A stretch of 64,000 nucleotides of DNA from Ignavibacteria bacterium (GTDB lineage: Bacteria > Bacteroidota > Ignavibacteria > Ignavibacteriales > Ignavibacteriaceae), in NCBI GenBank assembly GCA_030684555.1, contig JAUXVN010000112.1:124001-188000 (forward strand), read 5' to 3'. Made by a program: the position numbers and the translations under genes. The notes below the pieces were generated by a model, which worked only from the letters and a program-made list of their open reading frames with translations, did not search any database and had not been told where the DNA came from. Shown here piece after piece: positions 1 to 64,000 of the stretch; position 1 is the first letter of the stretch; each line of letters starts with the position of its first letter.

Positions 1-2
1 CA

Positions 3-1652
3 CTTCTTTACCTTGATTTGGAGTTTAAATTTTCATCAATAATAAAAAATATCGGTTCATTTTTTGTTTATTCACTTTTTATAATCGCCTTCTATTTAAT
101 ATCACAAACTGCCATTGAGTTGGTACTTGTAAAATATCGATTAGGCTTATTCTTACTTCATCGGTTTTTAGGAATCGGGTTCTTCATGTTCGGGTTAGCA
201 GTTACAACAGGTAATCTGATTGTTTCTTTTTCAACGCTTTACAAATCACCTGAAATTGACTTTCTACTTTCCAAACCAATCCGATTCGAGAGTATTTTTA
301 TAATCAAGTTTCTCGATAATTTTTTTTACAGTTCCTCAACCCTTTTTATTTTTTTATTAGCGGGTTTAGCCGGATATGGCAAGTATTTCGATTTATCGAT
401 CGGATTTTATCTTTGGTCTTTTTTCATTGTAGTACTCCCATTTGTTTTTACTCATGCTGTGATAGGAGTTCTAACTTTATTTTTGTTTATAAAAATATCC
501 ACTAAAATAGGTGTTAAACTAACGATTTTAATTATTGCATTCTTTTATAGTTTATCAATTATTTATTTTTTCAATGCGAGTAGTCCTCTGAATATGGTCA
601 TGGAGGTTTTGCCTTACTATCCAAATATTGATATTGATTTTAGTTTTCTGCAATCTCCAATTATTAGTTACCTGCCAAATTTTCTAGCTTCAGATTCTTT
701 TTTTGCATTCGTTCGTGGTGATAATTTGAGAGTAATTATTAACTCACTTCTTATTTTTCTATTGATGAGCGGGGTGTTTACTCTTGCCGTGATTGTTGCA
801 GAAAGGTATTATTATAAAAGTTATTTGGATGTGTTGAACTTAAAGTTTTCTAAAAAAGATAAATCTGTTGATCACACTAAATCAATATTTGATAGAACTA
901 CCATAATGAATCCACAATTTAATTCTCTTATTAAAAAAGAGATTATAATATTTACTCGAGAACCAAGTCAAATTATTCACCTCGCGATAATGATATTACT
1001 GATATTACTTTTTATAAGTGGAATTGGTAGTACTCAATTAATAATATTAAAAGCTGTTTCCCCTCAAATACAAACGATAATTTACCTATCAATTCTGGTT
1101 TTCATATTATTTATGATCATCGCTTTATCACTTCGTTTTGTTTTTCCGATGTTGAGTTTAGAAGGAGAAACTTATTGGAGGTTAAGAACCTCACCAATCG
1201 ATATCAACAAAATTGTAAGAATTAAATTTATTATAATTTTGATGACAACAGGTAGTATCGGTTTCTTTTTGATGAAATTTTCGCATCGTTATTTGTCTGA
1301 TATTTTATACACACAGTCATTGCTGCTTTTACTCTTTACAGTTTTAACAATAGTACCATTAGTTTTTTCAATGGGAACGGTCTATGTCAATTTCAAAGAA
1401 AAAAATCCGATAAGGATTTCATCCTCACAAGGAGCAACCGTCACATTTCTATTATGTCTGGTTTTTCTGACTTTAGTAATTGCTTTAATGTATATTCCGA
1501 TTAATGATTTTTTTGATGCACGGTTTTATGGTAGAATCCCAAATTTTGAGACGCGTGTAAAATCAGTAAATATTATACTTGGAGTGATTGCGTTCTTTAC
1601 ATTTTTTATTTCTTATTTGATCAGCATTAAACAATTTAAAAAAGATATCTAA
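3..1652 (+). CDS. ABC-2-type permease-like membrane protein (5' end cut by window)
   Basis: A polytopic membrane protein with about a dozen hydrophobic segments and a short charged cytoplasmic loop (KFSKKDKSVDHTK) near the middle. The segment ending in SPEIDFLLSKPI followed by a tyrosine-rich helix resembles permeases of putative ABC exporters (ABC_tran_2-like), in which the permease is coded next to an ATPase; that ATPase would lie upstream, outside this window. The reading frame is open back to the first base (LLYLD before the TTG at 18), so the true start is probably just outside the window and the TTG at 18 should not be taken as the start. The transported substrate cannot be read from the sequence. 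The next gene starts 22 bases after the stop, so the two may be co-transcribed. Confidence 0.6.
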   Translation, partial: LLYLDLEFKFSSIIKNIGSFFVYSLFIIAFYLISQTAIELVLVKYRLGLFLLHRFLGIGFFMFGLAVTTGNLIVSFSTLYKSPEIDFLLSKPIRFESIFIIKFLDNFFYSSSTLFIFLLAGLAGYGKYFDLSIGFYLWSFFIVVLPFVFTHAVIGVLTLFLFIKISTKIGVKLTILIIAFFYSLSIIYFFNASSPLNMVMEVLPYYPNIDIDFSFLQSPIISYLPNFLASDSFFAFVRGDNLRVIINSLLIFLLMSGVFTLAVIVAERYYYKSYLDVLNLKFSKKDKSVDHTKSIFDRTTIMNPQFNSLIKKEIIIFTREPSQIIHLAIMILLILLFISGIGSTQLIILKAVSPQIQTIIYLSILVFILFMIIALSLRFVFPMLSLEGETYWRLRTSPIDINKIVRIKFIIILMTTGSIGFFLMKFSHRYLSDILYTQSLLLLLFTVLTIVPLVFSMGTVYVNFKEKNPIRISSSQGATVTFLLCLVFLTLVIALMYIPINDFFDARFYGRIPNFETRVKSVNIILGVIAFFTFFISYLISIKQFKKDI

Positions 1653-1674
1653 CTAAAATTTAATGGAGAGCATT

Positions 1675-2109
1675 ATGGATGAATTTTTGGTCGAAGCGAT
1701 TAACGAAGCTAAAAAGGGATTATCTGAAGGGGGAATTCCGATTGGTTCAGTACTAATTAAAGATAACACAATTATTGGAAGAGGTCACAATAAGCGTGTT
1801 CAGGAAGCAAATCCAATGATTCATGCAGAAATTGATTGCTTAATGAATGCAGGTAGAATCGGCAGTTATAAAGATACAATACTATACTCAACTTTGATGC
1901 CGTGTTACCTTTGTGCCGGAGCTGCAGTTCAGTTCGGAATAAAAAAAGTTATTGTCGGAGAATCTGTCACTTTTCCAGGAGCAAAGGAATTTATGGAATC
2001 TCATGGAATTGAAGTTGTTGATTTATCTGATGAAGTATGCATCAAAATGATGACAGACTTTATTGAAGCAAATCCAACTTTATGGAATGAAGACATTGGC
2101 GAATTATAA
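1675..2109 (+). CDS. Cytosine/nucleoside deaminase, yeast Fcy1-like
   Basis: A 144-residue zinc-dependent deaminase of the CDA superfamily, predicted to hydrolyse cytosine to uracil and ammonia in pyrimidine salvage. The zinc site is complete: HAE (in MIHAEIDCLMNAG) and PCYLC (in STLMPCYLCAGA). The tail LWNEDIGEL matches the end of yeast cytosine deaminase Fcy1 (about 158 residues, ending WFEDIGE), and length and spacing also fit Fcy1 better than the large amidohydrolase-type bacterial CodA. I chose the ATG at 1675 because a GGAG lies at 1665-1668 with six bases between; the earlier ATG at 1663 overlaps that ribosome site. A uracil phosphoribosyltransferase (upp) elsewhere in the window could use its product. 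Cytosine specificity rather than guanine or another base is inference. Confidence 0.8.
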   Translation: MDEFLVEAINEAKKGLSEGGIPIGSVLIKDNTIIGRGHNKRVQEANPMIHAEIDCLMNAGRIGSYKDTILYSTLMPCYLCAGAAVQFGIKKVIVGESVTFPGAKEFMESHGIEVVDLSDEVCIKMMTDFIEANPTLWNEDIGEL

Positions 2110-2120
2110 ATTCTTAATTT

Positions 2121-2627
2121 TTAATCATGAGTTAATTGAGAAATAATTACTGAATGATTGGGGAATTGAGATAACAATTCATCTCTTTTCCCCAATTCAA
2201 AATCCTCAAAATTAAAACCGGGGGTTACGGTACATCCGATTAGTGAAAATGACTTTTGGTCAATTATTCGGGCGGCAAACCATTTCCCTTTTCCAATAGT
2301 CAACTGAAGTGTTTCGTCATTCTCCAAATCCCTTCCGAGTTTTGGAACAGATAGATTTGACTCTTCATCGATTATAAATATCTCTAATGGAGAACCTTCA
2401 TAAAAGTGCCAAGTTTCATCGGATTGAAGTTTATGAAAAGCAGAAAACTGTTCGCCAGCCAATAAAAAGTAAATTGAAGTAGAAAAACATCTCTCACTTT
2501 TATATCGCTCTGGTAAAGTTTTACTCTCAATTGTCTCTTCAGAACGATAAACTTCTTTGAAAAAACCACCTTCGGGGTGCGCTTCCAACTTCAATTTTTC
2601 AATCCAGTACTCAGCAGTAGAATTCAT
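2121..2627 (-). CDS. Cupin superfamily protein, DUF985 (Cupin_5)
   Basis: A 168-residue single-domain cupin of the DUF985 family, known from yeast YML079w and many bacteria. The N-terminal EYWIEKLKLEAHPEGGFFKEVYR segment includes the family's HPEGG signature, followed by the SIYFLL strand and DETWHFYEG. The C-terminal half carries the long beta strands GKWFAA and SLIGCTVTPGFNFEDFELG. Family members fold as a double-stranded beta helix. No general enzymatic function is established and it may bind a sugar- or nucleotide-like ligand. It faces the deaminase gene tail to tail with only 11 bases between, and no hairpin terminator is visible there. No ribosome binding site is evident before the ATG at 2627. 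Confidence 0.8.
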   Translation of the reverse strand: MNSTAEYWIEKLKLEAHPEGGFFKEVYRSEETIESKTLPERYKSERCFSTSIYFLLAGEQFSAFHKLQSDETWHFYEGSPLEIFIIDEESNLSVPKLGRDLENDETLQLTIGKGKWFAARIIDQKSFSLIGCTVTPGFNFEDFELGKRDELLSQFPNHSVIISQLTHD

Positions 2628-2854
2628 GTTAATATCATTTGTTTTCTTAAAAGATCAATTCGTCAAAAATAAACCTGCACCGGAACCTACGGGTATACCA
2701 AGCAACATCCAAATTATTAATAATACTATCCAAATAATAGAAAATACTATAAAGAGAGAAAAAATGTTCCTGTATGAAGCATTGCATTTCCAACTTTTTC
2801 AAATGAAAATATATTTCGCGGAAATTGAGAGATTATGATAGATGCCGGGTAAAA
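2628..2854 (-). other. Intergenic region with possible decayed small membrane-protein ORF
   Basis: This 227-base gap between the cupin and the histidine kinase genes contains no confident gene. On the minus strand one frame reads a strongly hydrophobic stretch ending IIWMLLGIPVGSGAGLFLTN before a stop near 2655, but it has no upstream ATG. A neighbouring frame supplies NIFSFEKVGNAMLHTG just before it and then stops. Joining the two would need a frameshift near 2740. It could be a broken small membrane protein or chance in AT-rich DNA. It may also hold the cupin promoter. Confidence 0.2.
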
Positions 2855-5230
2855 TTAAAGAGCAATCGGTATTGTGAAACCGAAAGTTGAACCTATTTTC
2901 AATTGGCTCTTAACACTAATTTTCCCGCCGTGTTTTTCAATAAATTCTTTTATTAAGATAAGTCCGAAACCGGTTCCTATTTCCTGAGCCGTTCCAACCT
3001 TTGTGTAAACTGAATCAAGTCGAAAAAGTCTCGATATTTCTTCGGCTGACATACCAACACCTTCATCCTGTATCTCGACTTCTACCATTTTTTCATCCGG
3101 TTTTTGAACAGCCGTAATATTTACGGTCCCATCCAGAAACGAAAACTTAACAGCATTGGTTAATAAATTTTGAACAATTGAATTCATCATTTGTTCATCA
3201 ACATAAATTTCCAGATTATCATCAATATCAACTTTAGTTTTAATCTGCTTACTGTCAAAATTACCTTGAAGTGTTTGGATGTTCGATACAACAAGTAAAT
3301 TTAAATTTTGTTTTGTTGGATTATACTCAATTCTCCCGAGCTGAAATCTTGAATATTCTAAAAGGTCATTAAGTAGTTTATACACATTGAAAGTCGCTTG
3401 ATGCAGTGAGTCGATAAATTGTATTATTTCATCCTGGCTCAAAGACTTATACTCATTTTTCAAAATGCTTGTATAACCCAGAATGGCATTAAATGGACCA
3501 CGCAAATCGTGTGAAATAATCGAGAAAAATTTGTCTTTTGAAAAGTTAGTTGCTTTTAATTCCGCAATTAAATTCTTCTTTTCTTCTTCAATTAACTTAT
3601 TCTCAATTACCTTTGCGAGAGTATAAGATATTGTCTCAAGAATTTCCTGTTCGTTTCTCGTGTAGGCTTCTTTATTATGGTAATCTTGAAGTACAATCAC
3701 ACCTATAATTTCATCTCTGATAACAAGTGGAACACCCAGCCAAATTTGAGCCGGTGATCCTATTAAATCAACTTCATTACTTTGCCGTAATTCATAATCC
3801 CTTTCAATATCAATTAATTGCGAGCTTTTGGTTTTTATTACATAATCAGTCAGGCTTTTACCTGATTTTATAGGAACTACATCATCATCATATTCATCAA
3901 CAAAATATGGGAAACTAATCATATCACTTTTTGCATCGTATAGTGCAATAAATAAATTATCTGCTTTCATTAGTTTTTTAACAGAATGATGTATGAATTT
4001 GTAAAATTCAGCAATATCCGTATTAGAATTTGCCAAATGTAATATTTCATTTAGAACTACTTTTATTGATTCAGCTTTTTTTTGAGTTGAGATATCTTCC
4101 ATTACTAATAATAATGATGGTTTTCCGTTGTAATGAATAGGAATGGAACTACTTCTTACTTCAACTCGTTTTCTATTTCTATCTAAAATCGACTCTTCAC
4201 TATGGATCAAGGGAACCTGCTCTACAAAAGTCTTTTGAAAAATCTCTTCAACTATTTTAACTCTTTCTTTCGGAATAAATCTAATTACCGACTTGCCTAT
4301 TAAATGATCAAGTTTTTTAATCTTTAATAATTTCAATATTTCTTTATTTGCATAAACTACTTTAAAGTTTTGAATAACGGCTACACCAAAGGGTGAATAA
4401 TCAAGTACAGCTTTGTAATTCTTTTCTGTTTCAAAAAGAGCTGAAACCATTTTCTTTCGCTCGGTTATGTCCCGGAGGACTCCAAAAATTCCAATAATTT
4501 TGCCATCAGAATTTTTGATTTTTTTACCCCGGTCATCCACCCATTTCTTCTCGTTTTCTTTTGTTAGAATTAAATACTCATTATGCACCCAAAGAGACTT
4601 TTGTTCAGTTATCTTTTGCGATAATTCTTTATCAGTGTTATCTCTCATTGCAAAACGTTCAACTTTTTTAATAAGTTTTTGAAAACCGATTTTATTCATC
4701 TCTTCAAATGAATAACCGGTTAAATCTTCCATACCCGGACTTAAATAATTATACTTTCCGGTTGTATAATCTAATTGATAGATTATATCACCGGAAGCAG
4801 ATGAAATAAGATCAAGAAATCCTTCAAATTTTGAACTACCCGGATATACAATCAATTCCGATGCAATTTTTCGGATCGAGAAAAAAAGTCCTTCAACTAA
4901 CTCATTTTCAATAACAGGAATTAAATTCAACTTAAATATATTTTCAGATTCAACCTTTTCAACAATCTTTAATTGTTCGGGAATTTTAATTTGATTATTA
5001 ATTATGAGATTAATTTTTGATTGGATTAAAGTTTGATTCTCCGGATTAAATGATTTTAGAATTGAGTCAAATGAGATTTTTTTTGAAGATTCATCTAAAG
5101 GAATTATACTCTTGAACTTCTCATTTAGATAAGTGACTTTCAAATCCTTTGTAATAAAAGCAATACCTTCCTCAACATTATTCAGGTAATTATTGAAATA
5201 TGCAGTTTTAATTTTTTGTTGAATTTCCAT
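2855..5230 (-). CDS. Soluble multi-PAS/GAF sensor histidine kinase
   Basis: A 791-residue cytoplasmic histidine kinase without transmembrane segments. Domains in order: a PAS-like region at about 10-120, a PAS-PAC unit at about 130-260 (YLSPGMEDLTGYSFEEM, then IFGVLRDITERKK), a third PAS at about 265-385 (ending LLLVMEDISTQKK), a GAF domain at about 395-550, then HisKA and HATPase domains. The phosphoacceptor is His574 in SHDLRGPFNAILGY. The N box is NLLTNAVKFS, the G1 box DEGVGMS, and the G2 region GTGFGLILIKEFIEKHGG. It should phosphorylate a response regulator that is not encoded next to it; the nearest regulator here is the NtrC-type gene at 31074. The ligand sensed by the PAS and GAF domains cannot be read from the sequence. 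It is divergent from the fur gene across 204 bases. Confidence 0.9.
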   Translation of the reverse strand: MEIQQKIKTAYFNNYLNNVEEGIAFITKDLKVTYLNEKFKSIIPLDESSKKISFDSILKSFNPENQTLIQSKINLIINNQIKIPEQLKIVEKVESENIFKLNLIPVIENELVEGLFFSIRKIASELIVYPGSSKFEGFLDLISSASGDIIYQLDYTTGKYNYLSPGMEDLTGYSFEEMNKIGFQKLIKKVERFAMRDNTDKELSQKITEQKSLWVHNEYLILTKENEKKWVDDRGKKIKNSDGKIIGIFGVLRDITERKKMVSALFETEKNYKAVLDYSPFGVAVIQNFKVVYANKEILKLLKIKKLDHLIGKSVIRFIPKERVKIVEEIFQKTFVEQVPLIHSEESILDRNRKRVEVRSSSIPIHYNGKPSLLLVMEDISTQKKAESIKVVLNEILHLANSNTDIAEFYKFIHHSVKKLMKADNLFIALYDAKSDMISFPYFVDEYDDDVVPIKSGKSLTDYVIKTKSSQLIDIERDYELRQSNEVDLIGSPAQIWLGVPLVIRDEIIGVIVLQDYHNKEAYTRNEQEILETISYTLAKVIENKLIEEEKKNLIAELKATNFSKDKFFSIISHDLRGPFNAILGYTSILKNEYKSLSQDEIIQFIDSLHQATFNVYKLLNDLLEYSRFQLGRIEYNPTKQNLNLLVVSNIQTLQGNFDSKQIKTKVDIDDNLEIYVDEQMMNSIVQNLLTNAVKFSFLDGTVNITAVQKPDEKMVEVEIQDEGVGMSAEEISRLFRLDSVYTKVGTAQEIGTGFGLILIKEFIEKHGGKISVKSQLKIGSTFGFTIPIAL

Positions 5231-5378
5231 ACTATGATATTATCGTAATAATCTGCAATAAGTTGAGAAATCAGTTTGAAGAAGAAATATAGTTTGCTTA
5301 CTGCTTTTATCCAAGAATAAAACACTGTTTTCTGGATATTTTTTTTAATTAGTGAAAGTTTTCGATTTAAGACTTGTT

Positions 5379-5384
5379 TATAAT
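5379..5384 (+). promoter_or_regulatory. Candidate -10 box of the fur-feoAB operon
   Basis: A perfect TATAAT lies 50 bases before the GTG start of the Fur gene, in the 204-base divergent region. The matching -35 position is poor (AAGTTT at 17-base spacing), so this is a candidate only. I could not see a convincing Fur-box inverted repeat over it. Confidence 0.3.
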
Positions 5385-5434
5385 TTGCATATCCACTATT
5401 TTTATGTAGACTAAATCTAAATAATAAGTGACAA

Positions 5435-5890
5435 GTGAAAAATAAACAAGCAGCCGATATTTTTAGAGAATTTCTGAAAAACGGCAAAAATAGAATTACT
5501 CCCGAGCGTTTCGAAGTACTTGAAGCTGCTTTAGAATTTGAAGGACATTTTTCTGCTGATGAATTATACATCATGATGAAGAATGGTAAATCAAGAGTTT
5601 CTAGAGCTACGGTTTATAAAACTCTAGAACTGCTAGCTTCTTGTGATTTGATCTCACTTCGCAATTTTGGTGATAATATGAAGCGATATGAGAGCAGTTT
5701 TAAAAAGCAAAATCATGATCACTTAATCTGTATGGATTGCGGAAGGATAGTCGAATTCATAAATCCAATTCTTTCAAAACTTGAAACAGAGATTTGCAAA
5801 GAACTTGATTTTGAACCTTCAAGCTACTCATTCAATTTATTCACCCGATGTAAAAACAAAAAGAACTGTAAGTACTACAATGAAAAATAG
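5435..5890 (+). CDS. fur: Fur-family metal-responsive transcription regulator
   Basis: A 151-residue Fur-family repressor. The N-terminal winged helix includes RITPERFEVLEAAL and SRATVYKTLELLASCDLI. The C-terminal metal-binding dimerisation part has HDHLICMDCGRIVEF with a CxxC, and a second cysteine pair in RCKNKKNCKYY near the end, consistent with a structural Cys4 zinc site. Fur proteins bind DNA when loaded with metal and repress uptake genes. Here the gene overlaps feoA by 11 bases and lies upstream of feoB, so iron (Fur sense) is much more likely than zinc (Zur) or peroxide (PerR). Position suggests it regulates its own operon. The start is GTG at 5435, as no earlier in-frame start is convincing and no strong ribosome site is present. 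Confidence 0.85.
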   Translation: MKNKQAADIFREFLKNGKNRITPERFEVLEAALEFEGHFSADELYIMMKNGKSRVSRATVYKTLELLASCDLISLRNFGDNMKRYESSFKKQNHDHLICMDCGRIVEFINPILSKLETEICKELDFEPSSYSFNLFTRCKNKKNCKYYNEK

Positions 5891-6107
5891 CACACTCGAT
5901 AAAGTTAAAAAAGGAACATATATTACAATCACCAATCTGCCAACCGGTATTCTAAAAGTTCAATTAATTAGAATCGGAATAACAGAAGGTTCTAAAGTAT
6001 TTTGCCTGGAAAGATTACCTGGTGGGACAATTATTCTTCAAAAGAATAGGCAGGAAATAGCCATTGGATACAATTTGGCAAAAGAAATTAATTTTCAAAT
6101 AGTTTAG
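5880..6107 (+). CDS. feoA: FeoA, ferrous iron transport accessory protein
   Basis: A 75-residue SH3-like FeoA protein, the usual length. The ATG at 5880 lies inside the last codons of fur, giving an 11-base overlap, so translation is probably coupled to fur; the upstream extension of this frame is only the shadow of fur. Recognisable parts are the ITNLPTG segment, the IRIGITEGSKVFCLERLPGGTIIL core (FeoA proteins have a conserved L..G...G.....R.P.G pattern) and the terminal EIAIGYNLAKEINFQI. FeoA is thought to bind the cytoplasmic part of FeoB and tune Fe(II) uptake. The next gene, feoB, begins 9 bases after the stop. Confidence 0.9.
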   Translation: MKNSTLDKVKKGTYITITNLPTGILKVQLIRIGITEGSKVFCLERLPGGTIILQKNRQEIAIGYNLAKEINFQIV

Positions 6108-6116
6108 ATTATTATA

Positions 6117-8156
6117 ATGAGCAAAGTACATTCCGATATAATCGAGCACAATGAAAAGCATCCTCATCTAAATATTGAGAAAAACAATCCGGATTCAAAA
6201 TTCCCTAAGGTAGTTCTTGTAGGCAATCCCAATGTTGGGAAATCACTCTTCTTTAATTATCTGAGCGGAGTATATGTAGATGTCTCCAATTTCCCGGGAA
6301 CAACTGTTTCAATAACAAAAGGTATTTATAAAAAATATAGTATTTACGATACTCCGGGAATTTATGGTGTCTCTTCTTTCAATGATGAAGAAAAGGTTGC
6401 TTTAGATATAATTTTAGATGCAGATATAATCCTAAATGTAGTTAATTCTTTACATCTTGAAAGAGATATTTTCCTTACCCAGCAATTAATAGAGATGGGG
6501 AAAAAAGTAACCGTTATACTCAATTTTTTTGACGAAGTTGAAAAACGTAAAATAAAGATTAAACCCGATCGATTATCAGAATTATTGGGGGTAGAAGTTA
6601 TTACGACATCTGCCATAAAAAAAAGTGGATTTGATAGGCTTGATTTCGCAATTGAAAATGCAAGAATTGGAAATCAACCGAAAGAATTACACCATATATT
6701 GCATGAAACCCTTAACAGAGTCGGTTCACAAGCTGAAGCCCTAATGATTCTTGAAGGCGATACTCTTGTAGCTGAAAGACATGGTGTCCAATGCGGTTCA
6801 CCTGATGAACGTGAGATTATTTATATTGAGAGAAGGAATCGGGTCAATGAAATTGTAAGCGAAGTTGAGTATGAAGATTCATCAAGAGGAAAATTTCTTA
6901 ATTTATTAGGAAGACTCTCTTTGAATCCCTTATCGGGGATTCCAATTCTGATAATCGTGCTAACTATATTGTATTTTTTTATAGGTGACTTTGTTGCACA
7001 AAGAGTTGTAAATTTTACTGAGAATACGATTGGTAAAGGTTACGTCGAATACTATATGAAATCTTATATTGCCAAATTTACCCCGTCACAGATTTCAGTA
7101 AATTTACTAAACGGCGGTGATAAAGTAATTGAGACTAAAAATTTTATTTTTGATAAATCTATCGATTCTGATTTATCACTTTATAACGAATTTAAAAATT
7201 ACTCGAGATTACCCAATGCCGAAGTCGATTTTAGTTTTAATAATCTTTTAGTGAGATTGTTTTTTGGTGAGTTTGGCATAATTAGTATGACAGTTACTTA
7301 CCTTATCTTCTTACTTCTCCCTTTAGTAATTGCATTTTATTTTGCAATGGCAATGTTAGAAGATAGCGGTTATCTCCCGCGTTTAGCAACCATGTTAGAT
7401 AGAGTCATGACCAAAATAGGACTCAATGGACGCGCAGTAATTCCGATTATGTTAGGTTTTGGTTGTGTTACTATGGCAACCATTACAACACGTTTGCTTG
7501 GAAGTGAGAGAGAAAAAACTATTGCAACTGCAATATTACAATTTGTAATTCCCTGTTCTGCTCAGTTAGCGGTAATTGCTGTTCTTATGAGTTCTGCGGG
7601 GATAGCAGCTTTACTAATATATGTTTCTGTTATTTTTATAGTTCTAATTTTACTTTCAACTACACTTAACAAATTTCTCCCCGGAGAAAGTACTTCATTA
7701 CTAATTGATCTACCCATGATGAGATTTCCGGAACTTGATAATGTTTTTAAAAAGACTTTTTTTAGAACTTACGGTTTTATGAAAGAAGCCTCACTTTGGT
7801 TTTTCGTAGGAGCATTATTTGTAGGCTTATTAGATGTGACTGGCATGCTCTTACTATTTCAGGATATTCTTGCTCCAATAACAACAATTTGGTTAAAACT
7901 GCCGAAAGAAGCCGCCACTGCATTTGTTATGGGTGTTGTCAGAAGAGATTTTGGAGCAGCAGGTTTATTTAATTTATCACTAACTTCTATGCAGATAACG
8001 GTTGCACTTATAACAATTACTCTCTTCGTACCGTGTATTGCTTCTTTTATGGTTATGTTAAACGAACGAGGCTGGAAAGAAGGAATTTCGATCTGGTTAG
8101 GCACCTGGTTTTTTGCATTTTTAATTGGTGGAATTGTTGCACAAATTATTTTATAA
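6117..8156 (+). CDS. feoB: FeoB, ferrous iron transporter with GTPase domain
   Basis: A 679-residue inner-membrane Fe(II) transporter. The N-terminal G domain has G1 GNPNVGKS (about residues 36-43), the FPGTT switch, G3 DTPG and G4 NFFD, followed by a helical regulatory spacer. The membrane part begins near residue 275 (LSGIPILIIVLTILYFF) and includes the two Gate-like repeats typical of FeoB, with GCVTMAT and VVRRDFGAAGLF. A hydrophilic loop of about 90 residues (residues 300-390) sits between the first two membrane segments and would face the periplasm. Length is normal for the family. It is the third gene of the fur-feoA-feoB run and is probably controlled by Fur. Confidence 0.95.
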   Translation: MSKVHSDIIEHNEKHPHLNIEKNNPDSKFPKVVLVGNPNVGKSLFFNYLSGVYVDVSNFPGTTVSITKGIYKKYSIYDTPGIYGVSSFNDEEKVALDIILDADIILNVVNSLHLERDIFLTQQLIEMGKKVTVILNFFDEVEKRKIKIKPDRLSELLGVEVITTSAIKKSGFDRLDFAIENARIGNQPKELHHILHETLNRVGSQAEALMILEGDTLVAERHGVQCGSPDEREIIYIERRNRVNEIVSEVEYEDSSRGKFLNLLGRLSLNPLSGIPILIIVLTILYFFIGDFVAQRVVNFTENTIGKGYVEYYMKSYIAKFTPSQISVNLLNGGDKVIETKNFIFDKSIDSDLSLYNEFKNYSRLPNAEVDFSFNNLLVRLFFGEFGIISMTVTYLIFLLLPLVIAFYFAMAMLEDSGYLPRLATMLDRVMTKIGLNGRAVIPIMLGFGCVTMATITTRLLGSEREKTIATAILQFVIPCSAQLAVIAVLMSSAGIAALLIYVSVIFIVLILLSTTLNKFLPGESTSLLIDLPMMRFPELDNVFKKTFFRTYGFMKEASLWFFVGALFVGLLDVTGMLLLFQDILAPITTIWLKLPKEAATAFVMGVVRRDFGAAGLFNLSLTSMQITVALITITLFVPCIASFMVMLNERGWKEGISIWLGTWFFAFLIGGIVAQIIL

Positions 8157-8165
8157 ATAATAAAA

Positions 8166-8879
8166 ATGAAACTAACAAAATACCCAATCATTTGGCGGCG
8201 CGATGATTTTTCAATAAAAATCTACTGCTCCATTCCGAATATAGCAACTGGTATACTTCTACAAGCCGGTGAAAATAAATTCGTTATTGATCCTGGTGAT
8301 GGCATTCTACGTGATTTGAATTCAGATTTAAATGCAGTTTCTATTCTTTCCATTTCTGATATTTTTATTACTCACGGTCATCACGATCATGTCGGTGGTG
8401 TATGGTCTTTACTTACTTATTTTAGAGTGATGCGTAAGAAGGGACACCTAAATATTTTCTATCCTAATGGATGCGTTGAGATTGAAAGTATTTATAATGC
8501 CTTCATAAAAGTGTATGCGAATACAATTCCTTATAAAATTAATCTTAAAAAAATTACTGATCAAAAATCCATTACTTCAAAAAGAGTCAAAATAAAACCA
8601 TTTAAAGTGATTCATAAAGAACTTCTTCAGGATAATTTGACAAAACGGGTTGTTCCCTCTTTAGGTTATAAATTTAGTTTTGAAAACCAAACTATCTGTT
8701 ATGGCGGAGATACAGCATATTGCGACTCACTTGCCTCTGCAGCAAAAGGGTCAGATTTGGCAATTATTGAAGCGGGTAATGATCATGAAGATTCCGATGA
8801 TATGCATATGTCTATTTCAGAGGCAAAATCAATCGGGAAAACTGCAAAAGAATATTATCTGGTTCATGTTCCTGAATAA
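8166..8879 (+). CDS. Metallo-beta-lactamase-fold hydrolase, RNase Z-like
   Basis: A 237-residue MBL-fold protein. The metal motif THGHHDHVGG gives HxHxDH, GGDTAYCDS provides the bridging aspartate strand, and MHMSISEAKSIG near the C terminus resembles the H-x-[ST]-xxEA motif of tRNase Z proteins. It is shorter than bacterial RNase Z (about 300 residues) and I do not see the full exosite arm, so a phosphodiesterase or other hydrolase is as likely as tRNA 3' processing. It starts 9 bases after feoB and is probably transcribed with the iron genes. Whether it has an iron-related role is unknown; co-location alone does not prove it. Confidence 0.75.
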   Translation: MKLTKYPIIWRRDDFSIKIYCSIPNIATGILLQAGENKFVIDPGDGILRDLNSDLNAVSILSISDIFITHGHHDHVGGVWSLLTYFRVMRKKGHLNIFYPNGCVEIESIYNAFIKVYANTIPYKINLKKITDQKSITSKRVKIKPFKVIHKELLQDNLTKRVVPSLGYKFSFENQTICYGGDTAYCDSLASAAKGSDLAIIEAGNDHEDSDDMHMSISEAKSIGKTAKEYYLVHVPE

Positions 8880-8894
8880 TTACTACTTTTCCAC

Positions 8895-8917
8895 AAAAAC
8901 TTTTCTGTTTTTTTTAC
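8895..8917 (+). terminator. Weak AT-rich hairpin after the feo operon
   Basis: The sequence AAAAAC-TTTTCT-GTTTTT followed by further T residues lies just after the MBL gene. The stem is six base pairs and almost all A-T, so it is only a possible terminator. Confidence 0.25.
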
Positions 8918-8963
8918 TACTTTAATACATTAATTTTTATCTTTTAAATACATTTGGAGAAAT

Positions 8964-9995
8964 ATGAAATTTTTCATTTTGAGTATCCTTCTTACTTTGT
9001 CGGTTTATTCACAAGTTGATGATACATTAAAATTCCCGGAAGAAGTCAGACTTAAAAATATTAAAATGTTAACATCCGATGGGGAAAATGCTGAAGCATA
9101 TCTTTCATTTAATGAAAATATGCTGGTTTATCAATCAACTTTTGGCGATTTGCAATGTGATCAAATTTTCACAATGAACATTGATGGAACAGATAGAAAA
9201 ATGATTTCATCAGGAAAAGGTAGAACTACCTGCGCATATTTTCTTCCCGGAGATAATTCAATAGTATATGCTTCCACACATCTTGAGAGTAATGATTGCC
9301 CTCCTCTCCCCGATAGAAGTAAAGGATATGTTTGGAAACTGTATGACTCTTTTGATATTTTTTCTGTTAACCTTGATGGTACTAATCTGAGACAATTAAC
9401 AAATTCTCCGGGTTATGATGCCGAAGCGACAGTCTCACCTTTGGGGGATAAAATTGTTTTTACTTCATTACGCGATGGTGATCCTGAACTATATTTGATG
9501 GACATAACCGGAAGTAACCAAAAAAGATTAACATTCGAAAAAGGATATGATGGCGGTGCTTTTTTCTCAAACGATGGTAAAAAATTAGTTTTTAGAGCAA
9601 GCAGACCAAAAACTGAAAAAGAATTACTTGATTATAATGAACTTGTAACTGAAGGTTACGTCCGACCTACTGCACTTGAAATCTATACAATGAATGTTGA
9701 CGGGACTGAATTAAAACAAGTGACAAATTTTGGTAAAGCAAGTTTTGCCCCATTTTTCCATCCGGATAATAAACGAATAATTTTCTCTTCCAATATCAAC
9801 AGTAATACAGGCAGAGATTTTGATTTATATATTATAAATATTGATGGAACAGGACTTGAACAAGTTACTTATCATAAAGAATTTGATGGATTTCCTATGT
9901 TTTTGAAAGATGGAAAACATTTAGTTTTCGCCTCAAATCGGTTCAGTAAGAAACCGGGTGAGACTAACATTTTTGTTGCTGAGTGGAACGATTAA
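8964..9995 (+). CDS. Exported PD40/TolB-like beta-propeller protein
   Basis: A 343-residue secreted protein. The N terminus MKFFILSILLTLSVYSQ is a signal peptide. The mature part contains repeated WD40-like (PD40) units: IFTMNIDGTDRKMI, DIFSVNLDGTNLRQLT, ELYLMDITGSNQKRLT, EIYTMNVDGTELKQVT and LYIINIDGTGLEQVT, each followed by a strand of the type KIVFTS or RIIFSS. This predicts a six-bladed propeller like the C-terminal part of TolB, but no TolB N-terminal domain is present and no pal/tolQR genes are nearby. It most likely binds a partner or ligand in the periplasm or at the outer membrane. A good GGAG sits 6 bases before the ATG. The next gene, an exported peptidase, follows after 27 bases. 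Confidence 0.8.
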   Translation: MKFFILSILLTLSVYSQVDDTLKFPEEVRLKNIKMLTSDGENAEAYLSFNENMLVYQSTFGDLQCDQIFTMNIDGTDRKMISSGKGRTTCAYFLPGDNSIVYASTHLESNDCPPLPDRSKGYVWKLYDSFDIFSVNLDGTNLRQLTNSPGYDAEATVSPLGDKIVFTSLRDGDPELYLMDITGSNQKRLTFEKGYDGGAFFSNDGKKLVFRASRPKTEKELLDYNELVTEGYVRPTALEIYTMNVDGTELKQVTNFGKASFAPFFHPDNKRIIFSSNINSNTGRDFDLYIINIDGTGLEQVTYHKEFDGFPMFLKDGKHLVFASNRFSKKPGETNIFVAEWND

Positions 9996-10022
9996 TAATT
10001 ACAATCTTTAAAGGAAGTTTTT

Positions 10023-11837
10023 ATGAATAGTGTATTGAAGAATTCTCTATTTGTTTTTGTGTTGATATTTTCTACGTCAATTTCTATTGCTCAAATAAAA
10101 TCGGGCCAGAGGAATATTGAAATTACTCTATCCGAAATCCAAATACATATTAATTATTTAGCTTCAGATGCATTAAAAGGGCGCGCAACGGGAACACCCG
10201 AAGCAGATTTAACAATTAAATATTTAACGAATGAATTCAAACATTATGGTTTAAAACCATTGTTTGGAAAAAGTTTTAAACAAGAATTCACCTTCACTGC
10301 TGATGTTGAATTAACAAAAATGAATTCAATAATCCTCACTTCTGAAAGTAAAAAGCAAGTACTCAAATTAAATGATGATTTTATTACTGCATCTTTCTCC
10401 GGGAATGGTAAAGTAACCGGTGATTTAGTTTTTGCAGGTTACGGTATAACAGCCCCAAAATTGAAGTATGATGATTATGAAGGTATAAATGTTAAAGATA
10501 AAATCGTTGTTGTTTTAAGATATAACCCTGAGTTTGATAATCCACATACACAGTTTGAAGAATATTCTTCATTTCGTTTTAAAGCTGCACTCGCTAAAGA
10601 AAAAGGAGCAAAAGGAATCATTTTTATTAATGGTTTTTTTCCTGAATTAGATTCTGATAATCTTATGAAATTTGTTTATGATAGAGCTGCCGGCGTAAAA
10701 GATTTTCCAGTTGTTCATATTAAGAGAAATTTTATTGATGAGATATTTAAATCATTAAATATCGATTTGAAAACAGTACAAAAAGAAATTAGCGAAAATA
10801 AAAAACCGAAATCCTTTATTTTGGAAAAAATAAAAGTTGAACTGAATACTGAAGTTAAACAAGTTAATAAAACCGGTTATAATGTTGCCGGAATTCTTCA
10901 TGGAAATGATCCGGTTCTCAAAGATGAATATATAGTTATTGGTGCACATCATGATCATTTAGGAATGGGAGGCGATGGTTCTTTATATCGTGGAGATACA
11001 CCTCAAATACATAACGGTGCTGATGATAACGCTTCTGGAACAACCGGAGTGCTTGAGATTGCTCAAAAATTAAGTTCGATCAAAAACAAATTAAAAAGAA
11101 GTATTATCTTTATCGGTTTTGGCGGTGAAGAACTTGGTTTATTAGGCTCCAATCACTTTGTCAATCATTCCCCTATCCCGACCGAAAAAATGATTGCAAT
11201 GCTTAATATGGATATGATTGGAAGAATGAATGAAGATACAAGTTTAATAGTATATGGTACGGGTACTTCAAAAATATGGAATGATTTGTTGACAGATCTT
11301 AATACTTATCCTTTTAAATTAACTTTTAATCCTGAAGGTTATGGACCAAGTGACCACTCATCATTTTATGCAAAAGCGATTCCTGTCCTCTTTTTCTTTA
11401 CCGGAACTCATTCTGATTACCACCGCCCATCTGATGATGCAGACAAAATTAATGCGATTGGTCAGGAACAAATTTTAAAATATGTATATTCAATCGTGTC
11501 ATCAATTGATCAATCAGAATCAAAACCGGAGTATGTAAATGTCCCACGTAAAGAACAAACTCAAACAGGTGGATGGAAAGTTTACGTTGGAACTATCCCA
11601 GATTATGCCTATGCTGATGAAGGATTAAAAATCACGGGTGTAAATGAAGGGAGTCCGGCGCATAAATCAGGACTCAGAGCAAGTGATATTATTTTACAGT
11701 TCGGGTCAAAAAAAATCACAAACATTTATGATTATGTTTACGCCCTTAAAGAGCATGTACCGGGTGATATAGTTGAATTAAAGGTAAAACGAGGTGAAGA
11801 AAATATCACTCTAACTTTGGAATTAGGTGTTAGATAA
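10023..11837 (+). CDS. Exported M28 family metallopeptidase with PA and PDZ domains
   Basis: A 604-residue secreted zinc aminopeptidase-type protein. Residues 1-23 form a signal peptide (LFVFVLIFSTSISIAQ). A protease-associated domain covers about 130-250. The M28 catalytic domain lies at about 285-490 with the zinc-ligand motifs GAHHDH (His near 306), GADDNASGT (Asp near 331), GGEELGLLG (catalytic Glu and ligand, near 368), NMDMIGR and SDHSSFY. A C-terminal PDZ domain (about 510-604, NEGSPAHKSGLRASDIILQFG) could bind substrate tails. Such enzymes release N-terminal residues from peptides outside the cytoplasm. All catalytic motifs are present. It is followed after 28 bases by a LolCDE-like exporter. 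Confidence 0.9.
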   Translation: MNSVLKNSLFVFVLIFSTSISIAQIKSGQRNIEITLSEIQIHINYLASDALKGRATGTPEADLTIKYLTNEFKHYGLKPLFGKSFKQEFTFTADVELTKMNSIILTSESKKQVLKLNDDFITASFSGNGKVTGDLVFAGYGITAPKLKYDDYEGINVKDKIVVVLRYNPEFDNPHTQFEEYSSFRFKAALAKEKGAKGIIFINGFFPELDSDNLMKFVYDRAAGVKDFPVVHIKRNFIDEIFKSLNIDLKTVQKEISENKKPKSFILEKIKVELNTEVKQVNKTGYNVAGILHGNDPVLKDEYIVIGAHHDHLGMGGDGSLYRGDTPQIHNGADDNASGTTGVLEIAQKLSSIKNKLKRSIIFIGFGGEELGLLGSNHFVNHSPIPTEKMIAMLNMDMIGRMNEDTSLIVYGTGTSKIWNDLLTDLNTYPFKLTFNPEGYGPSDHSSFYAKAIPVLFFFTGTHSDYHRPSDDADKINAIGQEQILKYVYSIVSSIDQSESKPEYVNVPRKEQTQTGGWKVYVGTIPDYAYADEGLKITGVNEGSPAHKSGLRASDIILQFGSKKITNIYDYVYALKEHVPGDIVELKVKRGEENITLTLELGVR

Positions 11838-11865
11838 TTTTTCTAAATTAATTTAGATTTTAAAT

Positions 11866-13080
11866 TTGATTCTTTTTATTACAAAAAAATTCCTTGAGGG
11901 GAGAAAAAACTCAAGTGGCTTCTCCGTATTCTCGATTATAGCAATTTTAGGAATTGGTATTGGAGTAGCTGCATTAATTATAGCGCTTAGTGTCTTAAAT
12001 GGTTTTGAAGAAGTCATTCAAGAAAAATTAGTAAATCTTGATTCACACATTCAAATTGTTGGTTTTAGCGACACACCTTTACCTAATCAACAAAAAACTA
12101 TTGATGAAGTAAATGGACTTATCGCTAATGAACTAACTGCGATTAATCCATTTGTAACACAGCTTGTTATTGTTGGGAAGAAAAATATTAAAGAAGGAAT
12201 TACCTTAAAAGGAGTTCCCAATAATTATTTTTCTGAAAAGTATGGTATAGTGGCAGTTTCCGGTACGCTTGACTTTAAAAAGGACACTAATCAAATAATC
12301 ATCGGAAAGATACTTGCGTCAAAGTTATTAGTTTCTGTTAATGATGAAATTGTGGTTTATGCTTTACGTGGTAATTCTTCATTTTCAAATGATGTTCTTC
12401 CATCTATAGAAAAGTTTAAAATTGTCGGAATATTTGAGAGTGGAATGGCTAAATATGACGATACTTTTGCATATATAGATATTGAAACTGCACAAAGTTT
12501 TTTAGAGCTAAAAGAAAAAGTTAGCGGTTATGAAATTAAACTTTCAAATATTTCCAACGTTGATAGTTTAGTTATTTTACTTCAAACCAATCTTCGATAT
12601 CCCCACTATGTTAAATCTGTTTTCCAGAGCTATCAACATATTTTCAATTGGATAGAATTACAAAAAAAACCAATCCCATTTGTACTTGGATTAATAATAA
12701 TTGTTGCGGTTTTTAATATTATCAGTACTTTATTAATGATCATTCTTGAAAAGATGAATTCCATCGGTCTATTAAGGTCATTGGGGGCGAGACGAAAACA
12801 AATTACAATGATATTTTTACTGCACGGATTAATCATCGGGATAATCGGAGTAATACTTGGTAATTTATTAGCTTTTACCTTGAGTATTATTCAAATAAAA
12901 TTTGATGTAATCACTCTTCCGGGTGCTATTTATTTTGTATCAAAAGTTCCATTAATTATAAATTATGAAACTTACTTGATTATTTCAGGAATAACATTTC
13001 TTTTAGTTTTGATTGTTTCATTCATCCCGAGTTTGATTGCCTCTAAAATATCACCACTGTCAACACTGCGGTTCAACTGA
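11866..13080 (+). CDS. LolC/LolE-type ABC permease (first copy)
   Basis: A 404-residue permease with the four-helix FtsX/MacB layout: one N-terminal transmembrane segment (FSVFSIIAILGIGIGVAALIIALSVLNGFE), a periplasmic domain at about 45-265, then three helices (IPFVLGLIIIVAVFNIISTLL and two more). The GVAALIIALSVLNGFE stretch is the signature found in LolC/LolE, which take lipoproteins out of the inner membrane for delivery to the outer membrane. The start is TTG at 11866, because the frame is closed by a TAG at 11854 and there is no ATG nearby. It is coupled to the second permease by a TGATG overlap at 13078-13082. Function as a lipoprotein exporter is by family; a MacB-like role is the alternative. 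Confidence 0.8.
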   Translation: MILFITKKFLEGRKNSSGFSVFSIIAILGIGIGVAALIIALSVLNGFEEVIQEKLVNLDSHIQIVGFSDTPLPNQQKTIDEVNGLIANELTAINPFVTQLVIVGKKNIKEGITLKGVPNNYFSEKYGIVAVSGTLDFKKDTNQIIIGKILASKLLVSVNDEIVVYALRGNSSFSNDVLPSIEKFKIVGIFESGMAKYDDTFAYIDIETAQSFLELKEKVSGYEIKLSNISNVDSLVILLQTNLRYPHYVKSVFQSYQHIFNWIELQKKPIPFVLGLIIIVAVFNIISTLLMIILEKMNSIGLLRSLGARRKQITMIFLLHGLIIGIIGVILGNLLAFTLSIIQIKFDVITLPGAIYFVSKVPLIINYETYLIISGITFLLVLIVSFIPSLIASKISPLSTLRFN

Positions 13081-14303
13081 TGAAACTAGAATTTTTTATA
13101 GCATTACGTTATCTTTTTTCAAAACACAAATTGAATTTTATAACTATAATTTCCTACCTATCGCTTAGTGGAATTATGATTGGGACAGCCGCATTAATAC
13201 TGGTTCTGGCAGTCTTTAATGGATTTGGCAGCTTAGTAACATCATACTTAATCAATTTTGATCCCCATTTGAGAATTGATGCGGTTACTAAAACAGGAAT
13301 TGCAAATTGGAAATTTGTTGATTCGATTCTGCAGGCTAATAAGGAATTAAATTTTACCCCATTTGTAAATGGAAAAGTATTAGTAAATCAGGGTAATATA
13401 ATTCAAGTAGTGAATCTAAAAGGGATAAATGATAGTGCAATTAATCAAGTTTACGGTATAAATAAAAGTATTGTTTTAGGAGAAGCAAATTTCAATGACC
13501 ATAATCTACCCGGTTGTATTATCGGGGTAATGTTAGCAGATAAACTGCATTCGATGGTTGGGGATACAATCTCTATTACGTCACCCTCAAACATTGAAAA
13601 AAGTATACTGTCGATGGCAATGCCGAAATCTCAGAGAGTGGTTGTTCAGGGAATATATTCTTCAAACAACAATGAATATGATGGAAAGTTTATTTTTATT
13701 TCGTTAAAAACTGCACAGAAAATTTTCACATATCATGAAGAAGTTCAAGGATTTGAAATAAAACTTCCAAACATTGATTTAACGAATGAAACTCAAGACA
13801 ATCTAATGAAAATATTAGGAGCCGATTATTCAGTCTCCACCTGGTATGATTTTCATAAAGAACTTTTTTCTGTGATGCAAATTGAAAGATGGGTTGCATA
13901 TATTCTTCTCTCTCTGATTATAGCTGTCGCAGTATTTAATATATTGGGTTCACTTACAATGTCAGTTATCGAAAAGAAAAGAGATATCGGCGTTTTATTA
14001 TCAATGGGAGTTGAACAAAAATCAATTACACGAATCTTTATGTTACAGGGATTATTAGTAGGTGTGATAGGAACCCTCTCCGGTTTTATTCTGGGTATGG
14101 CTGTTTATATAATACATATGAATTACAATATTTATCCACTCGATCCATTACTATATAGGATTAATGCACTTCCTATGCAATTAAAAATTTCAGATTTTAT
14201 TACAGTTGGGTTTGCATCAATTGGATTATCATTTGTAGCAGCTATATATCCTGCTAAAATGGCTGCGAAGCTTGATCCTGTTGAATCAATTAAATGGGAA
14301 TAA
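13080..14303 (+). CDS. LolC/LolE-type ABC permease (second copy)
   Basis: A 407-residue paralogue of the preceding gene with the same one-plus-three helix layout. The N-terminal helix (LSGIMIGTAALILVLAVFNGFG), periplasmic domain and C-terminal helices (VAYILLSLIIAVAVFNILGSL) are all intact. Its ATG overlaps the stop of the first permease by one base, so the two proteins are probably made in equal amounts and form a heterodimer, as LolC and LolE do in enteric bacteria. Many relatives carry a single LolF-like permease, so two distinct copies is worth recording. The ATPase gene follows after one base. Confidence 0.8.
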   Translation: MKLEFFIALRYLFSKHKLNFITIISYLSLSGIMIGTAALILVLAVFNGFGSLVTSYLINFDPHLRIDAVTKTGIANWKFVDSILQANKELNFTPFVNGKVLVNQGNIIQVVNLKGINDSAINQVYGINKSIVLGEANFNDHNLPGCIIGVMLADKLHSMVGDTISITSPSNIEKSILSMAMPKSQRVVVQGIYSSNNNEYDGKFIFISLKTAQKIFTYHEEVQGFEIKLPNIDLTNETQDNLMKILGADYSVSTWYDFHKELFSVMQIERWVAYILLSLIIAVAVFNILGSLTMSVIEKKRDIGVLLSMGVEQKSITRIFMLQGLLVGVIGTLSGFILGMAVYIIHMNYNIYPLDPLLYRINALPMQLKISDFITVGFASIGLSFVAAIYPAKMAAKLDPVESIKWE

Positions 14304-14304
14304 T

Positions 14305-14988
14305 ATGAACGAATTTATTATCGAAGCTAAATCAATATCCAAATCTTATCTTAAAAGTAAAGGAACAGGAATTGATGTATTAAAAGATATTTCGATAAAT
14401 GTAAAACGAAATAAAATTTCAGTGATAGTTGGTGCTTCAGGTGCCGGAAAGAGTACGTTACTTCACATCTTGAGTGGATTAGATAAAGCGGATAAAGGTG
14501 AAGTATTTATTGATGGGAAAATGATTTCTAATCTTTCTGAAAGAAAAATCTCAAAATTTCGAAATGAACATTTCGGTTTTGTATTTCAATTTCATCATTT
14601 ACTTCCTGAGTTTACTGCACTTGAAAACTGTATGATTCCCCTTATGATAAAAGGTTTATCAAAACGTGAAGCTTCAAAGCAAGCCGAAGAATATCTTAAT
14701 TTGATTGATATTGGAAACAGAAAGAATCATAAACCTGCTGAATTATCAGGCGGGGAACAACAACGAGTTGCCGTTGCCAGAGCGTTAGTTGTTAACGCAC
14801 CGTTAATTTTTGCTGATGAACCAAGTGGAAATCTTGATACAATAAATAGTGACGCACTTCATCAATTATTTATAAAATTAAGGGACGATTATTCCAAGTC
14901 ATTTTTAATCGTGACTCATAATAAAGAGCTTGTAAGGTTAGCTGATGAAGTATTTGAAATAAAAGATGGAAAGTTAATTTCAAATTGA
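14305..14988 (+). CDS. lolD: LolD-type ABC ATPase
   Basis: A 227-residue ABC ATPase. Walker A is GASGAGKST, the Q loop lies in FVFQFHHLLPEF, the signature is LSGGEQQRVAVARAL, Walker B is PLIFADEPSGNLD, and the H-loop histidine is in LIVTHNKEL. The QFHHLLPEFTALEN stretch is characteristic of LolD within the MacB/FtsE/LolD group. The ATG at 14305, preceded by GGGA, is preferred over earlier in-frame codons that lie inside the second permease. It completes a permease-permease-ATPase module, and a LolCDE-type lipoprotein export complex is the most likely product. Confidence 0.85.
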   Translation: MNEFIIEAKSISKSYLKSKGTGIDVLKDISINVKRNKISVIVGASGAGKSTLLHILSGLDKADKGEVFIDGKMISNLSERKISKFRNEHFGFVFQFHHLLPEFTALENCMIPLMIKGLSKREASKQAEEYLNLIDIGNRKNHKPAELSGGEQQRVAVARALVVNAPLIFADEPSGNLDTINSDALHQLFIKLRDDYSKSFLIVTHNKELVRLADEVFEIKDGKLISN

Positions 14989-15010
14989 ATTAGAATTTTT
15001 CAATTTTTAA

Positions 15011-15035
15011 AAGTGCGAATCAGAGATTCGCACTT
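15011..15035 (-). terminator. Perfect 11-bp hairpin between convergent operons
   Basis: AAGTGCGAATC, loop AGA, GATTCGCACTT: an uninterrupted 11-base-pair stem. It lies between the stop of lolD and the stop of pepA. On the minus strand the stem is followed by TTTTAAAAATTG, so it should terminate pepA transcription; it may also serve the plus strand, where the tail is less T-rich. Confidence 0.8.
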
Positions 15036-15045
15036 ACCTCATCAA

Positions 15046-16554
15046 TCATTTAGATATCTCATTAGATAAATAATCATAAATTAATCTGACACCAAATCCC
15101 GTAAAATATGGGGATGTATAATTATTAAATTTGTAAGGACTTGAAGGTCCGGCAATATCTAAATGCACCCAGGGGATTTCGGATGAGACAAAATTTTCCA
15201 GAAATTTTGCAGCAGATATAGCACCACCCCATCGTGGACCACAATTTTTTACATCAGCAAAATCTGAATGATTTAGAGAATGATAATCCTCCCAAATTGG
15301 TAACCGCCAAATTCGATCAAAGGTTTTTTGTCCACTTTTATATAACGAATCTGCTGAATTCTTATGATGAGTAAACATACCGGCTACAAACTCTCCAAGT
15401 GCAACAACACAAGCGCCGGTTAATGTTGCAAAATCTATTATCGTGTCAGGTTTTTTGTTGCTTGCAAAAACTAATGCATCAGCTAAAGCAACTCTTCCTT
15501 CAGCATCGGTATTATCAATTTCGATTGATTTTCCGTTTGATGCAGTAATTATATCGCCTGGTTTGTATGCAGTTGATGAAAGCATATTTTCTGCTGCCGG
15601 AATCACCCCAAGTAATTCTATGTCTAATTTAGATTTTGCAGCAGCGTAAATAATTCCTGAAACTACTGCAGCTCCTGACATATCACCTTTCATCTCCCAC
15701 ATTCTATCAGCAGGTTTAATAGAAATACCACCGGTGTCAAAGGTTATACCCTTTCCGACTAATGCTATCTTTTTTCTTTTCTTGGAAATCTTTCCGAGAG
15801 GTGAATACTCGAGGATAATCATTCTCGGTAAATGAGCACTTCCCTTCCCAACACTCCAAAGTGCTTGCATTTTTCTTTTCTGAATTTCTTTTTCGTTAAG
15901 AATAGTAACTTTGACCCCGGTTCCTTTGAACTGTGATTTAATCCTATTAGCGAGAGATTCAGGATATAATACATTACCTGGTTCATTTTGTAAATCTCGA
16001 GTAAATTGAACCCCCTCCATCAATATGGAAGTATTTTTTAGTACTGAATTAATTAATGTTGAGTCTTCTCCAATTATTGAGATTGATAAATCTTTTTTCT
16101 TTTTCTTATCAGATTTATATTTATCAAAATTATAATTTCCGTAATAACAGCCTTCAATGATTGATTGAATAAGGTATGCTTCAGTCTCAAAATATTCTTT
16201 ATAATCATTAAACAAAGGGAGATAAATTCGCAACTCTTCAGTTGAATCAGCAGGAAGATTTTTAACTAATCCCGCAAAATAATTACGGAAATAATCGATG
16301 TTAAAACTCTTATCTTTTTTTACTTTAACTAACTTTACTGAATGAAGAGGATTCTGATCAATTGTAAAATCGACATCAGAATTTTGTTTTGTAAACTGCC
16401 CGATTACATTCGTATTAATTTTCGTTCCTAATACTTTCTCAATTTTTACAAAATTAGTATTATAACCATCGGCTTGTAAAATAAAAAATAGACTTTTAAT
16501 AGTTGCAACATTAGTTTTCTTTATAATAGTGTTATAAAATTTAAGATTGAACAT
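15046..16554 (-). CDS. pepA: Leucyl aminopeptidase, M17 family
   Basis: A 502-residue cytosolic M17 aminopeptidase, predicted to cleave N-terminal residues (leucine-like preferred) from peptides. The C-terminal catalytic domain carries the two-metal site: LVGKGITFDTGGISIKP supplies the metal-binding lysine and aspartate, and NTDAEGRVALADAL is the family signature with the catalytic arginine. The N-terminal regulatory macro-like domain (about 1-170) is less conserved, as usual. The ATG at 16554 overlaps the stop of the upstream nrnA-like gene (TGATG) and has GGAG seven bases before it; the GTG one codon earlier is less likely. The gene ends 11 bases before the hairpin. Confidence 0.93.
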   Translation of the reverse strand: MFNLKFYNTIIKKTNVATIKSLFFILQADGYNTNFVKIEKVLGTKINTNVIGQFTKQNSDVDFTIDQNPLHSVKLVKVKKDKSFNIDYFRNYFAGLVKNLPADSTEELRIYLPLFNDYKEYFETEAYLIQSIIEGCYYGNYNFDKYKSDKKKKKDLSISIIGEDSTLINSVLKNTSILMEGVQFTRDLQNEPGNVLYPESLANRIKSQFKGTGVKVTILNEKEIQKRKMQALWSVGKGSAHLPRMIILEYSPLGKISKKRKKIALVGKGITFDTGGISIKPADRMWEMKGDMSGAAVVSGIIYAAAKSKLDIELLGVIPAAENMLSSTAYKPGDIITASNGKSIEIDNTDAEGRVALADALVFASNKKPDTIIDFATLTGACVVALGEFVAGMFTHHKNSADSLYKSGQKTFDRIWRLPIWEDYHSLNHSDFADVKNCGPRWGGAISAAKFLENFVSSEIPWVHLDIAGPSSPYKFNNYTSPYFTGFGVRLIYDYLSNEISK

Positions 16555-17555
16555 CACTTTTCTCCATCAAGTTTTGTATACGAAATTGCTTTTTGAATGA
16601 GAGTGGGAATTAATTCATCCATTTGCTTATCTCTAATTCTTATTCCTGCAGCATTTTGATGACCACCACCACCGAACTCTGAGGCTAAATAATTTACGGG
16701 GATTTTTCCTTTTGAACGAAGACTCACTTTGAAGCCTTCTCTGACTTCCAAAAATTTTAGAGCAATCTTCACACTTTTAATGCTCATGCAAATGTTAATA
16801 AAACCATCAGTGTCCGTTTCGGATGCAAGGTTCTTACTAAAATCTGAATTTCGAATTATCATCACCGCTACTTCTCCATTTTCACCATAAAGTTTTAGCG
16901 AATGAAGTGCGTCTCCTAAGAGTTTAAGTTTTCCCGCATCGTTTTGATCATATATTTGAGTGTAAACCTCAATCGGTATAACACCAAGATTGATTAGATG
17001 TGCAGCAATATTATGTACTTCAGCGTTAGTGCGGTCAAATCGAAATGAACCTGTATCCGTCATGATTGCGGCATAAATCGGTAAGGCTAAATTATAATCA
17101 AATTCTACTATTCCTGTTTCTTTAATGAAGTTGTAGATTATATGTCCGGTCGCGCAATAATCGGTTCCGTTAAAATAGTTTGCAGTGAAATATTCCGGTT
17201 CTTGATGATGATCTATACAAATTTTTACTGCTTTACTATTGCGTATAAATTCTTCCATCTTAACAGTGCGTTTAAGATTGTTAAAATCAAGGGCTGCAAT
17301 AACATCAACTGAGTTAAATAATTGATTATGAAGTTCAGGAGAATATTTTTGAATAACATTTTCTTTATCAAGAAATTCAAGATAATATGGGGTTTCACTG
17401 TAATTTATTACATGAAATGATTTACCCAATTTTTTTAACATTTCCACGAATGCTATTTCTGAGCCTATTGCATCTGCATCCGGATTAACGTGAGTAGTTA
17501 TGAGAAACGAAGAATTATTTCTTATAATATTTTCTAATTCAGAATATTTTGACAT
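16554..17555 (-). CDS. nrnA: DHH phosphoesterase, NrnA-like (oligoribonuclease / pAp phosphatase)
   Basis: A 333-residue DHH-DHHA1 protein. The manganese site motifs are visible: THVNPDADAIGSE near residue 20, ALDFNN, the DHH of CIDHHQEP, and MTDTGSFRF. The DHHA1 domain ends with FGGGGHQNAAGIRI. Proteins of this type degrade short RNA or DNA fragments and dephosphorylate 3'-phosphoadenosine 5'-phosphate, and in bacteria without Orn they finish RNA turnover. It is the first gene of a two-gene unit with pepA, coupled by a one-base overlap. Some relatives act on cyclic-di-AMP breakdown products (GdpP lineage), but no membrane or GGDEF part is present here, so NrnA is the better name. Confidence 0.88.
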   Translation of the reverse strand: MSKYSELENIIRNNSSFLITTHVNPDADAIGSEIAFVEMLKKLGKSFHVINYSETPYYLEFLDKENVIQKYSPELHNQLFNSVDVIAALDFNNLKRTVKMEEFIRNSKAVKICIDHHQEPEYFTANYFNGTDYCATGHIIYNFIKETGIVEFDYNLALPIYAAIMTDTGSFRFDRTNAEVHNIAAHLINLGVIPIEVYTQIYDQNDAGKLKLLGDALHSLKLYGENGEVAVMIIRNSDFSKNLASETDTDGFINICMSIKSVKIALKFLEVREGFKVSLRSKGKIPVNYLASEFGGGGHQNAAGIRIRDKQMDELIPTLIQKAISYTKLDGEK

Positions 17556-17594
17556 GTAGTTATGGATTTATTTTTCGAAATGATTAAAACAAAA

Positions 17595-17642
17595 GGGTTG
17601 TCTAAATCTTATTCACTTAGTGATAAACATTTAAGACAACCC
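17595..17642 (-). terminator. Stem-loop terminator of korAB
   Basis: GGGTTGTCT at 17595-17603 pairs with AGACAACCC at 17634-17642, extended by a bulged ATTTA pairing and an inner TCAC/GTGA hairpin. On the minus strand the stem runs into TTTTGTTTTAAT. It lies 11 bases after the korB stop and fits an intrinsic terminator. Confidence 0.7.
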
Positions 17643-17652
17643 TAAAAATGGA

Positions 17653-18696
17653 CTAAGCTACTTCCCAGGTATTACCATCGAAGAAGAGAGATTTCAAATC
17701 ACCCTCTCCCCTGGAAGTTTTAATATTATTTATTTGTGTTTCAACATCTGCATCATAAGATGTCTTTTGGATCTGCATGAAAATACCGATTGGTAATGGT
17801 AGAGCATTATTATCAATAAATCTTGATAAAATAAATGCACGCGTAGGATCAGGATCAAATTCATCATGCACCCAAAGATCATCTAAACTAAATTTTCCAT
17901 CTTCAAGCGAAACAACCTCTGGATTAAATCCATTTAGTCGAACACCTTTTTCATTATTTTTGCCGAAGACAAGGGGTTTTCCGTGTTCAAGGACAACAAC
18001 ATTATCAGCTTTAGTATCTTTCTCAGTATATAATTCAAATGCTCCATCATTGAAAATATTACAATTCTGCAAAATCTCAATTAAAGCTATTCCCGTATGT
18101 TTGGATGCTCTGCTCATCATTGCTTGCAAATGTTTAGGCTCACGATCTAACGATCGCGCAACAAAAGTAGCTCCTGAACCAATTGCAACAGAGATGGGGT
18201 GAAATGGATAGTCAACACTTCCAAATGGAGTACTTTTTGTTTTCTTCCCTTTTTCCGAGGTTGGTGAATACTGACCTTTTGTTAATCCATAAATTCTATT
18301 ATTAAAAAGAAGAATTTTAAGATCAATATTTCTTCTGCATGCATGAATAAAATGATTTCCGCCAATACTTAAAAGATCACCATCACCTGTAGCAACCCAC
18401 ACCATTAATTCCGGATTAGCAAGTTTAACACCTGTAGCAATTGCCGGCGCTCTACCATGAATACTGTGAAATCCGTAAGTATCCATGTAATAAGGAAAAC
18501 GGCTTGAACAACCAATACCGGATACATAAACAATATTTTCTTTTTTCATACCGAAATCGGGAGCAGTACGCTGCATCTGTGCAAGTATTGAGTAATCACC
18601 ACAACCAGGGCACCATCTTACATCCTGACCAGTTGAAAAATCTTTCGCTGTCAATTTTACTTCACTTTGTGAAACGGCTGATTCATTATTTGCCAT
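17653..18696 (-). CDS. korB: 2-oxoacid:ferredoxin oxidoreductase, beta subunit (TPP-binding)
   Basis: A 347-residue thiamine-pyrophosphate subunit. The start region RWCPGCGDYSILAQMQR has the CxxC used for a [4Fe-4S] cluster, and the TPP motif is in WVATGDGDLLSIGGNHF. With the alpha subunit it oxidises a 2-oxoacid with coenzyme A to acyl-CoA and CO2, reducing ferredoxin. 2-Oxoglutarate is the most likely substrate, based on two-subunit KorAB relatives; pyruvate or branched acids cannot be excluded. I moved the start to the ATG at 18696: a GGAGG lies 6 bases upstream, and this makes an 11-base overlap with korA, whereas the longer frame would overlap korA by 47 bases. Confidence 0.9.
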   Translation of the reverse strand: MANNESAVSQSEVKLTAKDFSTGQDVRWCPGCGDYSILAQMQRTAPDFGMKKENIVYVSGIGCSSRFPYYMDTYGFHSIHGRAPAIATGVKLANPELMVWVATGDGDLLSIGGNHFIHACRRNIDLKILLFNNRIYGLTKGQYSPTSEKGKKTKSTPFGSVDYPFHPISVAIGSGATFVARSLDREPKHLQAMMSRASKHTGIALIEILQNCNIFNDGAFELYTEKDTKADNVVVLEHGKPLVFGKNNEKGVRLNGFNPEVVSLEDGKFSLDDLWVHDEFDPDPTRAFILSRFIDNNALPLPIGIFMQIQKTSYDADVETQINNIKTSRGEGDLKSLFFDGNTWEVA

Positions 18697-20530
18697 TATT
18701 TCCTCCAAGGATTTCAATAATTCTTTCTTCAATTTCTATTGATTTGAAAGGTAGACCTTGTACTTTATTGAGTTGTACAACGTCAATTAAGAATTCTGAA
18801 CGAAGTAAATGTGAAAGCTGACCTAGATTTAATTCAGGTACTAAAACTGATTTGTACTTCTTCAAAACTTCAGCACTATTTTTAGGAAATGGATTAAGAT
18901 ATTTAAAATGTGCTTGAGCTATTTTATAACCATTTTTTCGTGCGCGTTGAACAGCTTCTGCTATTGAACCAAATGTTCCACCCCATCCAACTACAAGTAA
19001 ATCGGCATCCAAATCACCAGTAACTTCAAGATCAGGAATATCGAGAGCGATTTTATTAACTTTTTCTTCTCTCAATTTGCACATAATCTCGTGATTTTCT
19101 GTATCGTAACTTACAGTTCCATAAATATTTGCTTTTTCTAATCCACCGATACGATGTTCTAAACCGGGTGTTCCAGGTATAGCCCAGGGACGCGATAGAT
19201 TTTCATTTCTTGAATAAGGGTAATATCCTTCTTTTTCAGTTCTGAATTGAACTGAAATATCAGGTAACGAGTCAGGATCCGGGATTCTCCACGGTTCGGA
19301 ACCATTCGCCAGATAACCATCTGTTAATAGGATTACCGGAACCATATATTTCAGTGCTATTCTTGAGGCTTCAAAAGCCATATAAAAACAATCTACAGGG
19401 GTAGATGCAGCGAGAATAACAACAGGGGCTTCACCGTTTCTTCCAAACATTGATTGTAATAAATCTGCTTGCTCAGTTTTTGTGGGAAGTCCTGTGCTTG
19501 GTCCACCTCTCTGAACGTTGATAATGACTATTGGTAATTCAGTCATTACAGCTAGTCCGACTGCTTCTGTTTTAAGTGCAAGCCCGGGACCGCTGGTAGT
19601 AGTTAATGCGAGATCCCCCGCAAAAGATGCACCTATAGCAGCACAGATTGCACTAATTTCATCTTCAGCTTGAAAAGTTTTAACGCCATAACTTTTGTAT
19701 CGACTAAGTTCATGTAGTATTTCTGATGCAGGAGTTATGGGATAAGAACCCAAAAATAATTGCAATTTAGCTTTTACTGCTGCCGCAACCATACCAATAG
19801 CGGTTGCTTCGTTACCTGAAACATTTCGATAAAAACCTTTTTCTAATTTTGCAGGTTCAACATGATATCGAGTTGTGAATAATTCGGTTGTCTCACCAAA
19901 GTAGTAACCGGTTGATAATGCTTTTTTATTAGCTTCAAGAATTTCAGGTTTATTCTTGAATTTGGATTCCATCCACAAGATTGTGGGTTCAATTGGGCGG
20001 TTGTATAACCAGTACATCATTCCTAATGCAAAAAAGTTTTTTGAGCGGCCAACTTCTTTGTTGGAGATTGCTGAACCTTCCAGGGCGTTTGCAGTTAATT
20101 GTGATAGAGGAACGGGAATAACTGTATAACCTTTTAATGAATCATCTTCTAATGGATTCTTTTCGTATTGAGCAAGTTTTAAATTTTTCTGGTCAAATGC
20201 ATTTGTATTTACAATTATTATTGCATTCGATTTTAAATCTTTAATATTAACTTTAAGTGCTGCGGGATTCATAGCTATTAAAACATCAGGGCTATCACCG
20301 GGAGTTTTAATATCATTACTACCAAAGTGTAATTGAAAACCACTCACACCGTATAAAGTTCCGGCAGGTGCTCTGATTTCTGCGGGATAATCAGGTAATG
20401 TACTTAAATCATTTCCAAATAATGCAGTAGTGTTCGTAAATTGTGAACCGGTTAACTGCATACCGTCACCGGAATCGCCGGCAAATCGAACTGTAACATC
20501 CTCAAGGATTTGAACTTCTTTCCCCATCAT
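18686..20530 (-). CDS. korA: 2-oxoacid:ferredoxin oxidoreductase, fused gamma-alpha subunit
   Basis: A 614-residue subunit in which the gamma domain (about 8-190, VRFAGDSGDGMQLTGSQF) is fused to the alpha pyrimidine-binding domain (about 210-600). The alpha part shows FLGSYPITPASEILHEL, TTSGPGLALKTEAVGLAVM and VQRGGPSTGLPTKTEQADL, the last being the conserved region near the active site. This two-gene KorA-KorB form is common for 2-oxoglutarate:ferredoxin oxidoreductase, used in reductive or oxidative TCA-cycle flux, and the enzyme is usually oxygen-sensitive. Start at 20530 (ATG ATG); the second ATG is equally possible. The operon ends with the stem-loop after korB. Confidence 0.93.
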   Translation of the reverse strand: MMGKEVQILEDVTVRFAGDSGDGMQLTGSQFTNTTALFGNDLSTLPDYPAEIRAPAGTLYGVSGFQLHFGSNDIKTPGDSPDVLIAMNPAALKVNIKDLKSNAIIIVNTNAFDQKNLKLAQYEKNPLEDDSLKGYTVIPVPLSQLTANALEGSAISNKEVGRSKNFFALGMMYWLYNRPIEPTILWMESKFKNKPEILEANKKALSTGYYFGETTELFTTRYHVEPAKLEKGFYRNVSGNEATAIGMVAAAVKAKLQLFLGSYPITPASEILHELSRYKSYGVKTFQAEDEISAICAAIGASFAGDLALTTTSGPGLALKTEAVGLAVMTELPIVIINVQRGGPSTGLPTKTEQADLLQSMFGRNGEAPVVILAASTPVDCFYMAFEASRIALKYMVPVILLTDGYLANGSEPWRIPDPDSLPDISVQFRTEKEGYYPYSRNENLSRPWAIPGTPGLEHRIGGLEKANIYGTVSYDTENHEIMCKLREEKVNKIALDIPDLEVTGDLDADLLVVGWGGTFGSIAEAVQRARKNGYKIAQAHFKYLNPFPKNSAEVLKKYKSVLVPELNLGQLSHLLRSEFLIDVVQLNKVQGLPFKSIEIEERIIEILGGNNGK

Positions 20531-20657
20531 ATGTCTCTTTATTGTTGAATTAGTTAATTAAAGTAAAATTATCAAAAGTCTTGACATATAGCAATCAATT
20601 TATTAATCACCTTACCATTGAATTTATTTTTTTTATACTTATCTTAAAAAAGTCTTA

Positions 20658-22430
20658 TCAATTGACATTTTTTATCAATGATAAAAACTCATCTACAGAT
20701 AAAAATCCAGTAATCCTTTCAACCTCATTCCCTTTAGAATCAATAATTAATACAGTGGGAACACCAACAACCTTAAAATCATTGCGTAGTTTTTCAACTT
20801 CAGGGTTTATTGATTTTGTCATATCAGCTTTAAATGTTCTAAATCGTTTTGATTCAGATATAACTTTTTCATCGGAAAAAGTTAACGCATCAAGTTCTTT
20901 ACAAGGGATACACCAATCAGCATAGAAATCAATTATGATGACCTCCCCATTTTTTATCGAATCATTATATTCTGATTCTGTAAATGATTGCCATTCGATT
21001 GACTTTACTTCTGAAGGATACAAACTATAAGCGGCTATGGTTATAAAAAGAATACTTATAGCTGTTTTGATACTCCTGAAACTTTTAATTTTGTTTGCCT
21101 CTTTATCAATAAATAGAATAATAATTCCGGCAATTAACATGAAGACCGGTAATGCATAACTGCTGATTTCTTTTGGTAAGACCGGGAGTAAAAAGTAGAC
21201 TGCCATTCCTAACAAAATAAATCCAAAGATATGTTTTACAGCTTCCATCCAAATACCGGCACGAGGAAGATTTTTAAGCTTACCGGAAAAAATTGCAAGA
21301 ATAAAATATGGAGTTCCTAAACCTATCGCTAAGAAAAAGAATAATAGAAAACCATTGAATGGATCAGCTTTTGCTGCGACATAAGTAACCAATCCTAATA
21401 CGAATGGACCAATACATGGAGCAGCAACAATTCCCATTGTCAAACCCATGAAGAAGGCTCCCCAAAAACCACCCTTAGCTCCTCCAGCTTTCATAACAAT
21501 TGAGTTAGGTAAACTAAACTCATATAATCCGAACATACTCAATGACAAAACGATGAAAATCAAAACTATAAATAATATTACAAAAGTATTTTGCAATAAA
21601 GCTCCGAATACCGCACCGCTTAATGCTGTGATAACACCTATTAACGAATAAGTCAATGCTAAGCCTAAGACATAAAACAAACCCATGAAAGCAAGTTTAC
21701 TGGTACTCCCCTCACTTTGTCCTCCAAAATATCCGATTGTTATTGGAATGAGTGGATATACACAAGGAGTAAGGTTCAAAGCTAATCCACCTAGAAAAAC
21801 CAAAAGAAGACTTAAAAGCAATCCACTTCGTTCAAGAGTGTTAGTAAGTGAATCACCATCTTTTGTTTCTTGCAAAACAGGAGCGTAGCTGAGATCAATA
21901 TTTTTAAATATATCTTGATTGATTTCATTTATTACTGTGGTTCTATCAACAATATTGATTTTTAAAGTATCAAATATTGAAACGGGAGGAAGACACGTAG
22001 CGTTATTACAAGCCTGGATTTCAAATTCAACTATTAAATTATATTCTCCCGGACTTAACTCTGCCGGAACTTTCAACATCGCTCCGATAAATACTTCACC
22101 CTCATAAACGGATAATGGTGTATCTGAAAAACCAAGTGTTATGTTATGACCTTCCGGATACTTGATTTTGGTAAGTTTAAAACCGAGAGTAGTATCAATA
22201 GAAAGTAATGACGGGATTAGAAAATCCTCATTAGGCTTGTCAGAATTGATATGCCATTCTTCTTCAATATTTACTTTTATGGCAAGCTTTACCTCGCTGT
22301 CTGGTGGAATATTATCTAATGAGATATATGACTTGATCTTTGCTTTAGGTTCATCCATTCCAAACTGAGCATTAATAATACCGCTATAGAAAACAATAAC
22401 GCTCAATAAAAAAATAATTTGTTTCTTCAT
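20658..22430 (-). CDS. dsbD: Thiol:disulfide interchange protein DsbD (full three-domain form)
   Basis: A 590-residue inner-membrane reductant transporter. A signal peptide is followed by the periplasmic DsbD-alpha domain, whose redox pair is in ACNNATCLPP (about residue 150). The CcdA-like eight-helix core has its cysteines in LTPCVYPLIPI and APCIGPFVLG. The C-terminal thioredoxin-like gamma domain has FYADWCIPCKELD. All six cysteines expected of DsbD are present. It passes electrons from cytoplasmic thioredoxin to periplasmic proteins, including cytochrome c maturation, which fits the many c-type cytochromes in this window. The ATG at 22430 is preferred (AAGGA 8 bases upstream) and it overlaps the nadE stop by 4 bases. 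Confidence 0.92.
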   Translation of the reverse strand: MKKQIIFLLSVIVFYSGIINAQFGMDEPKAKIKSYISLDNIPPDSEVKLAIKVNIEEEWHINSDKPNEDFLIPSLLSIDTTLGFKLTKIKYPEGHNITLGFSDTPLSVYEGEVFIGAMLKVPAELSPGEYNLIVEFEIQACNNATCLPPVSIFDTLKINIVDRTTVINEINQDIFKNIDLSYAPVLQETKDGDSLTNTLERSGLLLSLLLVFLGGLALNLTPCVYPLIPITIGYFGGQSEGSTSKLAFMGLFYVLGLALTYSLIGVITALSGAVFGALLQNTFVILFIVLIFIVLSLSMFGLYEFSLPNSIVMKAGGAKGGFWGAFFMGLTMGIVAAPCIGPFVLGLVTYVAAKADPFNGFLLFFFLAIGLGTPYFILAIFSGKLKNLPRAGIWMEAVKHIFGFILLGMAVYFLLPVLPKEISSYALPVFMLIAGIIILFIDKEANKIKSFRSIKTAISILFITIAAYSLYPSEVKSIEWQSFTESEYNDSIKNGEVIIIDFYADWCIPCKELDALTFSDEKVISESKRFRTFKADMTKSINPEVEKLRNDFKVVGVPTVLIIDSKGNEVERITGFLSVDEFLSLIKNVN

Positions 22431-24064
22431 TTTCTCCATCCTTGAACAATCGGATATCTTCTACCATATCCGAACGCTTTATTTGATATTCTCAAAGCCG
22501 GTGCGGCTTGTCTTCTTTTAAATTCGTTTAGATCAACCATTCTTAGGACCTTTAAAACAGTCTCTTCGTTACCAATTTTTTTGCTAATTTCATTAAACTC
22601 TTTATTCTCCTCAAGATACATCCTTAGTATCGAGTCAAGTAATCCATAAGGAGGCAGTGAATCTTGATCAGTTTGATTAAATTTAAGTTCCGCTGAAGGA
22701 GCTTTCTTAATTATTGCATTTGGAATTATCTCTTCAGATCTATTAATATATTTTGCTAATCGGTATACATCTGTTTTATAAACATCAGCAATAACAGCAA
22801 GTCCGCCACACATATCCCCATATAGAGTTGCATAACCGACTCCCATTTCAGATTTATTACCGGTTGTCAACACAAGATAACCGTGTTTATTTGCAAGAGC
22901 CATTAAATAAATTCCGCGTGTTCTTGACTGCAAATTTTCTTCAGTTACATCTTCCTCTTTCTGGTTAAAGGAAGGAGTTAAAATATTAATTAAACTATCA
23001 ACTACAGGTTGAATAGGAATTACTTCATGTGAGATGCCAAGTTTATAAATTAGTTGCAAAGAATCATCAACACTTCCTTTACTTGAAAATTTAGAAGGCA
23101 TCAATACTGCATGTACATTTTCTTTACCAAGTGCTTCAACCGCAAGTGCGATTACTAAAGCTGAATCAATACCGCCACTCAACCCGATTATAACCTTTTT
23201 AAATTTTAGTTTTTTACAATAGTCCCGGATTCCACATACTAAGGCAGCATATACTTCCTCTTCAAAATTAGATTCAACTTTGTTTATTGTTTGATAAGAC
23301 TTTAGAGTATCAAAAACAAAATAATCCTCTTCGTATTTTTTGCCAAGCAATTGGAGATTTCCTTCCAAATCAAAACACATGCTCGCTCCGTCAAAAATTA
23401 ATTCTGTTTGTGCACCCACACAACAAACATAAACCAATGGAACAGAATCCTGTTTGGTTAATGTTGAAAGCATTTCACGACGTGCTTCCCTCTTGCCGTA
23501 TGAATAAGGACTCGCTGAAATATTTATTAGTAAAGTTGCCCCTTGTTTGATAAGCTTTTCAACGGGGTCATGATGATATAATCTTTTTTTCCAATAATCT
23601 TTATCATTCCAAATGTCTTCACAAATTGAGATACCGAGTACTTCTCCTCTAAAGTGATGTAAAGATGTATCCTTTGCAGACTCGAAGTATCTTATTTCAT
23701 CAAATACATCATAATTCGGTATTAGTGTTTTATTTTGGATTAATCTGATTTTACCATTGTAACAAAGCAATGCAGAATTAAAAATATTGGTACCTACGTT
23801 ATCCTCATCTTCGGTTATCGAACCAAAAATTAACCCGGTTTCATTTGTTTGAGATGCAATTTCTTCTGCTGCTTTGATAACTGCGGCTCGAAATTCTTTT
23901 TTCTCAACAAGATCTAACGGCGAGTAACCTATGAGAGCTAATTCAGGAAATATTACCAAATCAACTTTATCTTGAATTCCTCTCTTATAGCCCTCAATTA
24001 TTTTATTCTTATTCCCTTCAATATCTCCAATAATAGGATTTATCTGACAGAGTTCGATCTTCAT
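22427..24064 (-). CDS. nadE: Glutamine-dependent NAD+ synthetase
   Basis: A 545-residue two-domain enzyme that makes NAD+ from deamido-NAD+, ATP and glutamine. The N-terminal nitrilase-like glutaminase domain (about 1-260) has the Glu-Lys-Cys triad: FPELALIGYSP, NKTLIPNYDVF and GISICEDIW. The C-terminal synthetase domain has the ATP-binding PP loop in GLSGGIDSALV (about 295) and YLVLTTGNKSEMGVGYATLYGD. Its presence together with nadD at 25989 covers the last two steps of NAD synthesis, although the two genes are in different operons. It is coupled to dsbD by an ATGA overlap and starts opposite the plus-strand prsW operon. Confidence 0.95.
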   Translation of the reverse strand: MKIELCQINPIIGDIEGNKNKIIEGYKRGIQDKVDLVIFPELALIGYSPLDLVEKKEFRAAVIKAAEEIASQTNETGLIFGSITEDEDNVGTNIFNSALLCYNGKIRLIQNKTLIPNYDVFDEIRYFESAKDTSLHHFRGEVLGISICEDIWNDKDYWKKRLYHHDPVEKLIKQGATLLINISASPYSYGKREARREMLSTLTKQDSVPLVYVCCVGAQTELIFDGASMCFDLEGNLQLLGKKYEEDYFVFDTLKSYQTINKVESNFEEEVYAALVCGIRDYCKKLKFKKVIIGLSGGIDSALVIALAVEALGKENVHAVLMPSKFSSKGSVDDSLQLIYKLGISHEVIPIQPVVDSLINILTPSFNQKEEDVTEENLQSRTRGIYLMALANKHGYLVLTTGNKSEMGVGYATLYGDMCGGLAVIADVYKTDVYRLAKYINRSEEIIPNAIIKKAPSAELKFNQTDQDSLPPYGLLDSILRMYLEENKEFNEISKKIGNEETVLKVLRMVDLNEFKRRQAAPALRISNKAFGYGRRYPIVQGWRK

Positions 24065-24152
24065 TTCTTCTCAAATTTTATTAAATGGTAAAAATAGATA
24101 AGTTGGGACGGTAATTCAAGATTAATAAAAATCACACTTGAAAAATCAACTA

Positions 24153-24175
24153 TTGACATAAATATTTTTTGTCAA
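24153..24175. promoter_or_regulatory. Inverted repeat TTGACA-N11-TGTCAA in divergent promoter region
   Basis: The 286-base gap between nadE (minus) and prsW (plus) contains TTGACA at 24153-24158 and its inverted copy TGTCAA at 24170-24175. Each arm is also a perfect -35 hexamer, one for each strand, though the -10 positions at 17 bases are poor on both (TAGTTG on the minus side). It could be an operator or paired -35 elements. The rest of the gap is AT-rich with nothing else recognisable. Confidence 0.3.
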
Positions 24176-24350
24176 CGTCTCTAAATTTTCAGAACACAGA
24201 GCCAATGAATAACTTATTTATTACTCTTGAAAGTGAGAATTAAATTTAAATAAATTTTATACTTTCACTACAGATTCATATTTTTAGACATTAATATTTT
24301 ATCTCAGTTTTCCGACTAATTAATAATTAACTGAATCGACAATAATTTTT

Positions 24351-25295
24351 ATGTTAGTTTTATTTTCAGCTTTGGCAGCGATTATACCTATTATACTTTA
24401 TCTGGTGTTAATCTGGAAGTTTGATCGATTTGACAGAGAACCAATCGGACTTTACCTAAAAAATTTTTTTTGGGGAGCTTTTGGAGCTGTTTTCTTTGCA
24501 CTTATCGGGAACTACATTTTCACATTTATGTTGTCATTATTTGTTGCAGATAAAACAATTGTTGATTCAAGCAGTTCCATTTTAATTGCTCCGATTGTAG
24601 AAGAAATAACAAAAGGAGTATTTTTATTGTTCACAGTTAGTAACAGAAAATTTGATAATATTACTGATGGAATTGTTTATGGCGGAGCAATTGGGCTTGG
24701 TTTTGGAATGACAGAAAATTTCCTTTATTTCTCTTCCGTTCAAGATTCCATGAGAAGTTGGCTTCTGCTTGTAACTATCAGAACTGTTTATACAGCTGGA
24801 TTACACTGTGTAACTACCGCTACTTTTGGGGCTTTTCTCGGTCTTGCAAAATTTAAGTCATTATTCTATAAAATTATTTTACCACCAATCGGATTAGGTA
24901 TCGCTATTTTCCTTCATGCATTTTGGAATTTAACAGTCAGTTCTTCTGAGACTTCATTGATTGGTTTTATTTATTTAAGCGGATTAATTATTCTTTTTGT
25001 TTCACTATTTTCTTTATCAATTTCACGAGAAAAGAAAATGATATTCGAAGAATTAATGTTTGAAGCAAATACCGGATTAATCCCACACGAACATGTTCCG
25101 ATTCTTAGCTCTGAGGCAAGAGATACTGAAGGCTGGATTAATGAAAACATACGACAATTGTACATTAAGAATGCAACAAAATTAGCTTTCAGAAAAATGC
25201 AGTTAAGAAATTCGACAGGTTATAATAAAGCATTCTATGCCTCTGAGGTAGATCAACTTCGTTCTTACATAACAGAACTTATGAAGAGTTTATAA
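24351..25295 (+). CDS. PrsW-family intramembrane metalloprotease
   Basis: A 314-residue membrane protein with about eight hydrophobic segments. The family motifs are present: WKFDRFDREP after the first helix, the EExxK motif in APIVEEITKGVF, the second glutamate motif in GFGMTENFLYF, and the histidines in LHCVTTATFGAFLG and FLHAFWN. PrsW was found in Bacillus as the site-1 protease that cleaves an anti-sigma factor, and the wider family (related to CAAX proteases) has varied targets. No anti-sigma or sigma gene is adjacent here. A soluble C-terminal tail of about 90 residues is predicted in the cytoplasm. The next gene starts one base after the stop. Confidence 0.85.
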   Translation: MLVLFSALAAIIPIILYLVLIWKFDRFDREPIGLYLKNFFWGAFGAVFFALIGNYIFTFMLSLFVADKTIVDSSSSILIAPIVEEITKGVFLLFTVSNRKFDNITDGIVYGGAIGLGFGMTENFLYFSSVQDSMRSWLLLVTIRTVYTAGLHCVTTATFGAFLGLAKFKSLFYKIILPPIGLGIAIFLHAFWNLTVSSSETSLIGFIYLSGLIILFVSLFSLSISREKKMIFEELMFEANTGLIPHEHVPILSSEARDTEGWINENIRQLYIKNATKLAFRKMQLRNSTGYNKAFYASEVDQLRSYITELMKSL

Positions 25296-25296
25296 A

Positions 25297-25989
25297 ATGA
25301 AACAATTAGTACGTATCTTCATTCTTCCTTCAAGTCCATTGTTTAATTTAGATAAATTAAAACCTTTTGAAAATTTTTCACCAATATTTTCATCAATGCT
25401 CTATACTACTTCATACTCAAATCTAATTGAAGTGTTTTCAAATCCGGGATATGATTTAGGTGTCTATCCATTGCTTCATTTTTATGACGATGGGTTAATA
25501 GAAGATGAATTTATTCCTACTGACATTATAAGTAATTTGAAATTAGTTGATTCTGAAAGGTTAAATATTTCCAAACTATTCCACGGATTAGATTTTCAGA
25601 ATAATATATCCATCTTCACTTTTTCCGATACAATTGGATACAACAAACAAACAATTTATAAAATGGTAGAACTGTTAAAAAATGAAGACGATGTGTTAGT
25701 AATGGCAAGAAATAATAATGGAAGTATAACACATTTTGGTATGAACGGAAGACCTATTTATTTCTTTTCAATTTCGGAGATGAGCGATCTTGATTCTGCT
25801 TTAAAATCTGAACTAGCTTTAAACAGATTTATCTATCTTTTAGAAGGTATAAATCCAATAAGAACATTTAGTGATTTCAAGGAGCTTTATCGATTACTCT
25901 CAATAAAGGAAAACTTCTATTTCTGCAGCCTTGAAATTCATAAGCAATTTAATAATTTGTTTATAGAGTTTAAGGAGATGTTAAAATAA
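25297..25989 (+). CDS. Unknown protein, possibly distant DUF2064/GT-A-like
   Basis: A 230-residue soluble protein that I do not recognise with confidence. It starts one base after prsW and its stop overlaps the nadD start (TAATG), so it is expressed with them. The middle region ISIFTFSDTIGYNKQTIY, then DDVLVMARNNNGSITHFGM, has the spacing of DUF2064 glycosyltransferase-like proteins, where a DxP.l...i segment is followed by a G-G pattern, but the key aspartates and glycines are only partly kept. No signal peptide or membrane segment is present. A degenerate nucleotide-sugar-transferase fold is a guess that a profile search could test. Confidence 0.45.
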   Translation: MKQLVRIFILPSSPLFNLDKLKPFENFSPIFSSMLYTTSYSNLIEVFSNPGYDLGVYPLLHFYDDGLIEDEFIPTDIISNLKLVDSERLNISKLFHGLDFQNNISIFTFSDTIGYNKQTIYKMVELLKNEDDVLVMARNNNGSITHFGMNGRPIYFFSISEMSDLDSALKSELALNRFIYLLEGINPIRTFSDFKELYRLLSIKENFYFCSLEIHKQFNNLFIEFKEMLK

Positions 25990-26558
25990 TGAAAATCGGT
26001 TTATACGGTGGGACTTTTGACCCAATTCATTTCGGTCATCTGATAACGGCAACATATGTTAAGGAAATTAGACGATTAGATAAAATAATTTTCATGCCGT
26101 GTTATATCTCTCCTCTAAGACAACAAGAATTACGTTCATCTTCAGTTGACCGTTACAATATGGTAAAAGCTTCAATTTCTGAAACACCATACTTTTCCGT
26201 TTCAGATTTAGAGATTAATCGTGCCGAAATATCTTATACAATAGATACTATAAAAGAGTTAAAAAAAACATATAATGAGATTGAATTAATAATCGGTTAT
26301 GATAATCTGTTGGTCTTTGACAAATGGAAAGATCCGGATGAGATATTTAAATTAGTTGATGTTGTAGTACTTAATCGTAAAGTTGAAATTGAATCAATCA
26401 GGAACATATATTTTTCAAAAGCAATTTTTATTAATACCCCACTGATTGAGATAAGTGCAAGTCAGATTCGAAATAGAGTCGCAAATAATCTCAATATAGA
26501 TTTTCTTGTTCCGCAAATCGTAAAAGAATATATTTACAAAAACAAATTATATAACTGA
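25989..26558 (+). CDS. nadD: Nicotinate-nucleotide adenylyltransferase
   Basis: A 189-residue enzyme that joins nicotinate mononucleotide and ATP to give deamido-NAD+, the substrate of NadE. The N-terminal nucleotidyltransferase motif GLYGGTFDPIHFGHL includes the HxGH-type signature (HFGH), and the C-terminal ISASQIRNRV is the ISSTxIR-like motif that contacts ATP. Length is normal. Its ATG overlaps the previous stop by one base, and AAGGAG lies about eleven bases upstream. Confidence 0.93.
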   Translation: MKIGLYGGTFDPIHFGHLITATYVKEIRRLDKIIFMPCYISPLRQQELRSSSVDRYNMVKASISETPYFSVSDLEINRAEISYTIDTIKELKKTYNEIELIIGYDNLLVFDKWKDPDEIFKLVDVVVLNRKVEIESIRNIYFSKAIFINTPLIEISASQIRNRVANNLNIDFLVPQIVKEYIYKNKLYN

Positions 26559-26574
26559 ATAAATCTTACATTAA

Positions 26575-27537
26575 ATGCTATCAGAAAACTTTCTTACAGA
26601 ACTTCTTTCAAAGAATAAAAAAACCGTTGCGCGTGCTATCACAATAGTTGAATCAGATTATCCACAAGCAGAATTTCTTCTCAACTCAATTTTTACAAAT
26701 ACTGGTAATGCATATCGAATTGGAATTACAGGACCTCCTGGAGCCGGAAAAAGTACAATAACAAATCATTTGACTAAACATTATAGAAGCCTGGGAAAAA
26801 CTGTCGCAATTATTGCTGTTGATCCAACAAGTCCGTTTACCGGTGGTGCATTACTCGGTGACCGGGTCAGAATGTCTGAAATTGGACGTGACGAGGGTGT
26901 ATTTATAAGAAGTATGGCTACACGTGGTAATCTCGGTGGATTAACAAAAAAAGCTATAGATGCTGCAGATATTTTAGATGCGGCGGGTTATGACTTTATT
27001 ATCTTTGAAACTGTAGGAGTTGGGCAATCCGAACTTGATATTGTTCAAGCAGCAGATACTACCATTGTTGTACTCGTACCGGAATCAGGTGATTCTGTAC
27101 AAGCTATGAAAGCCGGACTTATGGAGATTGCAGACTTTTTTGTCCTCAATAAAAGTGATAGACCGGGAGCTGATCAGGCTGTTACTTCGCTTAAAACTAT
27201 TCTGATGTTTAAGCCGCACGATGAGCATTCTTGGTTACCAAATATTCTTAAAGCTATCGGAACTGAAAATTACGGAATTAAGGAAATTGCCGAAGAAGTA
27301 GACAAACATCAAAAATATTTAAATTCGTATAATCTTTTATTAACACAGCGAAAAGAAAAACTAACCTATAGAATAAAAGAGATTGTTGAGTCAAAATTAA
27401 TTCAGCAATTATGGCAGCACGGTAAAGAACAACTCATACTTGACCAAATACATTCAGCTTCAAATCTCTCTTCACCTTATCAAATAGCTGATGATATTCT
27501 TAATTCATTTAAAGAAACTATAATTGAAAGGGATTAA
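26575..27537 (+). CDS. meaB: MeaB/ArgK-family GTPase
   Basis: A 320-residue G3E GTPase of the MeaB (ArgK/YgfD) family. Walker A is GPPGAGKST (about residue 58), followed by VAIIAVDPTSPFTGGALLGDRVRM, the MATRGNLGG segment typical of MeaB, FETVGVGQSELDI, and the NKSD base-specificity motif. MeaB protects and reactivates adenosylcobalamin-dependent methylmalonyl-CoA mutase or related mutases. No mutase subunit is coded in the window, but an acyl-CoA dehydrogenase and a carboxyltransferase follow directly, so the neighbourhood concerns short-chain acyl-CoA metabolism. The C-terminal dimerisation arm is present. Confidence 0.9.
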   Translation: MLSENFLTELLSKNKKTVARAITIVESDYPQAEFLLNSIFTNTGNAYRIGITGPPGAGKSTITNHLTKHYRSLGKTVAIIAVDPTSPFTGGALLGDRVRMSEIGRDEGVFIRSMATRGNLGGLTKKAIDAADILDAAGYDFIIFETVGVGQSELDIVQAADTTIVVLVPESGDSVQAMKAGLMEIADFFVLNKSDRPGADQAVTSLKTILMFKPHDEHSWLPNILKAIGTENYGIKEIAEEVDKHQKYLNSYNLLLTQRKEKLTYRIKEIVESKLIQQLWQHGKEQLILDQIHSASNLSSPYQIADDILNSFKETIIERD

Positions 27538-27538
27538 T

Positions 27539-28705
27539 ATGGAAGAAGTTTCAACACCTCAATTTTCAATCGATTTTACAGATACTCAAAAAAGTATCCA
27601 GGAAACAATCCGAGAGTTTACACAAAAATCTGTAAAACCTGTAATAATGGATTATGACGAAACACAGAAATTTCCTTTTGAAATTGTAAAGCAATTAGGT
27701 GAAATGGGTTTTATGGGAATCTTAATCCCCGAAGAATATGGTGGTTCAGGATTGGGTTATGTTGAGTACGCTTTAATAATTGAAGAACTGGCAAAAGTTG
27801 ATCCATCAGTCGCCCTAACTGTTGCAGCTCATAATGGATTGTGCACTAATCACATTTTTTTATTTGGTAACGAAGAACAAAAGAAAAAGTATCTTCCCGA
27901 TTTAGTCTCTGGTAAAAAAATTGGGGCATGGGGTTTAACAGAATCTTTTTCCGGAAGCGATGCAGCAAGTCTAAGAACAGTTGCCGTGCGGGATGGTGAT
28001 CATTTTGTAATTAATGGAAGCAAAACATTTACAACACACGGCACAGTAGGTGAAACCCTTGTAATAATGGCTATAACTGATAAAGAAAAAGGGAAAAAAG
28101 GAATTTCTGCATTCATACTTGAAAAAGGATTTGAAGGGCTTTACGCAAGTAAGAAAGAGAATAAACTCGGAATGCGTGCAAGTGATACAACACAACTTAC
28201 ATTTGACAATTGTAAAGTACCTATTTCAAATCTAATTGGTGTTGAAGGTGAAGGTTTTATTCAGGCAATGAAAGTATTAGAAGGTGGAAGAATTTCTATT
28301 GCAGCATTAAGCGTGGGGTTAGCCGAAGGATGTTTACAGGCAGCAATCAAGTATTCCTCCGAAAGAAAACAATTTGGTAAAGCTATTAATGAATTTCAAA
28401 GTATTCAATTTAAAATTGCAGAAATGGCAACTAATATTGAAGCCGCACGACTACTAACATTTAGAGCTGCGATTGAAAAAGATTCCGGTGTACCAATAAA
28501 TAAATCAGCTGCCATTGCAAAACTATTTGCCAGCGAAATGGCTGAAAAAGCTGCCGGTGAAGCAGTTCAAATATTTGGGGGTTATGGTTTTATAAAAGAT
28601 TTTCCGGTAGAAAAATTCTATCGTGATGTTAAACTTCTAACAATCGGTGAAGGAACTTCCGAAATTCAAAGATTGGTCATTTCACGAATATTAATTTCAG
28701 AATAG
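27539..28705 (+). CDS. Acyl-CoA dehydrogenase
   Basis: A 388-residue flavoprotein of the acyl-CoA dehydrogenase family. N-terminal helical domain about 15-125, the beta domain with GAWGLTESFSGSDAASLRT (FAD contact), and the C-terminal helical domain with YSSERKQFGKAINEFQSIQFK and the IFGGYGFIKDFPVEKFYRD motif. The catalytic glutamate of short-chain/butyryl-type enzymes is expected in the segment RDVKLLTIGEGTSEIQ. It introduces a double bond into an acyl-CoA and passes electrons to ETF. A GGAAGG-type site is lacking, but AAGGG lies 6 bases before the ATG at 27539, which I prefer over the TTG inside meaB. With the MCC-type gene next to it, isovaleryl-CoA is one candidate substrate; butyryl-CoA is the other. 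Confidence 0.88.
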   Translation: MEEVSTPQFSIDFTDTQKSIQETIREFTQKSVKPVIMDYDETQKFPFEIVKQLGEMGFMGILIPEEYGGSGLGYVEYALIIEELAKVDPSVALTVAAHNGLCTNHIFLFGNEEQKKKYLPDLVSGKKIGAWGLTESFSGSDAASLRTVAVRDGDHFVINGSKTFTTHGTVGETLVIMAITDKEKGKKGISAFILEKGFEGLYASKKENKLGMRASDTTQLTFDNCKVPISNLIGVEGEGFIQAMKVLEGGRISIAALSVGLAEGCLQAAIKYSSERKQFGKAINEFQSIQFKIAEMATNIEAARLLTFRAAIEKDSGVPINKSAAIAKLFASEMAEKAAGEAVQIFGGYGFIKDFPVEKFYRDVKLLTIGEGTSEIQRLVISRILISE

Positions 28706-28708
28706 ATT

Positions 28709-30364
28709 ATGAAAAAAATAGGCAAACAAATTTCGCAGGATGATCAATTTCTTATCAGATCGGATTATCACAAAAATTTAATACGAAAATTAAACGCCGA
28801 ACATGAGAAGATTAAATTAGGCGGTGGTAAGTCCGCGATCGAAAAACATAAAGCTAAAGGCAAATTGACTGCGCGGGAAAGAATTGCTCTATTAATTGAC
28901 AAAAATTCTTCATTTATCGAGATCAATTCATTTGCAGCATTTGAGATGTATGAAGAATATGGTGGCGCTCCTTCTTCTGGTACTATATTCGGCATTGGAA
29001 AAATTCATAATCGCGATTGTGTAATTGTAGCAAATGACGCAACTGTTAAAGCCGGAGCGTGGTTTCCAATTACAGCAAAAAAGAATTTGCGGGCACAAGA
29101 GATTTCTTTAGAAAACAACTTACCAATAGTTTATCTTGTTGACAGCGCTGGAGTATTCCTACCTTTGCAAGATGAAATTTTTCCTGATAAAGAACATTTC
29201 GGAAGAATTTTCCGAAATAATGCAATTATGTCTGCAAGAGGAATTCCACAATTAGCCGCAATAATGGGTCCTTGTGTTGCAGGGGGCGCATACTTACCAA
29301 TTATGAGCGATGAAGCACTTATAGTTCAGGGTGAAGGTTCTGTTTTCCTCGCTGGAGCGCATCTTGTAAAAGCTGCTATCGGTGAAGTAATTGATAATGA
29401 AAAACTCGGTGGTGCAAAAGTGCAGTCAAATGTATCTGGAGTAACTGACTATTTGATGAACAATGATGAAGAATGTTTAGAGCAAATTCGTTCATTGATT
29501 GATAAATATGGTTCTAACCAAACTGCAGGATTTAATAAAACAGATTCAAATCCCCCTCACTTCCCTATCTCTGAATTATATGGGCTTTTTCCTGAAGATC
29601 CAATCAAACAATACGATACTTACGAAATTTTAGCACGGATAGTTGACAATTCAGAAATTGATGAATATAAAGCAGGTTATGGAAAATCACTTATCACAGC
29701 ATATGCTCGCATAGATGGATGGGCAGTTGGAATAATTGCAAATCAACGTACATTAATTAAAACTGAAACCGGTGAAATGCAAGTTGGTGGTGTTATTTAT
29801 TCAGACAGTGCAGATAAAGCTGCTCGTTTTATTATGAATTGTAACCAGAAGAAAATCCCTCTCCTCTTTTTACAAGATGTTACTGGATTTATGGTTGGCA
29901 GCCGCGCTGAGCATGGCGGAATAATTAAAGACGGAGCGAAAATGGTTAATGCTGTTGCCAACTCTGTCGTTCCAAAAATAACAATTGTAATGGGGAACAG
30001 TTTTGGTGCCGGCAATTACGCAATGTGCGGTAAAGCTTACGATCCAAGATTTATCTTTGCTTTACCAAACGCTAAAATAGCAGTAATGGGAGGTACTCAG
30101 GCAAGTAATGTACTGCTGGATATTAAATTAAATCAATCAAAGAAGAGCGGCAAAGAATTATCCGAACAGGAAAAAACAAAACTCTTAAATGATATTTTAA
30201 CTTCTTATTATGATAAGAGTAATCCTTTATATGCAGCCGCCAGATTATGGATTGATGAGATTATTGATCCAACAAAAATTCGAGAATATGTTTCTATGGC
30301 AATAAGAGTCGCAAATAATAATCCGAATATTGCTGATTTCAAACTTGGTGTAATTCAAACTTAG
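28709..30364 (+). CDS. Acyl-CoA carboxylase carboxyltransferase (MCC beta-type)
   Basis: A 551-residue carboxyltransferase subunit of a biotin-dependent acyl-CoA carboxylase. The region YLVDSAGVFLPLQDEIFPDK followed by HFGRIFRNNAIMSARGI is characteristic of the methylcrotonyl/geranyl-CoA carboxylase beta group rather than the propionyl-CoA group, which has GARIQEG here. MGPCVAGGAYLPIMSDEALI forms an oxyanion-hole region and GNSFGAGNYAMCGKAYDPRF lies in the second half. The biotin carboxylase and biotin carrier subunits are not in the window. Preceded by an acyl-CoA dehydrogenase with 3 bases between, so a leucine-type branched acyl-CoA degradation step is plausible; the exact substrate is inference. 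Confidence 0.88.
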   Translation: MKKIGKQISQDDQFLIRSDYHKNLIRKLNAEHEKIKLGGGKSAIEKHKAKGKLTARERIALLIDKNSSFIEINSFAAFEMYEEYGGAPSSGTIFGIGKIHNRDCVIVANDATVKAGAWFPITAKKNLRAQEISLENNLPIVYLVDSAGVFLPLQDEIFPDKEHFGRIFRNNAIMSARGIPQLAAIMGPCVAGGAYLPIMSDEALIVQGEGSVFLAGAHLVKAAIGEVIDNEKLGGAKVQSNVSGVTDYLMNNDEECLEQIRSLIDKYGSNQTAGFNKTDSNPPHFPISELYGLFPEDPIKQYDTYEILARIVDNSEIDEYKAGYGKSLITAYARIDGWAVGIIANQRTLIKTETGEMQVGGVIYSDSADKAARFIMNCNQKKIPLLFLQDVTGFMVGSRAEHGGIIKDGAKMVNAVANSVVPKITIVMGNSFGAGNYAMCGKAYDPRFIFALPNAKIAVMGGTQASNVLLDIKLNQSKKSGKELSEQEKTKLLNDILTSYYDKSNPLYAAARLWIDEIIDPTKIREYVSMAIRVANNNPNIADFKLGVIQT

Positions 30365-30459
30365 GAGAGATTATAGTATTATTTTATCCTTTTGAAAAAT
30401 CTATAAATCAAAAATTATTTTGTCTATCTAAGAATAAAAAGACCGCTGTAATTTTAGGT

Positions 30460-31089
30460 TTGATAATACAATTCCTAATTGTTACATCGTCCAATTTTTC
30501 ACAGAGTAAACTTCAAAAAAACGTAGAAATTATTTCAACTTATATTATTGAAGCAAATAAAAACAGTAAAACCGTATATGAACAACTTGATTCAATTTAT
30601 TCTTTTGCATTACGAATAAATAATTTTGATATTAGTGAAACTCTACTCTCACTAACTTTTGCAACAATTCCTTATAACTCAATCCCAATAACTACCCCAC
30701 TCTTAAAGATTAATATTAACTATCCAATTATTTCGGCAGATGAGGAAATTTTCCAGAAAAAAAACAAGTACCTTCCGAAATATTTATTTATTGATTCTCC
30801 TCAAACTGACTTTGGTGACAAAGATAAACTTGCACATTTCTTTGGAAGCGCATTCGTTAGATACAACAGTCTATTTTTTGATTTGACCCCTCTAATTGGT
30901 TATTTTGTAGAAGTTTTTGAAGAAAGTTTTGTAATGAATGCTTCTATCGATGAGCGTGATCTAATAGTAAATAAACTTGGTTCAAAATTCGGGGGTGAAT
31001 TAATTCAAGACAAAAATCAAATGCCCTCGAAACAGTTTTTATTCTACTCATTTAACAAATTGATGATAACAACATGTCTAGCATTTTAA
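30460..31089 (+). CDS. Putative exported protein with DK-x-x-HF motif; start uncertain
   Basis: A protein of at least 209 residues that I cannot name. The C-terminal half contains DKDKLAHFFGSAFVRYN, then GYFVEVFEESF and SIDERDLIVNKLGSKFGGEL. This DK..HF / G...EVFEE / D...N..G pattern recalls YfiM/DUF2279 and VanZ-like proteins, but only loosely. The TTG at 30460 is the first conventional start, but the frame is open back into the previous gene and the upstream residues KNKKTAVILGLIIQFLIVTSS look like the true basic-plus-hydrophobic signal region. A strong AGGAG at 30363-30367 stands before ATA/ATT codons rather than ATG, GTG or TTG. The 3' end overlaps the sigma-54 regulator by 16 bases. Confidence 0.5.
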   Translation: MIIQFLIVTSSNFSQSKLQKNVEIISTYIIEANKNSKTVYEQLDSIYSFALRINNFDISETLLSLTFATIPYNSIPITTPLLKININYPIISADEEIFQKKNKYLPKYLFIDSPQTDFGDKDKLAHFFGSAFVRYNSLFFDLTPLIGYFVEVFEESFVMNASIDERDLIVNKLGSKFGGELIQDKNQMPSKQFLFYSFNKLMITTCLAF

Positions 31090-32429
31090 TAATTGATGAT
31101 GAAGTTCAAATCTGTGAAAGCATAAAATTTATTCTCGAATATGAAGATTATTCGGTTGATTATGTAACTCGAGGCTTAGAAGGTTTATCTCAGCTCAAAG
31201 AAAAAGAATACGCTACTATTTTACTCGACATTCAGATGCCCGATGTTAACGGTTTTGAAGTTTTAAAAAAGGCAAAAGAATATAATCCGTTTCTAAATAT
31301 TATAATCATTTCCGCATTTGGTAGTGTACAGAATGCTATTTCTGCAACAAAACTTGGTGCTTTTGATTTTATCGAAAAACCGATTGACCGCGATAAACTT
31401 CTGATTACAGTTCGCAATGCCGTAAAGCAGTTTAATCTGATCAAAGAAAATGCTGAAATGAAACAAGCATTTAACCCAGATGATCTTTTAATCGGAAACT
31501 CCAAAGCAATGAGGAAAATCAAGGAGTTAATTGAAAAAGTTGCCCCAACTGATGCACGAATTCTAATAACAGGTGAAAATGGAACAGGCAAAGAATTAGT
31601 TGCAAGGTCACTTCACCAAAAAAGTGAAAGAAGTGAAAAACCTTTTATTGATGTTAATTGTGCAGCAATCCCAAATGAGTTAATCGAATCAGAATTATTT
31701 GGTCATGAAAGAGGTTCTTTTACAGGTGCTTCGCAGCAACGAATCGGCAAATTTGAACTTGCTAATAAAGGAACATTGTTTCTTGATGAAATCGGTGACA
31801 TGAGTTTACAAGCGCAGGCTAAAGTTCTTAGAGCAATTGAAGATGGTCGCATTGAACGTGTCGGTGGTTCAAAAAAAATTGATGTTAATGTTAGAATTGT
31901 CTCTGCAACAAACAAAAATCTCGCCGATGAAATTGAAAAAGGAAATTTTCGAGAAGATTTATTTCATAGATTGAATGTAATACCGATAGAGATTCCCCCA
32001 TTGCGTGAAAGATTAGAAGACATTCCTGAAATAGTTGATGTAATAGCAAAAGAAATTGCAAATCGCTATAAAAAACTTGCTCCCGTTTTTAGCGAAGATG
32101 CATTAGCAATCTTTAAAGGATTATCGTGGAAAGGTAATATCCGTGAACTGAGAAATGTTGTGGAACGTATTATTATAATTGTAAACAATAATCCGATAGA
32201 GCGAAAGGATATTGATTTCTTGCTTCCGAACGAAAAGCTTTCAATTGACACATTAATTGATGGTAGTAACTCTTTCCAGGATTTCAAAGAAAAAGCAGAA
32301 CGTGCATTCATTTTAAAACAACTTGAACTAAATGGGTGGAACATCAGTAAAACAGCAGAGTTACTGGAGATTCAAAGAAGTCATTTATACAATAAAATGA
32401 AAAAGTATGAAATTGAAAAAGGAGAATAA
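31074..32429 (+). CDS. NtrC-type sigma-54-dependent response regulator
   Basis: A 451-residue activator with three domains. The receiver (1-120) has the acidic pair in IIDDE and the phosphoacceptor in ILLDIQMPD (Asp near 53). The AAA+ domain (about 140-375) has Walker A GENGTGKE, the sigma-54 contact loop ERGSFTGA and Walker B GTLFLDEIGD. A Fis-type helix-turn-helix (NISKTAELLEIQRSHLYNKM) ends the protein. It should activate sigma-54 promoters when phosphorylated. The contact loop reads GSFTGA instead of the usual GAFTGA. No histidine kinase is adjacent; the PAS/GAF kinase at 2855-5230 is a possible partner but nothing in the sequence links them. Its ATG lies within the end of the preceding gene. 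Confidence 0.92.
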   Translation: MSSILIIDDEVQICESIKFILEYEDYSVDYVTRGLEGLSQLKEKEYATILLDIQMPDVNGFEVLKKAKEYNPFLNIIIISAFGSVQNAISATKLGAFDFIEKPIDRDKLLITVRNAVKQFNLIKENAEMKQAFNPDDLLIGNSKAMRKIKELIEKVAPTDARILITGENGTGKELVARSLHQKSERSEKPFIDVNCAAIPNELIESELFGHERGSFTGASQQRIGKFELANKGTLFLDEIGDMSLQAQAKVLRAIEDGRIERVGGSKKIDVNVRIVSATNKNLADEIEKGNFREDLFHRLNVIPIEIPPLRERLEDIPEIVDVIAKEIANRYKKLAPVFSEDALAIFKGLSWKGNIRELRNVVERIIIIVNNNPIERKDIDFLLPNEKLSIDTLIDGSNSFQDFKEKAERAFILKQLELNGWNISKTAELLEIQRSHLYNKMKKYEIEKGE

Positions 32430-32430
32430 G

Positions 32431-32769
32431 ATGACTGAAACAATTTTTTCTAAAATTATAAGAAAAGAAATTCCGGCAAAAATCGTTTATGAAACTGACA
32501 CCATACTTGCGTTTCATGATATTCATCCGAAAGCACCAATTCATATATTGATTATTCCAAAAATTGAAATCCCGAGTGTAAGAGAATTAGCAAGCAGGGA
32601 GCACGCCTTTCTTCTCGGAGACTTATTTGATGCTGCCAATAAAATAGCTGAAATTTTTGGTGTAAAAGAGAAAGGATTCCGTCTAATTTTTAACTGTGGT
32701 CCGGATGGGGGTCAAGAAGTTTATCACTTACATATGCACTTATTAGCCGGGAAAAAATTAGGTTTCTAG
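32431..32769 (+). CDS. HIT family protein (HINT-like nucleotide hydrolase)
   Basis: A 112-residue histidine-triad protein, the standard HINT length. The N terminus TIFSKIIRKEIPAKIVYE and the FHDIHPKAPIHILIIPK strand are typical, and the triad is in EVYHLHMHLLAGK (H-L-H-M-H). HINT proteins hydrolyse purine nucleoside phosphoramidates and adenylates. The ATG at 32431 is chosen because GGAG stands 6 bases upstream; the longer frame would begin within the regulator gene. It is the last gene of the plus-strand run and is followed by a strong terminator. Confidence 0.92.
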   Translation: MTETIFSKIIRKEIPAKIVYETDTILAFHDIHPKAPIHILIIPKIEIPSVRELASREHAFLLGDLFDAANKIAEIFGVKEKGFRLIFNCGPDGGQEVYHLHMHLLAGKKLGF

Positions 32770-32793
32770 TTCACTTAATATATTGAATTAATT

Positions 32794-32832
32794 AAAAAGC
32801 CATCAGGATATTTATAACTCTGATGGCTTTTT
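32794..32832. terminator. Bidirectional intrinsic terminator
   Basis: AAAAAGCCATCAG at 32794-32806 pairs perfectly with CTGATGGCTTTTT at 32820-32832 around a 13-base loop. The A-tract and T-tract make it work for both strands: it ends the HIT gene on the plus strand and the respiratory operon on the minus strand. Confidence 0.9.
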
Positions 32833-32866
32833 CAATTTCACAACAATTATATTTGCGGCTTAATTT

Positions 32867-34213
32867 CTAGTATTTCTTCACTTCTTCCAAAACATATTTT
32901 GCTACAGCCTTAGCTTCATTTGGTTTCAAACCTTGAGAAGGCATTGGGGGGAAAGCTGGATCCACTTTTACAGGATTGTTTATAAATTGAACCAACTTAT
33001 CTACATTCCCTTCATACTTAACCAAAACATCCTTATGAGCTGGACCAACAAGCTTTTTATCAAATTGATGACATGCTGCACACTTGGTGGCATAAATATC
33101 CGCGCCACTTATCGCACCAATTCCACCTGCTGATGTTTTAAGTTCTTTAAGAGATTTTTCAAAATCTGCGGTAAGTACAACCGAATGTTTTTTAGTAGAA
33201 TTATTTAATCCAATCTGATCAGATATTACAAAAAATATGAGTGTAAAGAGAACAAGAATAAAAACCCAACCGGAAAATCTGACATGATTATTCTTGATCA
33301 TATCGTAGAGAAGATGAAAAACAAGAAATAATATAAACAGCCCCGTTAGCACAAAACCAAATAATGATGTTGATAATGCTGCAGATGGTAAAGCAAAAAT
33401 ATTAAGTAAAGCAACAAATGGTAAAACAACTGCATTTATAAGCGTATGAGTTAGAGCTGTCTTTTTTACAAAATCAGAATAATCCTTTGGTAAATCTTTT
33501 ATTCCACCTTCCCAGAAAAAGAAATTGAACAATACCAAAGCACCTGTTATTAAAAATGAACCAATAAGAAAATGAATCCATTTTAGAAATATTTCCCATG
33601 ATGTGAACAGTAGCAAAATACCACTTTTCGCTCCCCAAGTTTCTGACGAAAGAGCTGCAGTCAATCCGGCTATATAAAAATAAGTAGCGATATAAAGGAA
33701 AATAATTCCCCATAAACCGCTTTTATCATTAACTACTTCTGCCCTTTTTGAATATGATTTAAACTGTTGTTTTAAATCTTCATTTGCGTTTGATTCATTT
33801 GTAACAGCTTTAAACATATCTTTGAAGGTTATTGAATATCGGTAAACATAAATGTAAACGAGTCCGCTGGTCATGGAAATCAATGAAACCATTAAATACC
33901 AGACTGATGGAGATTGAGTAGTATGTAGTAATTGTGTAAAGATTAATATTAAAGCAAGTATGGGAACTATTCCTAAGATAACTCCGGTACTTTTATTAAC
34001 TGTACAAATTTCAATTATATCTTTTGAAAAACGGGTAAAATTTGAATTATCCTCTTTTATTCCTCTTCTTTTATAGATAAGTGATAAAGTTGAACCTCCC
34101 AAAACAATGCTAATAAACGGAAGGAAAAGAAATAGAATTAAAAGAGTCATATAATGCAGTAATGCAATATGCTCGGCAGATTGAGGAAGAACTAACTTAT
34201 CTAAAAATTCCAT
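32867..34213 (-). CDS. Polytopic membrane protein with C-terminal cytochrome c domain
   Basis: A 448-residue protein of two parts. Residues 1-330 contain about nine hydrophobic segments with no family name I can give with certainty. Residues about 355-448 form a class I cytochrome c domain with one heme site, CAACH (near 375), a distal methionine candidate in FPPMPSQGLK, and a C-terminal helix (AKAVAKYVLEEVKKY). It is the last gene of the ACIII/oxidase locus, 24 bases after ctaB, so it most likely carries electrons within this chain, to or from the oxidase. The CtaC subunit here has no cytochrome c domain of its own, and this protein could supply it. That role is inference from position. Confidence 0.75.
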   Translation of the reverse strand: MEFLDKLVLPQSAEHIALLHYMTLLILFLFLPFISIVLGGSTLSLIYKRRGIKEDNSNFTRFSKDIIEICTVNKSTGVILGIVPILALILIFTQLLHTTQSPSVWYLMVSLISMTSGLVYIYVYRYSITFKDMFKAVTNESNANEDLKQQFKSYSKRAEVVNDKSGLWGIIFLYIATYFYIAGLTAALSSETWGAKSGILLLFTSWEIFLKWIHFLIGSFLITGALVLFNFFFWEGGIKDLPKDYSDFVKKTALTHTLINAVVLPFVALLNIFALPSAALSTSLFGFVLTGLFILFLVFHLLYDMIKNNHVRFSGWVFILVLFTLIFFVISDQIGLNNSTKKHSVVLTADFEKSLKELKTSAGGIGAISGADIYATKCAACHQFDKKLVGPAHKDVLVKYEGNVDKLVQFINNPVKVDPAFPPMPSQGLKPNEAKAVAKYVLEEVKKY

Positions 34214-34237
34214 TTATGTTTTACCTTTTATTTTCAA

Positions 34238-35110
34238 TTATAAAAAAATGAAAAGTCTCTCAATAGAAACAGACAACATTATATAAATAACGAATAAATT
34301 TATTTCTCTGAACGCATATTTAAATTCTATTCTTTCAACATCTTTACTTAAAAGATGTGAGACTTTATATATTAACCATACAGCAGCCGCGATAATAACA
34401 AAACTTGCGTAAGAAATTTTAATCACATTGAATAAAGGAAGTAGAAAACTTGTAACTGCAACAGCGAATGTCCATATAAATGTGATTCTTGCAAGCTGCT
34501 CTTTGGAGAAAATTTGAGTCAATGTCGGAAAACCAGCTTCTTCATAATCTTTTCCGAAGACCAATAGTAGCAGCCAGAAGTGCGGTATTTGCCAGATAAA
34601 AAAGAAGAAAGCGATTAAAATTATTTGTGGGTCAAATATATTTCCACCACCGGCAACCCATCCAACTACAGGAGGAATTGCACCGATCAATGAACCTGGA
34701 ATAATTGCTAAAGCTGTCCTTTTTTTAAGAGGTGTATAAACACCATTGTACCAGAATAAAGCAAGCAATCCGAGTAATGCTGGAAGCAGACCTGATGCAA
34801 TTAGTAATATTAAAAATCCTGATAGAAAAAGAAGAGTAAACAAAATCAATACTTCTTTTTCAGAAATTAATTTTGCAGGGATTGGTCGAGATTTCGTCCG
34901 TTCCATTTTTGCATCAGTGTCTCTTTCCTGGTAGTGATTCAGTACTGCTGATGAACAAGCAAGCAGAAGAATTCCTAAAGTTGGAAGTATTAATCCTAAT
35001 GAAATACCTCCCGATGCAAGGATATAACCAAAAGAAGTCGTAATCATCACAAAGGATGTTATTCTGATTTTGGTCAGTTCAAGGATAATATGTAAATAAT
35101 TTCTCTTCAA
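34238..35110 (-). CDS. ctaB: Protoheme IX farnesyltransferase (heme O synthase)
   Basis: A 290-residue UbiA-superfamily membrane prenyltransferase with about nine helices. The first Asp-rich motif NHYQERDTDAKMERTKSRP is the diagnostic CtaB/CyoE signature, and the GAIPPVVGW stretch after the second loop is also typical. It farnesylates heme B to heme O, the precursor of heme A for the adjacent oxidase. A heme A synthase (ctaA) is not present in the window. The start is TTG at 35110, 2 bases after the ctaC stop, with no clear ribosome site, which suggests translation coupled to ctaC. Confidence 0.93.
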   Translation of the reverse strand: MKRNYLHIILELTKIRITSFVMITTSFGYILASGGISLGLILPTLGILLLACSSAVLNHYQERDTDAKMERTKSRPIPAKLISEKEVLILFTLLFLSGFLILLIASGLLPALLGLLALFWYNGVYTPLKKRTALAIIPGSLIGAIPPVVGWVAGGGNIFDPQIILIAFFFFIWQIPHFWLLLLVFGKDYEEAGFPTLTQIFSKEQLARITFIWTFAVAVTSFLLPLFNVIKISYASFVIIAAAVWLIYKVSHLLSKDVERIEFKYAFREINLFVIYIMLSVSIERLFIFL

Positions 35111-35112
35111 AC

Positions 35113-35757
35113 TTATTTTATGCTTGTTGTATCAGTCAATGTAGTATTCATTTTATTTGTCGCATCAGTAAACCAACTATTAAACTCATTCTCCGGCATT
35201 ATAACAACTTTTGAATACATGTAAGAATGCTGCAAACCACAATACTCTGCACAAGCAATATCGAATGAACCTGTATTCTCAGCTTTGAACCATAAAAAGT
35301 TTTCTCGATTTGGAATTACATCTCTTTTTATTCTTAGTGCAGGAATATAAAATGAATGATTTACATCTACAGAGACTAAATCAATTTTTACCGGTTTATT
35401 TACAGGGACGTATAATGTATCTGATTTCAGTCCATTATCATATTCATAAGTCCATTTCCACATTTGCCCAGTAGATTTAACAACCATGGAATCTTCAGGT
35501 GGATTGGATAAATCCTGATATCCCATCCAGCCAAAATAAAACATTGCCAATGTTAGAAGAACAGGAATTAGAGTCCATATAATTTCAAGAGGTAAATTTC
35601 CATGAATATTAACAGCTTTAACTTGTTTTTTTCTATTATACTTAATGACAAAGAAAACCATTAAAAATGAAATTACTACAAGTAGAGCAAAGGAAATCCC
35701 TACTATAAACCAAAAAGCAAAATCTACCGACTCAGCGTATGTTGAATTTGGAAACAT
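35113..35757 (-). CDS. ctaC: Cytochrome c oxidase subunit II
   Basis: A 214-residue subunit with two N-terminal transmembrane helices and a periplasmic cupredoxin domain. The Cu-A ligands are visible: the histidine in VDVNHSFYIPALRIK, and CAEYCGLQHSYM, which supplies two cysteines, the glutamate, a histidine and the methionine. There is no CxxCH, so this is an aa3-type subunit and not a caa3-type fusion with cytochrome c. Electrons must therefore reach Cu-A from another cytochrome, and three separate c-type domains are coded in the same locus. It starts 12 bases after ctaF. Confidence 0.93.
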   Translation of the reverse strand: MFPNSTYAESVDFAFWFIVGISFALLVVISFLMVFFVIKYNRKKQVKAVNIHGNLPLEIIWTLIPVLLTLAMFYFGWMGYQDLSNPPEDSMVVKSTGQMWKWTYEYDNGLKSDTLYVPVNKPVKIDLVSVDVNHSFYIPALRIKRDVIPNRENFLWFKAENTGSFDIACAEYCGLQHSYMYSKVVIMPENEFNSWFTDATNKMNTTLTDTTSIK

Positions 35758-35769
35758 CTGATTTTCCCT

Positions 35770-36063
35770 TTACATAAAACTATAATCTGCAAAAAGTAAA
35801 ACAAAAGAAATCAATAAAAAGAGTAATGCAACTCCAACAAAAATTGAAAATACTTTTGATTCACTTTTCAAGTGCATAAATATTGTTAATACTAAATATG
35901 ATTTAATGCTTGCAATCAGCAATGCTGTTGCAACAGTCAATCCGCCGAAATCAATTCCGGCAACCGCAACCGTTACACCGGTTAAAATGAGCAGTGCCAA
36001 CCAAACTATTATATAAATTCCGTAATGCGGTGTATGTTTTTCGCTATGTGAATGATTTTCCAT
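35770..36063 (-). CDS. ctaF: Cytochrome c oxidase subunit IV-type small protein
   Basis: A 97-residue membrane protein with three hydrophobic helices (IYIIVWLALLILTGVTVAVA, ATALLIASIKSYLVLTIFMH and VGVALLFLLISFVLLFADY). The histidine-rich cytoplasmic N terminus and the KSYLVLTIFMHLKSE stretch match prokaryotic COX4 proteins of aa3/caa3 oxidases. Its position between ctaE and ctaC supports this. It is thought to stabilise the oxidase and has no redox centre. Confidence 0.88.
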   Translation of the reverse strand: MENHSHSEKHTPHYGIYIIVWLALLILTGVTVAVAGIDFGGLTVATALLIASIKSYLVLTIFMHLKSESKVFSIFVGVALLFLLISFVLLFADYSFM

Positions 36064-36072
36064 AAAAATTCC

Positions 36073-36693
36073 TTATGTAATCAGATAGAATAATGGGAAT
36101 AAGAAAATCCAAATTATATCTACAAGATGCCAATATAATCCAGCTGCTTCAAGTCTGACATAATTATCTGACGTTATTCTGTTCTTCGAAGTAAAATATG
36201 TCATAGTTCCAATTAGTACTACTCCAATTATAACGTGAAGTCCATGTAAACCAGTCATAATGTAATATAGTCCAAAGAATAAAATTTCGCCATTACTCTT
36301 TTCCATTAATACATCCGAACCTGGAAATAGTCCATGATGAAATTTGGCAGACCATTCAAAAAATTTATTCACCATAAAAGCTAATGCAAATACGATAGTA
36401 GTTAACTGTAAAAAGATTGATAATCCTTTTTGATTCTTTTGCAAAGCTGTGATTGATAAAGCCATTGTTAAACTACTTGTTAATAGAATAATCGTATTTA
36501 ATGTACCGAACAACGTATTTAATTCTTTTGCTGCAAGATGAAATTCTTGTTGATGCGTAAATCGGTAAATGGCATAAACAATAAACATACCTCCGAATAA
36601 AATCAATTCGGTAAATAAGAAAAGCCACATTCCAAGACGCGATCCTATGTCATCTCTATGGACGTGAGCTATACCATGTTCTGAACTGCTCAA
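36073..36693 (-). CDS. ctaE: Cytochrome c oxidase subunit III
   Basis: A 206-residue membrane subunit with five predicted helices, the usual short bacterial form lacking the first two helices of the mitochondrial protein. Features are LGMWLFLFTELILFGGMF at the start, the central YYIMTGLHGLHVIIGVVLIG with conserved histidines, and YWHLVDIIWIFLFPLFYL at the end. The start is TTG at 36693: AAGGAGG stands only four bases upstream and the codon overlaps the ctaD stop, so the non-ATG start looks genuine. Subunit III supports proton uptake and stability of subunit I. Confidence 0.92.
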   Translation of the reverse strand: MSSSEHGIAHVHRDDIGSRLGMWLFLFTELILFGGMFIVYAIYRFTHQQEFHLAAKELNTLFGTLNTIILLTSSLTMALSITALQKNQKGLSIFLQLTTIVFALAFMVNKFFEWSAKFHHGLFPGSDVLMEKSNGEILFFGLYYIMTGLHGLHVIIGVVLIGTMTYFTSKNRITSDNYVRLEAAGLYWHLVDIIWIFLFPLFYLIT

Positions 36694-38345
36694 TTTACCT
36701 CCTTAACTTCTGTATTGCTTAGATCATTATCTTTATATTGATATGGATCTGTTTCAATAATAGGAATCTCATCAAAATTTTCTAATGGTGGAGGTGTGGG
36801 TACGTGCCATTCAAGTGTTTCGCCACCCCATGGATTCATCTCATTAGTTTTCTCCCCTTTTAGAAGAGCATGAATAAAGTTGGCGAACATGATGATTAAT
36901 CCGGTAATCAAAATCCATGAACCAACAGTCGAAATGAAATGATAAATTTGATATTCAGGTAAATAATCATAATATCTTCTTGGCATTCCCAACCAACCCA
37001 TCACAAACATCGGAAAATAAAGTACATTGAATCCTACAAAGAGGATCCAGAATCCTACTTTGGCTGATTTCATGTTGTATTTTCGAGCGAACATCTTTGG
37101 AAACCAATAATGGAGTGCTGCAAAAATTCCAAAACCGGTTCCACCAAACATAACATAGTGGAAATGTGCAACTATAAATGAAGTATCATGAATGTGCATG
37201 TTTACAGAAAGTGAACCTTGAATCAATCCTGTAAAACCACCAATCGAAAAAAGAAATATAAATGCTAACGCATATAGTAATGGCGGATCTGTTGATATTG
37301 ATCCTTTATACAAAGTAGCTACCCAGTTGAAAACTTTTACGGCACTCGGAATAGCAACGAGAAATGTTAGAAGTGAGAATATAAACATTGCTGCCCCGCT
37401 CATTCCAACAGTAAACATATGATGTGCCCAAACCATTGAACCAAATAAAGCAATCGCAATACTTGAAAATGCAATAAATTTATATCCAAAAATCGTTCTA
37501 TGTGCAAAGACAGGAATAATTTCTGAAATTACTCCCATCGCAGGAATAATCATAATGTACACAGCAGGATGAGAATAAATCCAAAATAAATGTTGAAATA
37601 AAACAGGATCTCCACCTAAAGCGGGATCAAAAATTCCGAATCCGAAAGCTCTTTCAAATATTACAAGAAGTAGAGTTATACCAATTATTGGGGTAGCCAG
37701 AACCTGTATCCATGCGGTAGAATAGATTGACCAAACGAATAAAGGCATTTTGAACCAATCCATCCCCGGAGCCCTCAACCTATGAATTGTTGTAACAAAA
37801 TTTAATCCGGTTAATATCGATGAAAAACCAAGAACGAATGCCGCTAATAATGCCGGGAAAACATTTGTAGAAGTCCTTACACTATAAGGAATATAAAATG
37901 TCCATCCTGTGTCCACCGGTCCACCGGGTAAAAACACTGCAATTATTGCAAGCAGACCACCAATTATAAATAACCACCATGACAACAAATTCAATCGAGG
38001 AAATGAAACATCTTTCGCACCAAGCATGATCGGTAAAAAGAAGTTCCCAAATACTGCCGGTAATCCGGGAATAATAAATAAAAATATCATTATTATTCCG
38101 TGCAGTGTGAAAAACGAGTTGTACGTCTGAGGATCCATAATCGTTTTACCGGGAGCAATTAACTCAAGCCGCATTAAAAATCCAAAAGTTACGCCAACCA
38201 CAAAAAAGATAAGCATAGCAATTAAGTATAAAATACCTATTCTCTTATGATCGGTAGAAAATATCCAGGATTTTAATCCTGTTCCCTTTCCTCTATAATC
38301 TAAATAACTTTCATAACCATTGTTTGACGAAGAATGACTTGTCAT
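36690..38345 (-). CDS. ctaD: Cytochrome c oxidase subunit I (A2-type, YSHPxVY)
   Basis: A 551-residue catalytic subunit with twelve helices. Heme and Cu-B ligands are recognisable in the YSHPAVY helix (near residue 258), the AHHMFTVGM region and HDTSFIVAHFHYVM. The helix VI motif reads YSHPAVYIMIIP instead of GHPEVY, so the D-channel glutamate of A1-type oxidases is absent and the Tyr-Ser pair of the A2 subfamily is present, as in Rhodothermus and Thermus-like caa3 enzymes. It reduces O2 to water and pumps protons. It lies 3 bases downstream of the Sco gene and overlaps ctaE by 4 bases. Confidence 0.95.
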   Translation of the reverse strand: MTSHSSSNNGYESYLDYRGKGTGLKSWIFSTDHKRIGILYLIAMLIFFVVGVTFGFLMRLELIAPGKTIMDPQTYNSFFTLHGIIMIFLFIIPGLPAVFGNFFLPIMLGAKDVSFPRLNLLSWWLFIIGGLLAIIAVFLPGGPVDTGWTFYIPYSVRTSTNVFPALLAAFVLGFSSILTGLNFVTTIHRLRAPGMDWFKMPLFVWSIYSTAWIQVLATPIIGITLLLVIFERAFGFGIFDPALGGDPVLFQHLFWIYSHPAVYIMIIPAMGVISEIIPVFAHRTIFGYKFIAFSSIAIALFGSMVWAHHMFTVGMSGAAMFIFSLLTFLVAIPSAVKVFNWVATLYKGSISTDPPLLYALAFIFLFSIGGFTGLIQGSLSVNMHIHDTSFIVAHFHYVMFGGTGFGIFAALHYWFPKMFARKYNMKSAKVGFWILFVGFNVLYFPMFVMGWLGMPRRYYDYLPEYQIYHFISTVGSWILITGLIIMFANFIHALLKGEKTNEMNPWGGETLEWHVPTPPPLENFDEIPIIETDPYQYKDNDLSNTEVKEVN

Positions 38346-38348
38346 ACG

Positions 38349-39137
38349 TTATTCACCTTTATTAATCTTCTCTTTATGACGAGGTTTAATTGAAATAAAT
38401 ATAACATAAACTAATGCAAATAAAATTGTTATTGATGCTGCTATGCGTGTTACGTTTAACGCATATTTTTTACCCTCTGCATCATAACTAAAACAAAATT
38501 TTAACATTTTTGCTATTGTCGGTGTAACTTTACCCTCTGATGCTTCAATTATTGCCATCTTAATATCAAATGGCAAAAATGTTGTACCCGGAAGATATCT
38601 TGTAATTTTTCCATCCGGCGCTAAAAAAATTAGAGCACCTGCATGAAGAAAATCTTTTCCTTCTCTCTTAAAATAAAATCCAACAGCATCAGTAGCTTTT
38701 CTTATGTTTGTACTGTCACCAGTTAAAAATCTCCAGGAAGCCGGATCAATTCGTTTCTTTATCGCATTTAAAAAAGCTTTCTTTTTTCTGTTTGCGAGTT
38801 CTGATGTTTCTAATTGATCAAATGAAATAGAAACAATTTGATAATCAACTCCCGGAATTAAATCTACTTTATTAACTAATGAAGCAACCTCGGACATTAA
38901 TGGATTACAAATACCGGGACATTCATAATAAACAAACATCAATATTGTCGGTTTGGAAATAATATCTTTGAGTTGAATTATGTTTCCTTCTTCATCATTG
39001 AATAATATTTCAAGTGGAAACTGTTCACCCAGCTTCTCATCTATTCCAACTTTGACATTCTCTTGTTGTCCATTTATCTTTGCGATAAACACTAAAAAAA
39101 AGAGCAATAGAAATATTTTATTATTTTTACTCCGCAT
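38349..39137 (-). CDS. SCO1/SenC family copper chaperone
   Basis: A 262-residue Sco protein with an N-terminal signal/anchor (FLLLFFLVFIAKINGQ), a thioredoxin-like periplasmic domain and a C-terminal transmembrane helix (IAASITILFALVYVIFISI) near residues 230-250. The copper site is complete: CPGIC in VYYECPGICNPLMSEV and the distal histidine in DFLHAGALIFLAPDG. It is expected to deliver copper to Cu-A of CtaC. The C-terminal anchor in addition to an N-terminal signal is less common for Sco proteins. It lies directly upstream of ctaD in the operon. Confidence 0.88.
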   Translation of the reverse strand: MRSKNNKIFLLLFFLVFIAKINGQQENVKVGIDEKLGEQFPLEILFNDEEGNIIQLKDIISKPTILMFVYYECPGICNPLMSEVASLVNKVDLIPGVDYQIVSISFDQLETSELANRKKKAFLNAIKKRIDPASWRFLTGDSTNIRKATDAVGFYFKREGKDFLHAGALIFLAPDGKITRYLPGTTFLPFDIKMAIIEASEGKVTPTIAKMLKFCFSYDAEGKKYALNVTRIAASITILFALVYVIFISIKPRHKEKINKGE

Positions 39138-39172
39138 AGGAGAACTCCAAAATCAATAAACATAAAAGAAGT

Positions 39173-40099
39173 TTAAGCAATTACTTGTTTCAATAGGTTA
39201 AAAAGTTCGCGTAATTGCTGACTACTTAAATTAATTACTTCTGAACTGAATCCGTTAACTATCACCTCATTCGTAATAACTTGAGAAAAATCTTTTTCAC
39301 TTCTCATTGAATTATTTGAATTAAGTATAGTTAAAATTGCTTTTTCCGAATCTATCGAAATATCAAAAAATAGCTGTGCAGTCGCATTTGAAGTTTTCAA
39401 TTCATTAATCTTTGCAATCGTATTTATAATTTTCTGCGACTTTGGTAATGCTTCCTTTTGAATAAGAACACTCGCATTATTCACGGGGATAGTACCGGCA
39501 ACTTTCATCCCTGCGGAGAGACTATATGCCTTATCAAGCTCTGCTATTTCTTGCGGGGAATCAGATGGAGCATTACTCATAAAATTTTTACGAATGAACT
39601 GAATTATTGCGGTTCTTTCTTCTACTGCCATATAGTCGTAGGCAGGCATTCCAGTTACAGTTATACCTTTTTCCAGAGTATTATACATCTCGAAGAATTT
39701 TCTTCCATTTTTCCATCCTGTTTCTTCATGGAAATTTCTTGGTTTAGGATTGAAGGCAACACCGGCTACACCATCGCCCTTCCCTTCAACTCCGTGGCAT
39801 GACGAACAAACTGTTGTATAAAGATTTTTCCCTTTTTCTATCATCTCATTATTAGGGGAAGAGATTTGGGATAAATCAATCGCTGATGCAATTCTTGGTT
39901 CTTGAATAGTCAATTTTGAAACAACAACCGATGTATCAGGAGCAACCGGGTTCAAACTATTCCTGGACATTTGTTCATTATTAAATAAATAAATAAACCC
40001 GATTCCAATAACTGCAATCAAAAATATCGGATATGCAGTCGCAATTATATAAAATGGTTTTTCTAAAAGTTTGTCAATCGAAAATTTCGGTTTTTCCAT
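39173..40099 (-). CDS. Membrane-anchored monoheme cytochrome c
   Basis: A 308-residue protein with one transmembrane anchor near the N terminus (PFYIIATAYPIFLIAVIGIGFIYLF, residues 16-40) and a periplasmic cytochrome c domain at about 80-175. The heme site is CSSCH followed by GVEGKGDG, and a methionine ligand candidate is in GMPAYDYM. The C-terminal 130 residues have no recognised domain. Situated between actF and the Sco/oxidase genes, it is a good candidate for the electron carrier linking ACIII to the oxidase. It is distinct from the heme domain fused to ActD. Confidence 0.82.
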   Translation of the reverse strand: MEKPKFSIDKLLEKPFYIIATAYPIFLIAVIGIGFIYLFNNEQMSRNSLNPVAPDTSVVVSKLTIQEPRIASAIDLSQISSPNNEMIEKGKNLYTTVCSSCHGVEGKGDGVAGVAFNPKPRNFHEETGWKNGRKFFEMYNTLEKGITVTGMPAYDYMAVEERTAIIQFIRKNFMSNAPSDSPQEIAELDKAYSLSAGMKVAGTIPVNNASVLIQKEALPKSQKIINTIAKINELKTSNATAQLFFDISIDSEKAILTILNSNNSMRSEKDFSQVITNEVIVNGFSSEVINLSSQQLRELFNLLKQVIA

Positions 40100-40117
40100 A
40101 TTTCTATTCTTATAAAA

Positions 40118-41305
40118 TTATAATCTGAAATTAAGTCCACGTTCAAGTTTTGGATCACCAACCGGAACCATATTTGTTTTTTTAGAATTAAAATAAAACA
40201 ATAAAATTATCCCACCTACCGCAGCAACCGGAAAGGATAATCCAAGTACGAAATTAAGTAAGGTCGATTCTCCCTTGAATGTTGGAAGGATTAACCAATA
40301 CAAGTCTAATAGATGCGCAAATAAAATCCAAAGAGAGGCAAATTTTAACTTCTTTGCATCCATTTTTGCTGGCTGCGATAATAAGATAGAATAAGGGACT
40401 ATAAAGTGAACAAAAATTAATGCTAATGAAATATAAATCCATGAACCCTGCCATCGTGCTAAAAACCAAAAAGTTTCCTCCGGCAAATTAGCATACCATA
40501 TTAACATATATTGAGAAAAAGCGATATATCCCCAAAAATTTACAAATACAAATAACAGAGATCCTAAACTATAATAATGATCTTTTACCATTCTGGGATG
40601 TAAATAACCCCCCTCGCGAAGTTTTACAGTCGCATAAGTAATAACGGCAAGTGCTGATAATACAGAACCGGAGAAAAAATAAACTCCAAAGATTGTTGAA
40701 AACCAATGAGGTTCAAGACTCATCATCCAGTCTATTGAAGCGATCGAAGCTGTTATTGCGAATAAAGGTATAAATACAGCTGATAACCTTATATTAACTC
40801 TTGTTAGGTTTTGATCTTTTGAAATATCTTGTTTTCTCGAATTTCTTGTTAATAAGAAATAGAATAACGTCCACAGGGCAAAAACTATTGCAACTCTTAT
40901 GAAGAAAAAAGTCTGATTTAAATAAGGTGCTTTCTCTTTTAGAATTTTATCACTCTCAACTACTTCGGTGTGTGACCAGTGAAAAAGAGTGTGCATATTT
41001 AATAGGATTGGTATTGCAAGAATAATTAGAAATGGAGTAATAGATGCAGTAAATTCGATAACTCTTCTGAGTGGTGTACTCCAATCTGCTCCGGCAACAT
41101 ATTCTAACGATATTAGAAATAGTGCACCAACACCAATGCTCATTAAAAACATAAATCCTAATAAATAATTAAACGCTGCTTGCTCAGCGTTTAGTAGGAA
41201 TGCACCGGCACCACCTATTACACCAATACCGATTAATAGAAATCCAATCTTTTGGAGACTTGTTGGTAAATCTTTTTTTATATAATTCAAATTACTCTGA
41301 GACAT
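40118..41305 (-). CDS. actF: Alternative complex III subunit ActF
   Basis: A 395-residue membrane protein with about ten helices, matching the ActF (quinol:cytochrome c oxidoreductase quinone-binding subunit 2) family in length and in features such as SLEYVAGADWSTPLRRVIEF and ASIDWMMSLEPHWFSTIFGVY. ActF and ActC are related to NrfD-like membrane subunits. The ATG at 41305 lies within the end of the preceding ActD-ActE gene (14-base overlap), with AGGAG ten bases upstream. It works with the rest of ACIII to oxidise quinol and reduce a c-type cytochrome, replacing the bc1 complex. Confidence 0.92.
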   Translation of the reverse strand: MSQSNLNYIKKDLPTSLQKIGFLLIGIGVIGGAGAFLLNAEQAAFNYLLGFMFLMSIGVGALFLISLEYVAGADWSTPLRRVIEFTASITPFLIILAIPILLNMHTLFHWSHTEVVESDKILKEKAPYLNQTFFFIRVAIVFALWTLFYFLLTRNSRKQDISKDQNLTRVNIRLSAVFIPLFAITASIASIDWMMSLEPHWFSTIFGVYFFSGSVLSALAVITYATVKLREGGYLHPRMVKDHYYSLGSLLFVFVNFWGYIAFSQYMLIWYANLPEETFWFLARWQGSWIYISLALIFVHFIVPYSILLSQPAKMDAKKLKFASLWILFAHLLDLYWLILPTFKGESTLLNFVLGLSFPVAAVGGIILLFYFNSKKTNMVPVGDPKLERGLNFRL

Positions 41306-42458
41306 TAGTTACAGGCTCCTTTTTTATCTCTTGAATATCAGCCTCGCTTGCATTTTTTGCTCGCTGTAAAACTCTGATGTAATTTACAATCGCCCATCTT
41401 TCCTCGCGGCTTAATTGAGATGAATAAGATGGCATAACATTTTGACCATTAACTATAACATGATATAAATTTCCGTCCAACCAATCGCGTGATTTTGAAG
41501 AATGAAGACTTGGCGGTAGTGGAAACTGTCCCCGCAATCGACTGTCACCATCACCAAGATTTCCATGACAGGGAGAACAGAAAGAATTGTACTTCTTTTC
41601 ACCTAAAGATAAATTTTCTTTTGTCGGTAAGTATGGATTAGATAGAGGTGAAGTTGGCTCATTCACTCCTTGATATTCGTAAGGCATAAATCCTCTCGCC
41701 ACAGTCCCTTTAACAGGATTTCGCATACCAAATTTATCACCAAATAATTCTGAACTTGACTGAACATCTAATCTCCCTTGATCCATCATCCAATTAAATG
41801 GTACGAGATATAAAACTTTATTCAGATGAAGATATGTTGAAACTGAGACAAATGCAGCAACAATTAATAAAAGTCCAATAAACTTCGGTTCTAATATTTT
41901 TACATTAAGTTTATCTGGAAAGAAAATCTTCTCAATTTTGATTGCTCCCAAATCGGTGAACAATTTGTTTATTTCTTCCTCATTAAATTTTTCATCATCA
42001 GCCTCAATACAAAGACCGAATTTATCAATCGAAACACTTTTCATATAATTGGTATCGTGAATCGGGTGACTATTATTAGGGAAGTAGAAAAAGAATGTAA
42101 CCATACCAATGACAGTAGAAAGTGTTGCAAGTAAAACCGTCAACTCAAATGTAACCGGAATAAAAGCGGGTAACGAGAAAAACGGTTTTCCACCGATTAT
42201 CATTGGATAATCTATAGTCATTGTCCAATACATAAATAATAATGCAATCGCAGCACCAGAAAGTCCAAATGCCAGTGTAACAAACCCAAGTTTGGATGGG
42301 GGCAACTTCATTGCTTTGTCCATTCCATGTACAGGATAAGGTGAATGAACATCAAAATTTTTATAACCTTTATCAGTAACAGTTTTTGCTGCTTTAATAA
42401 TTGCATTCGGTGAATCATAGAGTGCAGCTATTCCAAATACTTTTTTATTCTGTTCCAT
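41292..42458 (-). CDS. actDE: ActD-ActE fusion: DUF3341 domain plus cytochrome c
   Basis: A 388-residue protein joining two ACIII subunits that are usually separate. Residues about 8-175 are ActD (DUF3341), with VFGIAALYDSPNAIIKAA, two transmembrane helices and SIDKFGLCIEADDEKF. Residues about 195-385 correspond to ActE: a membrane anchor (FIGLLLIVAAFVSVSTYLHL), the GTVARG segment, and the monoheme site CSPCHGNLGDGDSR, ending in the IVNYIRVLQR helix. There is no frameshift and the link region is short. A strong GGAGGTGATC-type ribosome site stands before the ATG at 42458, which overlaps the actC stop. The gene symbol describes the fusion rather than an established name for this locus. Confidence 0.88.
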   Translation of the reverse strand: MEQNKKVFGIAALYDSPNAIIKAAKTVTDKGYKNFDVHSPYPVHGMDKAMKLPPSKLGFVTLAFGLSGAAIALLFMYWTMTIDYPMIIGGKPFFSLPAFIPVTFELTVLLATLSTVIGMVTFFFYFPNNSHPIHDTNYMKSVSIDKFGLCIEADDEKFNEEEINKLFTDLGAIKIEKIFFPDKLNVKILEPKFIGLLLIVAAFVSVSTYLHLNKVLYLVPFNWMMDQGRLDVQSSSELFGDKFGMRNPVKGTVARGFMPYEYQGVNEPTSPLSNPYLPTKENLSLGEKKYNSFCSPCHGNLGDGDSRLRGQFPLPPSLHSSKSRDWLDGNLYHVIVNGQNVMPSYSSQLSREERWAIVNYIRVLQRAKNASEADIQEIKKEPVTNVSE

Positions 42459-43831
42459 TAATGATCACCTCCGTTATGAGAAGGTTGTGCACCCTCTGCA
42501 ACAGCCTTCACTTCAGAAATTGAAACGACTGGTAAAGTTTTAGTAAACAATAAAACTAAGGTAAAGAATAGTCCGAAACTTCCTATCAATACTCCAAAGT
42601 CAACTAATGTGGGAGTGTAATAGCCCCAACTTGATGGGAGAAAATCTCTGTGTAGTGAGGTAACAGTAATTACAAATCTTTCAAACCACATACCGATATT
42701 TACAAAAATAACAATCATTAGCATTATCGGGATTGACCTCCTTATTTTCTTAATCCAGAAAAACTGAGGGAAAATCACATTACAACTAACCATTATCCAA
42801 TATGCCCAAGCATACGGACCAAAAGCTCTATTTATAAATACGAATTGTTCAATAGGATTTCCACTGTACCAAGCTATAAAAAACTCCATCGCATATGCAT
42901 AACCAACCATCATACCTGTTGCAAGAATCACTTTATTCATCTTTTCGAGATGATTTATAGTTATAATATTTTCGAGATCAAATATTTTCCTAACAAAAAT
43001 CAATACTGTTACAACCATTGCAAAACCAGAAAAGATAGCTCCCGCAACAAAATATGGAGGGAAAATTGTTGTATGCCAACCCGGGAGAATTGATACAGCA
43101 AAGTCAAAAGAAACGATTGTATGAACTGATAACACTAACGGAGTAGCAAAACCTGCCAATAACATATACGATTTTTCATAATGCTGCCAATTACGATGTG
43201 AGTGTCTCCATCCCAAACTAAAGATTGAATAAATGACTTTCTTAATTTTGGAAGCTGTTGTGTCTCGCAATGTTGCAAAATCCGGTATTAAACCGACATA
43301 CCAAAAAACTAATGATACTGCAAAATATGTTGATACCGCAAAAACGTCCCAAATAAGTGGAGAGGAAAAATTGACCCATAAACTATGTTGGTTTGGATAA
43401 GGAAGTAAGTAAACTACTGCAACCCACATTCTACCCGTATGAAGAATCGGGAAAATTGCGGCACACATAACAGCAAATATTGTCATTGCTTCTGCAAAAC
43501 GTGCAATACCTGTTCTCCACTTTTGTCTTAAAAGAAAAAGAATTGCCGAAATAAGAGTTCCTGCATGACCGATACCAACCCAAAAAACGAAATTTACAAT
43601 ATCAAACGCCCAACCAACCGGTTGATTGTTTCCCCACATTCCGATTCCGTAATAAAGAGTAAGAGCAACGCTAATTGCTCCTATAAAAAGTAAAGAAAGA
43701 GTAAACGAAAGGGCAATAAAATATTTTTTATTAGGTCGTTCATCCATCGGGCGTGCAATAAGGTCATTAATTTCCCTTAAAGTAAGCCTGCCTTCGACTA
43801 CCGGTAATTCTTGAGAATAATCAATATTCAC
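42458..43831 (-). CDS. actC: Alternative complex III subunit ActC (NrfD/PsrC-like)
   Basis: A 457-residue membrane protein with about ten helices, of the NrfD/PsrC family. [19 protein letters not shown] contains the conserved histidine of the quinol site, and [12 protein letters not shown] and [20 protein letters not shown] are typical of ActC. It provides the main quinol-binding site and is thought to take part in proton translocation. The start is GTG at 43831, preceded by GGAGG at seven bases and overlapping the actB stop by one base, so a non-ATG start is well supported. Confidence 0.94.
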
Positions 43832-46800
43832 TATACTTCCTCCGAAAAAGTATTTCGTAATTTGGCGAGATATGTAACATTCGGTTTTACGTTTATTTCT
43901 TCTAAAACTACATAGCCAAGTTGATGATTTCGATATTTAGATAATTTCGATTCAACATCATTCATATCACCAAAAACAATAGCTTCTGTTCCACATGCTT
44001 CCTGACAAGCGGTGCTCACATCCGTACCTTTGATTGTAGTATTCTTCTTTGTTGCTTCTTGACGCGCTTCCATAATTCTTTGAATACAGAAAGTACATTT
44101 TTCCATTACACCACGTGATCTTACTGTAACTTCCGGATTCATAACTAATTCAAATGATGCTTGTTCCTGGTAACCCCCTCTAAAATGATCTCTAAAATTG
44201 AAGAAATTATATCTTCTCACTTTATAAGGACAGTTATTTGAACAGTATCTTGTCCCAACACATCTGTTGTAAACCATTTGATTCAAGCCATCATCACTAT
44301 GAGTTGTTGCTACAACAGGACAGACATTTTCACATGGTGCATGATCACAATGTTGACATAACATTGGCTGTATACTAACTTTTGGATTTTCAGGTGTTCC
44401 CGAATAGTATCTATCTATTCGCAGCCAGTTCATCTCACGTCCGAGGGCAACTTGATCTTTCCCAACAACAGGAATATTATTTTCAACATTGCAAGCAACT
44501 ACACAATCGCCACAACCTAAACATTTGTTGAGGTCAATAGACATAGCCCATTTAACTCCTTTATACTCAAAATCCTTGTACATGTTAACCGCATCATGTT
44601 TCTTTTCATGAATAAAGTTTGGATTTTTATTGTATTGAGAAAGAGTCCCCTCTTGTATGATATTTCTTTTTAAGTGAATATCTTGAATTAAAGTATCATC
44701 AAACGTATGATGATCCTGTGTTGAAACAATCTCATAAGTTCCGTTCACTTTACTAATTGATGCTCCGGTCAATATCCATCTTGATAGTGAACTGTTTTTA
44801 GATAAAAGTATATTAGCATTAAAACCAACTTCGTTAGCAACAACCGGCGAATTAGTTCTACCATATCCTAAGTCAACAGCTATCATCTCATCTGCTACAC
44901 CGGGCTGAATTAGTATCGGCAATTTTAATTTGTTACTATTATATGTAACTTCTATTAAATCATTTGTTTTAAGTGAAAGTTTTTTTGCGGTAGATTCTGA
45001 TATCGCTGCATAATTATCCCAGGTAACTTTTGTTACCGGATGAGCTAACTCTTGTAACCATCCGTTGTTTGAAAATCGACCGTCACCTATTGTATAGCTT
45101 TCTTGTAAAGTTACTGTATAACCGGCTTTGCTCTCACTTTGATTATCCAACTGTGTTAAAGCAACTTGAGAAAAGTTATAACTAATCTGTTGTTTTTCAT
45201 TAATTTTCGCAACACCATCGTGTAAAATACCAGCCCAATATCTTTCAAAATCAAAGAGAGAATTTAAAGCAGGATATATTGTTGATTTCCAATTATTCTT
45301 TAGATAATCAACATAAATAGTTTCCGAAAAATTCTTAGAATCACCAGATAACCAGGTTAATAATACGGCTTCTTTTTGTCTCGTGTTATATAGGGGAGAA
45401 ATTACAGGTTGAACCAAAGAATAAAAACTTGTTCTAACTTTAACATCACCCCATGACTCAAAATTGTGATTGATTGGTAAAACAAAATTACTTAATGCAG
45501 TTGTTTCATTAATTGATGTTGCAAATGTTATAACAGTTGATTTAGAAATAGCATCCCAATATTTAAACTCTGCCGGCAGGTGATAAACAGGATTTGTATC
45601 GAAATGGATAACTGCTTTAACCTTGCCCGCATTAATATTAGCTGTTAACTTTTCAAATCCAATATAATCAGTAAGATTTGAATTTATCAAGGCTTCATTA
45701 TTATTATACAAGGTAGTATTACCAAGAGTCTCATTTAAAAGATTCACTGCTATCTGAACCTTTTCACTTAACGAACGTCCGGCATAAACAATTGATTTAC
45801 CTTTATTTTTAATAAGGTCGCTCACTAAACTATTTAAAACATCTTTGGACAGTCCATACTTTTTAGATATAGTATCAAGAGTAAAAGTTGACAAAATTGA
45901 AACAGAATTGTTATCAAGAGAAATTTGTGAAACTTTTTTATTCAGAATAATTTCATTTAATAATCCCATTACAAAATCGTATTGTGCATCCGGTTTTAAT
46001 CTCAATCGATAATCCGCATTCATTCCGGTTAGTGTTAAATTACCTTCAACTACATAGAGGCGGTTAAAATTACTCCCTTTCATTATATCTCTTTTTTCGG
46101 AGTAGAGACGAACTTGTTCAACTTTATTCCCTTCAATACCTAAAAAATCACCTTCAAGAGAAAGAATGACTTCAGCTTCATTCCATTTTATTAGAGGAAA
46201 GTTCTGCTGGTTATAACATTTTTGCCATGCTGAATTTTTAATAAAGTTATCAAAAAGTTCATAAGAATAAATTTGTGTTTCAGGGTATTTTATTTTGAAG
46301 TCGTCAAACAATTTTTGAGTTGTAGGGGAAATAATTGAGTGAGTAACAATTGCGATTTCTTTTGATGGATCGCTATTTAAAACTTTCAAAATCTCTTGAT
46401 CGGTTGTCTTCCAATCACTAGTACTGAAACTCCCGCCTCTTTTGAGCATCGGGGTTTGTAAACGGGATGGATCATAAAGATCAAGGATACTTGCTTGACC
46501 TTTTGCACAAGTTTTACCTTTGCTTACCGGATGATCAGGATTTCCATCAACTTTAATTGGTCTCCCTTCACGGGTTTTAATCAAAATACCACATGCGTTT
46601 TCACATGATAAACAAGTTGAAGCATAATAATTTGCTTTGCCAATAATAATTTCTTCAGACTTTTTGTTGTAAGGTATTATTTCACCTTTATCACGATAAT
46701 CAGAGCATCCGGCTCCGGCTAAAGCCGCTGAAGCACCGAGAAGAGCTAAAAATTTTCTTCTCGATAATCCTGAAAGATTTTTATCTATTTCAAAATCGTC

Positions 46801-46932
46801 AGTTACACCATCTTTAAATTCATCTAATTTAGATTTGAGTGTATTTTCATCTTTGTAAAGTTCTTCAAAACTTCTCCAATAATTCGGATCAGATTGGTTC
46901 TCATGATTTTTGTTGTCAAAATTTTCAGACAT
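43831..46932 (-). CDS. actB: Alternative complex III subunit ActB (molybdopterin-like plus Fe-S)
   Basis: A 1033-residue periplasmic iron-sulfur subunit. The twin-arginine motif [10 protein letters not shown] is near residue 57 and is followed by AGAGC, a possible lipobox. The N-terminal part resembles molybdopterin oxidoreductases ([19 protein letters not shown]) but in ACIII lacks the cofactor. The C-terminal part (from about 795) has the ferredoxin-like sets [35 protein letters not shown] and CTFC...ACQEAC, for three [4Fe-4S] and one [3Fe-4S] cluster. The 57-residue region before the twin arginines is normal for ActB. I chose the ATG at 46932 (AGGTG six bases upstream) rather than the GTG three codons earlier. 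It overlaps the small upstream gene. Confidence 0.93.
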
Positions 46933-47128
46933 TATTAGCACCTGTCATTTTTCTTTTTACAGAAAGCGGATTTAATGAGACTTTTAATTTTGTCGGCTTA
47001 TCTTTTTTCATAATAAATTTTATTGGAGAAAAAGAAAACAACATCAATCCGGTTAACCCAATTCCTACTGATGCAAAGAATTTCTTTCGTTCTATTTTTT
47101 TTATTTCTTTTTTAACTATTTCACTCAT
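46925..47128 (-). CDS. 67-residue single-helix protein between actA and actB
   Basis: A small gene not part of the textbook ActA-F set. It has a canonical GGAG five bases before its ATG, starts 12 bases after actA, and its stop overlaps the start of actB, so it is almost certainly translated. The protein has a basic N terminus with ERKKFFASVGIGLTGLMLFSF, which is a Tat-like or anchor segment with one transmembrane helix, followed by a short basic tail (KLKVSLNPLSVKRKM). There are no cysteines or histidines, so it carries no metal or heme. The N-terminal pattern resembles that of ActB and of Rieske-type anchors. It may be an extra structural subunit or an assembly factor of ACIII. Confidence 0.7.
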   Translation of the reverse strand: MSEIVKKEIKKIERKKFFASVGIGLTGLMLFSFSPIKFIMKKDKPTKLKVSLNPLSVKRKMTGANNV

Positions 47129-47140
47129 CTTAACTCCAAA

Positions 47141-47710
47141 TCAACGATGACAAGCCCAACAATTGTCGGGACCTTTATTAACTTGTTTTAAATATGGCAG
47201 ATTAGCCTGGGCATTTCGGTGACATGACAAACAATCCCCCATTGTGAATGGTTTTATTTGACTAACTTTTTCCATTTCTTCAACCGGACCGTGGCATGTT
47301 TGGCATTCAATTCCTTTAGTAACATGAGAACTATGATTAAAATAAGCATAGTCCGGAACTTTATGAATTCTTTTCCAGGGAATTGGCGTCCCATCGTTAT
47401 AATATTTTGTTAATTTGATTATTTCGGGTCGGTCTTTTCTTGCAATGGTATGGCAGTTCATACAAGTTGAAACAACCGGAATTGAGGCGTGTCGGGTTTT
47501 TTCAACAGTAGTATGGCAATATAAACAATCAATTTTCATTTGCCCTGCATGGAGAGCGTGCGAAAAATTGATTGGCTGTTCAGGAGCATATCCAACACCG
47601 TCTCTTTCGGATCTTGATGCAAAATATGTGATTGCAAATGAAAGAACTGCTACAAATAGAACAATTGGTAACCTTATTCGCAGTATGTAGTCAATAAAAT
47701 TATTTGACAT
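47141..47710 (-). CDS. actA: Alternative complex III subunit ActA, pentaheme cytochrome c
   Basis: A 189-residue multiheme cytochrome with one N-terminal transmembrane anchor (LPIVLFVAVLSFAITYFA). Five CxxCH heme sites are present: CLYCH, CMNCH, CQTCH, CLSCH and CWACH, the last at the C terminus. Extra histidines (NFSHALHAGQM, YFNHSSHVTKG) can serve as distal ligands for bis-His hemes. Five hemes and about 20 kDa match ActA of ACIII. It is the first gene of the respiratory operon; the promoter must lie in the 216 bases upstream. Confidence 0.94.
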   Translation of the reverse strand: MSNNFIDYILRIRLPIVLFVAVLSFAITYFASRSERDGVGYAPEQPINFSHALHAGQMKIDCLYCHTTVEKTRHASIPVVSTCMNCHTIARKDRPEIIKLTKYYNDGTPIPWKRIHKVPDYAYFNHSSHVTKGIECQTCHGPVEEMEKVSQIKPFTMGDCLSCHRNAQANLPYLKQVNKGPDNCWACHR

Positions 47711-47926
47711 CTGTGACCTTCAAATATTAGAAAGTTAAGTTCGTTTTGATTTAGTAACTTTTTTGTGCGGGCTGTAATTAGATTGAGCCGCTATAATAAC
47801 ATAGGAAATATTAAGAGTTTAGTGCCCTCTTAATTTTCAGTTCCAAACATAAAAAAATACCATTATAAATCAAATAATTTAATGAAGTTTTTTACCTTCA
47901 TTTTGGAAATATTGGTTGAAATATTT
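47711..47926 (-). promoter_or_regulatory. Upstream region of the ACIII/oxidase operon
   Basis: This 216-base gap must contain the promoter for the 14-gene respiratory run. I looked for a -35/-10 pair and for FNR-like or Fur-like palindromes on the minus strand and found no convincing one; a TATTAT-like stretch near 47795 lacks a good -35. An AAGGT site stands just before actA. A weak hairpin for the upstream gene lies at its far end. Confidence 0.4.
47881..47902 (-). terminator. Weak hairpin after the lactate-dehydrogenase-like gene
   Basis: AATGAAG at 47881-47887 pairs with CTTCATT at 47896-47902 over an 8-base loop. On the minus strand it is followed by AAATTATTTG. The seven-base stem is AT-rich, so termination strength is uncertain. 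Confidence 0.35.
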
Positions 47927-50779
47927 TTAATTGCTTGTGAATTTCTCATTTGAAATAATTTCTTTCCTCTTCGTACAATTATCAACAAGATATACTATCG
48001 ATTTGAATGAAATTCCACTATGCAACGTCAATCCGATTTCACATGTTCTACTATTTGAGTAACCATTTTTACAATCGTCTTTTATCTGTGATTTAATATT
48101 TGATAAACCATTTTCATTTAATTCGGGATAAGTAAAACCTCTATCACCTGCAAATCCGCAACAATTGCTTTCAATATCTATAACTTTAGTAACGCATTTA
48201 TCAAGAACTAATTTTAGTTTTTTATCAATCTCCATTTTCTTAGTGCTACAAGTCTGGAAAAATGAGATTGTTTCTTCTATCTTAGTAAATTCTAACTTAT
48301 CAAGCAGATAATCTGCAATAAACTCAATTGGTTCAAATAACATCAATCTTTTATCTAAAGTCTCTCTCATTCTGTGCAAGCATGGACTCATATCACATAA
48401 TACGGGGATTTTACCATTTTCCGTAACTTTCATCAATTCCTCTTCAAGTTCCTTTGACTTTAAATCACCTGCTTCTTTAAATCCTTTGCTCGAAAATGCC
48501 ATTCCACAGCATAGATTATCGAGATTCGCGGGGAAGATAATCTCATATCCAGCTTTTTCAAGCAAACTTATAGTTTTATTTATTAATGGTACTTCATTTC
48601 CATAATCAATAGAAATTCCCATTGATCGATTAATACATGACGGAAAATAAACAACTTTATATGTTGAGGTTTTGGTGGAAAGAAGTTTTATTGGCTCTGC
48701 CCCTTTAGGAATAAATTTATTCCAGAGTGGAATTTTCCCTAAAGAAAGTCTTCTCACAGAGATTGTCAAATATTCCATTAAATCTGAATCAAGGAATTTG
48801 TGGATATAATGCACAAAATTTAAAGAGATTCTGGCAATTGAAGTTACCGAATTCATGTTCTTTGCTAATAACATAGCGAAGGATTTTGCAAATTTTGAAT
48901 TTTCGTTATATCGAATATTCTTAATCATATTTCCAGTATCTATTCCAACCGGACAAGCGATTGCACAAAGACCATCAGTAGCACAAGTTTGATTTACTGA
49001 ATAATCCATTGATTCTGAAAAAGTAGAAAGACGAAATTTTTCTTCACTCTTACCTTCCATTCGTGCAATTTCTCGTAGAACAACAATTCGTTCTCTTGGT
49101 GATAATGTTAAGTCTGCCGAAACACAATTAACTTCACAAAAACCACACTCAATACATTTATCAATAATAGGATTTACAGTTGGTAATGGTTTCAAATTTT
49201 TTAGATGAATATTTTTATCATTATTTATAACAACCCCGGGATTCAATAAATTTTCGGGATCAAAAATATTCTTTATCTCTTTCATTAGTTCATAAGCTTG
49301 AGTTCCCCATTCAAGTTCAACAAATGGCGCCATGTTTCTGCCTGTACCGTGTTCAGCTTTTAGTGAACCGTCGTATTTTGTTACAACCATATGGGTTAAT
49401 TCATTCATGAAATTACTGTAACGCGCTACCTCGCTTTCAGAATTAAAATCTTGATTAAATACAAAATGCAAATTTCCTTCTAAAGCATGACCGAAGACAA
49501 TTGCATCATCATACGAATACATCTTAAACAAATTTTGTAAATCAATTACTGCGTCTGCCAGCATCGGAACCGGAAACGCTACATCTTCAATAATACATGT
49601 TGTTCCCGACTTCCTCATTGCCCCGACTGATGGAAAGAGTCCTTTACGAATATTCCATAGCTTGGAATATTCTGTAGGAATATCAGTAAATACAATAGGT
49701 AGAGTTGTGGATAAACTTGTTAAGGAGTTTGTAATGGTTTCGATTTGCGATTGTAATAATTCCTTATTCTTCGCTCTGGTTTCAACGAGTAATCCGGCAC
49801 AATTATTATCTAAATCAATTAAATAAGAGGGCATCCCCTTTTTATTTTCAACTGAGCGGAGTGCGGCTCTATCCATTAATTCAACTGCATCAACATCACA
49901 TTGTTTTAGAATTGCAACTCCTCTGCTGGCTTCCTCAATAGATGGGAAAATAATTAAGGAAGAAGCTTTATCAGCAAATTCATCAACTGTCTGAAATGTA
50001 ATTTCTGCAATGAATCCAAGTGTCCCTTCAGAGCCAATCATTAAATGCTGAATTATATCTATTGGATCGTCAAAATCTGTAAAAGCATTTAGACTGTAAC
50101 CGGTTGTATTCTTCATTTTAAATTTATGATTGATACGATCTTTCAAAATAGAATCAGAATTTATTTTCGAATGTAAATTTCTAATTGGTCCAATTAATTC
50201 TTTCTTTTTGATCAAAAATTCATTTCGACTTTCTAAATCGGATGTATCAAGTAAAGTTCCATCGTGAAAAACAATTTTCATACTTGACAAAGTTTTGTAA
50301 CTATTCTGAGCCGTTCCACAACACATTCCACTTGCATTATTAGCTGCGATTCCGCCTATCATAGCTGAATTAATTGATGCGGGATCTGGTCCGATTTTCT
50401 TTTTATAAGGAAGTAAAATTTTGTTGACATATGAACCAATCAAACCGGGTTGCAATGAGATTTTATTAACATTATCCAACAGTTGAAAATTATTCCACTT
50501 GTTTGTTATAATTAATAGAACTGAATCTGAAATTGCCTGTCCCGAAAGACTTGTCCCGGCAGCGCGAAATGTTACCGGTAGTTTAAATTGATTAGTTAAT
50601 ATGAGGGTTTTTGTAAGTTCATTAAGATTATCTAACTTAACTATAAGTTTTGGAATCAATCGATAAAAACTTGCATCAGTTGAATGTGCAAGTAAATTCA
50701 TCTCATCGTGAATTAATCTATTTGGAGTTATAAATTCTTGTAGTTTTTCAAATAATAAATAATATTCTCCATTGAGCAT
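47927..50779 (-). CDS. FAD-linked oxidase with Fe-S and CCG domains (D-lactate dehydrogenase type)
   Basis: A 950-residue fusion. An N-terminal FAD-binding PCMH domain (about 20-260; FRAAGTSLSGQAISD and the DPASINSAMIGGIAANNASG stretch) is followed by the FAD-oxidase C-terminal domain (AEHGTGRNMAPFVELEWG). Next comes a ferredoxin-like pair of clusters (CIECGFCEVNC and CATDGLCAIACPVGIDTG, about 530-615), then two CCG domains with CCGMAF and CCGFAGDRG. This layout is that of bacterial D-lactate dehydrogenases of the Dld-II/GlcD-GlcF fusion type, which feed electrons from D-lactate or another 2-hydroxyacid to the quinone pool. The ATG at 50779 is preferred to the TTG at 50803. It lies just upstream of the respiratory operon on the same strand. 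Confidence 0.85.
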   Translation of the reverse strand: MLNGEYYLLFEKLQEFITPNRLIHDEMNLLAHSTDASFYRLIPKLIVKLDNLNELTKTLILTNQFKLPVTFRAAGTSLSGQAISDSVLLIITNKWNNFQLLDNVNKISLQPGLIGSYVNKILLPYKKKIGPDPASINSAMIGGIAANNASGMCCGTAQNSYKTLSSMKIVFHDGTLLDTSDLESRNEFLIKKKELIGPIRNLHSKINSDSILKDRINHKFKMKNTTGYSLNAFTDFDDPIDIIQHLMIGSEGTLGFIAEITFQTVDEFADKASSLIIFPSIEEASRGVAILKQCDVDAVELMDRAALRSVENKKGMPSYLIDLDNNCAGLLVETRAKNKELLQSQIETITNSLTSLSTTLPIVFTDIPTEYSKLWNIRKGLFPSVGAMRKSGTTCIIEDVAFPVPMLADAVIDLQNLFKMYSYDDAIVFGHALEGNLHFVFNQDFNSESEVARYSNFMNELTHMVVTKYDGSLKAEHGTGRNMAPFVELEWGTQAYELMKEIKNIFDPENLLNPGVVINNDKNIHLKNLKPLPTVNPIIDKCIECGFCEVNCVSADLTLSPRERIVVLREIARMEGKSEEKFRLSTFSESMDYSVNQTCATDGLCAIACPVGIDTGNMIKNIRYNENSKFAKSFAMLLAKNMNSVTSIARISLNFVHYIHKFLDSDLMEYLTISVRRLSLGKIPLWNKFIPKGAEPIKLLSTKTSTYKVVYFPSCINRSMGISIDYGNEVPLINKTISLLEKAGYEIIFPANLDNLCCGMAFSSKGFKEAGDLKSKELEEELMKVTENGKIPVLCDMSPCLHRMRETLDKRLMLFEPIEFIADYLLDKLEFTKIEETISFFQTCSTKKMEIDKKLKLVLDKCVTKVIDIESNCCGFAGDRGFTYPELNENGLSNIKSQIKDDCKNGYSNSRTCEIGLTLHSGISFKSIVYLVDNCTKRKEIISNEKFTSN

Positions 50780-50914
50780 AAGATATCCGTAATAATATTT
50801 CAAAGTATTACTTTAAAATTAGAAAAACTTTAACCCATATGTTGAGATATTTTCTGTAAGTTGGAAAAATATAGAAAGAGGTTAGAGATTTATCAGAATC
50901 AAATTAATAAATAC

Positions 50915-51208
50915 TTATCGGATAAACCGTTTTAGAACTTCAGTTACTATTAGTCCGGCGCCTATTGCAAGAAGTAAATAAATAATAAGATTCCTCACAG
51001 ATAACAAGGTTATTATCAAAGTTGATAAGTAACCCCGCCAACCGCATTTGTTACAACGGTAAATTTTAAATAGTGAAATATTTTTGATTACGGCTTCGCG
51101 CCAGTTTCTAGAGCGTGAACGATGAAGAGTGTTTATACTTGCACAAGAAGGACACCTTGCGAAACTTGGGTCTCTTCTGAAAAGTACTTTATTCGACTTT
51201 GAGGGCAT
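50915..51208 (-). CDS. Zinc-ribbon protein with C-terminal membrane helix
   Basis: A 97-residue protein of unknown function. The N-terminal half has two CxxC knuckles, CPSC and CNKC, in a treble-clef or zinc-ribbon arrangement with the basic stretch LHRSRSRNWREAVIKNI between them. The C-terminal half has one or two hydrophobic segments (LSTLIITLLSVRNLIIYLLLAIGAGLIVTEVL) and ends in a basic tail. The zinc-binding part would be cytoplasmic. It stands alone between the flavoprotein and ctpA with gaps of over 70 bases on both sides. Confidence 0.6.
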   Translation of the reverse strand: MPSKSNKVLFRRDPSFARCPSCASINTLHRSRSRNWREAVIKNISLFKIYRCNKCGWRGYLSTLIITLLSVRNLIIYLLLAIGAGLIVTEVLKRFIR

Positions 51209-51283
51209 AAAAATTCTATATCTTACTTTTATTAATTCAATAATTCAATATAAACAACAATTCCATACTTCTTAATACACTTT

Positions 51284-52927
51284 TCAGAGTTTATTTAGAA
51301 TTTTATTGAAAGCTAATTCGTTACCTATCAATTTTAAAGCTGTTTGGAATTGTTTATCGGTATCGAGATATGATTTGATTTTTCCTTCACTACCTAAAAA
51401 TCGTGAAGCTATTTCTTGTTCTATAAATGTTGAAATTTCTTTTTTATTTGAGTCGATTGAAAGATTCATCTCTGATTTTAGTTCAGGTAACAATTTTTCG
51501 ATTTTAGTTTTTAAACTCGAATACCTTGGTTCACTGTTTAACGAAGTTGCTAATTCCGTTAACTTTTTTTCATAACTCGAAACGAATTGATAATTATTTT
51601 TATCCAAATAAAGTTTAAAGTCTGAAAACAATTGTTCTGTTTTAATTTGATTGTATTCTAAATTTTGATTGTTGCTGAAATAATCATTAGCAAACTTGAA
51701 TATAAAACCTTTGGCCATCAAATCTTTTAACAAGCCTGAATAATCACTTTCTTCAACTAAAGAATCCGGTGAAATCCCCCCCGAACTGAAAACCCGCCTT
51801 TTATTGTCAGTTGAGAATGAATTTACAAGTAGAGTGTCATATTTAGAAATCACAGAGTTTTTTTGTGAATAATCAATTTTTTGAATACACCTGCCGCTTG
51901 GTGTAAAATACTTTGCAGTTGTGATTTTTAAGGATGTATTATAAGATAAAGGTGTGATTGTTTGCACTAAACCTTTTCCGAAAGTTTTAGTTCCCAGGAT
52001 AATTCCTCTATCATGATCCTGAATTGCTCCCGCAACAATTTCTGAAGCAGAGGCACTCCCTTCATTAACCAAAACTATTAATTTAGTATTTGCAAACATT
52101 GGTTCCTGAGTAGCATAATAATGCTTCACAGAAGATGAATCTCTACCTTTTGTGGAGACTATCAACTCCCCTTTTTTAATAAATTTATTTGATATATCAA
52201 CAGCTACATCAAGCAAACCTCCCGGATTACCTCGAAGATCAAGAATAATTGAATGAACTTCTTTTTCTTTTTTCAATTCAGACAATGCTTTTCTGAATTC
52301 ATCTCCCGCTGATCTTGTAAAACCATTTAATTTAACATAAGCATTGTTAGACTGCACAGGATAAAAGCCAAAATACGGAATGTTCTTAACAATAATTTCT
52401 TCACGAATAAGACTGAATTCTAAAGTATCCGAAATTGCTCTAATAATTTTAATATTTACATTTGTGCCCGGTTCACCTTTAACCAAATAAGAAACATCAT
52501 CAAAATTATCTTTTGTTATTAAAGTACTTTCAACTTGATGAATTACATCGCCAACTCTCAAGCCTTGTCTTTGTGCAGAATAACCATCCATCAATTCCAT
52601 TATTGTAATATTATTATCACGAACACCGATCGAAATTCCAACTCCGCCATATTTACCATTTGTTATAAGATCAATATCATCTTTTCTTTTTTCATCAATA
52701 AACACTGTATAAGGATCAAGTGTGTTAAGCATACCTTTGATGCCGGCGCGCAAGAATTGTTCGGGTTTGATCTCATCAACATAATTAAATGTTATTTCCT
52801 TATAAACACGAGTAAAGATGTCAATGTTTTTCGAGATTTCGAAATATAGATCTTTATTTGAGTAAATAAATCCGGTTATAGGAATTAGCAGTAACAGCAA
52901 AAATAGTTTTAAACTTTTCTTTTTCAT
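51284..52927 (-). CDS. ctpA: S41 family carboxyl-terminal processing protease
   Basis: A 547-residue periplasmic serine protease. Signal/anchor at the N terminus (LKLFLLLLLIPITGF), a PDZ domain at about 95-175 (GIGVRDNNITIMELMDGYSA), and the S41 catalytic core with the serine in NEGSASASEIVAGAI and the lysine in GTKTFGKGLVQ. The C-terminal 170 residues are a helical extension. CtpA-type proteases trim or degrade periplasmic and envelope proteins from their C termini. I chose the ATG at 52927 because it gives a normal signal peptide and follows tmk by 4 bases; the two earlier ATG codons lie inside tmk. Confidence 0.9.
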   Translation of the reverse strand: MKKKSLKLFLLLLLIPITGFIYSNKDLYFEISKNIDIFTRVYKEITFNYVDEIKPEQFLRAGIKGMLNTLDPYTVFIDEKRKDDIDLITNGKYGGVGISIGVRDNNITIMELMDGYSAQRQGLRVGDVIHQVESTLITKDNFDDVSYLVKGEPGTNVNIKIIRAISDTLEFSLIREEIIVKNIPYFGFYPVQSNNAYVKLNGFTRSAGDEFRKALSELKKEKEVHSIILDLRGNPGGLLDVAVDISNKFIKKGELIVSTKGRDSSSVKHYYATQEPMFANTKLIVLVNEGSASASEIVAGAIQDHDRGIILGTKTFGKGLVQTITPLSYNTSLKITTAKYFTPSGRCIQKIDYSQKNSVISKYDTLLVNSFSTDNKRRVFSSGGISPDSLVEESDYSGLLKDLMAKGFIFKFANDYFSNNQNLEYNQIKTEQLFSDFKLYLDKNNYQFVSSYEKKLTELATSLNSEPRYSSLKTKIEKLLPELKSEMNLSIDSNKKEISTFIEQEIASRFLGSEGKIKSYLDTDKQFQTALKLIGNELAFNKILNKL

Positions 52928-52931
52928 CTTC

Positions 52932-53552
52932 TCATTTTCCTTTTTCATAATTATCAATTTCTTTCAATATTTCTTCATGTATTTCTTCAATAGAATTTAA
53001 ACCATTTAATACTCTAAATCGTTCCTCATTTCTCGCAATTTCTAGATATCCTTTTCTCACATCTTCAAAAAAAGTCTTCTTTGAAACCTCAATCCGATCT
53101 AATTCATTACTGGATATAAGTCCCATTCTTCTTTCTGCTTCTGCAACCGGGATATCAATAAAAAAAGTAAGTTCAGGAATTGTATTACCGATTGATATTT
53201 CATGAATATGTTTTACGGTTTCTAACGGAATTCCTCTGCCATATCCTTGATAAGCCGTAGTTGAGTCATGAAATCTATCCGAAATAACATAATAACCTTT
53301 ATCAAGATACGGTCTCAATTTTTCTCGAACCAATTGAGCGCGTGAAGACGAAAAAAGTAATATCTCAGTTTCAAGAGTCATCAAGTTATTTTTTTTACTT
53401 AAAAGAATTGTACGGATTTGTTCTGAAATTTCCGTACCTCCCGGCTCTCGAATTATTCTAACCTCAAATTTTTTGTCTTCGAAATGCTTTTGTAACAATT
53501 TTATTTGAGTTGATTTTCCACAAAAATCAATTCCTTCGAAAGATATAAACAT
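52932..53552 (-). CDS. tmk: Thymidylate kinase
   Basis: A 206-residue dTMP kinase that makes dTDP for DNA synthesis. The P-loop is EGIDFCGKSTQ (a cysteine where glycine is usual in EGxDGxGK), followed by REPGGTEISEQIR, the DRFHDSTTAYQGYGRG segment with the catalytic DR motif, and a short lid region. Length is normal. It sits one base after the YbbR gene and 4 bases before ctpA, forming a three-gene unit. Confidence 0.95.
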   Translation of the reverse strand: MFISFEGIDFCGKSTQIKLLQKHFEDKKFEVRIIREPGGTEISEQIRTILLSKKNNLMTLETEILLFSSSRAQLVREKLRPYLDKGYYVISDRFHDSTTAYQGYGRGIPLETVKHIHEISIGNTIPELTFFIDIPVAEAERRMGLISSNELDRIEVSKKTFFEDVRKGYLEIARNEERFRVLNGLNSIEEIHEEILKEIDNYEKGK

Positions 53553-53553
53553 A

Positions 53554-54465
53554 CTAATATTTCTTTATTATATAGCGGATTCTATCCGGCTTTGTGTATA
53601 CTAATTGGGTATGAGCCGGTAGTTCGTAGGATGGTGCCATACTACCAAGTGTGTCAGCAACAAGATCACTATAAGTTATAAAAAATTTGATTTCACTTTG
53701 GTCAGTTTTACTAATTAAATTGATTCCCCCCCGCAGAGAAGCTGTAATTAGATTTGGTAATAAAAGTACATCTCTGTCAGTTGGAATGTCGATGACTTTA
53801 ACCTCAAGATTGTTAAACTCTTTTTCAACAATTTTTTGAACATCAAAATCTAACCTAACTGAATTTTTATTGAAACTAACCTGTTGTATACTTTTTAAAT
53901 TTACATACTCAGATAATTTTGTTTCAAGATTATTAAATTTTGCAAATTCAGTCGAGACTGCATCAATTCCGGCTAATATAGATTCTGCTCCGGTTATAGA
54001 GACAGAGTCAGGCAGTAACCTAATGTCCGAAGCTAAACCGAAACCATCTCTGCACTCGATTTCTAATATTGAAATTACTTTAACTTTTTTTATTGCTAAT
54101 TTCTCGATCATTAGCTCAATAGATGTTGGTGCAAAATCCATTATTTGAATTTCATAATTTAACCAGGTGTTTTCAGCTGCTGAATTGCTTAACCTAATCG
54201 GAATTTTTCCACTTTTATTTTCGGCAGAAACTAAATACTCATAATCACTTCCGAAGTTCATACCGAATAGTTTCCATCCTCTTCCTTTAATTCTTAATGT
54301 GATATGTTCAGGAATATTAGAAGCTATTCCATAATTTTCAGGAATATTTATTATCTTAATTGGGACTTTCAAATTCGTAAAATATTCACTCGATAATGAG
54401 ATTGAAACCCAGATTATGATGGAAAAAAGAGTTGCAATTATAATGAGATATAAGTTTTTCTTCAT
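53554..54465 (-). CDS. YbbR-like domain protein
   Basis: A 303-residue protein with an N-terminal membrane anchor (LYLIIIATLFSIIIWVSISLSSEYF) followed by YbbR-type beta repeats: KVPIKIINIPENYGI, then LRIKGRGWKLFG, then LLPDSVSITGAESILAGIDAV. In Firmicutes YbbR (CdaR) regulates the diadenylate cyclase CdaA. Here no cdaA gene is adjacent, the protein is mostly extracytoplasmic, and its role is unknown. It lies between the BMC pair and tmk. Confidence 0.75.
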   Translation of the reverse strand: MKKNLYLIIIATLFSIIIWVSISLSSEYFTNLKVPIKIINIPENYGIASNIPEHITLRIKGRGWKLFGMNFGSDYEYLVSAENKSGKIPIRLSNSAAENTWLNYEIQIMDFAPTSIELMIEKLAIKKVKVISILEIECRDGFGLASDIRLLPDSVSITGAESILAGIDAVSTEFAKFNNLETKLSEYVNLKSIQQVSFNKNSVRLDFDVQKIVEKEFNNLEVKVIDIPTDRDVLLLPNLITASLRGGINLISKTDQSEIKFFITYSDLVADTLGSMAPSYELPAHTQLVYTKPDRIRYIIKKY

Positions 54466-54522
54466 ACAACAAATATAATCGAAAATGATGTTAAATTAAT
54501 AGGGGAAAACAAGTAAAGATAG

Positions 54523-55575
54523 TTATACTAATTTATTAAATAGATCCAGCAAGGTGGTGCGGTTTGCTTTTGAAATTTCTCTCCCTTGAATCGGGAAATT
54601 TGGTGTTTGTCTAGCTAATTTTCTTAATTGATGAACATTAAGGGTGTCTCGTTCACTTGTTTCAATATTTATGGAATCACTTTTATCAGTTTTTTCAGAA
54701 ATAGTAATAACTTCAGGCTCAATTACATCTCTAATAATTACATCCTCTTCTTCTACCTCACTATTCACAATACTTTCATCGTCTGATTCATAATTATAAG
54801 TGTCTTGTGACAAACCATCAAGTGGTGTTTCATCCCCAACTTCTTGAGATAATTCCGCTAATGCTTCCCTTTTTAATTTATCGAGATGATTGTAGTCAAC
54901 TTCGAATTTATCAAATAGAGATGATGGTTCAGTTGGAATTTCAATTTCTTTTTTATTGATTTTTTTAGGTTTAACCTGTCTTTTATTTTTAACAGTTCTC
55001 TGAACTAATTCTGAGTTATCTTCATCTAAACTAATTTCTGAATGATCAACAATCTCATCTGAAATTGCATTATCAATAATTGAATCATCAACCACTTCTT
55101 TTCTTTCATCATCAGCTTGTATATCTGAGCCAGTGGTTTTATTTTCGATAACAGCAGTAACTTGATCATTTAAACTAATGGGTTCTTCAACAATTTGTTC
55201 TGTTTTATTAATCTCCGATTCTTGTGAGGTACTTTTCTTCGATTTAGGTGATCGGGAAGGTTTATCTAAGATTGATTTTATATCGGAATCAGCAATCGAT
55301 TCATCTATTTCTAAAAAAAACGGTTCAAGTTGTGAATCAGGTTGAGGTATGACATGTGTTGAAACCAGTTGCCCAATTCGTTGAGCGGCGGCTGCACCGG
55401 CATCAACAGCGGCTTTAACGGCTGCAACATCACCGACACATTTAATGGTTATTAAAGCGGGAGCAACTTTTTCTCTTCCAATTATCTTAATATTAGCAGC
55501 TTTTGCCATAGCATCAGCTGCTTCAATTGCTCCAACCAATCCCCTTGTTTCAACTAAACCAAGAGCTTTGGACAT
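54523..55575 (-). CDS. BMC-domain protein with acidic linker and C-terminal SAP/Rho-N-like motif
   Basis: A 350-residue protein. Residues 1-85 are a BMC (Pfam 00936) shell domain, very like the adjacent BMC-H ([20 protein letters not shown], then [20 protein letters not shown]). The pore segment reads KVAPA at residues 36-40. Residues about 95-310 are a low-complexity acidic linker rich in E, D, S and K, with one amphipathic stretch (YNHLDKLKREALAELSQEV, about 230-250) that could be an interaction helix like an encapsulation peptide. The last 40 residues (VHQLRKLARQTPNFPI, then SKANRTTLLDLFNKL) look like a SAP or Rho-N-type helix-extended-helix motif, which in other proteins binds nucleic acid. 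It lacks a ribosome site and starts 5 bases after the BMC-H stop. Function is unknown. Confidence 0.8.
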   Translation of the reverse strand: MSKALGLVETRGLVGAIEAADAMAKAANIKIIGREKVAPALITIKCVGDVAAVKAAVDAGAAAAQRIGQLVSTHVIPQPDSQLEPFFLEIDESIADSDIKSILDKPSRSPKSKKSTSQESEINKTEQIVEEPISLNDQVTAVIENKTTGSDIQADDERKEVVDDSIIDNAISDEIVDHSEISLDEDNSELVQRTVKNKRQVKPKKINKKEIEIPTEPSSLFDKFEVDYNHLDKLKREALAELSQEVGDETPLDGLSQDTYNYESDDESIVNSEVEEEDVIIRDVIEPEVITISEKTDKSDSINIETSERDTLNVHQLRKLARQTPNFPIQGREISKANRTTLLDLFNKLV

Positions 55576-55580
55576 AAAAA

Positions 55581-55862
55581 TTATTTTGTACGTTTAGGTA
55601 ATATTAGTTCTACTTCAGTGTGAGGTCTTGGAATTACGTGAACCGATACCAATTCACCGACTCTTTGAGCAGCAGCTGCACCAGCATCAGTAGCGGCTTT
55701 AACAGCTCCTACATCTCCTCTAACCATGACCGTTACAAATCCACCACCTATAGTTTCTTTTCCGATTAATTCAACTTTTGCGGCTTTTACCATCGCATCG
55801 GCAGCTTCTATTGCACCGACTAAACCTTTTGTTTCGATCATTCCGAGTGCGTCAAGTGACAT
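55581..55862 (-). CDS. BMC-H shell protein, PduA/EutM-like
   Basis: A 93-residue single-domain bacterial microcompartment shell protein of canonical length. It matches PduA almost throughout: [35 protein letters not shown] and [17 protein letters not shown]. Such proteins form hexamers that tile the facets of protein organelles. The pore loop reads TIGGG at residues 37-41 where PduA has KIGSG, so the pore-lining serine is glycine. It has a good GGAG site 8 bases before the ATG and its own promoter. Apart from the next gene, no other shell protein or cargo enzyme is coded in the window. Confidence 0.93.
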
Positions 55863-55898
55863 AAGTTTTACTCCATATTTAATGTTATTAGTATTTGA

Positions 55899-55927
55899 AA
55901 AATAAAGCAGATGGCTATTAATGTCAA
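55899..55927 (-). promoter_or_regulatory. Sigma-70-type promoter of the BMC pair
   Basis: On the minus strand a perfect -35 TTGACA (55922-55927) is followed after exactly 17 bases by TATTTT (55899-55904), a four-of-six match to the -10 box. Transcription would begin near 55892, giving a leader of about 30 bases that contains GGAG before the BMC-H start. It lies between the ruvX stop and the BMC-H gene, so the pair can be expressed independently of ruvX and rel. Confidence 0.6.
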
Positions 55928-55962
55928 TTAGAAAGTTTTATTTTCAACCAGCACTACCAACT

Positions 55963-56400
55963 CTATTTTGAATTCATAAACTCCGTTAAAATCACTGCTG
56001 CAGCATTTTTATCAATAAGTGATTTATCTCTTCTTTTCGATTTTCTTTTAACAGTCTGAATAATTATTTCAGATGCAATTGATGAAGAAAAACTTTCATC
56101 CCAAAGATTAACTGTAATCGAAAAAGTTTTTTCTATCTTCTCCTTCAATCGGATAATTTCATCGTAAAGGATTGATTTTTCACCCCCTTCCGTGAAAGGC
56201 AAACCGAGAACAACTTCGCCAATCTCTTTTTCTATAAATATTTCAGTTAATTCATTAAAGAAGGAGTGGGTGTTTTGAATCGTTATAAGTGGATATGCGA
56301 AAATGCGCATCGGGTCAGAAATAGCAATGCCGATTCTCTTTCGTCCATAATCAATTGCAAGGATTCTTGATAAAGTTTTTTCTTGTGATAAATTATTCAT
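55963..56400 (-). CDS. ruvX: RuvX/YqgF, Holliday junction resolvase-like / pre-16S rRNA nuclease
   Basis: A 145-residue RNase H-fold protein of the YqgF family. The first catalytic strand is ILAIDYGRKRIGIAISDP, the middle GEVVLGLPFTEGGE and LWDESFSSSIASEII are typical, and the last aspartate is in KSLIDKNAAAVILTEFM. The family is implicated in the final processing of the 16S rRNA 5' end. I use the ATG at 56400, which overlaps the rel stop (TGATG), rather than the TTG one codon before it. It is translationally coupled to rel. Confidence 0.9.
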   Translation of the reverse strand: MNNLSQEKTLSRILAIDYGRKRIGIAISDPMRIFAYPLITIQNTHSFFNELTEIFIEKEIGEVVLGLPFTEGGEKSILYDEIIRLKEKIEKTFSITVNLWDESFSSSIASEIIIQTVKRKSKRRDKSLIDKNAAAVILTEFMNSK

Positions 56401-58577
56401 CAAATAGACATATCCATTCTTTGAACCGAATATATTCCTTTAATCTTCTTCAGTCTTTCCATAACTCTGAACAGATGATCTAAATTTTGAACATATAAAG
56501 TTACAGACCCTTCAAATGTTGAATCATGTGTATCAATACTGATTGATTTTATATTAGTATTTTGTAACGAGACAATCGAGTGTGAAATCTCATTTAATAA
56601 TCCCGGGGAATCTTCCCCCTTCAAAATAATCCCAACGATAAAAGATGATCCTTCAATTTTAGGCCATTCAACCGTAACAATTTTTTCAGGTTCACGTTCT
56701 GATATGTGTAATAAAGTTTTACAATTTTTCCTATGAATTTTAATTCCATCACCCGTACTAATATAACCAACAACCGGATCACCTGGAATTGGGTTACAAC
56801 ATTTTGAATATGAAAACATCATTTTAAAATCTTCACCATTCACAACAAGATCACCACCACGTGTACGAGCTATTTTTGCAAAGTTTTCAAATTCAGTTAC
56901 GGGATCTTTGGTTTTCTTTTCCTTTTCTGTTGTGGGAGTTAATACTTCATCCAGATTTACTTTTAATCTACCAATTGCTGCAAAAAATTGCCTGAGATTG
57001 TCGTACTTCAAATTTAACGCTAATTTATTCACATCTTGGTTTGTGAAAACTAATTTTAATTTCTTTAATTTTTTTTCCCAAATTTCTTTACCATTGTTGA
57101 CAAGTTCATCTTCTTCCTTATTAATCCATCTTCTAATTTCAGATTTCGCTTTTGATGTTCTAACAAACTTCAACCAGTTTTTATTCGGATGCTGATTTTT
57201 TGAAGTTATAATTTCTATTTGATCACCGCTATGTAAAACGGTGTCAAGTGGAACAATTTTTTGATTAACTTTTGCACCGATACAGTGATGACCAACTTTA
57301 CTGTGTATATCAAATGCAAAATCAACCGGCGTGGAATTAAGTGGGAGTCTTTTAAGATCACCTTTTGGTGTGAAAATATAAACTTCATCAGAATATAAAT
57401 TTAGCTTAAAATTCTCGATAATGTTTTTCCGCATATCATCACCGGAAGCATTATCAAGAATATCGCGTATCCAATTTACATATTGATTAAGAGTTTGATT
57501 TGTATGTGTTTTACCTTCTTTGTATTTCCAATGTGCAGCAACTCCTTGTTCAGCAATTTCATGCATTTGATTGGTTCGAATTTGTACTTCTACAAGCTTT
57601 CCTTCAGGACCAACAACAGTTGTATGGATTGACTGATAATTATTAGCTTTCGGAATTGCGATATAATCTTTTAAGCGATCAGGAATCGGTATGTATATTC
57701 CATTTACTATTCCATAGGTTGTATAACATGCATTACGATCTTCTGATTCTAGAATAATCCTAACTGCAAAAAGGTCATAAATTTCCTCGAAAGGTTTATT
57801 TCTTTTAATCATCTTTCGATAGATACTGTAAAGATGTTTTGCTCTTCCACTAATTTCGAATTTTATTCCGTACTCATCCAAACTTTTAACTATTGGAGCA
57901 GAAAATCTTTCGATATATTTTTCTCTTTCTCCACGTTTGATATTTATTTTCTTTTTTATGTCTTCATAAGCTTGTTTATTCAACTCTTTAAAGGCAAGAT
58001 CTTCCAATTCCCATTTTAGCTTTCCAAGTCCGAAACGGTTTGCTAAAGGAGCATAAATTTCCAAAGTTTCCTTTGCAATTCTTTTTCTTTTGTCCGGATT
58101 TAGAAACTCAATTGTCCTCATATTATGGAGGCGGTCTGCAAACTTCACTATAATAACACGAACATCTTTTGAAACCGACATCAATAGTTTACGATAGTTT
58201 TCACTTTGATTAATCTCAGTTCCCTTAAAGAGATGTTTTATTTTGGTAAGACCATCAACAATTTGTCCAATATCATGTCCAAAATTTTTCTCAATAATTT
58301 CGATTGGGTATTCTGAATTATCTTCTACAATATCATGGAGCAGACCGCAAGCGACCGAAACTGAATCGAAAGGGATTTCTGTTGCTAAAGTATTGGCAAC
58401 TGCAAAAGGATGAGTAAAATAAGGTTCGTTGGAGGCACGTGTATCATTTTGATGTGCAACGAGAGCAAAGTCAAATGCTTTTTCAATTAACTTCACATCA
58501 ATGACCGGGAGGTTTTTTTTACAATTGGTCAGAAGTTCTTCTAATAATACTTTACTAGCTGCTGTAGTGATATTCAT
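56400..58577 (-). CDS. rel: Bifunctional (p)ppGpp synthetase/hydrolase (Rel/SpoT)
   Basis: A 725-residue long RSH protein. The HD hydrolase domain (about 30-180) has LLHDIVEDN with the HDxxED motif intact, and RLHNMRTIEFLN. The synthetase domain (about 235-350) has LYSIYRKM, YDLFAVRII and YQSIHTTVVGPEG; the motif DRLKDYIAIPK is RxKD, as in bifunctional enzymes, not the ExDD of RelA. A TGS domain (EVYIFTPKGDLKRLP), a conserved-cysteine region (CCNPIPGDPVVGY) and a C-terminal ACT domain follow. Both activities are predicted to be present, and this is the only RSH in the window. It controls the stringent response. A good promoter lies directly upstream. Confidence 0.95.
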   Translation of the reverse strand: MNITTAASKVLLEELLTNCKKNLPVIDVKLIEKAFDFALVAHQNDTRASNEPYFTHPFAVANTLATEIPFDSVSVACGLLHDIVEDNSEYPIEIIEKNFGHDIGQIVDGLTKIKHLFKGTEINQSENYRKLLMSVSKDVRVIIVKFADRLHNMRTIEFLNPDKRKRIAKETLEIYAPLANRFGLGKLKWELEDLAFKELNKQAYEDIKKKINIKRGEREKYIERFSAPIVKSLDEYGIKFEISGRAKHLYSIYRKMIKRNKPFEEIYDLFAVRIILESEDRNACYTTYGIVNGIYIPIPDRLKDYIAIPKANNYQSIHTTVVGPEGKLVEVQIRTNQMHEIAEQGVAAHWKYKEGKTHTNQTLNQYVNWIRDILDNASGDDMRKNIIENFKLNLYSDEVYIFTPKGDLKRLPLNSTPVDFAFDIHSKVGHHCIGAKVNQKIVPLDTVLHSGDQIEIITSKNQHPNKNWLKFVRTSKAKSEIRRWINKEEDELVNNGKEIWEKKLKKLKLVFTNQDVNKLALNLKYDNLRQFFAAIGRLKVNLDEVLTPTTEKEKKTKDPVTEFENFAKIARTRGGDLVVNGEDFKMMFSYSKCCNPIPGDPVVGYISTGDGIKIHRKNCKTLLHISEREPEKIVTVEWPKIEGSSFIVGIILKGEDSPGLLNEISHSIVSLQNTNIKSISIDTHDSTFEGSVTLYVQNLDHLFRVMERLKKIKGIYSVQRMDMSI

Positions 58578-58591
58578 ATGATATATTTAAT

Positions 58592-58620
58592 TTTATAATA
58601 ACTTCGTATTCGAAAAACAA
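58592..58620 (-). promoter_or_regulatory. Candidate promoter of rel, giving a very short leader
   Basis: On the minus strand TTGTTT (58615-58620), then 17 bases, then TATAAA (58592-58597). The expected start of transcription near 58585 leaves only about 8 bases before the rel ATG at 58577, with no ribosome site, so the mRNA would be nearly leaderless. The spacer contains TTCG-AATA-CGAA, a short palindrome. Confidence 0.4.
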
Positions 58621-58642
58621 TTTTGTAAGAAATCGAATAAAA

Positions 58643-58657
58643 TTCAATGAGATTGAA
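58643..58657 (-). terminator. Small hairpin after the TPR gene
   Basis: TTCAAT, GAG, ATTGAA forms a six-base-pair stem that on the minus strand runs into TTTTATT. It lies shortly after the stop of the TPR gene and before the rel promoter. The stem is short and AT-rich. Confidence 0.35.
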
Positions 58658-58670
58658 ATAAAAATATTAA

Positions 58671-59696
58671 CTATTTTTTATTTAGTTCATTTAGATGAGA
58701 TTTAACTCTATTCATCCGATCTTTTAAAACTTCTGATTCATAAGTAGAAAGATTTTTGTATGATAGAATATTTTTTAGAAGAATTGAGGCTTCCTTTTTC
58801 TTTCCAAGTTTTACTAAATTCTGTGCAATTTTGTGTTTAAGAACGATTTCGTTAATACGGTTTTGCTCAGAACTAACTTCGTATGAACTCATTATATCAT
58901 AGTAGACGGCATTTGCTTTCTCTTTATCAAACTCTTCAACTGCTCTTGCGTAACTCCATTTGAAAAAACGACTTTTGGGATGTTGCAATAATACGGTTTC
59001 GGCAAGTTCAGCTGCTCGCTTAAATTCTTTTCGATCGATATAAATCCAAATTAACGAATTATAAGCCAAATGTGAATTGTAAGGAGAAAACTTGATTGCA
59101 CGGCTGAGTATTTGAATACCTTCATCCTGCTCATCTTTTATAAAAGGTAACCAGCTAAGGAAGGAAGTTTTTCTACTTCGCCAATACTTGTATGAACCTA
59201 CAGCAATATAAGCATCATAAAAACTTGTATCTATCAACAGACATTTTTCAAAAGAAGCTACAGCATTATATCCTTCTGAAAACGCTGATAACCAGTTCCC
59301 ACGTAATGCGTTAAAATATGCGCGGTAACCATCAGTTAATGCTCGAAAATAAATATGCCAAATATTTTTATCATCTTCTAACAACAATTTATCAGTTATC
59401 ACTGTAGCACGGTCTAAGTGATAAGTTATTTTTTTTTCATTAAAAGGAATTTTATAATCAAAAGATTTAGCGATCTCTGTTCCCGCTAAATAAATATCCA
59501 CAATTGGTAAACTTTTATTGAATTGATGTAAGGTCTGAAAAATTCTCTCAGCAGATTCATAATCCTCATCAACAATTGAATCAATTCCTTTTACAATGAG
59601 ACGATGGACTGTAGAATCTGGATAGATTTGTGCATTAATCCTACCACAAAAAACAAACAATATAAAAAGAGTGAAAAAAAACTTAAAGTGTTCCAA
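58671..59696 (-). CDS. Exported TPR-repeat protein
   Basis: A 341-residue protein with a signal peptide (FFFTLFILFVFCGRINAQ) and helical tetratricopeptide-like repeats, for example VDEDYESAERIFQTLHQ, SPYNSHLAYNSLIWIYIDRKEFKRAAELAETVL and VKLGKKKEASILLKNIL. Such proteins scaffold complexes in the periplasm; no partner is evident here. The start is TTG at 59696, which lies inside the end of upp, with GGAG nine bases upstream; no ATG would keep the signal peptide. It is co-transcribed with upp. Confidence 0.75.
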   Translation of the reverse strand: MEHFKFFFTLFILFVFCGRINAQIYPDSTVHRLIVKGIDSIVDEDYESAERIFQTLHQFNKSLPIVDIYLAGTEIAKSFDYKIPFNEKKITYHLDRATVITDKLLLEDDKNIWHIYFRALTDGYRAYFNALRGNWLSAFSEGYNAVASFEKCLLIDTSFYDAYIAVGSYKYWRSRKTSFLSWLPFIKDEQDEGIQILSRAIKFSPYNSHLAYNSLIWIYIDRKEFKRAAELAETVLLQHPKSRFFKWSYARAVEEFDKEKANAVYYDIMSSYEVSSEQNRINEIVLKHKIAQNLVKLGKKKEASILLKNILSYKNLSTYESEVLKDRMNRVKSHLNELNKK

Positions 59697-60321
59697 ACGT
59701 TCTATCTCCGGCGTCCCCTAATCCGGGCAAAATATACCCCTTCTCATTAAGTTCTCGATCATAAGCAGCAGCTATTATTTTAACATTTGGATGCATGGTC
59801 AAAACTTTTTGAACCCCAATTGGTGAAGCCACCAGACAAACAAAAACAATATCTAAAGCTCCTCTTTTTTTTAGGTAATTTAATGCTTCAGCGGCAGAAC
59901 CACCTGTTGCTAACATAGGGTCTAATAAAATTACTTTTGATTTTTCTAAATTTTTTGGAGTTTTATAATAATATTCTGTCGGTAGTAATGTGGTCTCATC
60001 CCTTTGTAAACCAATATGACCTACTTTTGCTTCCGGTATAACACCAAGAAATCCACTCACCATACCCAAACCAGCGCGTAACACCGGAACTAAAACAACG
60101 TCCTGATTTAATTCAAAACCAATCGTTTTTTCAAGTGGGGTTTCTATTTCAATATTAGTCATTGATATTTCTTTAGAAGTTTCAACTGCAAGAATAGTTG
60201 CGATTCTCTTGACTGCCGCTCTAAAAGATTCAGGTTCAGTATTTTTATTTCTTAAAATAGTCATATCCCTTTTTAAAAGTGGATGATCTATCAATTGGAA
60301 ATTGTCTATAATATTTGTCAT
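59683..60321 (-). CDS. upp: Uracil phosphoribosyltransferase
   Basis: A 212-residue salvage enzyme that joins uracil and PRPP to form UMP. The PRPP-binding loop is LLDPMLATGGSAAEAL, the N-terminal region has HPLLKRDMTILRN, and the C-terminal GDAGDRTFGTL is the uracil-binding signature. Length is normal (208-212 residues). With the cytosine deaminase at 1675 it forms a complete cytosine-to-UMP salvage route, although the genes are 58 kb apart. It ends inside the TPR gene by a 14-base overlap. Confidence 0.96.
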   Translation of the reverse strand: MTNIIDNFQLIDHPLLKRDMTILRNKNTEPESFRAAVKRIATILAVETSKEISMTNIEIETPLEKTIGFELNQDVVLVPVLRAGLGMVSGFLGVIPEAKVGHIGLQRDETTLLPTEYYYKTPKNLEKSKVILLDPMLATGGSAAEALNYLKKRGALDIVFVCLVASPIGVQKVLTMHPNVKIIAAAYDRELNEKGYILPGLGDAGDRTFGTL

Positions 60322-60332
60322 AAATTTTCCAG

Positions 60333-61691
60333 TTATTTTATATTTTCACTTTTTCTACCGAGTATAGATAGCAGGTTTATCAAGGAAGATAAAGCGGGTG
60401 TGTAATTATATGTGATATTTACTAATTCATTAATTGGTGTTTTTAGAAGAATAAACGAAACGACCAAATCGGCGTATCCTGATACTTCTTTACCGCCAAA
60501 AAATGAGGATCCCAGAATTCTTTTAGAATGTTTTTCAAAATGAATCATCCCAAACACAGAACTGCTCCCGGGCATAACTTTCACTAGATTTGGTGTCGAG
60601 GCTTGAACAGTTTTAAATAATATTCTCTCATTTTGTAATTCTTTTAATGTTAAACCGACAGAAGCAGAATAGTTATCAAAAACTTTTAGCGAAATATTCT
60701 TTATGTAATTTTTAAAGTAGACATTTCCCCCTGCTGCATTCTCACCAGCGATATGTCCCATTTTTTGCGCTGCAGACGCCAATTGGATATTGATCGGTTG
60801 ATTATTTATCGGATTAATAGTCTCAACAGCATCACCGACTGCAAATATATTTGAATCGCTAGTTTGAAGTTTTGAATTTACTTTAATAGCTCCAGTAGTA
60901 CCAATATCCAATTTCGATTGCAGAGCTAAAGAAACATTAGGGACAAAGCCTGTTGCTGTAATCAAAATATCAGTCTCAATAAGCCGGCTGTCAATTTTAA
61001 TTTTTCTAATCTTATTTTCTTCATAAAAAAAGTTTGGTGATTTAATTCCAGTATAAATATCAATATTGTTATCAACTAAAATTTGTTTTGTTATGGATGA
61101 AATTTCTATTTCGGCGGAGGGGAAAATTAAGTTTTCTTTTTCAATTAAAATTACATGAAGTCCGAGATTTCTAAATGCTTCACTTAATTCAAGTCCAATA
61201 AAACCTGAGCCAACAATTGAAACTACTTTACTTTTTTTCTCTTGAATATAATTTTGAATTGTAATAAGATCATAAACGGTCTTAAATGTGAAGACATTCT
61301 CACAATGATAATTAATTTTTTCTATTTTATTACTCACTGAACCGGTTGCCAGAATCAGCTTTGTATATGGTAAAAAAAATAATTGATTCGTGACGAGATT
61401 TCTAACGCTTATAGTTTTTTCTTTACGGTTTATTGATTCGACAAGATGTTTTGTAAGAACATTAACACCTTTTTCACTTTGAAATGTTTCGCTATTATAA
61501 AAAACTATTTTTTGGTATGAGTCAATTACACCCGATAAAACATAAGGAAGTTCACAACTGCCGGTTGAAATATAATCAGTAGCTTCAATAAGTGTAACAT
61601 TAGCGGTTGGGTTGACACGCTTCGCCTTAGCAGCCGCGGCTGGACCAGCTGCATTTCCCCCCACTACAATTATTGAAGGTGGATTACTCAT
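60333..61691 (-). CDS. FAD-dependent pyridine nucleotide-disulfide oxidoreductase, CoA-disulfide reductase/Nox-like
   Basis: A 452-residue flavoprotein with an N-terminal FAD Rossmann motif (VVGGNAAGPAAAAKAKR), an NAD(P)H-binding GSGFIGLELSEAFRNLG near residue 160, an FAD contact in IFAVGDAVETIN, and a dimerisation domain at the C terminus. The segment YISTGSCELPYVLSG places a single cysteine (near residue 47) where CoA-disulfide reductases and NADH oxidases of this family have their redox-active cysteine (NCGLPY). Predicted roles are NAD(P)H-dependent reduction of CoA disulfide, polysulfide or O2. Which substrate applies cannot be decided from the sequence. Its start overlaps the der stop by 4 bases. 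Confidence 0.82.
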   Translation of the reverse strand: MSNPPSIIVVGGNAAGPAAAAKAKRVNPTANVTLIEATDYISTGSCELPYVLSGVIDSYQKIVFYNSETFQSEKGVNVLTKHLVESINRKEKTISVRNLVTNQLFFLPYTKLILATGSVSNKIEKINYHCENVFTFKTVYDLITIQNYIQEKKSKVVSIVGSGFIGLELSEAFRNLGLHVILIEKENLIFPSAEIEISSITKQILVDNNIDIYTGIKSPNFFYEENKIRKIKIDSRLIETDILITATGFVPNVSLALQSKLDIGTTGAIKVNSKLQTSDSNIFAVGDAVETINPINNQPINIQLASAAQKMGHIAGENAAGGNVYFKNYIKNISLKVFDNYSASVGLTLKELQNERILFKTVQASTPNLVKVMPGSSSVFGMIHFEKHSKRILGSSFFGGKEVSGYADLVVSFILLKTPINELVNITYNYTPALSSLINLLSILGRKSENIK

Positions 61692-62998
61692 TTCTCCTTG
61701 AAACTCAATGTGAATGGAACTCCTATGAATCCGTATTGGCGCCGTATAGCCTTCTCCAAAAAGCGTTTATATGATTCGGTAACACTCTTCGGGTAATTAC
61801 AAAAGAACAAGAAAATTGGATAGTGATCACCAACGAGTGTTACATATTTTATTCTTACTTCCCTTCCTGTTGGAGAGGAAGGTGGAGGAAGTTTTTTTGT
61901 CTCTTCACCAATAAATTCAATTAATTCATTTGTAGAAATTTTCTTTTTTCTTTCAGATTGAATTTGTTTGGCAAGTTCGATTAATTTAAATACACGTTGT
62001 TTTGTAAGTGCTGAGATAAATACTATCGGCAGATAATCAATATTTCCTAACTTTTGTCTAAGTCCAACTTCATATTCGTGAGCAGTATTTGTTTCCTTTT
62101 CAACCAAATCCCATTTATTTACAGCAAGAATAATTCCTTTGCGCCGACTAACTGCTTCGTCAATAATTTTCTGATCCTGATTTTCAAGTCCAAGAGTTGC
62201 ATCAATAAGTATTACCGTAATTTCAGATTCAGAAATTGCCTTCATTGTTCTAATTGAAGAAAAGAATTCAATACTTTCATCAACTTTACTTTTTTTCCTT
62301 AAACCGGCTGTATCAATAAGAACAATTTCTTCACCATAATATTTCAATATCGAATCTACACTGTCTCTAGTTGTCCCGGGTATATCTGTAACTATTGATC
62401 TATCAAATCCAAGTAAGGCATTTGTTAATGAAGATTTACCTACGTTTGGTCTTCCAACAATTGCGATTTTTAAACGCTCATCAATTTCAATATCCTTCAT
62501 CAACGGAAAATCATTAGTTATTAAATCAAGAAAATCACCAATATTTCTACCGACAGTAGCCGAAACCGGAATTGGTTCACCAAACCCAAGTTCATAAAAT
62601 TCATGTGCGGAAGATTCAAATTTTTCAGAATCAACTTTATTCACAGCAAGTAATACTTCTTTATGTGAACTTCTAAGTAATTGAGCAATAACAGCATCAG
62701 CCGGAGTTACACCGTCACGTGCATCTACTAAAAAAATAATTTTATTTGATTCAGATATTGCAGCGGAGATTTGTTCTCTGATTGCTTTTTCGAAAAGATT
62801 TGGAGATTCAGGAACATATCCGCCGGTATCAATTAAACGAAAATATTTTGTGTTCCATTCTACTTCCGAGTAATGTCTGTCACGTGTTACTCCGCTAAGA
62901 TCATCTACGATAGCCTCGCGTTTTCCTATCAATCGATTGAATAAAGTCGATTTACCGACATTAGGTCTGCCGACAATCGCTACTAATGGTATTTTCAT
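61688..62998 (-). CDS. der: Der (EngA), tandem-GTPase ribosome assembly factor
   Basis: A 436-residue protein with two G domains and a C-terminal KH-like domain. The first G domain has VAIVGRPNVGKSTLFNRL and DTGGY, with NKVD as G4. The second begins near residue 168 with IAIVGRPNVGKSSLTNAL, DTAGL and NKWD. The KH-like end holds VRIKYVTLVGDHYPIFLFF. Der is essential for 50S subunit maturation. AAGGA stands upstream of the ATG at 62998. It is the first gene of a run leading into the flavoprotein, upp and TPR genes. Confidence 0.97.
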   Translation of the reverse strand: MKIPLVAIVGRPNVGKSTLFNRLIGKREAIVDDLSGVTRDRHYSEVEWNTKYFRLIDTGGYVPESPNLFEKAIREQISAAISESNKIIFLVDARDGVTPADAVIAQLLRSSHKEVLLAVNKVDSEKFESSAHEFYELGFGEPIPVSATVGRNIGDFLDLITNDFPLMKDIEIDERLKIAIVGRPNVGKSSLTNALLGFDRSIVTDIPGTTRDSVDSILKYYGEEIVLIDTAGLRKKSKVDESIEFFSSIRTMKAISESEITVILIDATLGLENQDQKIIDEAVSRRKGIILAVNKWDLVEKETNTAHEYEVGLRQKLGNIDYLPIVFISALTKQRVFKLIELAKQIQSERKKKISTNELIEFIGEETKKLPPPSSPTGREVRIKYVTLVGDHYPIFLFFCNYPKSVTESYKRFLEKAIRRQYGFIGVPFTLSFKEK

Positions 62999-63110
62999 AA
63001 TTCCTTTATAAATAAAAACCTTCTGTAAAGATACGGAAGATTAGAGATGTGGAAAAATATTTCAGAAGATATGTTTGGAGTTAAATATTACTCTAAAATA
63101 GACAAAAATT

Positions 63111-63959
63111 TTAAAAATTGTATTTCACATATAGAGTTGGATAGTACTCTTCTTTGAATGCATAATAATTCCTATCCACTTTAACAGATATTGCAAGATC
63201 ATTATTAAAACTTATCGCAGACCATACTGCATCAATTAAACTTAGGAAATGATTAATGTACATAATCTTAACAGCAGTTGATGCTACTGCATAATGATCA
63301 TTAGCCTCCCCTCTCATTTTTGAGTACTCTAGAAATATTGAAGGAAGCACATGATAATCAGGTTCGTTAGGATCAAATGCATTCCAACCCGGTGAATATT
63401 GAGGATATTTTCCGATTAATTCATAATACTGCTGGTCGCCATGTTTAGGTAATTTGTGAGAAAACTTTTTTTCATAAGCATTCAAACTATCCCAATTAAC
63501 TCTTTCCCACGGCGGCAATGATTGATTCGGATTGATTGGAATTGATGCACTTTCATGTCGAATCAACCATTCTGCATATTTAACTACGCTCCAGTTTTGG
63601 TCTGCAAACCCTTCAAATACTTCAGTCTGATCGTCCCCTTTTTTGTCGTAAGTTAAAGCAGTTGTTACAATAGCCACTTCCAAACCTAAAAATATGGCTG
63701 CTTTCAAATATTCACCGGTATAAAACTCACCCGCACCGGGAAGGACTAATGATAATAAACCTGCAATCATTGGATTTTTTTTATCTGTTGAAACAATTAT
63801 TCCCGGCATTTTTTCAGATTTATTTAGTGAGAGTAATTGTTTAGAATCAAACTTCAAATTTCCGGTCAACGACTCAGTTTTGAAAGCTGAAGTTTGAGCT
63901 AACAACAATAAATTGCTCATCAAAGTAATAATCAAAATTTTAATATATCCGGTTTTCAT
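63111..63959 (-). CDS. Exported protein of unknown function, DUF5683-like
   Basis: A 282-residue protein with a signal peptide (YIKILIITLMSNLLLLAQ). The stretch NPMIAGLLSLVLPGAGEFYTG then LKAAIFLGLEVAIVTTALTY resembles the small PGAGxFY-type membrane motif of DUF5683 and TM2-related proteins found in Bacteroidetes and relatives. A hydrophilic middle part (about 110-220) rich in aromatic residues and prolines follows, then a second weakly hydrophobic segment (HFLSLIDAVWSAISF). It ends with a short beta-rich tail (NYYAFKEEYYPTLYVKYNF), as in envelope proteins. Function is unknown. The gene is complete within the window. Confidence 0.6.
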   Translation of the reverse strand: MKTGYIKILIITLMSNLLLLAQTSAFKTESLTGNLKFDSKQLLSLNKSEKMPGIIVSTDKKNPMIAGLLSLVLPGAGEFYTGEYLKAAIFLGLEVAIVTTALTYDKKGDDQTEVFEGFADQNWSVVKYAEWLIRHESASIPINPNQSLPPWERVNWDSLNAYEKKFSHKLPKHGDQQYYELIGKYPQYSPGWNAFDPNEPDYHVLPSIFLEYSKMRGEANDHYAVASTAVKIMYINHFLSLIDAVWSAISFNNDLAISVKVDRNYYAFKEEYYPTLYVKYNF

Positions 63960-64000
63960 AATTTTAATTTAATTTCTTTTCATTTGTTAAAAATCAAAAC

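Follow-up and report, generated by a model that had tools for sequence, protein, structure and literature searches.

In R. marinus, the ActE heme has been placed near the cytochrome c domain of the caa3 oxidase, and the ActA subunit of F. johnsoniae has an additional cytochrome c domain, apparently in place of the one in caa3 (PMC5928083, available text). The contact between alternative complex III (ACIII) and the oxidase is made in F. johnsoniae by subunit III, according to the available text of PMC8361435. For Melioribacter roseus, whose description is the source of the A2 type of oxidase, the accessible portion of the paper (PMC5492636) reports ActDE as a fusion of ActD with cytochrome c and names MROS_0033 as a class I soluble cytochrome c551/c552, which proteomics detected in aerobic cells only, as it did CoxI, CoxII, ActC and ActDE. 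OR-N bd-like oxidases have been described for Nitrospirales and Nitrospinota (PMC12342949, PMC10839748, available sections). In the titles and abstract openings covered, for the most part those of papers outside subscription, no bd-like subunit is described in an ACIII-aa3 operon.

Operon context of the target gene and its M. roseus ortholog

The locus lies in a 64,000-nucleotide stretch of Ignavibacteria DNA (the window), in which a minus-strand ACIII-aa3 oxidase operon runs in the order ActA, ActB, ActC, ActDE, ActF-like, cytochrome c (39173), SCO, CtaD, CtaE, CtaF, CtaC, CtaB and, as the final gene, the one under study, hereafter the target (Table 1). ActD is fused to a cytochrome c domain, as in M. 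roseus. The first-pass annotation had placed the gene at the end of the oxidase operon, which is confirmed, and the gene is real: the frame encodes 448 residues, opens with ATG and is separated by 24 nt from the end of CtaB, and its N-terminal Met is invariant in 29 aligned homologs. CtaC contains COX2 domains and CuA-type motifs, the latter read by eye in the sequence, and has no cytochrome c match in Pfam; it therefore appears to be a cytochrome c oxidase subunit that has no cytochrome c of its own. An inverted repeat between the convergent target and HIT genes is a possible two-way terminator; a terminator scan found none at this place, where the loop of 13 exceeds the limit of 8 used by the scan.

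Table 1. Features of the target gene and its operon, in window positions.
Feature	Position	Strand	Basis
Inverted repeat with A and T runs, possible two-way terminator	32794..32832	.	Read directly; between convergent target and HIT genes
Target gene: bd-superfamily membrane domain and c551-type cytochrome c domain, 448 aa	32867..34213	-	ORF, Pfam, model, fold and profile match
Monoheme c551-type cytochrome c domain, residues 367-448	32870..33115	-	Pfam; PDB c551/c552
Met424	32942..32944	-	Invariant in 29 homologs
CXXCH heme c motif, residues 378-382	33068..33082	-	C378, C381 and H382 invariant in 29 homologs
Linker with helix 341-361, residues 341-366	33116..33193	-	Model; pLDDT <50 at 363-366
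Membrane domain, residues 1-340, eight TM helices, bd-type fold	33194..34213	-	DSSP of model; VIA Z 23.0-25.9
Phe30 in TM1, column of the histidine conserved in OR-N-like subunits	34124..34126	-	Alignment
CtaB, UbiA-family, heme O synthase by position	34238..35110	-	PF01040
CtaC, oxidase subunit II, 214 aa, without cytochrome c domain	35113..35757	-	COX2 domains (Pfam), CoxB (NCBIfam)
CtaF, oxidase subunit IV	35770..36063	-	PF03626
CtaE, oxidase subunit III	36073..36693	-	PF00510
CtaD, oxidase subunit I	36690..38345	-	PF00115
SCO1/SenC copper protein	38349..39137	-	PF02630
Second monoheme cytochrome c	39173..40099	-	PF00034
ActF-like subunit, named from operon order	40118..41305	-	Position; no Pfam match at E 0.001
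ActD fused to cytochrome c domain (ActDE)	41292..42458	-	PF11821 and PF13442
ActC, NrfD family	42458..43831	-	PF03916
ActB, iron-sulfur and molybdopterin-family subunit	43831..46941	-	PF04879, PF12838
ActA, multiheme cytochrome c	47141..47710	-	PF14522, PF02085

The target is not a chance reading frame, because its membrane part is matched, at a threshold of at least 230 bits, in 73 of the 149 genomes of a class sample, which identifies a conserved subunit for a membrane part that lacks a family assignment. ActC is matched at E 1e-100 or better in 67 of these 73 target genomes and CoxB in 71; contig gaps may explain the six genomes without a strong ActC match (G156, G293, G310, G331, G341 and G347). 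A scan of genome contigs yielded 153 relatives among 173 candidate stretches, and 80 loci were kept. Most relatives are labelled Ignavibacteria or families thereof, and the rest are Bacteroidetes or unplaced MAGs, with one Deltaproteobacteria. All matches better than 1e-50 in a phylum sample fall in the class of the target itself, and the protein of L132 is, among the matches listed, the sole match outside the class over most of the membrane part.

The exact order SCO-CtaD-CtaE-CtaF-CtaC-CtaB-target is found in 52 of the 57 loci with at least 6 kb of upstream sequence. L040 keeps the same order, since its SCO shares a frame with cytochrome c; CtaB is missing at its usual place in L094, L105 and L108; and the operon of L098 lacks SCO, CtaD, CtaC and CtaB. 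The other thirteen loci without CtaD all have less than 2.5 kb of upstream sequence.

By gene order and sequence, the M. roseus ortholog of the target is MROS_0033, and the M. roseus operon matches the seven-gene order Mros0039-0033 given in the available text of the M. roseus paper. The published assignment differs from what the gene encodes, which is a 453-residue frame that includes the membrane domain; 'soluble' therefore cannot hold for the whole of MROS_0033, and the 'soluble cytochrome' assignment is corrected accordingly. For the window protein, a single soluble heme domain is likewise excluded, as eight transmembrane-length helices precede the cytochrome c domain in the model.

Architecture and kinship of the membrane domain

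The AlphaFold2 model of the target (pLDDT 89.1, pTM 0.76) was built on alignment A1 of 29 homologs, which left out L002 (a cytochrome match only) and L026 (cut by a contig end). DSSP of the model gives eight transmembrane-length helices (residues 13-54, 74-95, 103-138, 145-188, 206-232, 243-274, 282-308 and 314-339) and two further helices at residues 57-70 and 341-361. The latter two look like a surface helix and a linker helix, respectively, so the nine membrane helices counted in the first-pass annotation are an overcount, while its polytopic membrane part ending in a monoheme cytochrome c domain stands. This class I domain (residues 369-442; PF13442, PF00034) has its nearest PDB matches among c551/c552-type cytochromes. 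Of 114 target ORFs (a set of rows that includes repeats and L026), 113 contain the heme c motif, and Met424 is, by analogy with c551, presumably the sixth heme ligand. Positive residues fall between helices 1-2, 3-4, 5-6 and 7-8. The even helix number, which leaves both ends on the same side, and positive loops that fit the cytoplasm would place the cytochrome domain on the periplasmic side of the modelled protein.

The membrane part had been called unrecognised, which is true of the family libraries. Cytochrome c domains are the sole Pfam families found in more than two of 29 members among the matches listed, NCBIfam returns only cytochrome c for the window protein and nothing for its membrane part, and a PDB sequence search gives cytochrome c matches and a few weak others, with the membrane part not consistently matched. 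PF01654 (Cyt_bd_oxida_I) has no match in the window protein at E up to 1 and is absent among the best 25 of 39 families for the 29 members, where any further match would concern one member at E above 0.13. Pfam finds no COX2 domain in the target, which therefore does not have the layout of caa3 subunit II. Membrane urate oxidase (PF06181) is a polytopic protein with a C-terminal cytochrome c; this identity was rejected, as PF06181 has no match at E up to 1 in the window protein.

In contrast to the family libraries, fold search and profile comparison do recognise the membrane part, and they point to the cytochrome bd superfamily. Foldseek with the model is ambiguous (best E 5.3e-4, with chains A and B of bd entries mixed). 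VIA with the model, which lists one row per entry, returns cytochrome bd for all of the ten best entries (Z 23.0-25.9, 297-310 residues, 3.2-3.6 Å), and the top match has a Z of 25.9 over 307 residues. We take the matched bd chains to be subunit I from their chain letter and length. The next group consists of ACIII and PsrC subunits, with Z of at most 18.9.

For profile comparison, two bd-like sets of nine rows each, the CydA-like and the CydA'-like partners, were gathered from the same phylum; alignments A2 and A3 were made without L176A and L181B, respectively. The genes of the two partners are adjacent or close in L132, L134, L173-L178 and L181. A single c motif occurs in eight of the nine CydA-like proteins, and among three CydA-like members scanned with Pfam, Cyt_bd_oxida_I matches that of L174 at 2.6e-14 and leaves those of L132 and L181 unmatched. 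We call these partners OR-N-like for their resemblance to the descriptions in the available text of PMC12342949 and PMC10839748, a label that does not place them in OR-N proper.

By hhalign, the membrane domain of the target matches the CydA'-like set at 99.3% (E 1.3e-20, 309 columns; 99.1% in a repeat with separately made alignments) and the CydA-like set at 80.7%. The CydA'-like set in turn matches the CydA-like set at 97.9% (98.4% with separately made alignments) and canonical CydA at 60.1%, and the CydA-like set matches canonical CydA at 97.8%. The direct comparison of the target with canonical CydA gives only 4.1%. The link to cytochrome bd thus rests on the intermediates and the fold, because the target has no direct profile match to canonical CydA and PF01654 is not among the listed families. 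The controls ActC, ActF, CtaD, CtaB, CtaE and CydB all stay below 1%. Kinship with NrfD/PsrC was rejected on these values (ActC 0.2%, ActF 0.7%) despite the fold scores given above, as was kinship with COX1, COX3 and UbiA (below 1%); direct profile comparison with CydB gave no match (0.1%). The target very probably belongs to the cytochrome bd superfamily, and a close match to an unrelated transporter family, named in the first-pass annotation as a refuting result, was not found.

The likeness to the OR-N-like CydA' extends over nearly the whole membrane domain of the target in the profile match, and the L132 protein has the same layout of a membrane domain followed by a c551-type domain. However, the target differs in lacking the TM1 histidine and the TM8 arginine that are present in all nine CydA'-like rows, and it has an aa3 oxidase as its neighbor instead of an OR-N-like CydA. 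In the alignment, the TM1 histidine is found in 9/9 CydA'-like, 8/9 CydA-like and 0/101 non-identical target rows, which have F (73), L (23), V (2), Y (1), W (1) or a gap (1) at this column. We take this histidine to be the heme ligand of the bd-type oxygen reductase; it probably bound heme in the related subunits, and the membrane domain of the target is presumably heme-free. The TM8 arginine is replaced by D or E in 90 of the 101 target rows. With canonical CydA, the target shares the fold (Z up to 25.9), but differs in the missing TM1 histidine as well as in the profile and PF01654 results. A Q-loop is a further feature of CydA, for which the target has no room, because residues 275-281 alone join TM6 and TM7 in the model.

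These residues also bear on the possibility that the target is still part of a bd-like oxygen reductase whose CydA-like partner is encoded elsewhere. The common superfamily and fold agree with such a role, as do the 11 of 73 target genomes that have a CydA-like OR-N match above 400 bits and the two more that have a partial one. On the other hand, the TM1 histidine is absent throughout the target rows, and none of the 80 loci has an OR-N-like gene near the target in flanks of up to 10 kb, which are shorter at contig ends. In the genome of the window, canonical CydA is the only match that covers the membrane part, and G180 and G039 carry an OR-N-like pair in addition to the target. A need for an OR-N partner was rejected, since the 80 loci contain no such partner and OR-N matches occur in a minority of target genomes, and we regard a remaining bd-like reductase function as very improbable.

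In a tree of 95 rows, the 77 target rows form one group (98/96) apart from the CydA'-like rows, and the CydA-like rows lie on the far side of the CydA'-like rows; the positions of L181B, L175B, L176A and L176B, which have long branches, are unsure. The best non-target match of the cytochrome domain of the target is the c domain fused to the CydA'-like protein in L132 (56.4 bits), followed by a free 142-residue cytochrome that adjoins the CydA'-like gene in L176 (37.2 bits), while CydA-like proteins reach up to 15.1 bits. The fused layout was probably inherited from a bd-like ancestor, because the c domain is closest to the CydA'-fused domain of L132. Derivation from the cytochromes of CtaC or from ActE-like cytochromes is not supported (at most 12.1 and 14.3 bits, respectively).

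Some of the OR-N-like pairs are part of larger clusters. L173 (1376-5925, by Pfam) and L178 (5244-9480, by eye) have CydA'-like, Rieske, cytochrome b and CydA-like genes clustered, which suggests a link between a bc complex and an OR-N-like bd oxidase. An aa3 operon with a cytochrome motif in CtaC continues into bd-like genes in L176 (3167-12190; G016), where a free c551-like cytochrome, CydA'-like, Rieske, cytochrome b and a CydA-like gene without CXXCH follow, so that bd-like and bc genes are interleaved. The OR-N-like pair of L181 (7847-10776; G250) has a CydA'-like member with two CXXCH motifs, which adjoins another protein with two CXXCH motifs.

Cytochromes at CtaC in operons with and without the target

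The first-pass annotation had pointed to co-occurrence with oxidases whose CtaC lacks a cytochrome domain. This is borne out by the target loci: the CXXCH motif is absent from CtaC in 71 of the 74 that have a CtaC ORF, the exceptions being L062, L100 and L101. No separate cytochrome gene lies beside CtaC in the 74 target loci; the one candidate, in L094, is an alternative frame within the target gene itself. For comparison, CtaC regions were collected from 58 genomes out of the 65 that lack the target and match CoxB, which gave 59 CtaC ORFs. Seven genomes with CoxB matches at E 6.9e-27 or worse were left out (G323, G336, G339, G345, G350, G355 and G368), and L258, which bears the target, was set aside.

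In target-less regions with an ActF-like gene, all 17 CtaC proteins contain CXXCH, compared with 1 of 55 in loci with the target and ActF (Fisher 1.3e-15, a value that ignores kinship). Among the 42 target-less CtaC regions without ActF, 24 share a contig with ActC, which lies 8-13 kb from CtaC. CXXCH is present in the CtaC of one of them, L242; each of the other 23, whose CtaC lacks the motif, has a single-motif cytochrome frame directly beside CtaC at a gap of -67 to 88 nt. Thus, 41/41 ACIII-linked target-less operons have a cytochrome at CtaC, as a fusion in 18 and as a neighboring gene in 23, versus 3/74 target loci (Fisher 5.6e-27, which still counts the spurious L094 frame and ignores kinship). 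The simpler contrast of target or caa3 is therefore replaced by a three-way picture, in which the cytochrome is carried by the target, fused to CtaC or encoded in a gene adjacent to CtaC, and the expected co-occurrence is refined by the 23 operons with an adjacent gene. The three arrangements follow lineages.

The remaining 18 target-less CtaC ORFs comprise 7 with an adjacent cytochrome frame and 11 with neither a fused nor an adjacent one (L224, L230, L235, L241, L245, L272-L276 and L278); for these 11, no ActC was found on the same contig among the matches listed. L272-L276 (family f50) are aa3 operons that combine a CtaC without a cytochrome motif, no adjacent cytochrome frame and no target.

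L062, L100 and L101, together with L258 (G366), which is outside the 74, carry both the cytochrome domain of the target and a cytochrome motif in CtaC. The two can therefore coexist, and these four loci may represent intermediates or double relays.

Proposed role of the target and lineages without the oxidase core

We propose, with a probability of about 0.7, that the target is a domesticated bd-superfamily subunit of the ACIII-aa3 assembly, in which the c551 domain replaces the missing CtaC cytochrome as the donor to CuA. The ancestor would have been similar to the CydA'-like subunit of a cytochrome c-dependent bd oxidase of the OR-N-like type, an example of which, in L132, has the same kind of c551 domain, and the ancestral gene would have become the last of the ACIII-aa3 operon in Ignavibacteria. 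The membrane domain, without the TM1 heme histidine, may now act as a scaffold that docks close to ACIII and oxidase subunit III, with the c551 domain held in the periplasm by the helical linker. Electrons would then pass from quinol to ACIII, through ActA, ActDE and the 39173 cytochrome to the c551 domain, and on to CuA of CtaC and heme a-a3, so that the c551 domain would do the job of the fused cytochrome domain in caa3 oxidases.

An electron-entry role of the target is likely, and it suggests a further solution for ACIII-linked aa3 oxidases besides the CtaC-fused domain, the CtaC-adjacent gene and the extra ActA domain. The proposed entry next to CuA and the complementary occurrence are shared with caa3 subunit II, but the target is a separate polytopic protein and its c domain is not closest to those of CtaC. 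The ActA of F. johnsoniae is another remedy for a missing caa3 c domain (PMC5928083, available text), although the domain there is part of ActA, whereas that of the target sits on a bd-derived membrane protein. A bd-superfamily protein appears to be in non-catalytic use within a heme-copper oxidase pathway, and the wiring of ACIII to complex IV where CtaC has no cytochrome becomes testable. Besides the four loci with both cytochromes and the six target genomes without a strong ActC match, further findings count against the proposal: two other monoheme c domains are already available from the same operon, L098 has lost CtaD and CtaC but not the cytochrome domain of the target, and one paralog lies outside any ACIII operon (L133). 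Of the three options offered in the first-pass annotation, a further subunit and an electron-entry protein are favored together, and an independent heme protein is made less likely by the missing TM1 histidine, even though a stand-alone paralog exists.

Subunit III is retained together with the target in two lineages whose operons lack CtaD, and these lie far apart in the tree. The operon of L135 (G216) consists of ActB, ActC, ActDE, ActF, cytochrome c, CtaE and a target frame of 347 residues that ends without any cytochrome; it is followed by a heavy-metal P-type ATPase and, after that, by a fused cbb3 subunit (COX1 and FixO). No CoxB match occurs in the G216 genome; COX1 has two matches there, the fused cbb3 subunit and a 747-residue frame. 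In L098, ACIII and cytochrome c run straight into CtaE, CtaF and a target with its cytochrome domain. The strongest COX1 match in that genome is a 714-residue fused cbb3 subunit (COX1 and FixO), with three weak pieces besides, and CtaD may be located elsewhere in the genome. L135 and L098 indicate that ACIII can keep the membrane domain and subunit III as companions when the oxidase core is missing, and that the cytochrome domain is separable.

The same two loci bear on an alternative in which the target is no fixed subunit and instead acts as a cytochrome c that is tethered to the membrane but diffuses freely, serving as a shuttle between ACIII and several oxidases (aa3, cbb3). The M. roseus study depicts c551/552 as carrying electrons to A-type as well as cbb3 oxidases (PMC5492636, available text), and L098 combines a target that has its cytochrome domain with the loss of CtaD and CtaC from the operon and a fused cbb3 subunit in the genome. 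However, a shuttle would need one anchor and not eight conserved transmembrane helices, the operon order is nearly fixed, and in L135 the membrane domain persists without any cytochrome, which makes a free shuttle unlikely. The position after CtaB and the presence of SCO in the operon could also be read as signs of an assembly factor for heme or copper insertion into the oxidase. Against this, the heme c motif is nearly universal in the target ORFs, the domain resembles the electron-transfer c551, and the target stays in L098 where CtaB, SCO, CtaD and CtaC are lost from the operon; we give an assembly role very little credence.

An extension of the preferred reading, in which the target is a subunit of the ACIII-aa3 assembly, can be offered tentatively. 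The bd subunit without membrane hemes might form a fixed bridge between complexes III and IV, which was kept with subunit III and ACIII after the loss of aa3 and re-fitted to cbb3 by dropping the cytochrome domain; we consider this conceivable and do not favor it. If true, one respiratory enzyme was recycled as the connector of another.

The paralog in L133 (7774-9063, plus strand; G132) is a second, stand-alone copy of the target family. Its neighbors are a c552 nitrite reductase (PF02335), an NapC/NirT-type cytochrome, an Rrf2 regulator and a hemerythrin protein, and this copy possibly has a nitrite- or NO-related role.
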